This document shows, one piece after another, positions 1 through 46,550 of a DNA stretch of 46,550 nucleotides (position 1 is its first letter; each line of letters opens with the position of its first letter). The stretch is from Clostridia bacterium. GTDB lineage: Bacteria > Bacillota > Clostridia > Oscillospirales > Acutalibacteraceae. Location of the stretch: assembly GCA_017516315.1 (NCBI GenBank), contig JAFXDE010000017.1, forward strand, positions 1-46,550. Reading direction: 5' to 3'. Under the pieces are notes generated by a model, which did not search any database, had not been told where the DNA came from, and saw nothing but the letters and a program-made list of their open reading frames with translations. Position numbers and translations under genes: made by a program.

Positions 1-830
1 AAGCAAAAGCACCTACTTGTACAGAGGCAGGCTACGAAGCATACGAATACTGCTCAGTTTGTGATTACACAACCTATAAAGAAATAGCCGCAACAGGTCA
101 CAGCTACACATCTGCAGAAACCAAAGCACCTACCTGTACAGAAAAGGGCGAAATGACTTACACCTGCACTTGCGGTCACTCATATACAGAAGAAATCGCG
201 GCAAAGGGTCACACTCTTACTCAGGTAGAAGCAAAAGCACCTACTTGTACAGAGGCAGGCTACGAAGCATACGAATACTGCTCAGTTTGTGATTACACAA
301 CCTACAAAGAAATAGCCGCAAAAGGTCACAGCTATACATCCGCAGAAACCAAAGCACCTACCTGTACAGAAAAGGGTGAAATGACTTACACCTGCGCTTG
401 CGGTCACTCATATACAGAAGAAATCGCGGCAAAGGGTCATACTCTTACTCAGGTAGAAGCAAAAGCACCTACTTGTACAGAGGCAGGCTACGAAGCATAC
501 GAATACTGCTCAGCTTGTGATTACACAACCTATAAAGAAGTAGCCGCAACAGGTCACAGCTACACATCCGAAGAAACCAAAGCACCTACCTGTACAGAAA
601 AGGGCGAAAAGACCTTTACCTGTACTTGCGGTGATACATACACAGAAGAAATCGCGGCAAAGGGTCATACTCTTACTCAGGTAGAAGCAAAGGCTCCTAC
701 TTGTACAGAGGCAGGCTACGAAGCATACGAATACTGTTCAGTTTGTGATTACACAACCTACAAAGAAGTAGCCGCAAAAGGTCACAGCTATACATCCGCA
801 GAAACCAAGGCACCTACCTGTACAGAAAAG
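1..830 (+). repeat. 228-bp tandem repeat inside the Cys-repeat gene
   Basis: The marker GCAAAGGGTC recurs at 201, 429 and 657, giving an exact 228-bp (76-codon) period. A partial copy runs in from the left edge. Copies differ by a few, often silent, bases up to about 830, where the last one diverges. The period is a multiple of three, so copy gain or loss keeps the frame. Confidence 0.9.
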
Positions 831-2615
831 GGTATCAGAACCTTTACCTGTCAGAATGATGCAAATCATACATACGTTGAGGATATTGCTCCTCTCGGTC
901 ATATTGATGCAAATAATAACGGCTATTGCGACAGATGCAATACTCTAATCTGTGATCATAAGGATCAGGGTACACACATAACAGATACAAAGAATGAAAC
1001 CTGTACAGAAGACGGTTACACCGGTGATATACGTTGTGACAAGTGTAACGAAATAACTGTAATGGGTAAAGTAATCCCTGCGAAGAATCACGCTTGGACA
1101 GTAACCTACAGCTTTGCAGAAGACGGCAAGTCCTGTACAGCTACAAGAGTATGCGCTAACGATGCAGCTCATAATGTAACAGTAAATGCAACAATCACAT
1201 CAGCAGTGAAGATTTCTGCAACCTGTGAAGGTAAGGGTACAACAACCTATACTGCAACATTTGATGTTGATTGGGCAGAAACCAAGACCAAGGATGTCGA
1301 GGATATCCCTGCAACGGGTAACCATAGCTATACAGTATATGTTAAAACCGTAGCTCCCGGTTGTACTGAGCAGGGCTATGACGAATATAAGTGTGCAACC
1401 TGTACATTAACGGAAAAGCAAAACTACACACCGGCGGCACATAAGGAGGAAAAAATCCCGGCAGTAGAACCCACCTGTACAGATACAGGTCTTACAGAGG
1501 GTAAGCGCTGTTCGGTATGTAAAGAAATTCTCCTTGCACAGACAGTAGTAGCCGCTAAGGGTCACAGCGAAGAGACAATAGCAGGTAAAGCTGCAAGCTG
1601 TACAGAAGCAGGTCTTACAGAGGGTAAGAAATGCTCTGTCTGCGGTACGGTAACAGTAGAGCAGGAAATAATTTCTGCTAACGGTCATACCGAAGCTACA
1701 CGCGAGGAGCCTGTGAAGGATGCAACCTGCGGTGAGGACGGCTCTTATAATCTTGTTACATACTGCTCAGTATGTAAAGAGGTGCTTAAGACTGAACCTC
1801 AGACTATTCCTGCTACAGGCGAACACAGTTATACATCAGAGGTAACCTCAGCTCCTACCTGCCAGGCTACCGGTGTAAGAACATATATCTGTTCGAAATG
1901 TAATGACACCTATACTGAGGAAATTGAGGCTCTTGAGCATAATCTTGTTCAGGTTCCTGCCAAAGAGCCTACAAGCACAGAGGCCGGCTGGTATGCATAC
2001 GAATACTGTGTGAACTGTGACTACACTACAAAGGTTATCCGCCCTGCAGTCGAGGATGACGGTGAACACGAATTTGTATGGAGTCCTCAGGCAAGATTTG
2101 ACTTTAAGGATTCTACCTGCTCCGAGGAGGGCTACAAGCGTTATTACTGCTCCTGCAGTGACGGTTGTATTGCCGCTTACATAGATGAGGTTATTCCTAA
2201 AAAGGAACACAGCTATGAGTGCACGGTTATTGCTCCCACATGTGTAAACGGCGGTGAGACAATCTATACCTGTAAGTATTGCTCAAGCGGCTACAGTACG
2301 GATTATACGGATGCTCTCGGTCACGATTACGGCAAGACAGTAATAGCTCCTACCTGTGAAAACCGTGGCTATACAAAGTATGACTGTAAGAGATGCACCG
2401 AAACATTTATCGGTGATCTTGTCGATGCAAAGGGACATCTTGATTCTGACGGTAACGGACTCTGCGATGACTGTGCTGCGGATATGATAGGCTCATGCTC
2501 ATGCCTGTGCCACAGCACGAATTGGTTCTTAAAGATAATTTACAAAATCGTTTGCTTCATCTGGAAGCTTTTCAAAATCAGTCCCGTATGCGGATGCGGA
2601 GTCGTACATTATTGA
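1..2615 (+). CDS. Cys/Gly-His repeat surface protein, 5' partial
   Basis: The frame is open from base 3, so the gene begins before the window; about 870 residues are visible. They consist of 35-40 residue modules built as PTCTE-x-G, a CxxC or CxC pair, then a conserved Gly-His. Near the left edge two alternating module types form a 76-residue repeat; further on the modules diverge. The paired cysteines and the histidine could bind zinc or form disulfides; this is inference. The C-terminus changes character: CSCLCH, a hydrophobic/aromatic/basic helix of about 18 residues, then CGCGVVHY and stop. Similar repeat proteins are, from memory, common in gut Clostridia and thought to be extracellular, but the signal peptide is outside the window. 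No enzymatic motif is visible. A terminator follows directly. Function unknown. Confidence 0.8.
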   Translation, partial: AKAPTCTEAGYEAYEYCSVCDYTTYKEIAATGHSYTSAETKAPTCTEKGEMTYTCTCGHSYTEEIAAKGHTLTQVEAKAPTCTEAGYEAYEYCSVCDYTTYKEIAAKGHSYTSAETKAPTCTEKGEMTYTCACGHSYTEEIAAKGHTLTQVEAKAPTCTEAGYEAYEYCSACDYTTYKEVAATGHSYTSEETKAPTCTEKGEKTFTCTCGDTYTEEIAAKGHTLTQVEAKAPTCTEAGYEAYEYCSVCDYTTYKEVAAKGHSYTSAETKAPTCTEKGIRTFTCQNDANHTYVEDIAPLGHIDANNNGYCDRCNTLICDHKDQGTHITDTKNETCTEDGYTGDIRCDKCNEITVMGKVIPAKNHAWTVTYSFAEDGKSCTATRVCANDAAHNVTVNATITSAVKISATCEGKGTTTYTATFDVDWAETKTKDVEDIPATGNHSYTVYVKTVAPGCTEQGYDEYKCATCTLTEKQNYTPAAHKEEKIPAVEPTCTDTGLTEGKRCSVCKEILLAQTVVAAKGHSEETIAGKAASCTEAGLTEGKKCSVCGTVTVEQEIISANGHTEATREEPVKDATCGEDGSYNLVTYCSVCKEVLKTEPQTIPATGEHSYTSEVTSAPTCQATGVRTYICSKCNDTYTEEIEALEHNLVQVPAKEPTSTEAGWYAYEYCVNCDYTTKVIRPAVEDDGEHEFVWSPQARFDFKDSTCSEEGYKRYYCSCSDGCIAAYIDEVIPKKEHSYECTVIAPTCVNGGETIYTCKYCSSGYSTDYTDALGHDYGKTVIAPTCENRGYTKYDCKRCTETFIGDLVDAKGHLDSDGNGLCDDCAADMIGSCSCLCHSTNWFLKIIYKIVCFIWKLFKISPVCGCGVVHY

Positions 2616-2627
2616 TTATAATCTGAT

Positions 2628-2664
2628 AAAGGGCAACCGTTCATTGAGGACGGTTGCCCTTTTG
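2628..2664 (+). terminator. Rho-independent terminator after the repeat protein
   Basis: A perfect 10-bp stem, GGGCAACCGT (2631-2640) with ACGGTTGCCC (2650-2659), has a 9-base loop and is followed by TTTT. It separates the surface protein gene from the ATP synthase operon. Confidence 0.88.
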
Positions 2665-2728
2665 TAAAATTTTACAAAAAAAGAACGGAAAGATTAAATA
2701 AGTTTATGAGATAATAATTCAAAAAAAC

Positions 2729-2756
2729 TTGAAAAATATAACTGAAGTGCTATAAT
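2729..2756 (+). promoter_or_regulatory. Sigma-A-type promoter of the ATP synthase operon
   Basis: TTGAAA at 2729-2734, a 16-base spacer, and a perfect TATAAT at 2751-2756. It sits 20 bases before the first gene of the operon, atpI. Confidence 0.7.
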
Positions 2757-2775
2757 TGTCTAATGAGGTGATACT

Positions 2776-3102
2776 ATGGCTCATAATATTATCGGAGCAG
2801 TTATATGTGCTCTGGCAGGTTTTCTTATTGCTTATGTGAATTATATTCTGAGCAGGAAAATCCTTGAGACCCATCCTGAAAAGCTGGCTCTTTCCACTGT
2901 GGCAAGACAGGTAATACAGGTGGGATATCTTATAGCCGTTTATTTTATAGGCTCAGGACTTACCGTAAGCCTTACTTATCTTCTGGTAGGTGCGGTAATC
3001 GGAATGACGGTGCCGATGCTTTTCTTTACTAAAAAGCTTCTGGCGGTCAATGAAGGCCTCAGCCAAAAGACAAATAAAGGAGAGGAGGATGAAAATGGGT
3101 GA
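2776..3102 (+). CDS. atpI: AtpI-like ATP synthase assembly protein
   Basis: A 108-residue membrane protein with three to four hydrophobic segments (roughly 5-25, 45-62, 64-90) and an acidic, polar C-terminus. Sequence motifs are weak; the call rests on size, topology and its place directly before atpB. AtpI proteins are thought to help c-ring assembly or magnesium supply. The start is the ATG with GAGGTGAT just upstream. The stop codon overlaps the start of atpB, indicating translational coupling. Confidence 0.65.
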   Translation: MAHNIIGAVICALAGFLIAYVNYILSRKILETHPEKLALSTVARQVIQVGYLIAVYFIGSGLTVSLTYLLVGAVIGMTVPMLFFTKKLLAVNEGLSQKTNKGEEDENG

Positions 3103-3766
3103 AAAATCCGAGGTAATTATCAGACTTTTCGGTATTCTCGATGTTACGGGTGAAGTCGTTACCATGTGGATAATTCTCGGTGTGCTTACTGTAGTTTCTC
3201 TCATAGTGAAGCTTAAGCTTAAGGAGCGACCGGGTAAATTTCAGAATGTTATCGAAACAGGCGTCGAATATCTCGATAATTTCTTTACGGATATTCTCGG
3301 TAAAAAGAAGGCGAGAAAATATTTTACCTTCCTTGCATCGCTGTTTATTTTTATTATTTTCTCGAACTATTCGGGTCTGATTCCCGGTGTAGGTCTTACG
3401 GATTATGTCAAGGCGCCTACCGCATCTTTGTCTGTTACGGCGGGTCTCGGTATACTGACCTTCCTTTTCCTGCAGATTTCAGGTCTTCGCCATAATGTGA
3501 AGCATTATTTCAAACGCTTTGTAATGCCTATGTTTTTTATGCTTCCGCTTCTTGTTCTGGACGAATTTATTAAGCCGGCATCCCTGGCACTTCGTCTTTA
3601 CGGTAACATATTCGGCGAGGAAATGGTAACAGAGGAGCTTTATCACATCTTTCCTATAGGAGCACCCGTTATTATGATGGCGCTGTCCCTTTTATTCTGT
3701 GCGCTGCAGGCTATGGTTTTCACTATGCTTGTATCGATATATTTAGAAGAAGTAACAGAAGACTGA
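3095..3766 (+). CDS. atpB: ATP synthase F0 subunit a
   Basis: A 223-residue integral membrane subunit that forms the ion half-channels next to the c-ring. The segment LALRLYGNIFGEEMV near residue 170 carries the essential arginine of subunit a in its usual LRLxGN context. Five hydrophobic segments are visible. ATG 3095 is preferred because AGAGGAGG (3081-3088) lies six bases upstream; ATG 3089 is in frame but too close, and the longer open frame from 3050 has no ribosome site. The start overlaps the end of atpI. Confidence 0.93.
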   Translation: MGEKSEVIIRLFGILDVTGEVVTMWIILGVLTVVSLIVKLKLKERPGKFQNVIETGVEYLDNFFTDILGKKKARKYFTFLASLFIFIIFSNYSGLIPGVGLTDYVKAPTASLSVTAGLGILTFLFLQISGLRHNVKHYFKRFVMPMFFMLPLLVLDEFIKPASLALRLYGNIFGEEMVTEELYHIFPIGAPVIMMALSLLFCALQAMVFTMLVSIYLEEVTED

Positions 3767-3805
3767 TAACAAAAAGACTATTTTATATCAAAGGAGTAAT
3801 TTAAA

Positions 3806-4036
3806 ATGACAAATTCAGCAATTATCGCAATCGCAGCAGCAATCGCAATCGCAATCAGTACACTCGGTCCCGCAATCGGTCAGGGTATGACAGCTAAGGC
3901 AGCTATGGAAAGCATCGCCCGTCAGCCTGATGCGGCAAAGGATATCCGTTCCACACTTATCATTTCTCTTGCTCTTATGGAGGCTCTTACTATTTACGGC
4001 CTTCTTATCGCTTTTATGCTTGTTAATAAAATCTGA
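3806..4036 (+). CDS. atpE: ATP synthase F0 subunit c
   Basis: A 76-residue hairpin of two membrane helices joined by the polar loop ARQPDAAKD, the rotor ring subunit. The ion-binding carboxylate is Glu59 in MEALTIYG. Helix 1 carries GPAIGQG, whose Pro and Gln resemble Na+-binding c subunits, but the residues after Glu59 are Ala-Leu rather than Ser-Thr, so the coupling ion is unclear and H+ is the safer guess. AAAGGAG precedes the ATG. A 39-base gap follows atpB. Confidence 0.95.
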
Positions 4037-4047
4037 GGTATCAGCTT

Positions 4048-4473
4048 ATGAGTATACAGCCATCAGTTATCGTCTGGACTGTAATATGCTTTCTTTTGCT
4101 GATGATAATACTTAAAAATCTGCTTTTCACTCCCGTGCTTAAAGTTCTTGACAGCCGTAAGGAAAAGATTGATGCAGCAGATAAAAAGCTTCGTGACATT
4201 GAGAGCATAACTGCCGAAAACGAAAGACGCCTTGCCGCTGAAAAGGAGCGTGCCGAGGCTGAAAAAATCGCTCAGGCCAAGGAAAAGGTACAGCAGATAC
4301 AGTCCCGGGGAAAAAAAGAAATCGAAAATGCCCGCAGAAAATGCCTTTCTGATATAGAAGAATACAGAAAGGGTATGACGGGAGAATATGACAAGATAGT
4401 TTATTCCGTTGCTCCGAAAATGGAGACAGCGGCGGCTATCTTTGCTAAAAACATTATTTCCGACAGGATTTGA
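4048..4473 (+). CDS. atpF: ATP synthase F0 subunit b
   Basis: A 141-residue stator subunit: one N-terminal membrane helix (about 8-28), then a long charged Ala/Glu/Lys-rich coiled coil (about 35-120) that reaches up to F1. Length is slightly below the usual 155-170. It probably pairs with the second b-like helix encoded at the front of the next gene, as b and b' do in some bacteria. The stop at 4471-4473 is four bases before the next ATG. Confidence 0.92.
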   Translation: MSIQPSVIVWTVICFLLLMIILKNLLFTPVLKVLDSRKEKIDAADKKLRDIESITAENERRLAAEKERAEAEKIAQAKEKVQQIQSRGKKEIENARRKCLSDIEEYRKGMTGEYDKIVYSVAPKMETAAAIFAKNIISDRI

Positions 4474-4477
4474 TATT

Positions 4478-6688
4478 ATGGAATTCAAATATGTTATAAT
4501 AAACTTTATTATTCTGGTTGCCGTTCTCGTTATAGTAGGAAGAAAAACCGTAAAAAAGCTTTTCGGCGGCAGATATGAAAGAATAAATAAAGAGCTCGAC
4601 AGGGCAGAAAAAATAGAAAAAATGCCTATGCCTGCTTCAGAAACAGCTTCTGCTGAGGTATGTATTCCCGATTGCAGCGAAGAGGTAAATAAAGCAGAGG
4701 GCCTTGTTGCGGAAAAAATAGCATCTATTGAGGCCTTCGGTGAAAGAGAGAAAAGTGAAATTCACCGTGAAATGATTGAGGAAGCGAGAAAAGAGCTTTT
4801 TTCAGTAATGAAGGAGAATGTAATCAGTCTTTTCTCTTATGAAAAATATGAGAATGCCATAAGAGAGCTTGACAGACAGGTTATAGATGAAATTCTTAAA
4901 AGAATTACTCTCACTCCCGGTGATATGGCTTATCTTAAGCACAGCGATGTGCTTTATGTAACTCTTACATCGGCTTACCCCTTATCCGAGGATATAGTGG
5001 CAGATGTGGATAAGGCTACTTCTGAGATGCTTGAGGCCGTCGGAGGTAAAACCTCTTTGTGGGTACTCGAGGATAAGGAGCTTATCGGAGGCCTTCGTCT
5101 TCGTATAGGTGATACCGTTTATGACGGTACGGTAGCAGAGGAGCTTTATCAGTTCGGAAAGAACTTGAGCCGAGAGCCGATAATGCACGACGACACCGTA
5201 GGACATCTTATTCAGGAATTTACCGAAAAAGCAGAAAGCTTCAAGCCTCATATTCATCAGTATCAGCTCGGCAGAGTAATGACCGTTTCCGACGGTATCT
5301 GCTGGATGGACGGTCTTGCCGATATTATGTACGGTGAGGTCGTAGAGTTTGAATGCGGTGAAAGAGGTATGGTTCTCGACATTCAGCAGAACCGTATCGG
5401 CTGTGTTATCTTCGGTGAGTTTGAGCATATCGAAAGCGGAAGCCGTGTAAGGCGTGTGGGAAGAATCGCTTCTGTTCCCGTAGGCGAATGTCTTTTAGGC
5501 AGAGTAGTGGATGCCATGGGTAAGCCTATCGATGCTATGGGCTATCTTCCTTATAAGGAGACCAGACCTATCGAATATAAGGCTCCCGGCATATTAGATC
5601 GTGCTCCCGTTAATTCACCTCTCCACACAGGTATAAAGGCTATTGATGCTCTCGTTCCGATCGGTAAGGGTCAGAGAGAGCTTATCATCGGTGACAGACA
5701 GACGGGTAAAACCGCTATTGCCATCGACACTATCATAAATCAGAAGGGCAAGGATACAGTATGTATCTATGTTGCTATCGGACAGAAGGATACCCTTGTA
5801 GCAGAAATAAAGGAAAAGCTCGAAGCCGGCGGTGCTATGGAATATACTACTATCATCGCAGTGCCTGCCTCTGCTTCTGCGGCACTTCAGTATATAGCAC
5901 CCTTCTCAGGCTCTGCTATGGCTGAATACTTTATGTATGCAGGTAAGGATGTGCTTATCGTTTACGATGATCTCTCAAAGCATGCCGTAGCTTACCGTGA
6001 GCTTTCTCTTCTTCTTCACAGACCCTCGGGCCGTGAGGCTTATCCCGGAGATATCTTCTATCTTCATTCCAGACTTCTCGAAAGAGCAGCGCACCTTTCC
6101 GATGAGCTCGGCGGAGGCTCTATCACGGCTCTTCCCATTATCGAAACTCTCGCAGGTGACATCTCTGCTTACATTCCTACCAATGTCATTTCCATTACTG
6201 ACGGTCAGATTTTCCTTGATGCAGAGCTTTTCAATGAGGGTCAGCGTCCTGCCGTCAATGTAGGTCTTTCCGTTTCACGAGTAGGCGGTGCGGCACAGAC
6301 TCCCTCTATGAAAAAGGTTTCATCCTCTCTTCGTACCCGTCTCGCTCAGTACAGAGAATTAGCTGAATTTATGCAGTTCGGCTCTGACATAGACGATGAG
6401 ACGAAAAAAACTCTTGCCTCGGGCAGACTTCTTACGGAAGCACTTCGTCAGCCGAGATATGCTCCTATCGAGGACAATATGCAGACTGCGCTTATCTTCG
6501 CCGTAAGCAACGGCTATGCCGACGGAATCTCTCCCGATGAAATGGAGAAATTCGAAAAAGAGCTTTACAGCTTCCTTAAAGATAAAAAGTCGGCTCTTGC
6601 TCTAAGACTTAAGGAAGCAAAGAAATTTGACGATGAGCTGAAAAATGAACTCATTGAAGCTCTGAATGAGTTCAATGCGAGGTCATAA
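4478..6688 (+). CDS. atpA: Fused ATP synthase b'-delta-alpha polypeptide
   Basis: One uninterrupted 736-residue frame. Residues 5-22 are a membrane helix; 25-145 are a charged, partly helical stalk like subunit b; about 157-232 match the C-terminal beta domain of delta (SAYPLS, then ELIGGLRLRIGDTVYDGTV); about 236-736 are a complete alpha subunit with the P-loop GDRQTGKT and the conserved VGLSVSRVGGAAQT segment. The N-terminal six-helix domain of delta is absent. Gene order F-H-A of normal operons is kept, as if neighbours had merged. I chose ATG 4478, four bases after atpF, and not the upstream open frame from 4409. An in-frame ATG at 5183 would give a stand-alone alpha of 501 residues, a typical alpha length, with only weak GAGAG upstream. 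Alpha is noncatalytic but binds nucleotide and contacts the stator. Identity of the alpha part is certain; the fusion could in principle be a sequencing artefact. Confidence 0.92.
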   Translation: MEFKYVIINFIILVAVLVIVGRKTVKKLFGGRYERINKELDRAEKIEKMPMPASETASAEVCIPDCSEEVNKAEGLVAEKIASIEAFGEREKSEIHREMIEEARKELFSVMKENVISLFSYEKYENAIRELDRQVIDEILKRITLTPGDMAYLKHSDVLYVTLTSAYPLSEDIVADVDKATSEMLEAVGGKTSLWVLEDKELIGGLRLRIGDTVYDGTVAEELYQFGKNLSREPIMHDDTVGHLIQEFTEKAESFKPHIHQYQLGRVMTVSDGICWMDGLADIMYGEVVEFECGERGMVLDIQQNRIGCVIFGEFEHIESGSRVRRVGRIASVPVGECLLGRVVDAMGKPIDAMGYLPYKETRPIEYKAPGILDRAPVNSPLHTGIKAIDALVPIGKGQRELIIGDRQTGKTAIAIDTIINQKGKDTVCIYVAIGQKDTLVAEIKEKLEAGGAMEYTTIIAVPASASAALQYIAPFSGSAMAEYFMYAGKDVLIVYDDLSKHAVAYRELSLLLHRPSGREAYPGDIFYLHSRLLERAAHLSDELGGGSITALPIIETLAGDISAYIPTNVISITDGQIFLDAELFNEGQRPAVNVGLSVSRVGGAAQTPSMKKVSSSLRTRLAQYRELAEFMQFGSDIDDETKKTLASGRLLTEALRQPRYAPIEDNMQTALIFAVSNGYADGISPDEMEKFEKELYSFLKDKKSALALRLKEAKKFDDELKNELIEALNEFNARS

Positions 6689-6690
6689 TT

Positions 6691-9192
<2,502 letters not shown>

Positions 9193-9199
9193 AAAATAT

Positions 9200-9240
9200 G
9201 CCGACAGGTTCAGATGAATCTGTCGGCTTTATTATGTCTT
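9200..9240 (+). terminator. Terminator of the ATP synthase operon
   Basis: GCCGACAG (9200-9207) pairs with CTGTCGGC (9220-9227), and the inner TTC/GAA also pairs. It is followed by TTTATTATG and a T-rich run, eight bases after the atpC stop. Confidence 0.88.
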
Positions 9241-9285
9241 TTTTTCTTTGGTGGTGAAGCTGCATCCATAGCGGAACCCGAGGTT

Positions 9286-10362
9286 TTACACCTTTAAGGC
9301 GTCAAGCATAGCCTTAAACTTTCTGCTATTTCTGAATTCATCCGACAAGGGGTATCTTTCAGTCAGAAGCTCCTTTATCTGAATTCGTGCAATATATGTG
9401 GTTCCCAGTGTCTGTTTGTCAAATTTCTTTCCCCTAAACATTACCGAGTCCATAACTGTTATTCTGTCCATGCTGTCGAATTTTATCGCTGTCTCGCACA
9501 TTTTTCGAAAGTATTCGAGAGCTTTTTCGTTGTTTCCCGCTTTATAATAAAGCATACCCACATGGCCGTAATTATAAAGCATAAACCTCCACATTCTTCC
9601 GTAGTTTCCGTCCTCGTAAATAAAACTGAAAAAATTAATTGCTTTTTCTAAAAGTGCGATTCTGTATTCCGAAGGATATCTTTCGTCATATAAATAACGG
9701 GTTATAGTGTTGTCCAGTAAAAATATCTCTTCTTCTATTGCCTCCTGTATCAATTCTTCTCTTTCGGGATGATTTTCGGGATAACAGTTAAAATACATCT
9801 CTCTGCCGTCTCTCATCCTCGGCATTTCTTTTATGATTTTTTCGCAATCTGAGAAGGTAACATCACTGTTTTCATCCCTTGCCAAAAGCTCAAGATAATG
9901 AATATAAAATCTTTTTGCGCAAATGCGAATGGAATCTTTGGTGCAGTTGTTTTGAATATTCTGATATAATGCTTCTATCTTTTTCGTGTTTTTGGTTGCA
10001 TCATCAAAGTTTATCAGATAACCCATATACCTTAACTGCACACGGAAATCATTCGGATATTTATCTTTTAGATGATATATAGATTCTTTTATAAGCCTGT
10101 TGTCCGTAAAATTATCATGCTCCTCCAAAAGTCTTTTTATTTCTTTTTCATCTTCGGCTTTATTAACTCCGAGTAATTCTTCAATACTGATTTTAAAAAA
10201 GCTGGCGATTTCGGGTAGCATAGTTATATCGGGGTAGCTTTCGCCTCTTTCCCAGTTGCTTACGGTCTGAAAGGTAACGCCTAAAAATTCTGCTAAAGCT
10301 TCCTGTGTAAGGCTGTTTTCTCTGCGGAGTCTTTTTATACTTTCGCTTAAATAAATAGTCAT
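9286..10362 (-). CDS. XRE-family regulator with long helical C-terminal domain
   Basis: 358 residues. The N-terminal helix-turn-helix (about 5-62) shows LTQEALAEFLGVTFQTVSNWERG, spelled here in part as LTQEALAEFLGV and VSNWERGESYPD, the standard Cro/CI pattern. The remaining 290 residues are helical, rich in Glu, Lys, Tyr and Leu, and look like a TPR-type repeat or ligand-sensing region; there is no enzyme motif. It converges on the ATP synthase operon and has its own likely promoter. Such proteins are often peptide-responsive or stress regulators; the target here is unknown. Confidence 0.82.
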   Translation of the reverse strand: MTIYLSESIKRLRRENSLTQEALAEFLGVTFQTVSNWERGESYPDITMLPEIASFFKISIEELLGVNKAEDEKEIKRLLEEHDNFTDNRLIKESIYHLKDKYPNDFRVQLRYMGYLINFDDATKNTKKIEALYQNIQNNCTKDSIRICAKRFYIHYLELLARDENSDVTFSDCEKIIKEMPRMRDGREMYFNCYPENHPEREELIQEAIEEEIFLLDNTITRYLYDERYPSEYRIALLEKAINFFSFIYEDGNYGRMWRFMLYNYGHVGMLYYKAGNNEKALEYFRKMCETAIKFDSMDRITVMDSVMFRGKKFDKQTLGTTYIARIQIKELLTERYPLSDEFRNSRKFKAMLDALKV

Positions 10363-10389
10363 TGATTATCACCTCTGATTGATTTCTTT

Positions 10390-10432
10390 GACCGGTCACC
10401 TATATCATAAACCAAAATTATCTGAAAAACAA
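10390..10432 (-). promoter_or_regulatory. Promoter and palindrome upstream of the XRE gene
   Basis: On the minus strand TTGTTT (plus 10427-10432), a 17-base spacer and TATGAT (plus 10404-10409) form a promoter. Just downstream lies the perfect palindrome GACCGGTC (10390-10397), near the expected transcription start, which could be an autoregulatory site. Confidence 0.5.
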
Positions 10433-10434
10433 TA

Positions 10435-10467
10435 AAGCATCCCTTGAATAAAGCTCAAAGGATGCTT
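10435..10467 (-). terminator. Terminator of the dihydrouridine synthase gene
   Basis: AAGCATCC (10435-10442) pairs with GGATGCTT (10460-10467), with an inner TTGA/TCAA pairing. On the minus strand it is followed by TTATTGTTTTTC. It lies 19 bases past the dus stop. Confidence 0.75.
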
Positions 10468-10485
10468 GAAAAATTCAAACTGCTT

Positions 10486-11454
10486 TTACATATTCTCCAT
10501 CATTATCTTAAACGCCAGCTCCTCTAACTGCTCTATGCTTTCGAGTGTTCCTACCTGCTGACGGTAGGCGGCGGCACCCTTTATGCCCTTAATGTACCAG
10601 GCGGCGTGCTTTCTTGCCTCTCTGATGCCCACTCTTTCGCCCTTATATTCGCAGATGCGCTTTATGTGCTTTACCATAACTCTCATTCTCTCGCTGACGG
10701 GAGGCTCGGGAAGAATTATTTCGTGTTCTAAATAAGCCGTAATCTGACTGAACACCCAGGGCCTGCCTAAAGCACCTCTGCCCACCATAAGATAGTCGCA
10801 GTTTGTCTCCTCTATCATCTGTGCGGCGGAAAGTCCGTCGGTGATGTCACCGTTTGCGATGAGGGGAATATCGATGTTCCTTTTTACCTCTGCTATCATC
10901 TTACGGTCTACGGGGGGAGCGTACATCTGCTGTCTCGTTCTGCCGTGAAGAGTGACGGCTGACATACCTGCTCTCTGTGCTCTCTGCGCCATTTCGATGC
11001 AGTTTACGCTGTCTGCATCCCAGCCGAGACGGATTTTTACCGTAACGGGAATGTTTACGGCATCCTTTACAGCCTTCATTATTTCTTCGGCAAGCTCGGG
11101 ATTTTTTAAAAGCGCACTTCCTCCGCCGTTTCCGGCTATTTTCGGTGCGGGACATCCCATATTTATGTCGATTACCTCGGGACAGTATTCGAGACAGCTC
11201 ACAGCGCTTTCAGCCATAATTTTAGGGTCGCTGCCGAAAATCTGTGCGGCGGCAGGCCTTTCCTTTTCGGATAAGGAGAGGAGCTTTTTGCTTTTTCTGT
11301 CGCACATGGTAAGACCCTTACTGCTGACCATTTCGCTGACTACATAGGTGGCACCGTATTCTACACACAGCTCTCTGAATGCCTTGTCTGCCACACCCGC
11401 CATAGGTGCTAAAGCGGCAGAGCGTGAGTTTATTTCTATGTTACCTATTTTCAT
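10486..11454 (-). CDS. dusB: tRNA dihydrouridine synthase, DusB-like
   Basis: 322 residues, the usual length. A TIM-barrel flavoenzyme that reduces uridine to dihydrouridine in tRNA D-loops. It has LAPMAGVADKAFR near the start (FMN site), DINMGCPAPK with the catalytic cysteine near residue 100, VTVKIRLGW, VTLHGRTRQQMY and IANGDI, followed by MVGRGALGRPW, all standard. The ATG has GGAAG upstream and a TATGAT -10 element is visible further up. It stands alone on the minus strand. Confidence 0.93.
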   Translation of the reverse strand: MKIGNIEINSRSAALAPMAGVADKAFRELCVEYGATYVVSEMVSSKGLTMCDRKSKKLLSLSEKERPAAAQIFGSDPKIMAESAVSCLEYCPEVIDINMGCPAPKIAGNGGGSALLKNPELAEEIMKAVKDAVNIPVTVKIRLGWDADSVNCIEMAQRAQRAGMSAVTLHGRTRQQMYAPPVDRKMIAEVKRNIDIPLIANGDITDGLSAAQMIEETNCDYLMVGRGALGRPWVFSQITAYLEHEIILPEPPVSERMRVMVKHIKRICEYKGERVGIREARKHAAWYIKGIKGAAAYRQQVGTLESIEQLEELAFKIMMENM

Positions 11455-11531
11455 TTATCATCTTCCTTTGCTAAGCTTTCTGTATCATACCATAAAAAAG
11501 TAAAAAATGCACTATCTTTTTTGAAAAATCC

Positions 11532-11583
11532 TTGACAAGATAACCTATTGAATATATAATCATATTTGAACAGATGTTCAAAT
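11532..11583 (+). promoter_or_regulatory. Consensus promoter with ArsR-type operator
   Basis: A perfect TTGACA (11532-11537), a 17-base spacer and a perfect TATAAT (11555-11560). Four bases later comes a perfect 9-2-9 inverted repeat, ATTTGAACA-GA-TGTTCAAAT (11564-11583), covering the expected start of transcription. TGAACA-N2-TGTTCA is the known core of SmtB/CzrA-type operators. The layout fits repression of the efflux pair until metal is bound. Confidence 0.88.
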
Positions 11584-11607
11584 GATAAAATAAAAAAGGT
11601 GATAATA

Positions 11608-11949
11608 ATGAATAAGGAATATCTCATAATAGAAAAGGAAACGGCTGAAAAGCTTACTGAGGGTCAACCCGACGAGGATGTGCTTTTCGATCTGGCAGAG
11701 CTTTTTAAAATCTTCGGTGATTCTAACCGAATAAGAATCCTTTATGCTCTTTCGGGTACGGAGCTTTGCGTAAGTGATATAGCGAAAATGCTCGGACTTT
11801 CTGCCTCTGCCGTAAGCCATCAGCTTCGCATACTTAAAACCTCTAAGCTCGTACGCTGTCGCAGAGAGGGGAAGATTATTTTCTATATGCTTGACGACGA
11901 GCACGTGAGAGATATTATAAATCTCGGACTCGAGCATGTGATTGAATGA
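11608..11949 (+). CDS. ArsR/SmtB-family metal-responsive repressor
   Basis: 113 residues from ATG 11608, which has AAAGGTGAT upstream; the longer frame from 11566 begins inside the operator and is rejected. The winged helix contains FKIFGDSNRIRILYAL, ELCVSDIA and LSASAVSHQLRILK, the family signature of the DNA-binding helix. Near the C-terminus DDEHVRDIINLGLEH holds Asp and His residues spaced like the alpha5 site of zinc/cobalt sensors of the CzrA/SmtB type; this metal assignment is inference. It is translationally close to the CDF transporter that follows. Confidence 0.92.
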   Translation: MNKEYLIIEKETAEKLTEGQPDEDVLFDLAELFKIFGDSNRIRILYALSGTELCVSDIAKMLGLSASAVSHQLRILKTSKLVRCRREGKIIFYMLDDEHVRDIINLGLEHVIE

Positions 11950-11957
11950 GGTGCATA

Positions 11958-12869
11958 ATGAAAACAGATAAGAAAATTTTAGCGGCTTTTTTACTGAATC
12001 TCTTTTTCTCGGTCTTCGAATTTATCGGCGGTACGGTGACGGGAAGCGTCGCCATTATTTCTGACTCTCTTCACGATATGGGTGATGCGGCAGGGATTGG
12101 TCTTTCGTATTTCTTCGAGAGAAAAAGTAAAAAAGCACCCGATGAAATTTATACCTACGGCTATCTTCGTTATTCTGTTCTGGGCAGTCTTATGATAACG
12201 GCAATTCTTCTTGTGGGCTCGGTAGTCGTTATTTATAACGCGGTGCGCCGTCTTATAAATCCCGTTCCCGTAAATTATAGCGGAATGATAGCTTTCGCCC
12301 TTGTAGGTACGGCTGTTAATTTGTCTGCCGTTCTGTTTACTAAGGACGGAGACTCTCTTAACCGTAAAGCCGTAAACCTCCACATGCTTGAGGATACACT
12401 CGGATGGATAGTGGTTTTAGTCGGTGCGGTGATAATGCGCTTTACGGATCTGAGATTCATTGATCCGCTGATGTCAGTCGGTGTGGCGCTGTTTATTTTT
12501 ATCAATTCACTTAAAAACCTTAAGGAGAGTCTTTCTGTTTTTCTCGAGAAAGCACCTGACGGAGTTTCATCTGAGAAAATCAGGGAGCATATTCTTTCTG
12601 TTGAAGGCGTATCCGATGTACACCATATACATCTGTGGACCATGGACGGATTTACAAACTGTGCAACCATGCATGTGATAACGGATGGCGATTTTTCCGA
12701 GGTCAAAACAAAAATCCGTCACGAACTTTCGCATCACGGTATAACTCATTCTGTTATCGAGACGGAAAGGGCAGAAGATATGTGTTCGGAAAGACAATGT
12801 ACGGTAGCCTGCAGCGGTCAGAAGACAAGTCTTGAGACACATCACTGTCATCACCACCATCATCATTGA
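11958..12869 (+). CDS. Cation diffusion facilitator (zinc-type efflux)
   Basis: 303 residues, six membrane helices plus a C-terminal cytoplasmic domain. SDSLHDMGDA in helix 2 and HMLEDTLGW in helix 5 supply the His/Asp metal site of zinc CDF proteins, and VSDVHHIHLW belongs to the C-terminal domain. The extreme C-terminus is His-rich (HHCHHHHHH), a natural metal-binding tail. ATG 11958 is preferred over 11946, which overlaps the previous stop, because GAGGTG lies just before it. Together with the ArsR repressor it forms a metal-efflux operon, probably for zinc. Confidence 0.93.
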   Translation: MKTDKKILAAFLLNLFFSVFEFIGGTVTGSVAIISDSLHDMGDAAGIGLSYFFERKSKKAPDEIYTYGYLRYSVLGSLMITAILLVGSVVVIYNAVRRLINPVPVNYSGMIAFALVGTAVNLSAVLFTKDGDSLNRKAVNLHMLEDTLGWIVVLVGAVIMRFTDLRFIDPLMSVGVALFIFINSLKNLKESLSVFLEKAPDGVSSEKIREHILSVEGVSDVHHIHLWTMDGFTNCATMHVITDGDFSEVKTKIRHELSHHGITHSVIETERAEDMCSERQCTVACSGQKTSLETHHCHHHHHH

Positions 12870-12894
12870 ATTTTACTTAAAAGTATGCTATACT
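12866..12894 (+). promoter_or_regulatory. Promoter of polA
   Basis: TTGAAT (12866-12871), which overlaps the stop codon of the CDF gene, a 17-base spacer and TATACT (12889-12894), 32 bases before the polA ATG. Confidence 0.65.
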
Positions 12895-12925
12895 TATTTC
12901 CAACAACTATAAAAGAGGTGTTTTT

Positions 12926-15514
12926 ATGAGACTTCTCGTAATCGACGGTAACAGTATCGTTAACCGTGCCTTTTACGGAATTAAGCTTCTTACTACAAAG
13001 GACGGACAGTTTACTAACGGTATTTACGGCTTTATGAATATACTTATCAAGCTTCGGGAGGAGTGTCAGCCCGACAGGGCGGCAATAGCCTTCGACCTTA
13101 AAGCGCCTACCTTCCGACATAAAATGTATAGTGAGTACAAGGCAGGCAGAAAGGGTATGCCCGACGAGCTTCGCAGTCAGATGCCTGTTCTTAAGGAGCT
13201 TCTTACAGCTCTCGGTTATACTGTGGTAGAAAAGGAAGGCTATGAGGCCGATGATATTTTAGGAACTCTTTCGGCTCAGTGTAAGGGTGATGATTTATGT
13301 TTTATTGCTACGGGAGACAGAGACTCTCTTCAGCTCGTCAGCGATAACACCAAGGTTCTTCTTGCCTCTACGAAAATGGGAAAAGCTATAACTACCGTTT
13401 ATGATAAGGAAAAGCTTATGGAGGAGTACGGTGTAGAGCCGAAGGGTATGATAGAAATCAAAGCTCTTATGGGTGACTCTTCCGATAACATTCCCGGTGT
13501 GGCAGGTGTAGGACAGAAGACAGCAGGAGACCTTATACGGAATTACGGAAGCATAGATTATATCTATGAAAATATCGACGGTCTTGAGATAAAAAAGAGT
13601 GTTCGCGATAAGCTCATATCCGGTAAGGATATGGCATATCTCAGCCGACAGCTCGGTACTATCTGTCTCGAGGCACCCGTAGACCCGGATATGGACAGCT
13701 ATATTATCGGCTCAGGCGATATGCAGAAGGCTCTTTCTCTTCTGGTGTCTCTCGAGATGTTCGGTATTATCGAAAAGCTCGGTCTTACGAGAGAAAAGAT
13801 TCAGGTGCTACCCGAGAAGGAAAAAGAAAAGAAAGCTTACACCGAGGAAAGAGATTTGCCGCTTCTTTTGGGAAAAATTAAAGATGAGGCTTATTTTCTT
13901 ACGGATTTTGACGAAAACGGTGAAATAGAAAGACTTTATTTCTCCTTCGATAATGAGGCGAAGTATGTATGTAAGGATTGCTTCGATTTTAATGATTTTC
14001 TGGCTTCGTTCCTTTCTTCTGAGAGTAAAAAGCATACAAGCGATGTAAAAGCACTTTATAAATATGCTCTTAAAAGGGGCATCGAAGTTAAAAATGCGGT
14101 AATGGATACTGCACTTGCAGGATATATTCTTAATCCCTCCGCCTCATCCTATGCTCCCGAGAGGCTTTGCGAGGAGTATTCCTGTCTTTCTGATGCAGAG
14201 TGTTCTGACGAAAAGGACAGAGAAAAGGCTGTGGTTGCCGTATCCTTTAAGACACTGTGCGAAAGATTGTCTTCTCTGATTGCTGAAAACGGTCAGACGG
14301 AGCTTCTCTGCGAAATAGAGCTTCCTCTTTCTCTGGTTCTTGCCGATATGGAAAACACGGGCTTTCTCGTAGACAGAGGGGGGATCGAGGCTTTCGGTGA
14401 AAAGCTTTCTTTTAAGGTGCAGGAGCTCACCGATAAAATATATGAAGAAGCAGGCTTCGAATTCAATATTAATTCGCCTAAACAGCTTGGTGCTGCACTT
14501 TTCGAAGAATTAGGCCTTCCCTGTAAGAAAAAGACGAAAAGCGGCTATTCCACCAATGCGGATGTGCTGGAGGAGCTGGCAGGGGAGTATCCCATAGTTG
14601 CCGATGTTCTCGAATACAGAACCTTGGCTAAGCTTAAATCAACCTATTGCGACGGACTTCTGAAGGTTATTGACTCTGACGGCAGAATCCGTTCCACTCT
14701 TAATCAGACAGAAACGAGAACGGGAAGAATTTCCTCCACCGAGCCTAATTTGCAGAATATTCCCGTGCGCTCGGACCTCGGCAGAGAAATGAGACGCTTT
14801 TTCACTGCCGATGAGGGCAGATGTCTCGTGGATGCCGACTATTCTCAGATTGAGCTTCGTGTTCTTGCGCATCTTTCTGATGATGCTACCATGATAGAAG
14901 GCTTTAATAACGGCGAGGATATTCACGCTATAACTGCTTCTCAGGTTTTCAATATGCCTCTGTTTATGGTTACGCCTCTTATGAGAAGCCGTGCCAAGGC
15001 TGTTAATTTCGGTATTGTGTACGGTATCGGTGCCTTCTCTCTTGCGAAGGATATAGGTGTAACGAGAAAGGAAGCCGATAATTATATCAAGGGTTACCTT
15101 CATCATTACAGCAAAGTAAGAGATTATCTCGAAAGAGTAGTGGAAAAAGCCAGAGAGGACGGATATGTCAGCACAGTTTTCCACCGCAGAAGGTATCTTC
15201 CCGAGCTTACGGCAAGCAATAAAATGCTTCAGGCATTCGGCGAAAGAGTAGCAAAGAATATGCCCGTACAGGGTACAGCAGCCGATATTATTAAAATCGC
15301 TATGGTAAAGGTTTACGGAAGACTGCTCAAAGAAAACCTCGATGCAAAGCTGATTATGCAGGTACACGATGAGCTTATTGTCGAATGTGCCGAAAAGGAC
15401 AGAGAAGCAGTCGAAATAATTCTCAAGCAGGAGATGGAAAACGCCTGCAAAATGAAGGTTAAGCTTCTGGCGGATGTACATTCGGGAAAAACCTGGTACG
15501 ACGCTAAGGGATAA
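12926..15514 (+). CDS. polA: DNA polymerase I
   Basis: 862 residues, normal length. The N-terminal 5'-nuclease (1-290) has LLVIDGNSIVNRAF, the acidic cluster EADDILG, TGDRDSLQL and the helix-hairpin-helix IPGVAGVGQKTA. The middle region (about 300-480) aligns in position with the proofreading domain, but the DxE motif is replaced by TDFDENGEIE and is probably inactive, as in Bacillus-type Pol I. The polymerase domain has motif A DADYSQIELR, motif B RAKAVNFGIVYG and motif C QVHDELIVE. It serves repair and Okazaki fragment processing. It is transcribed alone: its own promoter in front, a strong terminator behind. Confidence 0.97.
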   Translation: MRLLVIDGNSIVNRAFYGIKLLTTKDGQFTNGIYGFMNILIKLREECQPDRAAIAFDLKAPTFRHKMYSEYKAGRKGMPDELRSQMPVLKELLTALGYTVVEKEGYEADDILGTLSAQCKGDDLCFIATGDRDSLQLVSDNTKVLLASTKMGKAITTVYDKEKLMEEYGVEPKGMIEIKALMGDSSDNIPGVAGVGQKTAGDLIRNYGSIDYIYENIDGLEIKKSVRDKLISGKDMAYLSRQLGTICLEAPVDPDMDSYIIGSGDMQKALSLLVSLEMFGIIEKLGLTREKIQVLPEKEKEKKAYTEERDLPLLLGKIKDEAYFLTDFDENGEIERLYFSFDNEAKYVCKDCFDFNDFLASFLSSESKKHTSDVKALYKYALKRGIEVKNAVMDTALAGYILNPSASSYAPERLCEEYSCLSDAECSDEKDREKAVVAVSFKTLCERLSSLIAENGQTELLCEIELPLSLVLADMENTGFLVDRGGIEAFGEKLSFKVQELTDKIYEEAGFEFNINSPKQLGAALFEELGLPCKKKTKSGYSTNADVLEELAGEYPIVADVLEYRTLAKLKSTYCDGLLKVIDSDGRIRSTLNQTETRTGRISSTEPNLQNIPVRSDLGREMRRFFTADEGRCLVDADYSQIELRVLAHLSDDATMIEGFNNGEDIHAITASQVFNMPLFMVTPLMRSRAKAVNFGIVYGIGAFSLAKDIGVTRKEADNYIKGYLHHYSKVRDYLERVVEKAREDGYVSTVFHRRRYLPELTASNKMLQAFGERVAKNMPVQGTAADIIKIAMVKVYGRLLKENLDAKLIMQVHDELIVECAEKDREAVEIILKQEMENACKMKVKLLADVHSGKTWYDAKG

Positions 15515-15540
15515 AATTAAAAATCAGATAATAATTCAGT

Positions 15541-15582
15541 CACTCTGAACTCCCGAAAGGGAAATCGGAGTGATTTTTTTTT
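15541..15582 (+). terminator. Terminator of polA
   Basis: CACTCTGA (15541-15548) pairs with TCGGAGTG (15565-15572) with an inner TCCC-GAAA-GGGA hairpin, followed by a run of nine Ts interrupted by one A at its start. Confidence 0.9.
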
Positions 15583-15802
15583 GCTTTTAGGATGTTTTTT
15601 GCTTGGATAAAGCTTTTATTGAGTTAAAAATATTAATAATTTGTAAATTAGGTTCTCTTTTTATCAATCCTCGGACTCACTCCTTTGCGGATGAAAAAAC
15701 AAAGTGTACAATATTTGGTATAAAGCCTTAAAAACCCTTTATTTACAAGGGATTTATCAATGATATTTTTTGAAAAAAGATAAAAAAATATTAAAAAATC
15801 CA
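15583..15802. other. AT-rich intergenic stretch before the dcw cluster
   Basis: Between the polA terminator and the mraZ promoter I see no gene, tRNA or convincing structured RNA. The only structure is a small hairpin, CCCTT/AAGGG at about 15738-15753, which on the minus strand is followed by TTTTT and looks like a terminator without a visible gene in front. Confidence 0.4.
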
Positions 15803-15831
15803 TTGACTTTCCGACAGGTACATATTATAAT
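15803..15831 (+). promoter_or_regulatory. Promoter of the dcw cluster
   Basis: TTGACT (15803-15808), a 17-base spacer and TATAAT (15826-15831). It lies about 100 bases before mraZ, leaving a leader that holds the repeats listed next. Confidence 0.85.
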
Positions 15832-15876
15832 AAAGATACGATTTTGGAGCTTTGTCCCATTTTGATGTATATTGTA

Positions 15877-15893
15877 TGGTGATTTGTGGTGAT
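15877..15893 (+). promoter_or_regulatory. Probable MraZ operator (two direct repeats)
   Basis: TGGTGAT occurs at 15877-15883 and again at 15887-15893, an exact 10-base period. MraZ is known to bind short direct repeats (TGGGN, 10-base period in E. coli) upstream of its own gene. Position and spacing fit; the exact core differs. Confidence 0.55.
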
Positions 15894-15933
15894 AAGCTCC
15901 TTCGACTATAAAAGAAAGGACGGTGCTTGAATA

Positions 15934-16416
15934 ATGTTTATAGGAACCTTTGAACATAATCTGGACGGTAAAAACAGAGTTATACTTCCCGTTAAGTTCC
16001 GTAAGGGCCTCGGTGAAGAGTTTATCTGTAAATTTCACGCCTCCAAGTACCCGTCCGTACAGCTTTATAATTGCGATGAATTTGAACGCTCCCGTGAGGA
16101 GGCTCTTATGAGAGCCAGAACTCCCATCGAGAAAAGAAACATCCTCGCGCAGTTTCATTTGGGCACCGATACAGCAAGCTGTGACAGTCAGGGAAGAGTA
16201 GTATTCAATCAGATGATTACCGAAGCGGCAGAAATCGAAAAGACCTGTATTTTTGTGGGCTTCGGAGATTATATCGAGGTTATGAGTCCCGCCAACTATA
16301 AAAAATATCTTGCTTCTGTTACTGCTGCCAATGCAGCTGACGAGCAGGCTCTCGAGGATGAGGCAGAGGTTTACCGTAAGTATCAGTCTGAGGGTAAATT
16401 CCTCAATCTCGGTTAA
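15934..16416 (+). CDS. mraZ: Transcriptional regulator MraZ
   Basis: 160 residues, slightly longer than the usual 142-152. It starts MFIGTFEHNLDGKNRVILP, the conserved opening, and contains two SpoVT/AbrB-like halves; the second has DSQGRVVFNQ. MraZ forms a ring that binds repeats upstream of its own operon and controls division and wall genes. It is the first gene of the cluster, 15 bases before rsmH. The ribosome site GAAAGGA lies about 13 bases upstream, a rather long spacing. Confidence 0.95.
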   Translation: MFIGTFEHNLDGKNRVILPVKFRKGLGEEFICKFHASKYPSVQLYNCDEFERSREEALMRARTPIEKRNILAQFHLGTDTASCDSQGRVVFNQMITEAAEIEKTCIFVGFGDYIEVMSPANYKKYLASVTAANAADEQALEDEAEVYRKYQSEGKFLNLG

Positions 16417-16431
16417 AAGGAGGACGGCATA

Positions 16432-17370
16432 GTGGAATTTTCACATAAAAGCGTTCTTCTTGATGAAACGGTAGATGCTCTGAGCATAAAGCCTGACGGT
16501 ATTTATGTAGACTGTACCTGCGGAGGTGCGGGACACAGCAGTGAAATCCTTAAAAGACTTTCGGAAAAGGGCAGGCTTATCGCTATTGACCAGGATCCCG
16601 ACGCTATAGAAATAATCAAAGAAAGAATCGGCGGTGACAGCCGTGTTACGGTAGTCCACGATAATTTCTCGAATTTAAGAAAAATCCTTGACAGCTTAGA
16701 AATAGATAAGGTTGACGGTGTGCTTGCCGATTTGGGTGTTTCCTCTCATCAGCTTGACACAGCAGAAAGAGGCTTTTCCTTCCATAATGAAGCACCTCTC
16801 GATATGAGAATGTCTCAGGAGGGTATGAGTGCCGCAGATATTATCGCAACCTATTCTCAAAGAGAGCTGACGAAAATATTCAGAGATTACGGCGAAGAGA
16901 AATTCGCCCAAAGAATAGCGGCAAATATAGTCGCTTACAGAGAAAGAGAAGAGATAAAGACGACGACAGCTCTCGCTGAAATAATTAAAGAAGCGATTCC
17001 CGCCGCGACGAGAAGAACGGGCGGCCATCCTGCACGAAGAGTTTTTCAGGCTCTTCGCCTCGAGGTAAACGGAGAGCTGCAGAGAATAAGCGACACGGTA
17101 GGAGATATGTTTTCATCCCTCAATGTGGGCGGAAGAGTAGCGATAATTACCTTCCATTCCCTCGAGGACAGAATAGTAAAGAAAGCCTTTGCTGCTTTCT
17201 GTAAAGGCTGTGAATGTCCGCCGTCCTGTCCTGTCTGTGTATGCGGAAAAACACCGGAGGGTGAGCTTCCCTTTAAAAAGGTCCTTCCGTCAGAAAGAGA
17301 AATAGAAGAGAATCAGCGCTCCAGGAGTGCTACATTAAGATGTGTTGAAAGAATCAGAGAGAAAGATTAA
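16432..17370 (+). CDS. rsmH: 16S rRNA (cytosine-N4) methyltransferase RsmH
   Basis: 312 residues. It methylates C1402 (E. coli numbering) of 16S rRNA using S-adenosylmethionine. The SAM site YVDCTCGGAGHSSEIL is at about 24-39; GVLADLGVSSHQLD and RGFSFHNEAPLDMRM follow, as does the C-terminal TFHSLEDRIVK. The start is GTG 16432, with AAAGGAGG eight bases upstream. It follows mraZ as in most Firmicutes. Confidence 0.96.
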   Translation: MEFSHKSVLLDETVDALSIKPDGIYVDCTCGGAGHSSEILKRLSEKGRLIAIDQDPDAIEIIKERIGGDSRVTVVHDNFSNLRKILDSLEIDKVDGVLADLGVSSHQLDTAERGFSFHNEAPLDMRMSQEGMSAADIIATYSQRELTKIFRDYGEEKFAQRIAANIVAYREREEIKTTTALAEIIKEAIPAATRRTGGHPARRVFQALRLEVNGELQRISDTVGDMFSSLNVGGRVAIITFHSLEDRIVKKAFAAFCKGCECPPSCPVCVCGKTPEGELPFKKVLPSEREIEENQRSRSATLRCVERIREKD

Positions 17371-17396
17371 TCAGTTAATATTCGGGGTGAAGAAAG

Positions 17397-17854
17397 ATGG
17401 CAGCAGAAAACGCATACAGGTATGACTACGGCTATAGCAACGCCGCACCCGCACAGCCTGTCGAAAAAGAGCGTAAAAAGCAGAAAACTGCTCAGCAGGT
17501 AAACATCAATAAGGTACAGCAATCCGAAGCTGCACAGGGAAAGAAGGCTACACTTCAGCTTATGAAGGCTGCGGCTTTCCTTTGTGTTGTTTTAGCTATG
17601 TTTGCTGTGGCGTGTAACAGCTTTATCGAAAAGGATAGGCTAAAAACAGACTCGAGGCTGCCAATGAAAAGCTCGTTATCTGCCAGGCTGAAAATAAAGA
17701 GCTGAACGCGAAGCTTACTGCACTTAAAAGTGTGGAGAACATCGATAAATTTGCCGTAGAGAAGTTAGGTCTCGTAAAGGTTACTCCCGAAAATGAAATC
17801 TATCTTACCTCGGAAAAGGGTAACAGAGTTGTTTTATCCCGCAGCGGTGAATAA
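17397..17854 (+). CDS. ftsL: FtsL, division protein, interrupted by a frameshift
   Basis: The upstream frame gives a polar N-terminus and one membrane helix (about 56-75), then falls out of frame and stops at 17705. From about 17645 the -1 frame continues with a leucine/glutamate coiled coil (LEAANEKLVICQAENKEL) and ENIDKFAVEKLGLVK, the typical FtsL ending, to a stop at 17852-17854. The break lies at CTAAAAAC (17640-17647); one extra A would give a single frame of 152 codons. FtsL is a bitopic protein that bridges FtsQ and FtsB/DivIC at the septum and is essential in most rods. Either a base is missing from the sequence or ribosomes or polymerase slip on the A-run. Confidence 0.82.
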
Positions 17855-17893
17855 TGCAAATAAAAGTAAAATAAGATGAATATTAATTAAAAA

Positions 17894-17934
17894 GGGGACT
17901 GTAAAAGTATGATTTACTATGCAGCCCCTGTTTT
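17894..17934 (+). other. Hairpin between ftsL and the PBP gene
   Basis: GGGG-A-CTG (17894-17901) pairs with CAGCCCC (17922-17928), with an inner GTAAA/TTTAC stem, and is followed by TGTTTTGG. The T-run is too short for a firm terminator; it could reduce read-through or protect an mRNA end. Confidence 0.4.
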
Positions 17935-17954
17935 GGATATTTATAAAGGAGTGA

Positions 17955-20306
17955 GTGAGGTTGTATATACAGATTTTCAAGGACAGAGTAAAGAGAAAAA
18001 CAGACCTGCTTTTTGTCCGCAGAGTCAAAAGCCTGGTTGCTTTGTTTATGGTGTTTTTCTTCTGTGTCAATCTCGGAGCCGTAGGCTACATAATGGTCGT
18101 TCACGGAGAAGAGTACCGTGAAGCCGCCGCCAGAAATCAGCTTTACGATGAGACTATAGATGCTGTCAGAGGTACTATCTATGATCGTAATATGACACCT
18201 CTCGTAACAAGCACATCTGCATGGATTTTATGCGCAAATCCCGATGAAATAAGAAAAGCCTTCAAAAATTACGATGAAAAATATCTCGAAGAGTTTTATA
18301 CTTATCTTTCTAAGGGTATAGCCAAGGCGGTATCGTCTAAATCTAAGGATGTAAAAGCACTTATAACCCGCCCCGACAGTAAATATGTCCGCGTTAAGAA
18401 GGAGGTTACTCCCACTCAGAAAATCGCGGTTCAGAGCTTCCTTGAAGCAGAATATGTTTTTCAGGTGCCCGTAGAAAGCACGAGCTGGGGAAAAACAGTG
18501 ACGGAGCTTAAGGAAAGAAAAGTAAGACCGGCTAAATTTTTCTCCTACGAAAATGACAGTAAAAGAGTTTACACTCAGAAAAATTTCGCATCCACTCTTA
18601 TCGGTGTGGTAAATGCTGACGGTAACGGTGAGACGGGCATCGAGAAGTATTATAACGATGTCCTCAGCGGAGAAAGCGGAAGAATAGTAACTGCCAAGGA
18701 CTCGAGAGGCAATGTCCTCGAATCGAGCTACGAGACCGTATTCGATGCTACCGACGGTAACGGTGTAGTGCTTACTATTGACGAGAATATACAGTCTTAC
18801 CTAGAAAATGCACTTGACCAGGCCCTTGAAAGCATCAAGCCTGACGGTGTCTACGGTATAGTAATGGATGTGGATACAGGTGCAGTTTTAGCTATGAGCG
18901 ATAAGCCTGACTTTGACCTTACACAGCCCGGCAAGCTTATAAAATCAGCAGATAAAACCTTACTTAAGGAGCTGGAAGAGGGCAGTGAGGAGTATAATGC
19001 CGAATACAGCCGTCTGCTTTATGACCAGTGGAGCAGCTTCTGTGTAACGGATACCTATGAGCCCGGCTCTACCTTTAAAATTTTTACGGCTGCGGCCGCT
19101 TTGGAGGAGGGTACGGCTACCCTTAATTCCACTTATACCTGCCGCAGCTATAACCGAATCGCCGACATCACCTACCGCTGTGCTCAGAACAAGGCTCACG
19201 GCACACAGACTCTTACCCAGATGCTGATGAACTCCTGCAACTGCGGCTTTATCCATGTGGGTCAGACTCTCGGTAAGGATAACTACTATAAATATTTCGA
19301 AGCCTTCGGCTTTACCGAAAGAACGGGCATAGACACAGGTAACGAGGCATATCCCTATGTACATAAGCAGGAAACTATGTCTAAGGTTGACCTTGCGAGT
19401 ACCTCCTTCGGTCAGTCGGTCAGAATAAGTCCTTTACAGCTTATTACCGCTACCTGTGCCATAGCCAACGGCGGTAAGCTTATGAAGCCCTATCTCGTAG
19501 ACAGGATAGTAGACAGCGACGGCAATGTGATTTCAGAAACAGAGCCTACCGTCAGAAGAACGGTAATTTCCGAATCTACCTGTGCTAAGGTGCGTTCGAT
19601 GATGGAAGCCGTAGTAGAAAGCGGTACGGGTAAAAATGCCTATATCGCAGGCTACCGTGTAGCAGGTAAGACAGCTACAGCAGAAAAGCTTGATGACGGC
19701 TCCGACGAAGATATTTATATCGCATCCTTTGTATGCTACGCACCTGCCAATGATCCCGAAATTGCGATTCTCGTTGGTGTCGATAACGCTCCCGGTCCCT
19801 ACCGTGGCGGCGGTGTTTTAGCTGCTCCCATCGCCAAGGAGGTTATGGAAGCAACTCTTGACTATATGAATGTGGAGCCTCAGTACACTGCCGAGGAGCT
19901 CGCATCTGTCAGCAGAGTAACTCCTACTCTTATCGGAAAGACAGTAAGCGCAGCCAAGGTTGCCGCGGCAGCAGAAGGCTTTACTGCCAAGGTTATCGGT
20001 AAGGGTGACACGGTAGTTTCCCAGGTTCCCGCTACGGGACAGAGCATACCTAAAAACGGCGTTATCATTCTTTACACAGAAAAGGATTCCAAATCAAAGG
20101 AAGTAAAAGTTCCCGATTTTACAGGTCTCACGGCCTCTCAGGTAAACACTCTTGCGACAGAAAACGGTCTCAATGTAATCTTCTCAGGTCCTGCAGAAAC
20201 GGCAGGTGCGCTTTCCTATAATCAGGATATTGCCAAGGAGACGACCGTAGATGCAGGCTCGAACATTACGGTATACTTCCGACAGGAAAATATAGCAGTC
20301 GATTGA
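17955..20306 (+). CDS. PASTA-domain transpeptidase PBP (FtsI/SpoVD type)
   Basis: 783 residues from GTG 17955; TTG 17961 is a rival start because AAAGGAG (17945-17951) suits it better in spacing. One N-terminal membrane helix (about 26-50) and a dimerisation domain precede the transpeptidase domain. The active-site motifs are STFK (Ser372) and SCN (about 427). The third motif reads KTAT at about 572 rather than KTGT. Two C-terminal PASTA domains end the protein (about 655-780). It crosslinks septal or spore peptidoglycan. Position after ftsL supports a divisome PBP; SpoVD is possible since both share this architecture. Confidence 0.93.
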   Translation: MRLYIQIFKDRVKRKTDLLFVRRVKSLVALFMVFFFCVNLGAVGYIMVVHGEEYREAAARNQLYDETIDAVRGTIYDRNMTPLVTSTSAWILCANPDEIRKAFKNYDEKYLEEFYTYLSKGIAKAVSSKSKDVKALITRPDSKYVRVKKEVTPTQKIAVQSFLEAEYVFQVPVESTSWGKTVTELKERKVRPAKFFSYENDSKRVYTQKNFASTLIGVVNADGNGETGIEKYYNDVLSGESGRIVTAKDSRGNVLESSYETVFDATDGNGVVLTIDENIQSYLENALDQALESIKPDGVYGIVMDVDTGAVLAMSDKPDFDLTQPGKLIKSADKTLLKELEEGSEEYNAEYSRLLYDQWSSFCVTDTYEPGSTFKIFTAAAALEEGTATLNSTYTCRSYNRIADITYRCAQNKAHGTQTLTQMLMNSCNCGFIHVGQTLGKDNYYKYFEAFGFTERTGIDTGNEAYPYVHKQETMSKVDLASTSFGQSVRISPLQLITATCAIANGGKLMKPYLVDRIVDSDGNVISETEPTVRRTVISESTCAKVRSMMEAVVESGTGKNAYIAGYRVAGKTATAEKLDDGSDEDIYIASFVCYAPANDPEIAILVGVDNAPGPYRGGGVLAAPIAKEVMEATLDYMNVEPQYTAEELASVSRVTPTLIGKTVSAAKVAAAAEGFTAKVIGKGDTVVSQVPATGQSIPKNGVIILYTEKDSKSKEVKVPDFTGLTASQVNTLATENGLNVIFSGPAETAGALSYNQDIAKETTVDAGSNITVYFRQENIAVD

Positions 20307-20334
20307 TACCGTATATCTTTAACGGAGGAACACT

Positions 20335-21747
20335 ATGCTTATTTCCAAATTGCTTTTTCAGTCAGGTATCGAGTATAAAAACGAGGATAAGGATATAAAA
20401 TATATTACCGACGATTCCCGTAAGGTAAGAGAGGATACGCTCTTCGTCTGCCATGAAAAAGGGGAGGAGTATGTCCGTCAGGCTCTGGAAAAGGGTGCCG
20501 TGGCGGTGGTAGCGAAAAAAAACGTATGTGAAAATGCGATTATCGTAGAGGATACCAGAAAGGCTTATTCTCTTTTATGTGCGGCATTTTTCGGCTTCTG
20601 TCATAAAAAGCTCCGTCTTATCGGTGTTACGGGTACTAACGGAAAGACCACCGTTACCACGATGATATATAACATCCTTACCATGGCAGGGCATAAGTGC
20701 GCCCTTTTCGGTACTGTCTGCAATAAGCTGTGCGGAGAAAACAGCGAATCGTACCTCACCACTCCCGACAGCTTTTATATGCATAAAAAGTTCAGGGATA
20801 TGACCGAATGTAATACGGAATACTGCATAATCGAAGCGTCTTCGCAGGGACTTATTCAGCAAAGACTTTACGGTCTTGATTTTGAGGTAGGTGTTTTCCT
20901 TAATCTTACGGAGGACCATCTCGATTATCACGGCGATATGGAAAATTATAAGAACGCTAAAAAGCTCCTGTTTTCCTCCAGCCGTCTTTCGGTAATCAAT
21001 TACGATGACAAGTACAGAGACGACTTTGCCGAGGCGTCAATCGGTGAGGTTAAAACCTATTCTCTCAGAAGTGATGAGGCGGATTTTACCGCCAAAGCAA
21101 TAAACTTCAGCGAAGGTACTACAGATTATGCAATCGTTTCCGACGGTCTTATTCACCGCATAAAGCTGAAAATACCCGGTGCTTATAATGTGTCCAATTC
21201 TATGGCGGCTATTATAACGGCGCTTTCCCTTGGTATTTCTCTCGAGTCCTGTTCTGCTGCGCTTAAAAATTTCTACGGTGTCAGAGGCAGATTCGAGATA
21301 GTACCTACAGACAGAGATTTTAAAATAATTATTGACTATGCCCATACTCCCGACAGTCTCAGACAGGTTCTTCTTACTCTCGGTAATTTCCCGAAAAACC
21401 GGATTATAACCGTTTTTGGCTGCGGAGGGGACAGAGAAAGAGAAAAGCGCGGCGAAATGGGTAAAATCGCTGCAGATTATTCCGATATGGTTGTCGTGAC
21501 GAGCGATAATCCGAGAAATGAAGAGCCTATGGATATAATCAGAGACATAGTCGGAGCCGTAAAGGGTACTAAAACGCCTATGTTTATTCACCTGGAAAGA
21601 AGAAAGGCTATCGAATTTGCCTTGAAAAATGCTAAAGAGAATGATATAATTCTTCTGGCGGGTAAGGGTCACGAAACCAGCCAGACTGTAAAAGGGGAGG
21701 AAATCCCCATGGACGAAAGAAAAATCATCAAGGAACTGTTAGGGTAA
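20335..21747 (+). CDS. murE: UDP-MurNAc-tripeptide synthetase MurE
   Basis: 470 residues. It adds the third amino acid to UDP-MurNAc-L-Ala-D-Glu with ATP. The P-loop is GVTGTNGKTTVT (about 99-110); the central domain has TTPDS; the C-terminal domain has VTSDNPRNEEP, and DNPR is the signature for meso-diaminopimelate, so the wall is probably DAP-type. GGAGG lies before the ATG, 28 bases after the PBP stop. Confidence 0.95.
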   Translation: MLISKLLFQSGIEYKNEDKDIKYITDDSRKVREDTLFVCHEKGEEYVRQALEKGAVAVVAKKNVCENAIIVEDTRKAYSLLCAAFFGFCHKKLRLIGVTGTNGKTTVTTMIYNILTMAGHKCALFGTVCNKLCGENSESYLTTPDSFYMHKKFRDMTECNTEYCIIEASSQGLIQQRLYGLDFEVGVFLNLTEDHLDYHGDMENYKNAKKLLFSSSRLSVINYDDKYRDDFAEASIGEVKTYSLRSDEADFTAKAINFSEGTTDYAIVSDGLIHRIKLKIPGAYNVSNSMAAIITALSLGISLESCSAALKNFYGVRGRFEIVPTDRDFKIIIDYAHTPDSLRQVLLTLGNFPKNRIITVFGCGGDREREKRGEMGKIAADYSDMVVVTSDNPRNEEPMDIIRDIVGAVKGTKTPMFIHLERRKAIEFALKNAKENDIILLAGKGHETSQTVKGEEIPMDERKIIKELLG

Positions 21748-21780
21748 TTAACCCTGAGATATTTGAAAGGAATGTTTTAA

Positions 21781-22818
21781 ATGACAAGCACTTTATCACT
21801 CGTTATATCACTTATTATTTCTTTTGCCGTAACGGCATTATTAGGCTATGTGCTTATTCCCGTGCTTCATAACCTTAAATTCGGTCAGAATATTCTTACG
21901 GACATCGGACCTAACTGGCACGCTAAAAAGCAGGGTACACCCACTATGGGCGGTATTATGTTTATTATCGGTACTATCTTTGCTACGGCTGTGACATTCC
22001 TTATCTGTAAAATGACGGGTCTTCAGATTTTTGCTGACCTGGACATAATGAGATATCAGCAGTACACGAAGCTTTTCACAGGTATACTTATGGCTGTCTG
22101 CTTCGCTCTCGTAGGCTTTGCCGATGACTATATAAAGGTAGTCAAAAAGAGAAACCTGGGTCTTACCGAGATTCAGAAAACTATTCCTCAGGTGCTTATT
22201 ATTGCCGCTTATCTTGCCGCACTCGTTATCAGCGAAAGCACCTCTATGTATATTCCCTTCTACGGCAAGGTTAACTTCGATTCCGTAGGCGGTATAATTC
22301 TTTTCTGTGTTTTCAGCGTATGCGTAATATACGGCGCAATCAATGCTGTTAACTTTACTGACGGCATAGATGGCCTTTGCGGTACTGTTACCATTCCCGT
22401 AGGCGTTGCCTTTGCGGTGATTGCACTTATGATGAAGACTACCTCTGTAGGTATCCTCGGTGCGGCTCTTGCGGGCGCCTGTGCAGGCTATGTGGTATGG
22501 AACCGTTATCCTGCCAAGGTATTTATGGGTGACACAGGCTCAATGTTCCTCGGCGGTCTTGTGGTAGCTCTCGCTTACTGTGTTGACTGTCCGATTATTC
22601 TTCTTCCTATCGGTATCGTTTATGTTATCGAGGCTCTTTCTGATGTTATTCAGATCGGTTCCATAAAAATCCGTAAGAAGAAGGTATTTAAAATGGCTCC
22701 TATCCATCATCATTTTGAAATGTCGGGATGGAGCGAAAATAAAATCGTCGCCGTATTCAGCACCGTAAGCCTTGTCGGCTGTATTATCGGTGTAGCAGTT
22801 ATGTATTTCACGGTATAA
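21781..22818 (+). CDS. mraY: Phospho-MurNAc-pentapeptide transferase MraY
   Basis: 345 residues and about ten membrane helices. It transfers phospho-MurNAc-pentapeptide to undecaprenyl phosphate to form lipid I. Conserved sites seen are GTPTMGG near residue 51, the catalytic acidic segment FADDYIKV, NFTDGIDGL, FMGDTGSM and the HHHFE histidines in PIHHHFEMSGW. Standard place between murE and ftsW; murF and murD are missing here. Confidence 0.97.
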   Translation: MTSTLSLVISLIISFAVTALLGYVLIPVLHNLKFGQNILTDIGPNWHAKKQGTPTMGGIMFIIGTIFATAVTFLICKMTGLQIFADLDIMRYQQYTKLFTGILMAVCFALVGFADDYIKVVKKRNLGLTEIQKTIPQVLIIAAYLAALVISESTSMYIPFYGKVNFDSVGGIILFCVFSVCVIYGAINAVNFTDGIDGLCGTVTIPVGVAFAVIALMMKTTSVGILGAALAGACAGYVVWNRYPAKVFMGDTGSMFLGGLVVALAYCVDCPIILLPIGIVYVIEALSDVIQIGSIKIRKKKVFKMAPIHHHFEMSGWSENKIVAVFSTVSLVGCIIGVAVMYFTV

Positions 22819-22857
22819 AACATATTTGTCGGAATTTATGAGGTAGGAGGGAAAGGT

Positions 22858-24168
22858 ATGAAGAAAAAAGCCCCTAAGGCTAAGAAAATTAAAAAAATCA
22901 AAATAACAGGACCTGTCGCTCTTTACAATCAAGTCAGAAGCAAGGTAAGAACAAATTTTATTCAGCAGGGAAGCTTCGATGTGGTCTTTGCCTGCATAGT
23001 GCTTTTGCTGTTTACCGTAGGTATTATCGCTATGTATTCGGCGTCCTACGCTTACGCTACCTATAACAGAGGTAACGCTAACGAATTCTTCTTTTCACAG
23101 CTTAAAAATGCCGTTATCGGATTCTTCTTTATGGCTGTTTTCAGTAAGATTGACTATAAGGTTTTCAACGGCAGATTTGCCCCCTTTGCTTATATCACTA
23201 CCGTAGCGGTTCTTATCTATACTCTTATATATAATCTCGGAAGCGAGGCTGAAACCAGCCGTTGGATTTATATCGGAGGCTTTCAGCTTCAGCCCTCGGA
23301 ATTTGCAAAGTTCACTCTTATAATAGTAATGTCATATATGATATGCGTTATGAAAAACGCCTTAAGAGCGCCGAAAAACAAAATAGGTAAATTCACTCCC
23401 GAAAAGGATACTCTTTCCGACTTCGAAAAGAAGCTTTTTTCCTTTGCACGAACACCCTTTTCGGCCTGCGTGCTTCTCGCGATAGTTGCTGTATCCTATT
23501 TCGGACTCGTTCTTCTCGAGAAGCATTACTCGGCAGCTATTCTTCTTATGCTTATGGCTATAGCTATGACCTGGCTCAGCGGTACTAAAAAGATTTATTT
23601 TGCCGCGGTTTTCGGTATTATAGGCGCTGTGGTCGCACTCGTAATAATCAAGCCGGATATTCTTGACGGCTTCGGCTTTGCGGCAAGCCGAATTATGTGC
23701 TGGCTCGATAAGGATAATCCTGCATACATCGAAAACAGAAGACAGACCGTAAACGGCCTTTATGCCATCGGATCGGGCGGACTTTTCGGTGTAGGTCTCG
23801 GTAATTCCAAACAGAAGCAGCTCTATATACCCGAGCCTCAGAATGACTTTGTTTTTCCTGTTTTCTGTGAGGAATTCGGATTTATAGGTGCCGCATTTGT
23901 AATTATTCTTTTTGCCGCCCTTATCTGCAGAGGCTTTATGATTGCCGCTAAGTGTAAGGACCTTTTCGGTTCTTTGGTGGTAATGGGAATAATGATTCAG
24001 GTAGCGCTTCAGGTTATTATAAATCTTTCTGTTGTTACAGATCTTATACCGAACACGGGTATGGCTCTTCCCTTCTTCAGCTACGGAGGTACGGCTTTGT
24101 TTGTGCTTCTGATTGAGATGGGAATTGTCCTGTCGGTTTCGAGAAATTCAAAAGTTGAAAAGGAATGA
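22858..24168 (+). CDS. ftsW: Septal glycan polymerase FtsW (SEDS family)
   Basis: 436 residues. About ten membrane helices follow a Lys-rich cytoplasmic start (KKKAPKAKKIKKIKI). SEDS motifs seen are GGFQLQPSEFAKF, GLGNSKQKQLYIPEPQNDF and the C-terminal LPFFSYGGTAL. The large loop around 165-195 is rather long and charged. It polymerises glycan from lipid II with its PBP partner, here probably the one at 17955. SpoVE or RodA are relatives; the dcw context favours FtsW. murG starts six bases after the stop. Confidence 0.93.
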   Translation: MKKKAPKAKKIKKIKITGPVALYNQVRSKVRTNFIQQGSFDVVFACIVLLLFTVGIIAMYSASYAYATYNRGNANEFFFSQLKNAVIGFFFMAVFSKIDYKVFNGRFAPFAYITTVAVLIYTLIYNLGSEAETSRWIYIGGFQLQPSEFAKFTLIIVMSYMICVMKNALRAPKNKIGKFTPEKDTLSDFEKKLFSFARTPFSACVLLAIVAVSYFGLVLLEKHYSAAILLMLMAIAMTWLSGTKKIYFAAVFGIIGAVVALVIIKPDILDGFGFAASRIMCWLDKDNPAYIENRRQTVNGLYAIGSGGLFGVGLGNSKQKQLYIPEPQNDFVFPVFCEEFGFIGAAFVIILFAALICRGFMIAAKCKDLFGSLVVMGIMIQVALQVIINLSVVTDLIPNTGMALPFFSYGGTALFVLLIEMGIVLSVSRNSKVEKE

Positions 24169-24173
24169 TTTAA

Positions 24174-25295
24174 ATGAAAATACTTTTTGCCGCAGGCGGA
24201 ACAGGCGGACACATTAATCCGGCCCTTGCCGTAGCAGGTGAGATAAGAGAAAGATATCCCGATGCGGAAATACTTTTCGTGGGTGCCAAGGGTAAAATGG
24301 AAACAAAGCTTGTACCAAATGCAGGCTTTAATCTTAAAACCATTCGCATAGCAGGCTTTCAGAGAAAGATTTCTGTAGAAAATATAATCAGAAATATTCT
24401 TGCCGTTTTTTATCTTCTTACATCCTCTTCTGCCGTAAAGAAGATAATCAAAGGCTTTTCTCCCGATGTGGTGGTAGGCTTCGGCGGCTATGTCAGCGGT
24501 CCGGTACTTCGTATGGCGGCTAAAATGGGCATTCCCACCGCTATTCATGAACAGAATGCTTTCCCGGGAGTAACTAATAAAACTCTCGCCAAGGCGGTTG
24601 ATCGTGTAATGCTTATGGCGGGGGATGCCGAAAAGTATCTTCAGTGTAAAAATCCTCCCGTAGTGACAGGCCTTCCTGTAAGAGGGGAGATGCTTAAGGC
24701 TGACAGAGATTTCTCGAGAGCCGAAATGGGCATAAGGGATAATGAAATCCTCGTGCTTTCTATGGGCGGAAGTCTCGGTGCCGCCACCATAAATAAGGCT
24801 ATGACCAAAATCATCGCTGACCATTATAAGGATAATAACATCCGCTTCCTTCACGCTATGGGACAGTACGGCTTATGGGTACCTGAAAAGCTTAAGGAAA
24901 TGGGAGTAGACACGGAAAAGGCTCACAATGTGGAAATCCGTGAATACATAAGCGATATGGACAGATGTATGTCTGCGGCCGATGTGGTAATCTGCCGTGC
25001 AGGCGCATCGACACTCTCAGAGCTTCAGGCCTTGGGCAAGGCGTCGATTCTTATTCCGTCTCCCAATGTAGCCGAAAATCATCAGTATCATAATGCTATG
25101 GCTCTCGTTAACAGAGGTGCGGCTTATGTTATCGAGGAAAAAGACCTTACCGAAGAGAAAATGGATTCACTCTTCTGCTCTCTCATAAATGATAAAGCCA
25201 AAAGAGAAGAGATGGAGAAGAATGCCAAGTCGATGGCTATCTGCGATGCTAAAGAGCAAATAGCCGATATAGTGATTTCTCTTATAAAAAAATAA
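24174..25295 (+). CDS. murG: UDP-GlcNAc transferase MurG
   Basis: 373 residues. It adds GlcNAc to lipid I on the inner membrane face. The glycine loop AAGGTGGHINPALAV is at 6-20; VVGFGGYVSGPV, HEQNAFPGVTNK and SMGGSLGA follow, and the C-terminal nucleotide-sugar site has CRAGASTLSEL. Ordinary length. A 65-base gap separates it from murA, which still seems to be in the same transcript. Confidence 0.96.
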   Translation: MKILFAAGGTGGHINPALAVAGEIRERYPDAEILFVGAKGKMETKLVPNAGFNLKTIRIAGFQRKISVENIIRNILAVFYLLTSSSAVKKIIKGFSPDVVVGFGGYVSGPVLRMAAKMGIPTAIHEQNAFPGVTNKTLAKAVDRVMLMAGDAEKYLQCKNPPVVTGLPVRGEMLKADRDFSRAEMGIRDNEILVLSMGGSLGAATINKAMTKIIADHYKDNNIRFLHAMGQYGLWVPEKLKEMGVDTEKAHNVEIREYISDMDRCMSAADVVICRAGASTLSELQALGKASILIPSPNVAENHQYHNAMALVNRGAAYVIEEKDLTEEKMDSLFCSLINDKAKREEMEKNAKSMAICDAKEQIADIVISLIKK

Positions 25296-25360
25296 GTTTT
25301 CTTTCGTAAAATCACTCTTTTTACTGCTTTTGCATACAATGGGGTGAAAGGTGTGATTTT

Positions 25361-26620
25361 ATGGACAGTTTAATCGTTAATTCAGGCAGAAGGCTTACGG
25401 GTGAGACAGCGGTACAGGGCTCAAAGAACAGCTCTCTTCCAATTTTAGCGGCTACTGTTCTGGTAGGCGGTGTCTGTCAGATACATAACTGTCCCGAGCT
25501 CACGGATACTAAAGCCGCTATCGCTATTCTGCGGCATCTCGGCTGTAAAGTAAAAACAGGAAATAATACCGTCACCGTTGATTCCTCCACGGTTTCGTGC
25601 TATAATATACCCGATTCTCTTATGCGTGAAATGCGCTCGTCTATCGTTTTTTTAGGCTCAATTCTCGGCAGAACGGGAAAGGCGGAGCTGTCTGCGCCCG
25701 GAGGCTGTGAAATAGGTCTGAGGCCTATTGATCTTCATCTGAGCTCACTTAAGGTTATGGGATATAAGATAGAAGAGGACTACGGATATATTCGCTGTGA
25801 AAAAGCAAAGGATAACAGCTCCTCCGTTATAAGTCTGTCCTTTCCGAGCGTAGGAGCTACCGAAAATATCATTCTTGCCGCTGCTCTTTCCAAGGGAAGA
25901 ACCATAATTCATAATGCGGCCAGAGAGCCTGAGATTTATGACCTTGTGGCCTTTCTTAATGAGTGCGGATGTAAAATAAGCTTCCGTATGCAGGGAACGG
26001 TAATTATCGAGGGTGTAAAGAAGCTTCACGGATGCCGCTACAGTGTAATGGCTGACAGAATAGTGGCTCTTACTTATATGACGGGTGCGGCGATAACAGG
26101 CGGAGATATTTCTCTTAACGGGATAAATACAAATCATTTCCGTACTGTTTTGCCCGTTTTCGAAAGTGCAGGGTGCCGTATCGAGGATAGAAAAAGCTTT
26201 TTAAGAATACGGGCAGACAAACCCTTGCGCGCTGTCCGTGACATAAGGACTATGCCTTACCCGGGCTTTCCTACCGATGCTCAGGCTCCGATTATGGCGA
26301 TGCTTACGGTAGCACAGGGTACAAGTGTTATAATAGAAAACATCTTCGAAAGTCGGTTCAAGCATGTAAGCGACCTTGTCAGAATGGGCGCGAAGATAAA
26401 AATAGAAGGCAAGATTGCTCTTATAGACGGCGTGAAGGAGCTTTACGGAACTACAGTAACGGCGTCGGATTTGAGAGGGGGAGCCGCTTTGGTGGTGGCA
26501 GGTCTTGCGGCTAAGGGCAGTACCGTGATAGGTAATGTCAGTCATATTGACAGAGGCTATGAAAAAATAGAGGAAAGTTTTAAAAATTTAGGTGCAGATA
26601 TAAAGCGTGTAAAACATTGA
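25361..26620 (+). CDS. murA: UDP-GlcNAc 1-carboxyvinyltransferase MurA
   Basis: 419 residues. First committed step of peptidoglycan synthesis: transfer of enolpyruvate from PEP. The catalytic cysteine is Cys116 in APGGCEIGLRPIDLH. The N-terminal GSKNSSLPILAA and the C-terminal DLRGGAALVVAGL are conserved. The loop Cys is intact, which predicts fosfomycin sensitivity of this copy; whether a second murA exists elsewhere cannot be seen. Confidence 0.95.
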   Translation: MDSLIVNSGRRLTGETAVQGSKNSSLPILAATVLVGGVCQIHNCPELTDTKAAIAILRHLGCKVKTGNNTVTVDSSTVSCYNIPDSLMREMRSSIVFLGSILGRTGKAELSAPGGCEIGLRPIDLHLSSLKVMGYKIEEDYGYIRCEKAKDNSSSVISLSFPSVGATENIILAAALSKGRTIIHNAAREPEIYDLVAFLNECGCKISFRMQGTVIIEGVKKLHGCRYSVMADRIVALTYMTGAAITGGDISLNGINTNHFRTVLPVFESAGCRIEDRKSFLRIRADKPLRAVRDIRTMPYPGFPTDAQAPIMAMLTVAQGTSVIIENIFESRFKHVSDLVRMGAKIKIEGKIALIDGVKELYGTTVTASDLRGGAALVVAGLAAKGSTVIGNVSHIDRGYEKIEESFKNLGADIKRVKH

Positions 26621-26631
26621 CTCATTTTTCG

Positions 26632-26680
26632 GCAACTGTCGGCGGCGGATAAAGCCGCGCATCAGTTGCTTTATTTTTTT
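26632..26680 (+). terminator. Hairpin terminator between murA and ftsQ
   Basis: GCAACTG (26632-26638) pairs with CAGTTGC (26663-26669), with an inner GCGGC/GCCGC stem, followed by TTTATTTTTTT. The ribosome site of ftsQ starts right after, so it may act as a partial terminator or attenuator inside the cluster. Confidence 0.75.
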
Positions 26681-26696
26681 GAAAGGAGTGTATTTT

Positions 26697-27989
26697 ATGG
26701 CAGACAGCAGAAATCCCTTCGGCGGATATGACGAAAAGAATTCGGGCCGAACAGTGCAGAATGTTACCTCTTCTATGTGGGAGCCGATAAGTGCAGGTCC
26801 CTCTCTGCAGAAAGATACTCCTGTCAGAAAAAGACCTGAGCAAACTAAAGGTGCTTCTACCAAAAGCGCGAAGAAGACGGTGCAGAAAAAGCCTCAGGAT
26901 AAAAAGAGTACAGGGGCCGATGTGACTGCGGACAGAATTTCCGAGGGAGGAAAAAAGGCTCCTAAGCCCTCACAGAAAAAGAAAAGCACTAAAAACACTC
27001 CGGATAAAGCCGTAAAGAAAAAGTCTCAGACGAAGGAGAAAAGACCTGTCGGAAGTAAAAGCCGTGAGCCTAAGGGCAGAGATACGAGAAACATCTCCGA
27101 GAGAGAAGAGCAGCTGAGACTGCAAAGAGAAAAAAAGAGAGCCCGTGAGCGTGCGAAATCCAGAGAAAAGGCAAAGGAAAAAAGCAGGCAGGGAGTTTCC
27201 TATGATGAAATGAGGAAAAAGAAAAGCCGTGCTACCAGACTCAGAGCGAAAATTATTGCCTGTGTGACGGTTGTTGCCGTTGTTGCCGTTGTTGCCTTAG
27301 GACTGGGTGTTTACGCCTATCAGAAGGGCGCTCCCGTAGCGGTTATAAATATAAACGGTGAAAGTCCCTATAAAAATGAAAAGATAACCGAAACGGCAGG
27401 CATTTATCTCGGCATAAATATGCTCAGCGTAAGAGAAAAATCCGTAAACGAGGCACTTACCAAAGGCCTTCCGTATATTAAGTCGGTTCAGGTGGATTAT
27501 CAGTTCCCCGACACACTCAATCTCAATATCACTCCCACCGTGGAAAAGCTTCTCATTTCGGGAACAAACGGTTATATCTGTCTCGATAAGGACGGAAAGG
27601 TTCTCTCTTTAAAAAAGAAAAAGCTTACTGAGGGAAGATATCTTGTAGAGGGACTCGAGGAACAGACTGCTGTGGCAGGTGAGGCTTTTATACCTTCCGA
27701 AAACAATAAAGAGAAATACGAAAAGGCTGTTATGATTGCTTCTGAGCTTGAAAAATCGGGCAAAATCTCCAAGGGCGTTATCAATGTGACTGACCTTAAT
27801 GATATTACCGTCGAGTACGATTCCAGAATAAATATTTATCTCGGTGATTGCAGCAGACTCGAGGTACAGCTCGAATCTGCGGTGAATGTCATCGAAATGG
27901 ATGAAGATATAATAAACGGTCAGACAGGCTATATTGAGACACGCTTCGAGGGACAGACTACCTTTAAGCCGGGAAGTATGAAAAAATAA
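26697..27989 (+). CDS. ftsQ: Division protein FtsQ/DivIB with long basic tail
   Basis: 430 residues from ATG 26697 (AAAGGAG eight bases upstream). Residues 1-182 are a cytoplasmic region dominated by Lys, Arg, Ser and Glu; one membrane helix is at about 183-207; a POTRA domain begins with VININGESPYKNEKI and is followed by the beta domain. DivIB stabilises FtsL and DivIC in the divisome. The cytoplasmic part is several times longer than in E. coli or B. subtilis proteins and looks disordered. Confidence 0.9.
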   Translation: MADSRNPFGGYDEKNSGRTVQNVTSSMWEPISAGPSLQKDTPVRKRPEQTKGASTKSAKKTVQKKPQDKKSTGADVTADRISEGGKKAPKPSQKKKSTKNTPDKAVKKKSQTKEKRPVGSKSREPKGRDTRNISEREEQLRLQREKKRARERAKSREKAKEKSRQGVSYDEMRKKKSRATRLRAKIIACVTVVAVVAVVALGLGVYAYQKGAPVAVININGESPYKNEKITETAGIYLGINMLSVREKSVNEALTKGLPYIKSVQVDYQFPDTLNLNITPTVEKLLISGTNGYICLDKDGKVLSLKKKKLTEGRYLVEGLEEQTAVAGEAFIPSENNKEKYEKAVMIASELEKSGKISKGVINVTDLNDITVEYDSRINIYLGDCSRLEVQLESAVNVIEMDEDIINGQTGYIETRFEGQTTFKPGSMKK

Positions 27990-28026
27990 CAGATTAATTT
28001 CGTAATAAAAAATATGCACTTTGTTA

Positions 28027-28055
28027 TTGTAATTTTTGAAATACTGTGTTATAAT
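28027..28055 (+). promoter_or_regulatory. Promoter of ftsZ
   Basis: TTGTAA (28027-28032), a 17-base spacer and TATAAT (28050-28055), 90 bases before the ATG. ftsZ can thus be transcribed independently of the rest of the cluster. Confidence 0.7.
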
Positions 28056-28144
28056 GACTTGAATAATAGGTTGATATGTCCTTTTGGGACAAGCGTACAA
28101 ACTTTAAAATTACCAGATTAAAATATATTTTAGGAGGAAGTAAA

Positions 28145-29497
28145 ATGGGCTTCGTAATGGATAACGAAAACATCGCTTACAACCAGATTAAAGTAGTCGG
28201 TGTCGGCGGTGGCGGCGGTAATGCCGTTAACGGAATGGTTGAGTCAGGTATTGTCGGTGTAGAATTCCTTTCTATCAATACGGACAGACAGATTCTTGAA
28301 AATTCTAAAGCAACACACAAAATTCAGATCGGTGAAAAGGTTACAGGCTGTATGGGCGCCGGCGGTGACCCTGCAGTAGGCAGAAAGGCTGCCGAAGAAA
28401 GCCGCGATGTAATCGCTGATGCTTTACGTTCTACAGATATGGTATTCATTACCGCAGGTATGGGCGGCGGTACAGGTACAGGCGCAGCTCCCGTGGTAGC
28501 CGAAATCGCCAGAGAGCTCGGCGCACTTACCGTAGGTATCGTAACCAAGCCCTTCAAATTCGAGGGTAAAAAGAGAATGCAGCAGGCTGAGGACGGCATC
28601 AGAGAGCTTGAAAAGCATGTAGACAGCCTTATCGTAATTCCTAACGAAAGACTTAAGCTTCTCGGTGACAAATCTCTTTCAATGAAGGATGCCTTCGGTA
28701 AAGCAAACAATGTTTTATGGCAGGGCGTAAAGAGTATTTCAGATACAATCAAGGTTCCCGGTTACATCAACCTTGACTTCGCTGATATCAAAAGTGTAAT
28801 GAAGGATGCAGGTCTTGCTCACATGGGTATCGGTTCAGGTAAGGGTGCTGACTGTGCTGCCGAAGCTACAAAGCAGGCTATCACCAGTCCTCTTCTCGAA
28901 ACTGCTATTGACGGTGCAAGCGGTGTTATCATTAATGTTACCTGCTCTTCCGATATGTCTCTCGATATGATCGAGCAGGCAGGTACCCTCATTTCTGAGG
29001 CTACACATCCCGATGCAAACATTATCTTCGGTTCTGTATTTGATGAAGATATGGGCGACGAAATGCGTATTACCGTTATCGCTACAGGCTTTGGCATCGA
29101 AAAAAAGGATGCTCCCCAGACTGCAGCTGACACACAGCAGGCTGCTCAGACAGTACAGCAGGGTGCAGCTCCCGAATTCATCAGCCAGTCCACAAAGAGC
29201 TCAGCAGGCTCTATTTTCACTATGGGTGCGGATGCTGTTGATTTTGCTTCCACTAAATTCGGCCAGGGCTTTGCTTCTATCTTCGATCAGAGCGCTAAGC
29301 CTGCAGCAGAGAAGGCTCCCGTATTTGAGGTTCCCGTTCAGGATGTATCCTCTAACGAAAATGCAGCTCCTGCACAGACCTTTGATGTAATTGAAACTCC
29401 TCCGAAAAAGACAGGCTCTATCTTTGATGAGCCCGATGAGGATGAGAGCGATGTTCTTCCCGTGTTCAAGGGCAGAAACATCTTCGGTAACAACTGA
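28145..29497 (+). CDS. ftsZ: Cell division GTPase FtsZ
   Basis: 450 residues from ATG 28145, with TAGGAGG seven bases upstream (the open frame extends to 28076 but without a ribosome site). [14 protein letters not shown] near 17 and the tubulin signature [10 protein letters not shown] near 105 bind GTP; the synergy loop lies near [12 protein letters not shown]. After residue 320 comes an Ala/Gln-rich linker of about 115 residues, and the end [15 protein letters not shown] is the conserved tail that binds partner proteins. FtsZ polymerises into the Z-ring. No ftsA is present next to it. Confidence 0.97.
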
Positions 29498-29505
29498 TAA
29501 TATAC

Positions 29506-29546
29506 GGACAACTGTTTTTAAGGCAGTTGTCCTGTTGCTTTTTTTG
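29506..29546 (+). terminator. Terminator of ftsZ
   Basis: A perfect 9-bp stem, GGACAACTG (29506-29514) with CAGTTGTCC (29524-29532), followed by TGTTGCTTTTTTT. It closes the division cluster. Confidence 0.9.
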
Positions 29547-29591
29547 AAGAAGCTATAAATAATTTTTAAATTTGCAAAAAATTACTTGACC

Positions 29592-29620
29592 TTTACGGCA
29601 ATTTCTGTTAATCTTATAAT
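29592..29620 (+). promoter_or_regulatory. Possible promoter of the first DUF4474-like gene
   Basis: TTTACG (29592-29597), a 17-base spacer and TATAAT (29615-29620). The -35 is weak; a better-looking TTGACC at 29586 is too far away (23 bases). Confidence 0.5.
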
Positions 29621-29670
29621 ACCTGTAATAGGTTAAAAAATCAGATTGCCTTCAGGAGGATTACATAAAA

Positions 29671-30663
29671 ATGGACTTAAAAAAGAACAAAATCAATATC
29701 TTGATCGTTACTGCACTGATTGTAGTGTGCGGCGGCTCTTTTCTCGGTGTAAGAGCTATGAGTAATAAGATAGACACCGGTACTACTGTGCCTTCTGTCT
29801 ACGAGATTTCTACTACTGCGCCTACCACTACGGCACCGACGACTACTGCTCCCACTACGACAGTACCGGTTACCGTTGCTCCTACGAGTGCGGATTCCAC
29901 ACTCAGAATAGAGAGCGTTATTACTACCTTCCCGGTTTCATCCTCGGCTACGACCACTACGGCGCCGACTACTACTGCTCCCACTACTACTGAGCCTACT
30001 ACCACCGAGCCTACCACCGAAAGGACTACGGCTCCCGTTATTGATAACAATAAAACTACTACAAAGAAGAACAACAATAACGGCGGTAATAAAAATAACG
30101 GTGGTCTTTTCGATGAAGGTCTCGCCGGCTATCAGTACGATACAAACGGTAATTTCTATTACACAAGCAGCGATCCCTGGCAGAGAGCTCTCGGATATCA
30201 CGAAATCTTCGACGTAGGTGCAGGTCTTGTTACCATTTATATGGACACTATGCGCTGTAAGTTCGATTATAAGGATCAGAACTGGATGATTCAGTTCTGG
30301 AAGGGTCAGTACGGACTTGTTTTCGTAGGTCACGAAATCGGTGTTTACACCAAACCTAAAAACAGACCTAATGATCATTATGATGCCGCAAGCAATGCAG
30401 ATGCTCTTTATATGGAGCTTACGGGATATCGTGACGGTAAAGAGCTTTACCACAGAGACTACGGTAAATACTGGTGGTGTACAGGCTTTGTGCCGGGTAC
30501 TCTCGATAATCTTACCGACCGTTCAGAGCTTTCACTTAAGTGCCGTATTACTATGAAGGACTATGATATGCTTCTCGGCTTCTGCGATTCTCTTAAGGCT
30601 AACGGTATGGTTCTTGGTGAAGATTATGCAACAGACGGCCTTGATGTGCTTGTAACTTGGTAA
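29671..30663 (+). CDS. Membrane-anchored Thr/Pro linker protein with DUF4474-like domain
   Basis: 330 residues. A basic start and one hydrophobic segment (about 10-30) give an uncleaved anchor or a signal peptide. Residues 47-125 are a Thr/Pro/Ala linker with TTTAPTTT repeats, typical of glycosylated or extended surface linkers; a Lys/Asn patch follows. About 150-330 form a domain that I recognise as DUF4474-like: SSDPWQRALGYHEIFD, WMIQFWKGQYG, HEIGVYTKP, YWWCTGFVPG and RITMKDYDMLL. The fold is unknown to me and no catalytic motif is evident. AGGAGG precedes the ATG. It stands alone between ftsZ and the next gene. Confidence 0.8.
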   Translation: MDLKKNKINILIVTALIVVCGGSFLGVRAMSNKIDTGTTVPSVYEISTTAPTTTAPTTTAPTTTVPVTVAPTSADSTLRIESVITTFPVSSSATTTTAPTTTAPTTTEPTTTEPTTERTTAPVIDNNKTTTKKNNNNGGNKNNGGLFDEGLAGYQYDTNGNFYYTSSDPWQRALGYHEIFDVGAGLVTIYMDTMRCKFDYKDQNWMIQFWKGQYGLVFVGHEIGVYTKPKNRPNDHYDAASNADALYMELTGYRDGKELYHRDYGKYWWCTGFVPGTLDNLTDRSELSLKCRITMKDYDMLLGFCDSLKANGMVLGEDYATDGLDVLVTW

Positions 30664-30708
30664 TAAGATATAAAGTTCATTCTTTTAAAAGATTTTTTGA
30701 ATTTCGTA

Positions 30709-30737
30709 TTGATTTTTAGTACTATATATTGTATAAT
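30709..30737 (+). promoter_or_regulatory. Promoter of the PKTGD-anchored protein gene
   Basis: TTGATT (30709-30714), a 17-base spacer and TATAAT (30732-30737), 65 bases before the ATG. Confidence 0.7.
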
Positions 30738-30802
30738 ACTATAGATGATTTGTATATTGCGGCATTGCCGTTGATATAAATCTATAGAAAGGAAGATTTT
30801 AC

Positions 30803-31585
30803 ATGAAAAAGATTTTAGGTATTCTCGTAGTAGCCGTACTTTGTGTATGTATGCTTGTTCCCACTGCATCTGCAGCTCTCTCTGATATTGAGCTTGAAGA
30901 AATTGCAGGCGGCGTAGGCATTGAGGATTTAGAAGAAATGGAAGCTGCTCTTGACAAGTACTTAGCAGGCGGTTCGGAAAGCTCTGACACCACTACTAAT
31001 ACATCAGTCAGCACAGAGCTTCTTGACCTTAGCTGGCTTACAAGCATTCTCAGCACGGATACATCAGCTTTCACTGATATGCTTAGCGGTTTTGATGCAT
31101 CAAACCTCGAATCTCTCCTCGCTGTGGTTTCAGAGTCAATGTCAGGCGCAGGTATTGACCTTGCAAGTTTTGACCTCAGTGCACTCGGAAGCTTCGACAT
31201 TACAAGCGTACTCAGCAATACAGCAGTTCTTTCCGGCGGCGAAACACAGGATCTTGCAGCTACTGTAACCAATCTTACAGCAGGTCTTGCTGAAACTCTT
31301 AAGAGTGGTCTTACAGCACTCGGTCTTGATACTGAAACAATCGAAGGCATTCTTGATAACGAAATCGTTAACTTCTTTGCTAATATGTACATCGGCTTCA
31401 TCGGTGAGGTTGAAGAAGAAACCACAGCAGAAGAAACCACCAAAGAAACCACTACAAAGAAGCCTGCAGTTGTTACTACCGAAACTCCTAAGACAGGCGA
31501 TACCTCCGCAGTTGTAGTTGCTATGGCAACACTTGCAATCGCATCTGCTGCAGCAGTTGTATGTCTTAAGAAAAAGGAAGACTGA
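30803..31585 (+). CDS. Secreted acidic protein with PKTGD-type wall anchor
   Basis: 260 residues. The signal peptide (1-26) ends at TASA-A. The body (27-200) is acidic, rich in Ser, Thr, Leu and Asp, with predicted helices and no cysteine; I recognise no domain. A Thr/Glu/Lys stretch leads to TPKTGDTS, a hydrophobic helix of about 20 residues and the positive tail KKKED, a sortase-type signal in the variant PKTGD common in gut Clostridia. So it is exported and probably covalently linked to the wall. No sortase gene is in the window. Function unknown. Confidence 0.85.
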   Translation: MKKILGILVVAVLCVCMLVPTASAALSDIELEEIAGGVGIEDLEEMEAALDKYLAGGSESSDTTTNTSVSTELLDLSWLTSILSTDTSAFTDMLSGFDASNLESLLAVVSESMSGAGIDLASFDLSALGSFDITSVLSNTAVLSGGETQDLAATVTNLTAGLAETLKSGLTALGLDTETIEGILDNEIVNFFANMYIGFIGEVEEETTAEETTKETTTKKPAVVTTETPKTGDTSAVVVAMATLAIASAAAVVCLKKKED

Positions 31586-31621
31586 TTCAATTCTAACTTT
31601 TTTATAAAAAAGCTATAATTA

Positions 31622-31652
31622 AACACTCCTCTTAATCGGGGAGTGTTTTTTC
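31622..31652 (+). terminator. Terminator of the PKTGD protein gene
   Basis: AACACTCC (31622-31629) pairs with GGAGTGTT (31640-31647), followed by a T-run. A second hairpin, GCCGCAG-TTTT-CTGCGGC (31663-31680), lies just beyond and may serve the converging minus-strand gene, although its T-run on that strand is poor. Confidence 0.82.
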
Positions 31653-31689
31653 TATAATTTAAGCCGCAGTTTTCTGCGGCTCAGTGTAT

Positions 31690-32649
31690 TCAGTTGACGA
31701 CATTTCTCGGAGTACCCTTTAGGAATGCTTTTATATTTCCCTCGAATATATTCATAAGCCTACTTCTCGCTTCTAAGCTTGCCCAGGCAATATGAGGAGT
31801 GATTAAGCACCTTTCACATTTAAGAAGAGGATTGTTTTTATCAGCGGGCTCCTGTGAAAGCACATCCAGACCTGCACCTGCGATGATATCTTTATTAAGT
31901 GCTTCTGCGAGATCCTTTTCTATTATTACGGGGCCTCTTGAGGTATTGATGAGGAAGGCGGTTTTTTTCATTTTTTTGAGGAATTCTTTATCTACCATTC
32001 CTGCTGTTTCCTCTGTGAGAGGGCAGTGGAGAGTAATAAAATCGCTCTCTCGGATAACTCTTTCCTTATCGGTAAATTCTACCTGTCCGAAGCCGTCATA
32101 GCTTCTTGTATTGGGAGAATAAGCTATAACCTTCATTCCGAAGGCATTTGCGATGTTAGCTACGGCTGAGCCGATTTTACCGAAGCCGATAATGCCGAAG
32201 GTTTTATTTCTCAGCTCCGTAAGAGGTGTTTTCCAATAGCAGAAATGCTCACAGCTGCACCATTCTCCCTTTTTGACACTTTCATTGTGAATTGCTACGC
32301 TGTTAGTCATTTCCAGAATAAAAGCAAAAACGAGCTGTGCCACGCCGTCGGTGCTGTAGGCGGGAATGTTTGAGACAGGGATATTTCTCTCCCGGGCCGC
32401 TTTTATATCCACTACATTATAACCCGTAGAAAGAGTGGCGATGAATTTAAGAGAGGGGAGTGCTTCTACGGTTTCCCTGCTAATAATAGTCTTATTTGTT
32501 ACGACGATATCCGCATCAGAGCATCTTTCGAGAACCTTGTCCTGAGGCGTAAAATCATATACGGTATAGTCATCTACGGTGTCCTTAAGCCAGTCCCAGG
32601 AAAGGTCACCGGGATTTTCTGTGTATCCGTCTAAAATTACGAGCTTCAT
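31690..32649 (-). CDS. D-2-hydroxyacid dehydrogenase, glycerate dehydrogenase-like
   Basis: 319 residues. NAD-dependent reduction of a 2-keto acid to a D-hydroxy acid. The Rossmann motif GIIGFGKIGSAVA is near 147; the catalytic Arg is in NTSRGPVI, the Glu in a following segment, and the His in TPHIAWAS near 288. The HIAWA ending resembles hydroxypyruvate/glycerate reductases more than lactate dehydrogenases. Substrate is not certain. AAAGGAG precedes the ATG. Single gene on the minus strand, facing the surface genes. Confidence 0.9.
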   Translation of the reverse strand: MKLVILDGYTENPGDLSWDWLKDTVDDYTVYDFTPQDKVLERCSDADIVVTNKTIISRETVEALPSLKFIATLSTGYNVVDIKAARERNIPVSNIPAYSTDGVAQLVFAFILEMTNSVAIHNESVKKGEWCSCEHFCYWKTPLTELRNKTFGIIGFGKIGSAVANIANAFGMKVIAYSPNTRSYDGFGQVEFTDKERVIRESDFITLHCPLTEETAGMVDKEFLKKMKKTAFLINTSRGPVIIEKDLAEALNKDIIAGAGLDVLSQEPADKNNPLLKCERCLITPHIAWASLEARSRLMNIFEGNIKAFLKGTPRNVVN

Positions 32650-32769
32650 AACATTCTCCTTTAAAGTTTATTAGTCCTGATAATTATATCATATTTGTAT
32701 TTAAAAGTACATAGTTTATTTTTGTGACAGTAAAAAATATGTATTTTGTTTTAAAATTCAAAAAAAGGG

Positions 32770-32798
32770 TTGACCTTGAAGAGTATATAATATAAAAT
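32770..32798 (+). promoter_or_regulatory. Possible promoter of the TVP38-galactokinase unit
   Basis: TTGACC (32770-32775), a 17-base spacer and TAAAAT (32793-32798). Several other TATA-rich boxes lie nearby (32786, 32806), so the choice is uncertain. Confidence 0.5.
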
Positions 32799-32870
32799 GA
32801 AAATGTATAATAATGTAAAATAGAGTTTTTCTGTCCCGTTATCACCAATTTTCAGAATGAGGTGGATTAA

Positions 32871-33590
32871 TTGAAAAAAGAAAAGAGCATTCGCTACATA
32901 CTGAATGTCTCGGCTTTCTTCTGTTTTGTATTTGCTCTTGCTCTGGCTATACTTCTGAGGCTTTTCAAGGAAGAGCATTTTCTCGAATGGTACAGCAAGT
33001 ATACGGATACTCTTTTGTCCTATGAGATATGGATGCAGGCTTACGGTGCCTCGGCAGTTTCCGTGCTTTTTATTCTTTTGAACTATACAGTAAAAGCCGT
33101 TATACCCTGGTTCCCGATTTCCTGTATATGCGTTATATCGGGAGCTCTCTTCAGTTGGTATTATGCTATTATAATAAATATTGCAGGACTTATAATTCTC
33201 TTTTCCGTTAAATTTTTTTGGGGAAGAAAGTTCGGCGGAGGAAACGCTGAGAAGATACTGCGTAAATATGACACGGTTTATAATTTTATTGATAAAAGCA
33301 AGACAGGCTCTCCTCTTGTGCTTTTTATACTGAGACTTATGCCCAGTGTCCCCGTGAATTCCGTAAGCGGTCTTTACGGCGCTACGGATATCTCCTATAA
33401 TAAATTCTTATGGGTTTCGGTAGGAGGCTTTGCCTACAAGCTTTTCTCTTACACCGTAATCGGCAGAAATGTCTTTGACCCTGCATCTGCCAGCTTTATA
33501 GTTCCCTTTATGATGCTTTCTGTTTTTTCGGGAATGGCTTTACTTGTAATCAGCGGAGTACTCAGTATTACTCCTTTAAAAAACAAATAA
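32871..33590 (+). CDS. TVP38/TMEM64-family (VTT) membrane protein
   Basis: 239 residues with about five to six hydrophobic segments. The central part, FWGRKFGGGNAEK with a following LFILRLMPSVPVNSVSGLYGA, has the Arg-x2-Pro-x2-Pro pattern of the VTT (SNARE-associated/DedA-like) family, which is linked to lipid scrambling or undecaprenyl phosphate recycling. The start is a TTG at 32871, with AGGTGG five bases upstream; no ATG fits. It is 20 bases before the galactokinase-like gene, so they probably share a transcript. Confidence 0.82.
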   Translation: MKKEKSIRYILNVSAFFCFVFALALAILLRLFKEEHFLEWYSKYTDTLLSYEIWMQAYGASAVSVLFILLNYTVKAVIPWFPISCICVISGALFSWYYAIIINIAGLIILFSVKFFWGRKFGGGNAEKILRKYDTVYNFIDKSKTGSPLVLFILRLMPSVPVNSVSGLYGATDISYNKFLWVSVGGFAYKLFSYTVIGRNVFDPASASFIVPFMMLSVFSGMALLVISGVLSITPLKNK

Positions 33591-33610
33591 TCAAAGGAAG
33601 GTTGATTAAA

Positions 33611-34897
33611 ATGATAAATTCGAAGGAAATGGAAAAATTACTTAAAGAGCAGAGTCTTGACGAAAACTTTGCTGTAGTTTATGAAAAAGAAGCCTACGGT
33701 GTGCAGTATGCGAGATTTTTGGAGGTTCTCGCTGCATTCCGTGAACTTTTCGATAAAGACGCAAGCAGAGAGGTTGCTCTTTTCTCTGCACCCGGCAGAA
33801 GTGAAATAGGCGGTAATCATACTGACCATAATCACGGTCTTGTTCTCGCTGCCGGTATCAGCCTTGATGCTATCGCCGTAGCCTCTAAAAATGACGAGGG
33901 CATCATCCGCATAAAGTCAGCAGGCTATCCTCTCGACGAGGTTTCCTGCTCCGAGCTCGAGGTAAAGGAATCCGAAATGGGTAAGAGCCAGTCTATCATC
34001 AGAGGTATTGCTTCACGCTTCGCACAGCTCGGCTATAAGGTAGGCGGCTTTGATGCCACCACAGCTTCGCAGGTGCTTTCAGGCTCAGGTCTTTCTTCCT
34101 CTGCGGCCTTTGAGGTTCTCGTATGCACCATGCTTAACCATCTTTATAATGACGGCAAGATTGACCCTGTTGAAATCGCCAAAATTTCTCAGTACAGCGA
34201 AAATGTGTACTTCGGTAAGCCTTGCGGCCTTCTTGACCAGATGGCTTGCTCGGTAGGCGGCTTCGTATCCATCGACTTTGAGGATACAGATAAGCCTGTA
34301 ATCAAAAAGATTGACTTTGACTTCGCTTCATCGGGACACAGCCTCTGCATAGTAGACACCAAAGGCAGTCATTCTGACCTTACTGATGAATATGCAGCAG
34401 TAAGACTCGAAATGGAAAGTGTAGCTGAATATTTCGGGAAAAAGGTTCTTCGCGAATGTGAAAAGAAGGATGTCATCGCCAATGCAGGTGATATAAGTAA
34501 AAAACTCAGCGAGAGAGCAGTTATCAGAGCGCTTCATTTCTACGGTGAAAACGAAAAGGTTGTTCTCCAGGCTGAGGCTCTTGGCAGAAACGATTTCGAA
34601 GCCTTTAAGGAGCTTATAATCGCCAGCGGCAGATCCTCTTATATGTATAATCAGAATGTTTACACCTGCAAAGCTCCTAAAAATCAGCCTCTTTCTCTTG
34701 CCTTAGCCATAAGTGAGCAGATTCTCTCAGGCAAGGGTGCATGGAGAGTACACGGAGGCGGCTTCGCAGGCACCATTCAGGCTTTCGTTCCCAATGAGCT
34801 TATCGGTGAATACACAGATGCTATGAAGTCTGTTTTCGGTGACGATTCCTGCTATGTTCTTTCTATCAGACCCTACGGCGGTGTAGCTTTAGCTTAA
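33611..34897 (+). CDS. Galactokinase-like GHMP kinase
   Basis: 428 residues from ATG 33611 (AAAGGAAGG nine bases upstream; the TTG at 33602 abuts that site). GHMP family: the sugar signature reads GRSEIGGNHTDHNHG, the ATP loop is GSGLSSSAAFEV and the C-terminal motif is VHGGGFAGTIQAF. It has the galactokinase layout and length. The usual GEHTD is GNHTD here, so the Glu that contacts galactose in characterised enzymes is Asn; galactose is likely but another sugar is possible. No other Leloir gene is adjacent. Confidence 0.85.
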   Translation: MINSKEMEKLLKEQSLDENFAVVYEKEAYGVQYARFLEVLAAFRELFDKDASREVALFSAPGRSEIGGNHTDHNHGLVLAAGISLDAIAVASKNDEGIIRIKSAGYPLDEVSCSELEVKESEMGKSQSIIRGIASRFAQLGYKVGGFDATTASQVLSGSGLSSSAAFEVLVCTMLNHLYNDGKIDPVEIAKISQYSENVYFGKPCGLLDQMACSVGGFVSIDFEDTDKPVIKKIDFDFASSGHSLCIVDTKGSHSDLTDEYAAVRLEMESVAEYFGKKVLRECEKKDVIANAGDISKKLSERAVIRALHFYGENEKVVLQAEALGRNDFEAFKELIIASGRSSYMYNQNVYTCKAPKNQPLSLALAISEQILSGKGAWRVHGGGFAGTIQAFVPNELIGEYTDAMKSVFGDDSCYVLSIRPYGGVALA

Positions 34898-34957
34898 ATA
34901 CATACAGTGTAACAAATAAAAAATACGGGCAAAAATTAATAAACAAGGAGTATGAAA

Positions 34958-36739
34958 ATGAAAAAATTATACCGTTTCATTTTGTGTGCATTAATGTGCG
35001 CAACTGTAATTTTTACCTGTTCAGCAGTTATTTCGGCGGCACCCAAGATTGCCAAGGTCAAAAGCGTAAAGGTTTCTTCCGTCGCCGCAGACAAGATTAC
35101 TCTTAAATGGAAAAAGGTTTCAGGCGTTACGGGCTACCGTATTTACAGATACAGCAGTAAAAAGGATAAATACGTTTATATCGGAAAAACTAAAAAGCTT
35201 TCTTATACCGACGATTCTCTTACTGCAGGTAAAACCTATAAATATAAGGTTCGTGCCTATAAAACGAAGAATAAGAAGAATACCTACGGTGCTTATTCTT
35301 CCGTGGTAAAAGGTACTACTAATCCTAAAAAGGTTAAGGGCCTTAAAGCTACTTATGTAGGCACTTCTAACGTAAAGCTCAGCTGGAATAAATCAACGGG
35401 TGCTACAGGCTATGAAGTTTTTATGTATGATTTCGATAAGGATGTCTATGTTTCTGTCGGTACAGTTTCTAAAACAAGCTGTGCGCTTAAAAAGCTTAAG
35501 CAGAACACGCGCTACAGAGTAAGAGTGGTTGCCTTCCATAAAAAGAACGGTAAGACTTACGGAGTAAGATCTTCAGCTCTTAATTTCAGAACTGTTATCC
35601 CCGAAGTAAATTCGATTCGTCTTTCCGATGTTACGGAAAGCTCCTATAATGTAAAATGGAACTCTGTTAAGGGAGCTGACGGTTATTATGTATACCGTTA
35701 CGACAGTAATACAGGTGAGTGGAAGAATGTTACCAAAACCTCATCTACGGTTTATTCCGTAAAAAATCGTAAGCCCGGAACCTCTTATCTTTACAGAGTA
35801 AGGGCTTATGTAAAGAACGGTTCTTCCTATAATTACGGCGGCTATTCTGCTCAGCTGAAAGCCTGCACTCTTCCTAAGGCTCCTACCGAGCTTTCCGCCG
35901 CTACGGATAATAAAGTAATAGCACTTAACTGGAAAGGCAACGGCAAGGGAACGGGATACGAGGTGGACCGTTTCAATAACGAAAAAAACACATGGGAAAA
36001 TATAGCCAGAACAACAGTAGAAACCTATACGGATTCATCTCTTACAAAAGCAGGTACATATACCTATAGAGTAAGAGCTTATGTGGAAGGAGAGAAAATC
36101 TTTACAACCACATATACAGCTTCGGTAAGCATTGTATTCGAGAGCACTTATGTGCGTCCCGATCCGTACGGTGACAGTGTTATGTCTGCAGCCGGTGTCC
36201 TCGGCTTTCTTTACGATCCGGCTGAAATGTGCTTCTATACTTCCTCTGATCCGTGGCAAAGAAAGATAGGCTACACAGAGATTTTCGATATTTTAGCTCC
36301 GGGTATTGCTATCAGTTATGATACGGCTAGAATTAAGTTCGATTACGGCGATAAGGACTGGATGATTCAGCTTTGGAAGGGTCAGTACGGCTTCCTTTTC
36401 TATGGCGCTGAAATAGGCGTTTACACAAAGCCTAAGGACAGAGATATTGACCACTATGACTGTGCTTCTGATGATGAAAAGCTTATGATGTCAATGGATT
36501 TTTATAACAGCGGGGTTAAAAAGTTTACCAGACCCTATGGTTCTTATTGGTGGTGCACAGGCTTTACGCCCGGTAATGTTTTAGGCTCATTCCATAATCT
36601 TCGCGTAGATGCCAGAATTACCGTGAAGGATTATACTATGCTTTCGGCGGTGAAAAATGCTCTCGACAGCGAAGAGGTTATCAGCGAGGGTGTAATTTAC
36701 TCCACGAACGGACTTAATATTTACCTTTCTTATCAGTAA
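34958..36739 (+). CDS. Secreted protein with four FN3 domains and a DUF4474-like domain
   Basis: 593 residues from ATG 34958 (AAGGAG seven bases upstream; the ATG at 34952 is too close). A signal peptide (about 1-29) is followed by four fibronectin type III repeats of about 90 residues each, with the marks VKSVKVSS...TLKWKKVSG, TGYxIYRY and YKVRAYKT. From about 410 the DUF4474-like domain begins: YTSSDPWQRKIGY, WMIQLWKGQYGF, AEIGVYTKP, YWWCTGFTPG. No wall anchor is visible. It lies 60 bases after the kinase gene without a clear promoter, and ends in a strong terminator. Confidence 0.87.
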   Translation: MKKLYRFILCALMCATVIFTCSAVISAAPKIAKVKSVKVSSVAADKITLKWKKVSGVTGYRIYRYSSKKDKYVYIGKTKKLSYTDDSLTAGKTYKYKVRAYKTKNKKNTYGAYSSVVKGTTNPKKVKGLKATYVGTSNVKLSWNKSTGATGYEVFMYDFDKDVYVSVGTVSKTSCALKKLKQNTRYRVRVVAFHKKNGKTYGVRSSALNFRTVIPEVNSIRLSDVTESSYNVKWNSVKGADGYYVYRYDSNTGEWKNVTKTSSTVYSVKNRKPGTSYLYRVRAYVKNGSSYNYGGYSAQLKACTLPKAPTELSAATDNKVIALNWKGNGKGTGYEVDRFNNEKNTWENIARTTVETYTDSSLTKAGTYTYRVRAYVEGEKIFTTTYTASVSIVFESTYVRPDPYGDSVMSAAGVLGFLYDPAEMCFYTSSDPWQRKIGYTEIFDILAPGIAISYDTARIKFDYGDKDWMIQLWKGQYGFLFYGAEIGVYTKPKDRDIDHYDCASDDEKLMMSMDFYNSGVKKFTRPYGSYWWCTGFTPGNVLGSFHNLRVDARITVKDYTMLSAVKNALDSEEVISEGVIYSTNGLNIYLSYQ

Positions 36740-36747
36740 AAGCTTTT

Positions 36748-36777
36748 CGGTGCAGGTTTTACCTGCACCGATTTTTT
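36748..36777 (+). terminator. Terminator after the FN3-DUF4474 gene
   Basis: Perfect 10-bp stem CGGTGCAGGT (36748-36757) with ACCTGCACCG (36761-36770), loop TTT, followed by ATTTTTT. Confidence 0.93.
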
Positions 36778-36825
36778 GCGAAAACAAAAATTTTCCATAA
36801 ATTTTAATTAAGTGTTAATTAAATG

Positions 36826-36854
36826 TTGATTTTTTCGGCTTTGTATGCTAAAAT
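36826..36854 (+). promoter_or_regulatory. Promoter of the third DUF4474-like gene
   Basis: TTGATT (36826-36831), a 17-base spacer and TAAAAT (36849-36854), 30 bases before the ATG. Confidence 0.6.
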
Positions 36855-36884
36855 GCTTATTAAGTATTTTTGGGAGGCATTGTT

Positions 36885-37718
36885 ATGAAACAGAGCTTAG
36901 TTAAAAAAATTGCACTTCTTATGTGTGCAGTAATGTTGTTCTGCGCCTTACCTTTAAGCGTAAGTGCTAAAGCAGGCAATGTAAATAATAATGGAGTTGC
37001 TTATTTAAGCACAGATTCCGAAGCACAGGAGCCGGAAAAATCCGAGGGCGGCGTTTTTTCTGTTATAAAGGAGATTCTTGCTACGGTAAAGCAGGTTGTA
37101 AGCGCACTTGTTGCTTATTTTGCTGCCGATGACGAGGATGACAGAACTCTTAGTGAAAGCGGTGTAATCGGTTATCTTTACGATCCCGATGAAAAGTGCT
37201 TCTATACGGCATCTGACCCCTGGCAGAGAACTGTAGGCTATAATCAGATTTTTGATGTAGTTTCACCGACTGTTTTTATTGATTTCGATACTGTAAGATT
37301 CAAATTCGACTATGCCGAAAAGAACTGGGTAATTCAGGTGTGGAAGGGTCAGTACGGACTTCTTTTCTACGGTGCTGAAATCGGTATTTACAATAAACCG
37401 GCGAACCGTGTAGTTCAGCATTATGATTCTGTAAGTGATGATGAGCGTCTTCAGATGTCTATGGATTTCTATGAGTATAAGAAAGGCATTATCGGAAGAG
37501 CAAAGTGGAAAAAGCAGTTCTCCAGACCTTACGATTATTACTGGTGGTGCACAGGCTTTATCCCCGGCAACAGAATGGATGAATTCGAAAAGCTCCGTGT
37601 TGACGCACGAATAACAGCTGTTGACTATGATATGCTTTCAGCTCTCGTTACTGCGATTGAAAAGGAAGGCATCGTATGTCAGGTAAAGGGTCTTGATGTA
37701 AGATTTACATATCATTAA
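36885..37718 (+). CDS. Secreted DUF4474-like protein, short form
   Basis: 277 residues from ATG 36885 (GGGAGG seven bases upstream). The signal peptide (about 1-27) ends after SVSA. A short acidic spacer with an amphipathic helix (VIKEILATVKQVVSALVAYF) leads to the DUF4474-like domain (about 95-277): YTASDPWQRTVGYNQIFD, WVIQVWKGQYG, AEIGIYNKP, YWWCTGFIPG, RITAVDYDML. It is closest to the domain of the FN3 protein just upstream (shared FYGAEIG, SMDFY and LRVDARIT), so a local duplication is likely. Function unknown. Confidence 0.85.
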   Translation: MKQSLVKKIALLMCAVMLFCALPLSVSAKAGNVNNNGVAYLSTDSEAQEPEKSEGGVFSVIKEILATVKQVVSALVAYFAADDEDDRTLSESGVIGYLYDPDEKCFYTASDPWQRTVGYNQIFDVVSPTVFIDFDTVRFKFDYAEKNWVIQVWKGQYGLLFYGAEIGIYNKPANRVVQHYDSVSDDERLQMSMDFYEYKKGIIGRAKWKKQFSRPYDYYWWCTGFIPGNRMDEFEKLRVDARITAVDYDMLSALVTAIEKEGIVCQVKGLDVRFTYH

Positions 37719-37729
37719 TCAGAGATTAA

Positions 37730-37765
37730 AAGCAAGGAAAAACAAAGCTTTTTCCTTGCTTTTTT
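37730..37765 (+). terminator. Terminator after the third DUF4474-like gene
   Basis: GCAAGGAAAAA (37732-37742) pairs with TTTTTCCTTGC (37749-37759), followed by TTTTTTC. Confidence 0.9.
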
Positions 37766-37776
37766 CTTGTCTTCTA

Positions 37777-37805
37777 TTGATTTTTAATTTTATAACTGAT
37801 ATAAT
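37777..37805 (+). promoter_or_regulatory. Promoter of asnS
   Basis: TTGATT (37777-37782), a 17-base spacer and TATAAT (37800-37805), 46 bases before the ATG. No T-box is seen in front of this synthetase gene. Confidence 0.75.
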
Positions 37806-37851
37806 ATTTTATCAATGCGTTAAAATGTAAACCTTATGGAGGTAAAGATAT

Positions 37852-39246
37852 ATGAAAAGAACAGAAATCGCAAAGCTTTATGAGAATGCTGCGGCTTACA
37901 CCGAGGGAACCGTCAAGGTCTGCGGCTGGATAAGAACCAACCGCGATTCTAAGGTTTTAGGCTTTATGGAGATAAATGACGGCAGCTGCTTTAAGGGTGT
38001 ACAGATCGTTTTCGAAAAGGAAAAAATCGATAATTTCGCTGAGGTTGCCAAATATAATGTAGGTGCCGCAGTAATCGTAGAGGGAAATCTTATTCTTACT
38101 CCCGAGGCTAAGCAGCCCTTTGAAATCAATGCTGCAAAGGTTGAGCTTGAGGGTGCATCGGCTCCCGAGTATCCTCTTCAGAAAAAGAGACATTCTCTCG
38201 AGTATCTCCGTACTATCGCACATCTCCGTCCCCGTACAAACATTTATTCCGCTTCCTTCAGAGTACGTTCCGTAGCTGCACAGGCCATTCACCGCTTCTT
38301 TGAGAGCGAGGGCTTCATCTACGCACATACACCCCTTATTTCCTGCAGTGACTGTGAGGGTGCCGGTGAGATGTTCCGCGTGACCACACTCGATATGGAA
38401 AATCCTCCTAAGACCGAGGACGGTGACATCGATTACAGTCAGGACTTTTTCGGCAAGTGTGCTTTCCTTACCGTTTCAGGTCAGCTTCAGGGTGAGATTA
38501 TGGCTCAGGCATTCGGCAAGATTTACACCTTCGGTCCTACCTTCCGAGCAGAGAAAAGCTATACTCAGCGTCACGCTGCCGAATTCTGGATGATTGAGCC
38601 CGAAATTGCGTTTGCAGACCTTTGCGACGATATGGATCTTGCCGAAAGAATGATAAAGTTTGTTATCAATTATGTTATGGAAAACTGCAAGCAGGATATT
38701 GAATTCCTTAACCAGTTTGTTGATAAGGGACTTATAGAAAGACTTACTGCTGTAGCTTCCTCAGATTTTGCCAGAGTATCCTACACCGATGCAGTAAAAA
38801 TGCTCGAGGAGCATAATGACGAATTCGAGTTCAAGGCATATTGGGGCTGCGATCTTCAGACAGAGCACGAAAGATATCTTACAGAAAAGATTTTCAAAAA
38901 GCCTGTTTTCGTTACCGATTATCCTAAGGAAATCAAGGCCTTTTATATGAGACTGAACGATGACGGTAAGACTGTAGCGGCCTGTGACCTTCTCGTTATG
39001 GGTATCGGTGAAATCGTAGGCGGCAGCCAGAGAGAAGAAAGATACGATGTACTCACAAAAAGAATCAGAGAGCTCGGACTCAAGGAGGAGGACTACTGGT
39101 GGTATCTTGATCTTCGTAAGTACGGCGGAACTAAGCACGCCGGCTTCGGACTCGGCTTTGAAAGACTTGTAATGTATCTTACCGGTATTTCAAACATAAG
39201 AGACGTTCTTCCCTTCCCCAGAACTACAGGTTCAGCAGATTTTTAA
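37852..39246 (+). CDS. asnS: Asparaginyl-tRNA synthetase
   Basis: 464 residues. Class II synthetase charging tRNA-Asn. An N-terminal OB-fold (about 15-110) has [14 protein letters not shown]. The catalytic domain has motif 2, [21 protein letters not shown], which I cite in part as [11 protein letters not shown], and motif 3, [15 protein letters not shown], ending [15 protein letters not shown]. AsnS rather than AspS by the overall length and the GADF-like C-terminal end. The aminotransferase starts 36 bases later. Confidence 0.96.
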
Positions 39247-39282
39247 TCATTATTGACTATTATTGATAAAGGGTGATATTTC

Positions 39283-40563
39283 ATGGCAGATCTCAGAACA
39301 TATTCAAAAGAAAAACTTCTTGACCTTAAAAATGCTCTTCAGGAAGAGTATGATGACTTTAAGGCACAGGGTCTTAAGCTTGATATGTCCCGCGGTAAGC
39401 CCGGCTCAGATCAGCTTGCTGTTTCAAACGGACTTCTCGATGCTATTACCTCGAGAGACTGGGAGGACGATGCAAGTAACCACAGTCTTGAGTACAGAAA
39501 TTACGGTCTTCTTACGGGTATTATTGAGTGTAAGGAAATTTTTGCAAAGCTTCTCAAGGTTCCCACCTCAAATGTTATCGTATGCGGTAACTCGAGTCTT
39601 AATATGATGTTCGACTACATTACACAGTGTATGCTTACAGGCTCAGGTGCAGAGCCCTGGAAGGATCAGGGAGAAATCAAATTCCTTTGCCCCTGTCCCG
39701 GCTATGACAGACATTTCGCCATAGCTCAGTATTACGGAATAAAGCTTATACCTGTCGATATGACAGAGACAGGTCCTGATATGGATGCTGTAGAAGAGCT
39801 TATCAAGGACGAAAAGGTAAAGGGTATGTTCTGCGTTCCCAAATACTCTAATCCTACCGGTGTTACATACACAAGCGAAACCGTAGACAGAATCGCAGCG
39901 ATGACACCTGCTGCCAAGGATTTCAGAATTATCTGGGATAATGCTTACATTATTCATGATCTTACCGACGAGACAGAAAAGCTCGATAATATCTTTGATG
40001 TGCTTAAAAAGTACGGTCATGAGGATATGGTTATCGAGTTTACCTCTACTTCGAAAATTTCATTCCCCGGTTCAGGTGTTGCTGTTCTCGCAGCCTCTGA
40101 CAGAAACATTCAGATGATTATCGATCGTATGAGTATTCAGACCATCGGCTACGATAAGCTTAATCAGTTCAGACATGTAAAGTTCTACAGAGATGTCAAG
40201 GGTATCAAAAGCCACATGAAGCTTCATAAGAACATCCTTGCTCCTAAATTCAAGGCTGTTATCAATGAGTTCGAAACACAGCTCGGTAAATACAATGTAG
40301 CTACCTGGACCAAGCCCAAGGGAGGTTATTTCATCTCACTCGATGTTATGGAGGGTACGGCAAAAAGAGTTTATCAGCTTTGTAAAGAGGGCGGTGTAAC
40401 CCTTACTACGGTAGGCGCTACTTTCCCGTATGGCTATGACCCCAAGGACAGAAACATCCGTATCGCACCTTCTTATCCTCCCGTTGACGAGCTTATGACC
40501 GCCACAAAGCTTCTTTGTATCTGTGTCAAGCTCGCAGCCTGTGAAAAGCTTCTTGCTGAGTAA
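39283..40563 (+). CDS. PLP aminotransferase, aspartate-type (PF12897-like)
   Basis: 426 residues. A fold-type I aminotransferase of the group first called MocR-like aminotransferases, of which characterised members are aspartate aminotransferases; I infer aspartate as substrate. LDMSRGKPGSDQL opens the protein, CPGYDRHFA and YSNPTGVTY follow, WDNAYIIHDL is the PLP-ring Asp segment, and the Schiff-base Lys is in STSKISFPGSG. FPYGYDPKDRNIRIAPSYP contains the substrate-carboxylate Arg. It follows asnS closely, so aspartate, asparagine and their tRNA use may be linked. Confidence 0.85.
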   Translation: MADLRTYSKEKLLDLKNALQEEYDDFKAQGLKLDMSRGKPGSDQLAVSNGLLDAITSRDWEDDASNHSLEYRNYGLLTGIIECKEIFAKLLKVPTSNVIVCGNSSLNMMFDYITQCMLTGSGAEPWKDQGEIKFLCPCPGYDRHFAIAQYYGIKLIPVDMTETGPDMDAVEELIKDEKVKGMFCVPKYSNPTGVTYTSETVDRIAAMTPAAKDFRIIWDNAYIIHDLTDETEKLDNIFDVLKKYGHEDMVIEFTSTSKISFPGSGVAVLAASDRNIQMIIDRMSIQTIGYDKLNQFRHVKFYRDVKGIKSHMKLHKNILAPKFKAVINEFETQLGKYNVATWTKPKGGYFISLDVMEGTAKRVYQLCKEGGVTLTTVGATFPYGYDPKDRNIRIAPSYPPVDELMTATKLLCICVKLAACEKLLAE

Positions 40564-40614
40564 GAAAAATTTTGTCCGAATTTGTTAATTTTAAATTTAA
40601 CTTTACTATATCTA

Positions 40615-40643
40615 TTGACTTTTTAAGGTTTAGGTGGTAGTAT
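40615..40643 (+). promoter_or_regulatory. Promoter of the PPC/FN3 protein gene
   Basis: TTGACT (40615-40620), a 17-base spacer and TAGTAT (40638-40643), 47 bases before the ATG. Confidence 0.55.
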
Positions 40644-40689
40644 TAGTATATACAATTATGTAGTAGTATAATTATCAGGAGGAATTTCT

Positions 40690-42423
40690 ATGAATAATTA
40701 CCTTAAAAAGCTTCTCAGTATGCTGATGGTTCTTAGCGTAGTGTTCGCACTGTTTATCCCTGCATTTGCAGCTGATGATGGTGTAAACGAAATCGTAATG
40801 GATAAGGCATACTCTGACAGCATCTCTGCTGATAACAGAGAAGACAGCTTCAAATTTACAACAACCGAATACGGCAGAGTCCGTTTTTACTTCACCACTT
40901 CAATGAGACCCTTTACTATTGTTATATGCAATGCAAAAGGTGAGGAAGTTAAGAAGTTCGTTACCACACGTTCCACATCAGGCGATGTTGTTTACAGCCA
41001 TACTCTTGATGCAGGTACATATTTTCTTAAGGTAAACGGTAAGGGTACTACAGGTCTTATCGATATGTCTACAGGCTCTTATGAGTTCAGAATGACCTTT
41101 ACAGCTGAAACAAAGGGTCAGACCGAAACTGATGCCGATAAGAACAATGACCTTAAGTACGCTAAGGAAATCAAGGCTGATTCTACAACTTCAGGTAAGA
41201 TTCTTAACGACGATGAGAACGATTTCTATAAGTTCATAATCAATACTTCAGGTTCAGTTGCTCTTAAGTTCACTTCAAAGATGCAGTACTACAGCATCTA
41301 TCTTCTTAATGCAAACGGCGATTCTATCTGGTCAAGCGAAAGCAACCAGTGGGATGCTTCCAAAAAGCAGAGAGTAGATACCTATAAGTTCGAGCTTTCA
41401 GCAGGCACCTACTACATCAAGGTTAACGGTATCGGTTCTACAGGTACATTAATCAAGATTCCCGTAAAGACAAAGGGTAACTATTCATTCAATCTTGACT
41501 ATAAATCATCAGGTCAGACATCTGCCGAACCCAACAATTCAATCGTTAATCCCAATAAGATTGCTCTCGATAAGAAAATTGTCGGTCATCTTTCTATGAC
41601 AGACGGTAAGGATTTCTACGAAATCAATGTCTCAAAGAAGAGCGATGTTATGATCGGCTTTGTTTCCTATATGCCTTCATATAATATCCGCGTTCTTGAC
41701 GCTGATAATAAGGAAGTATGGAGCAGCAAAAACAACGCTTTAGCTGAAAAGGCTACAAGCCGTAAGGATGTTCACGAGTTTTCACTTGCAGCCGGCAAAT
41801 ACTTCATCGTAATTGACGGTGGCATGGGTAAGTATGATTTCCTTATTTCAAACGAAGTAAGTGTATCCAAGGTTAAGACTGTAAACTATGAAAGAACTGT
41901 TACCACTCTCAGACTCTATTGGTCTAAGGTTTCAGGTGCTGACGGTTACGAAGTATTCAAGTATGACGAAGCTAAGAAGGAATTCGTAAAGATTGGCTCT
42001 ACTACCTCTAAGAGATCTCTCAAGCTTAAGAAGCTTAAGGGCGGCACAACCTACGAATTCAAGGTAAGAGCATATAAGAAGCTTAACGGCTGCATCGTAT
42101 ACGGCGACTTCAGCGAAGAAAGAACAGCTACTACTACACCCGCAAAAGCTACTATCAGCAGCGTAAAGGCAGGAGTTAAGAGTGCAACTGTTAACTGGAA
42201 GACAGTAAACGGTGCTACAGGCTACCGTGTATTCTACACAACCGATAAGGATTTTGACTATGTAAGCAAGAAGGTAGTTAAGGACGGTAAGGCTACTTCC
42301 AAAACTATCAAAAAGCTTAAGAGTGGCAAAAAGTACTACTTCAAGGTCAGAGCTTATAAGACCTTCAAGGGTAAGAACATTTACGGCGCACTCAGTAAGG
42401 TTAAGTCAGTAAAGGTTAAATAA
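40690..42423 (+). CDS. Secreted protein with PPC-like and FN3 domains
   Basis: 577 residues. The signal peptide (about 1-27) ends at AFAAD. Three beta-sandwich units of about 110-130 residues follow, each with a D-x-F-x-F strand and an AGTYF(L/I)KVNG-type strand, as in bacterial pre-peptidase C-terminal (PPC) domains. Two fibronectin type III domains complete the protein (about 393-577), close in style to those of the protein at 34958 (YYFKVRAYKT). No catalytic domain and no anchor are seen; it may bind wall or carbohydrate. AGGAGG precedes the ATG; it is monocistronic with a very strong terminator. Confidence 0.82.
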   Translation: MNNYLKKLLSMLMVLSVVFALFIPAFAADDGVNEIVMDKAYSDSISADNREDSFKFTTTEYGRVRFYFTTSMRPFTIVICNAKGEEVKKFVTTRSTSGDVVYSHTLDAGTYFLKVNGKGTTGLIDMSTGSYEFRMTFTAETKGQTETDADKNNDLKYAKEIKADSTTSGKILNDDENDFYKFIINTSGSVALKFTSKMQYYSIYLLNANGDSIWSSESNQWDASKKQRVDTYKFELSAGTYYIKVNGIGSTGTLIKIPVKTKGNYSFNLDYKSSGQTSAEPNNSIVNPNKIALDKKIVGHLSMTDGKDFYEINVSKKSDVMIGFVSYMPSYNIRVLDADNKEVWSSKNNALAEKATSRKDVHEFSLAAGKYFIVIDGGMGKYDFLISNEVSVSKVKTVNYERTVTTLRLYWSKVSGADGYEVFKYDEAKKEFVKIGSTTSKRSLKLKKLKGGTTYEFKVRAYKKLNGCIVYGDFSEERTATTTPAKATISSVKAGVKSATVNWKTVNGATGYRVFYTTDKDFDYVSKKVVKDGKATSKTIKKLKSGKKYYFKVRAYKTFKGKNIYGALSKVKSVKVK

Positions 42424-42440
42424 TTGATTCAACTTTTCAG

Positions 42441-42476
42441 CAGGCATTTCACACTGATGTGAAATGCCTGTTTTTA
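42441..42476 (+). terminator. Terminator of the PPC/FN3 gene
   Basis: Perfect 13-bp stem, CAGGCATTTCACA (42441-42453) with TGTGAAATGCCTG (42458-42470), loop CTGA, followed by TTTTT. Confidence 0.95.
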
Positions 42477-42499
42477 TCTTAAAAACTTATTTTCTGCTA

Positions 42500-42528
42500 T
42501 TGACTTATTATTCCGTTTGTGTTAAAAT
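42500..42528 (+). promoter_or_regulatory. Promoter of the T-box/valS transcript
   Basis: TTGACT (42500-42505), a 17-base spacer and TAAAAT (42523-42528), leaving a leader of about 280 bases before valS. Confidence 0.75.
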
Positions 42529-42544
42529 TTACAGGATATTTGTT

Positions 42545-42775
42545 TACGGCTGTGACCGAAAGGAGTAACACAGGGAAGCTTTCAGAGAGAAGACGGCTGG
42601 TGAAAGTCTTTAGCCGAAATGTGCGAAGGTAGTTCGGTAGCTTCGGGAAGAAAGGCTCGCCGAGTAGACCCCGACGTAGTTCTGCGTTAAGGATTTTGAG
42701 TGCGATGCTTCGGCATCGAATTCAGGTGGTACCACGGTATTTTCTCCGTCCTGATTTTTTCGGGTCGGAGTTTTT
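42545..42775 (+). promoter_or_regulatory. T-box riboswitch leader of valS
   Basis: The leader holds AGAGAGAAG and GGCTGGTGAAAG, a stem I pattern, and the T-box core GGTGGTACCACGG (42725-42737), which pairs with the acceptor end of uncharged tRNA. A terminator stem follows, CTCCG (42744-42748) with CGGAG (42766-42770), then TTTTTTATTT. Uncharged tRNA-Val should favour the antiterminator and turn valS on. A possible specifier GTA lies at 42629-42631, but I cannot place the specifier loop with confidence. This fills the 385-base gap before valS together with the promoter and the upstream terminator. Confidence 0.9.
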
Positions 42776-42817
42776 TATTTAATAAAATATATTCTTTAAA
42801 TACAGGAGATGAAAGAA

Positions 42818-44581
42818 ATGGCAAAGGAACTTGCTAAACAGTATGATCCTAAGGATGTTGAAGACAGAATTTATGCTTCATGGCTTGAAGGAAAATACTT
42901 TCACGCTAAGGTTGACGAAACTAAGAAACCTTACACTATCGTAATTCCCCCTCCAAACATTACGGGACAGCTCCACATGGGACATGCTCTCGATAACACT
43001 CTTCAGGATATTCTTATCCGTTTCAGAAGAATGCAGGGCTTTGATACTCTCTGGCTTCCCGGTACTGACCATGCCTCTATTGCTACAGAAGCTAAAATAG
43101 TAGAAGCTATGAAGGCCGAGGGTATTACTAAGGAAGACATCGGCAGAGAGGGCTTCCTCGAAAGAGCCTGGGATTGGAAGGCTCAGTACGGCGGCAGAAT
43201 TATCGAACAGCTTAAGAAAATGGGCTCCTCCTGCGACTGGGACAGAGAGCGCTTCACTCTCGACGAGGGCTGCTCAAAGGCTGTTAAAGAGGTTTTCGTA
43301 AACCTCTACGAAAAGGGACTCATTTACCGCGGTGAAAGAATTATCAACTGGTGTACTCACTGTAAAACCTCTATCTCCGATGCTGAGGTTGAATATGAGG
43401 AGCAGGACGGTAATTTCTGGCACTTCCGTTATCCCTTAAAGGATGGCGACGGTTATATTGAGGTAGCTACTACCCGTCCCGAAACTATTCCCGGTGATAC
43501 AGCTATTGCCGTTCATCCTGATGACGAAAGATATACTCATCTCATCGGAAAGACAGTTATTATGCCTGTTATCGGCAGAGAGATTCCTATTGTAGCTGAC
43601 TCCTATGCTAAAATGGACAAGGGTACCGGTGCTGTTAAAATTACACCTGCTCACGACCCCAATGACTTCGAGGTAGGTATTCGCTGTAATCTTCCCGTTC
43701 TCAATGTAATGACCGATGACGGCTTTATGAATGAGAACGCCGGTAAGTATGCTGGTATGAACCTTATGGAATGCCGTAAGGCTATTATAGCTGATCTTGA
43801 CGCTGCAGGCGCACTCGTAAAAATCGAGCCCACTAAGCACGAGGTTGGTACCTGCTACCGCTGTCATACCTCTGTTGAGCCCCGTGTTTCAAAGCAGTGG
43901 TTTGTTAAGATGGAGCCTCTCGCAAAGCCTGCCATCAAGGTAGTCCGTGACGGTAAGGTTAAGTTTATTCCCGAGCGCTTTGACAAGATTTACTTTAACT
44001 GGATGGAAAACATCCGCGACTGGTGTATTTCCCGTCAGCTCTGGTGGGGTCACAGAATTCCTGCCTGGTACTGTGCTGAATGCGGTGAAATCACCGTTTC
44101 CAAGGAAACTCCCGATAAGTGCTGTAAGTGCGGCAGCTCGAACATTACTCAGGACCCCGACACTCTTGACACCTGGTTCTCCTCAGCTCTCTGGCCCTTC
44201 TCTACCTTAGGTTGGCCCGAAAAGACTCCCGAGCTTATGCACTATTATCCTACAAGCACTCTCGTTACAGGCTATGACATTATTTTCTTCTGGGTTGCAA
44301 GAATGATTTTTTCAGCCTGTGAGCAGATGAATGAGGTACCCTTTGACACAGTATTCATTCACGGTATTGTCCGTGACGAGCTGGGCAGAAAGATGAGTAA
44401 GTCTCTCGGTAACGGTATCGATCCGCTTCTCGTTATCGATAAGTACGGTGCTGATGCTCTCCGCTTCACTCTCGCTACAGGTAACAGCCCCGGAAACGAT
44501 ATGCGTTATTCCGATAAGAAGGTCGAGGCACCCGTAACTTCGCTAACAAGATTTGGAATGCTGCCCGTTTCATCCTTATGA
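42818..44581 (+). CDS. valS: Valyl-tRNA synthetase, N-terminal part (frameshifted)
   Basis: Start at ATG 42818 (CAGGAG about ten bases upstream; the ATG at 42809 abuts that site). Class I synthetase with the HIGH-like motif [15 protein letters not shown], editing domain [12 protein letters not shown], zinc-type cysteines in the CAECGE and CCKCGS region and [11 protein letters not shown] (KMSKS). The frame is normal up to about 44530 and then leaves register, giving 16 unrelated residues before TGA at 44579-44581. The rest of the enzyme continues in the -1 frame. A base appears to be missing in GCACCCGT (44528-44535). Confidence 0.93.
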
Positions 44582-45438
44582 ATCTTACAGAGGACGAAAA
44601 GGCACCTCACATTCCCGCTGACCTTGCCCTCGAGGATAAATGGATTCTTTCGCAGTTCAATAATCTCGCCAAAGAGGTTACAGATAATCTTGATAAATTC
44701 GAGCTTGGTATCGCTGTACAGAAGCTTTATGATTTCATCTGGGATCTGTTCTGTGACTGGTACATTGAGCTCGCCAAAATCAGACTTCAGAAGGGCGGCG
44801 CAGAGGCAGAGACATCCCGTGCAGTTCTCGTTTATGTAATGAGCGAAACTCTTAAGCTTCTCCATCCCTTTATGCCCTTCATCACCGAAGAAATCTGGCA
44901 GACCCTTCCCCACGACGGCGAAACCATTATGCTTTCCGCTTGGCCCACCTTCAGTGAGGAATTAGTCTTCACCGAGGACGAAGAGAAAATGGGTATTATT
45001 ATGGATGCTATCAGAGCAGTCCGTAACAGACGCTCAGAAATGAATGTACCTCCCTCAAGAAAGGCTCACGTTTACATCGCTACAGATAAAAAGGACATCT
45101 TCGACCTTGCTGTGGTATTTATGCAGAGGCTTGCTTCCGCATCTGATGTTACCGTTGGTGACAGCTTCTCCATCGACGGCAGCGTAAGCATCGTTACTGC
45201 CGATGCGAAGATTTACATTCCTATGGGTGACCTTGTTGACTTCGAGGCTGAGAGAAAGCGCCTTATGAAGGAAAAGGAAGCAGCCGAAAAGAAGCTCGCA
45301 CAGATTAACGGCAAGCTTAATAATCCCGGCTTCCTTGCCAAGGCTCCTCAGAATGTTATCGACGGACAGAAGGCAGACGCTGAAAAGCTCACTGAAAAAA
45401 TTAAGATGATTGACGAAAGTCTCGCATCATTAGGTTAA
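44533..45438 (+). CDS. valS: Valyl-tRNA synthetase, C-terminal part (after the frameshift)
   Basis: The continuation begins [15 protein letters not shown] at 44533, which is exactly the sequence expected after VEA in ValS, and runs through the anticodon-binding domain ([14 protein letters not shown]) to the C-terminal coiled-coil arm ([18 protein letters not shown]). The first ATG in this frame is 44578. With one added base the two parts make a normal synthetase of about 873 residues. No ribosome site serves the second part, so it is a fragment of valS and not a separate gene. Confidence 0.92.
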
Positions 45439-45444
45439 TTATTA

Positions 45445-45492
45445 AACCCGGACAGAGTGCTTCTTTGTTCGGGTTGTAATCTTTTTTAATAA
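45445..45492 (+). terminator. Terminator of valS
   Basis: AACCCGGACA (45445-45454) pairs with TGTTCGGGTT (45466-45475) with one G-T pair; a T-run follows after GTAATC. Confidence 0.7.
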
Positions 45493-45499
45493 CATTTTA

Positions 45500-45528
45500 T
45501 TTACATTTTAACTTACGGGTGCTATACT
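45500..45528 (+). promoter_or_regulatory. Promoter of the last gene group
   Basis: TTTACA (45500-45505), a 17-base spacer and TATACT (45523-45528), 22 bases before the ATG at 45551. Confidence 0.65.
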
Positions 45529-45550
45529 GAAATCAAAGGAGGAGATAAAT

Positions 45551-45886
45551 ATGAAGAAGTACATAAAAGAAATTATTATATATATCTTTCAGTTATTTAT
45601 GTTTTACATCTTTCCCTTCTTTGGCGGCCCCACGGACGGTATGGGAATAGTGTTCATTTTAATTTTCGCTACCTTTACACTTTCTTTGATATTGGGTGCC
45701 TTTTCCGATAATAAGATAAAATACCTGTACCCTGCGGTGATTTCTGTCATTTTTATTCCCACGGTTATGCTTCATTATAACGGTAGCGCTATGGTACACG
45801 CTCTGTGGTATTTAGTCATTTCAGCTCTTGGTATGGGTGTAGGCTCACTCATTAACTTAGCAGTAAAGAAAATAAAGAGGACATAA
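45551..45886 (+). CDS. Small hypothetical membrane protein
   Basis: 111 residues with four hydrophobic segments (about 5-22, 30-50, 57-72, 80-102), a short basic start and a Lys/Arg-rich end. I do not recognise the family. AAAGGAGG lies just before the ATG. The next gene starts one base after its stop, so the two are translated from one message. Confidence 0.7.
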   Translation: MKKYIKEIIIYIFQLFMFYIFPFFGGPTDGMGIVFILIFATFTLSLILGAFSDNKIKYLYPAVISVIFIPTVMLHYNGSAMVHALWYLVISALGMGVGSLINLAVKKIKRT

Positions 45887-45887
45887 A

Positions 45888-46391
45888 ATGAATTTACGCC
45901 TTGCTACTGAAAAAGATCTGCCTGAAATCAATCGTCTTTTCTATGCTATCACGAAAAAACTTGACAGGGACGGCATCCGTATATGGGATGAAATCTATCC
46001 TGCTTGTGCCTTTCCCGATGACATAGAAAGAAAAAGCCTCTTCGTGCTTGAGGAGTACGGCATACTTATTTCCGCTTTCGCTCTCTGTGACCCTCAGGAG
46101 GACGAGGGGAGTATAGTGTGGGAAAATCACGAATCCAAAGGTGTTTACCTTTTCCGCTTCGGTGTGGCTCCCGATTACCTTAAAAAAGGCATAGGAACAT
46201 ATACTCTTAAAGAGGCGGAAAAGATAGCTAAGGAAAGAGGCGGGGAGTATCTCCGGCTTTTAGTGGTGGATTATAACATACCTGCTATCCGATTCTATGA
46301 AAAGAACGGCTATCGGAAGGCACAGGGATTTTATGTGAAGGATCAGGACGGTCTGATTCTTAAGGAGTACGGCTACGAACTCAAATTATAA
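45888..46391 (+). CDS. GNAT-family N-acetyltransferase
   Basis: 167 residues. Acetyl-CoA-dependent transferase fold: the segment FRFGVAPDYLKKGIGTYTL contains the beta4-loop Arg/Gln-x-x-Gly-x-Gly/Ala pattern in the form LKKGIGT, and RLLVVDYNIPAIRFYEKNGY is the usual late motif (cited in part: NIPAIRFYEKNGY). Substrate cannot be told. It sits between two small membrane protein genes. Confidence 0.9.
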   Translation: MNLRLATEKDLPEINRLFYAITKKLDRDGIRIWDEIYPACAFPDDIERKSLFVLEEYGILISAFALCDPQEDEGSIVWENHESKGVYLFRFGVAPDYLKKGIGTYTLKEAEKIAKERGGEYLRLLVVDYNIPAIRFYEKNGYRKAQGFYVKDQDGLILKEYGYELKL

Positions 46392-46403
46392 GGGGTGATA
46401 AAT

Positions 46404-46550
46404 ATGAAGAAAGACCGCTTTGAATTATTCGCTAAAATAAGCCTGTGGATAACAGGATATTATTTCTTTTCCAACCTGATCAGTATTCCTTTATGGTGGG
46501 GAACAGCAATATCAGATTTTTTTGGCTACCTTATATATATACCCTTTACC
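46404..46550 (+). CDS. Membrane protein, 3' partial
   Basis: An ATG at 46404 with GGGGTGAT upstream opens a frame to the window edge, 49 codons. It starts with a charged stretch (MKKDRFELFAKI) followed by aromatic, hydrophobic residues (ISLWITGYYFF, SNLISIPLWWG), probably membrane helices. It follows the acetyltransferase by 12 bases. Too short to identify. Confidence 0.65.
   Translation, partial: MKKDRFELFAKISLWITGYYFFSNLISIPLWWGTAISDFFGYLIYIPFT

Follow-up and report, generated by a model that had tools for sequence, protein, structure and literature searches.

The atp operon and the fusion gene

The window, the whole 46,550-nucleotide stretch of Clostridia bacterium DNA that was analysed, carries an F-type ATP synthase operon. 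Its genes lie in the order small membrane protein (at the atpI position), a, c, b, the fusion gene, gamma, beta and epsilon (Table 1). The fusion gene is a single frame of 736 codons that begins with ATG at 4478 and ends with the stop codon at 6686-6688. The original prediction, in which one gene encodes a b' anchor with its stalk, a delta C-terminal domain (CTD) and a full alpha subunit, was borne out both by the Pfam and NCBIfam domains within the frame and by relatives that have the whole architecture. Directly 5' of the operon (153-2615) is an 820-residue frame of cysteine-rich tandem repeats.

Table 1 Features of the atp operon in the window and the parts of its fusion gene
Feature	Position	Strand	Basis or remark
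Small membrane protein, atpI position	2776..3102	+	No family match above cut-off (Pfam, NCBIfam)
a subunit (start codon approximate)	3098..3766	+	PF00119
c subunit	3806..4036	+	PF00137
Separate b subunit, 141 aa	4048..4473	+	PF00430, 30.1 bits
b'-delta(CTD)-alpha fusion gene	4478..6688	+	One open frame, 736 codons plus stop; Pfam and NCBIfam domains; relatives
b' part: membrane helix (about residues 1-25) and stalk (to about 145)	4478..4912	+	ATP-synt_B; profile match
Delta/OSCP CTD (about residues 146-230), N-terminal domain absent	4913..5167	+	PF00213
Linker into alpha (about residues 231-261)	5168..5260	+	Contains non-conserved ATG 5183-5185; junction alignment with PDB 9JC1 chain I
Alpha core: beta-barrel, nucleotide-binding and C-terminal domains	5261..6685	+	PF02874, PF00006, PF00306; TIGR00962
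gamma subunit	6691..7515	+	PF00231
beta subunit	7517..8917	+	TIGR01039, 770.8 bits
epsilon subunit, 92 aa, beta-sandwich domain only	8914..9192	+	PF02823

The Pfam ATP-synt_B family (PF00430, cut-off 28) matched residues 3-49 of the fusion chain with 25.8 bits when the whole chain was used and 29.1 bits when the N-terminal 235 residues were used. Profile matches of this part to the b subunit of Bacillus PS3 (about 1e-6) extended over profile positions 3-131. With a separate b gene just upstream, the b-like segment of the fusion is an additional copy, of b' type. The delta CTD was recognized by the OSCP family at residues 152-230 (40.4 bits, cut-off 22.3), the match covering only profile positions 96-172 of 172; positions 1-95, which represent the delta N-terminal domain (NTD), the part that binds the N-termini of alpha, found no match in the fusion chain. 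The proposal that neighbouring genes had merged is supported, with one addition: b', delta and alpha do share one frame, but the delta NTD is gone, so that loss of a stop codon between neighbours would not suffice to produce the fusion. The alpha part is complete. Its Pfam domains span residues 265-732, and the NCBIfam atpA model scored 711.5 bits (cut-off 484.45) over residues 249-734, covering profile positions 12-499 of 503. In none of the 33 class I sequences (defined below) is alpha a separate chain; it begins within a longer frame in all 33.

The fused frame is conserved and under purifying selection

We searched 59 genomes, the window's own included, of which 34 belong to the window's genus, and use class I for the whole b'-delta(CTD)-alpha chain in one frame. 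A full-length match in one stop-free frame was found in nine of the 34 genus genomes (again counting the window's own) and also in G055 and G054, which belong to other families of the same order. A first check of class I gave 21 stop-to-stop frames, 19 of them distinct (two loci repeat others), and the total came to 33 sequences with distinct alpha cores and stop-to-stop frames of 736-823 residues. The architecture sought in related genomes is thus present both in the genus and beyond it. Among the 19 class I sequences that were aligned, identity to the window's protein fell as low as 56%.

Between the window and nine relatives, synonymous differences were 0.44-0.81 per site. The dN/dS values were 0.05-0.23 for the membrane helix, 0.08-0.17 for the stalk, 0.06-0.12 for the delta CTD, 0.04-0.12 for the linker and 0.05-0.10 for alpha, ranges that omit two stalk and two linker values owing to saturation. 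Every segment, the junction included, is under purifying selection. No fall in synonymous change was seen at the linker in these nine comparisons.

The window's genome is a draft in 57 contigs, in which an assembly error might have deleted a stop codon or introduced a frameshift at the boundary of atpH and atpA, but the chance of this is negligible given 33 distinct sequences that hold the frame open at identities down to 56% and at the synonymous divergence given above. Because these sequences share the architecture in stop-free frames, the fusion is no sequencing error, and we rejected that source for it, in agreement with the earlier argument from the window's own reading frames that a missing base does not explain the fusion. 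Close relatives with separate atpH and atpA genes, the finding named beforehand as speaking against the fusion, were not found among the 34 genus genomes. The fusion itself is established.

The surroundings are also shared. A homologue of the small membrane protein occupies the same place in eight of ten class I relatives examined; the stretches of the other two (L036 and L043) begin too late. Epsilon is short (81-104 residues) in all eight class I relatives in which it falls inside the stretch, and it has 142-143 residues in two loci of class II, the CTD-alpha fusions described below. The c subunit has the motif EALTIYG, which we take to be proton-type and chloroplast-like, in all 16 readable class I loci (18 examined) and in L044, the locus of an uncultured Clostridiales (RUG044).

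Free alpha and free delta

An ATG at the junction (5183-5185) was a candidate internal start from which free alpha could be made. However, internal initiation is no conserved feature, because only eight of the 19 aligned class I sequences have a junction ATG and four lack any ATG, GTG or TTG at residues 218-267. No Shine-Dalgarno match of more than three bases precedes ATG 5183 (the best is GAG). Given the unconserved start, the weak upstream GAG and the lack of synonymous constraint in the linker, we rejected this candidate. Alpha may be freed from the chain by proteolysis.

The window's genome (82% complete) gave four ATP-synt_ab matches, which are the fused alpha, beta and a pair on contig C16, and its sole OSCP match is the fused one. 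Hence, profile matches found no second F-type alpha or delta in this 82%-complete genome. The C16 pair (L002 and L003, frames of 592 and 461 residues) resemble V/A-type A and B subunits in size and order. A V-type A-B fusion considered in G016 was discarded since its two genes are separate.

Across the genus, 11 of the 34 genomes had an OSCP match, and all 11 matches lie within a frame that also holds alpha, nine of them class I and two CTD-alpha (G003 and G029). No separate delta was seen in any of the 34. The remaining 23 of the 34 genomes had no OSCP match, so that the F-type enzyme is unevenly spread over the genus. Some genomes with the fusion also have another alpha. G126 carries two F-type operons (L168 and L169), one class I and one standard, G410 has a second alpha match and a full delta besides class I, and G416 has both a class I and a class II enzyme (L164 and L152).

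Distribution and a graded series of delta-alpha fusions

A sample of 394 genomes of the order gave an alpha match at 1e-100 in 206. The whole class I chain was present in 17 of the 394, all checked stop to stop, and an eighteenth case (G177) is cut at a contig edge. By a hand count among the matches listed, at least 39 further matches begin inside the delta segment and reach alpha with no intervening stop; ORF checks covered 20 of these 39 (18, plus G053 and G038). These fusions form several types. Class II consists of CTD-alpha proteins of 578-606 residues without a b' part (L152-L162), with an ordinary b gene (160-184 residues) directly upstream in 10 of the 11 loci, the exception being L156. 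In L151:1541-3568 (G133) two delta CTDs precede alpha in tandem, in L146-L150 a delta with a shortened NTD is fused to alpha, and L145:1625-3667 (G366) has a 680-residue frame that encodes a full-length delta and alpha as one protein. Pfam confirmation for these types comes from L145, L149, L151 and L023, the only ones run.

Most of the OSCP matches listed for the order are full separate deltas. One separate delta of 251 residues (L166:2399-3154, G170) has an extra CTD. Two genomes of one genus (G051, L026:1396-1614, and G092, L167) have a free-standing 72-residue delta, consisting of the CTD only, between b and an ordinary alpha; by the published reasoning on stalk number, given below, such a CTD too might allow more than one stalk.

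Outside the order, class I was sought in 391 genomes of the class and 398 of the phylum, samples that include some order members. In the class sample only the window's own sequence passed an E value of 1e-244, and in the phylum sample only the window's own and G867 passed, the G867 match containing an internal stop. A rumen contig titled Chloroflexi (L042) carries a class I operon, and its alpha nests among Clostridia sequences on the alpha tree; it is either a mislabelled genome or a case of transfer.

Phylogeny of the alpha cores

The alpha tree was built from 102 alpha cores with the fused extensions left out, as a quick tree with SH-aLRT support only, in which 29 of 99 forks are open. Class I makes up one side of a branch (33 rows, SH-aLRT 100), and its sister is L044 (SH-aLRT 99). 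Unlike the window, L044 has the parts split over two genes, the first encoding b' with one or two CTD-like repeats (319 residues) and the second CTD-alpha (581 residues). Beginning at its own start and continuing through the CTD, the b'-CTD protein aligns with the b'-delta part of the window's chain (BLASTP 1e-7 in a single comparison, 21% identity; hhalign 96.8%). Its CTD-like repeats (L044:4015-4971) were unseen by Pfam, and the assignment is based on the two-sequence BLASTP and the profile match.

Of 20 rows labelled class II by length, 16 join the tandem L151 in a 17-row clade (98), which is nested among full and shortened delta-alpha fusions. The strays are L155, just outside the clade, L028 and L083, which lie elsewhere, and L044, which goes with class I. 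Because class I (with L044) and the main class II clade are separate on the tree, the delta CTD was fused to alpha on two or more occasions. Within the second of these lineages, the branching order is consistent with a course in which fusion came first and loss of the NTD later. As L081 (separate delta) and L067 (not fused) sit inside this delta-alpha grade and the tree is a quick one with the open forks given above, fusion or fission may instead have happened repeatedly. On the tree, class I members are not grouped by family but interleaved, which suggests transfer of class I between families.

Comparison with known systems

The closest known structure is an engineered enzyme. Ueno et al. (Nat Commun 2025, 16:5410; PMC12229609) described a Bacillus PS3 delta-DeltaN-alpha FoF1 (PDB 9JC1 and 9JC2). 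According to the passages of that paper used here, the delta NTD of the ordinary enzyme lies on the pseudo-three-fold axis of F1 and, by this position, restricts it to a single stalk. Deletion of this NTD and fusion of the CTD to alpha gave enzymes with as many as three stalks and three a-subunits by cryo-EM, an a-subunit being present on every stalk observed. Few particles on the grids had three stalks, which was ascribed to stalk loss. The H+/ATP ratio of the engineered enzyme was 5.8 versus 3.0, and its equilibrium proton-motive force was 68 versus 133 mV. The same passages point to natural delta-DeltaN-alpha genes (Acidaminococcus fermentans; UniProt G4Q3K6 and A0A1I2C5T3) for which multi-stalk enzymes were predicted, remark that nature may already break the one-stalk rule, and call for a multi-stalk enzyme with lasting stalks (PMC12229609).

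Like the window's protein, this construct lacks the delta NTD and has the delta CTD joined to the alpha N-terminus, and the epsilon CTD is missing from it as from the window's epsilon. The b'-delta-junction profile of the window found its best PDB match in chain I of 9JC1 (1.1e-8), with a gap of one residue in the alignment over the junction, and among the 60 PDB chains listed that chain alone matched from delta through alpha (179-729). The difference lies in b: the passages of PMC12229609 have separate b subunits and mention no b fusion, whereas in the window b' is part of the same chain as alpha, and therefore the stalk cannot detach from F1.

The second-best match of the same profile (2.8e-7) was the mycobacterial b-delta protein (PDB 7JG5 chain d), in which, as in the window, a b'-type anchor and stalk are fused to delta; a b-delta fusion is also mentioned in the passages seen of PMC5709465. 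The mycobacterial protein has 445 residues and a separate alpha chain (7jg5_A), whereas the window's protein has only the delta CTD and continues into alpha, so it is not of the mycobacterial type, in which b' and delta are fused and alpha is separate. Closer in taxonomy are the class II proteins of the same order (L023 and L152-L162). These share the delta CTD fused to alpha without a delta NTD but, unlike the window's protein, have no b' part, mostly have an ordinary b upstream and belong to a different alpha clade.

The original prediction knew of no extension of a b-delta fusion into alpha. A b-delta-alpha fusion was indeed not found in the titles, abstract openings and passages covered among open-licence PMC papers, but joining of the delta CTD to alpha is already in print, as the engineered protein together with the remark on natural ones (PMC12229609). 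As b-delta and delta-DeltaN-alpha were known separately, what would be new is their combination, the single clade, the split-gene sister and the graded series. Judged from the sequences, the new elements appear to be the fusion of b', the membrane subunit of the stalk, onto delta CTD-alpha, the confinement of class I to one order in the genome samples (apart from the contig titled Chloroflexi) and the grades from full delta-alpha to CTD-alpha in the second lineage.

A proposed multi-stalk ATP synthase

One stalk and one a-subunit, together with the c-ring, set the H+/ATP ratio of an F-type ATP synthase, and F1 holds three alpha subunits. As alpha is needed three times, each F1 should have three b'-delta arms, provided that the chain stays uncut. 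This consequence goes beyond the original prediction, which had the peripheral stalk covalently tied to F1 but did not consider the number of stalks. Since there are three alphas per F1 and the stalk-limiting delta NTD is missing, we propose a multi-stalk enzyme. The chain would rise from the membrane beside F1, reach the top of F1 and continue into alpha, so that each alpha would bring its own delta CTD and membrane-anchored b', and each b' arm could pair with a separate b. Such an enzyme would have two or three stalks, covalently attached, and probably more than one a-subunit. As in engineered delta-DeltaN-alpha, this would increase the number of H+ used per ATP, so that ATP could be made when the proton-motive force is low, a property well suited to a gut anaerobe that lives by fermentation and has an Rnf pump. 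RnfC is present in the window's genome (483.5 bits), which is consistent with life on a small ion gradient but no proof of such life.

We consider it probable that b'-delta(CTD)-alpha is a working F-type subunit and that it assembles into a naturally occurring FoF1 with more than one stalk and a higher H+/ATP ratio. The fuller version, in which there would be three covalent b/b' stalks, each with an a-subunit, an H+/ATP ratio nearing the c-ring number and an origin independent of the CTD-only lineage, we put forward tentatively, with the balance somewhat against it. Several observations count against a multi-stalk enzyme. The full-length delta-alpha of G366 clashes with the NTD as the limit on stalk number, an exception that could be reconciled if the fused NTDs were displaced. 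G126 and G410 carry alphas besides the fusion, and three-stalk particles of the engineered enzyme were rare. Possible release of alpha by proteolysis and the incompleteness (82%) of the window's genome also weigh against it. The G366 protein, with three alphas, would present three delta NTDs to one axis, a case outside the published rule.

In a different reading only one stalk works, two of the three arms being removed by proteolysis or lying idle beside the rotor, which leaves one full-length chain to act in the stator. A single stalk and a single a-subunit are found in the natural F-type enzymes known so far, as stated in the passages of PMC12229609, and full delta-alpha (L145), which by the published reasoning is unable to sit three times on the axis, does exist; moreover, we infer the stalk stoichiometry here from sequence. 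However, the linker is as conserved as its neighbours, which does not point to a disposable cleavage region, no conserved internal start would provide free alpha, and the delta NTD that would enforce a single stalk is absent. We therefore regard this reading as unlikely, though deserving serious weight.

In V-type enzymes several stalks hold the head against torque. Somewhat similarly, three b'-delta arms might be present with one a-subunit, the extra arms resisting torque and the H+/ATP ratio remaining unchanged. This agrees with each alpha bringing an arm, and the number of a-subunits cannot be read from sequence. As the engineered enzyme had an a-subunit on each stalk seen (PMC12229609, as far as its passages go), we think this arrangement quite improbable.

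The multi-stalk ATP synthase has so far been shown only in a laboratory-engineered enzyme, and these gut bacteria may build one naturally. With a stalk part fixed to F1, one per alpha, class I is a candidate for the enzyme with lasting stalks that was called for. The series of separate delta, full delta-alpha, CTD-alpha and b'-CTD-alpha offers candidate intermediates in the loss of the single-stalk rule. If the fuller, three-stalk version is true, class I would be an ATP synthase in low gear, fitted to cells that live on a very low proton-motive force.
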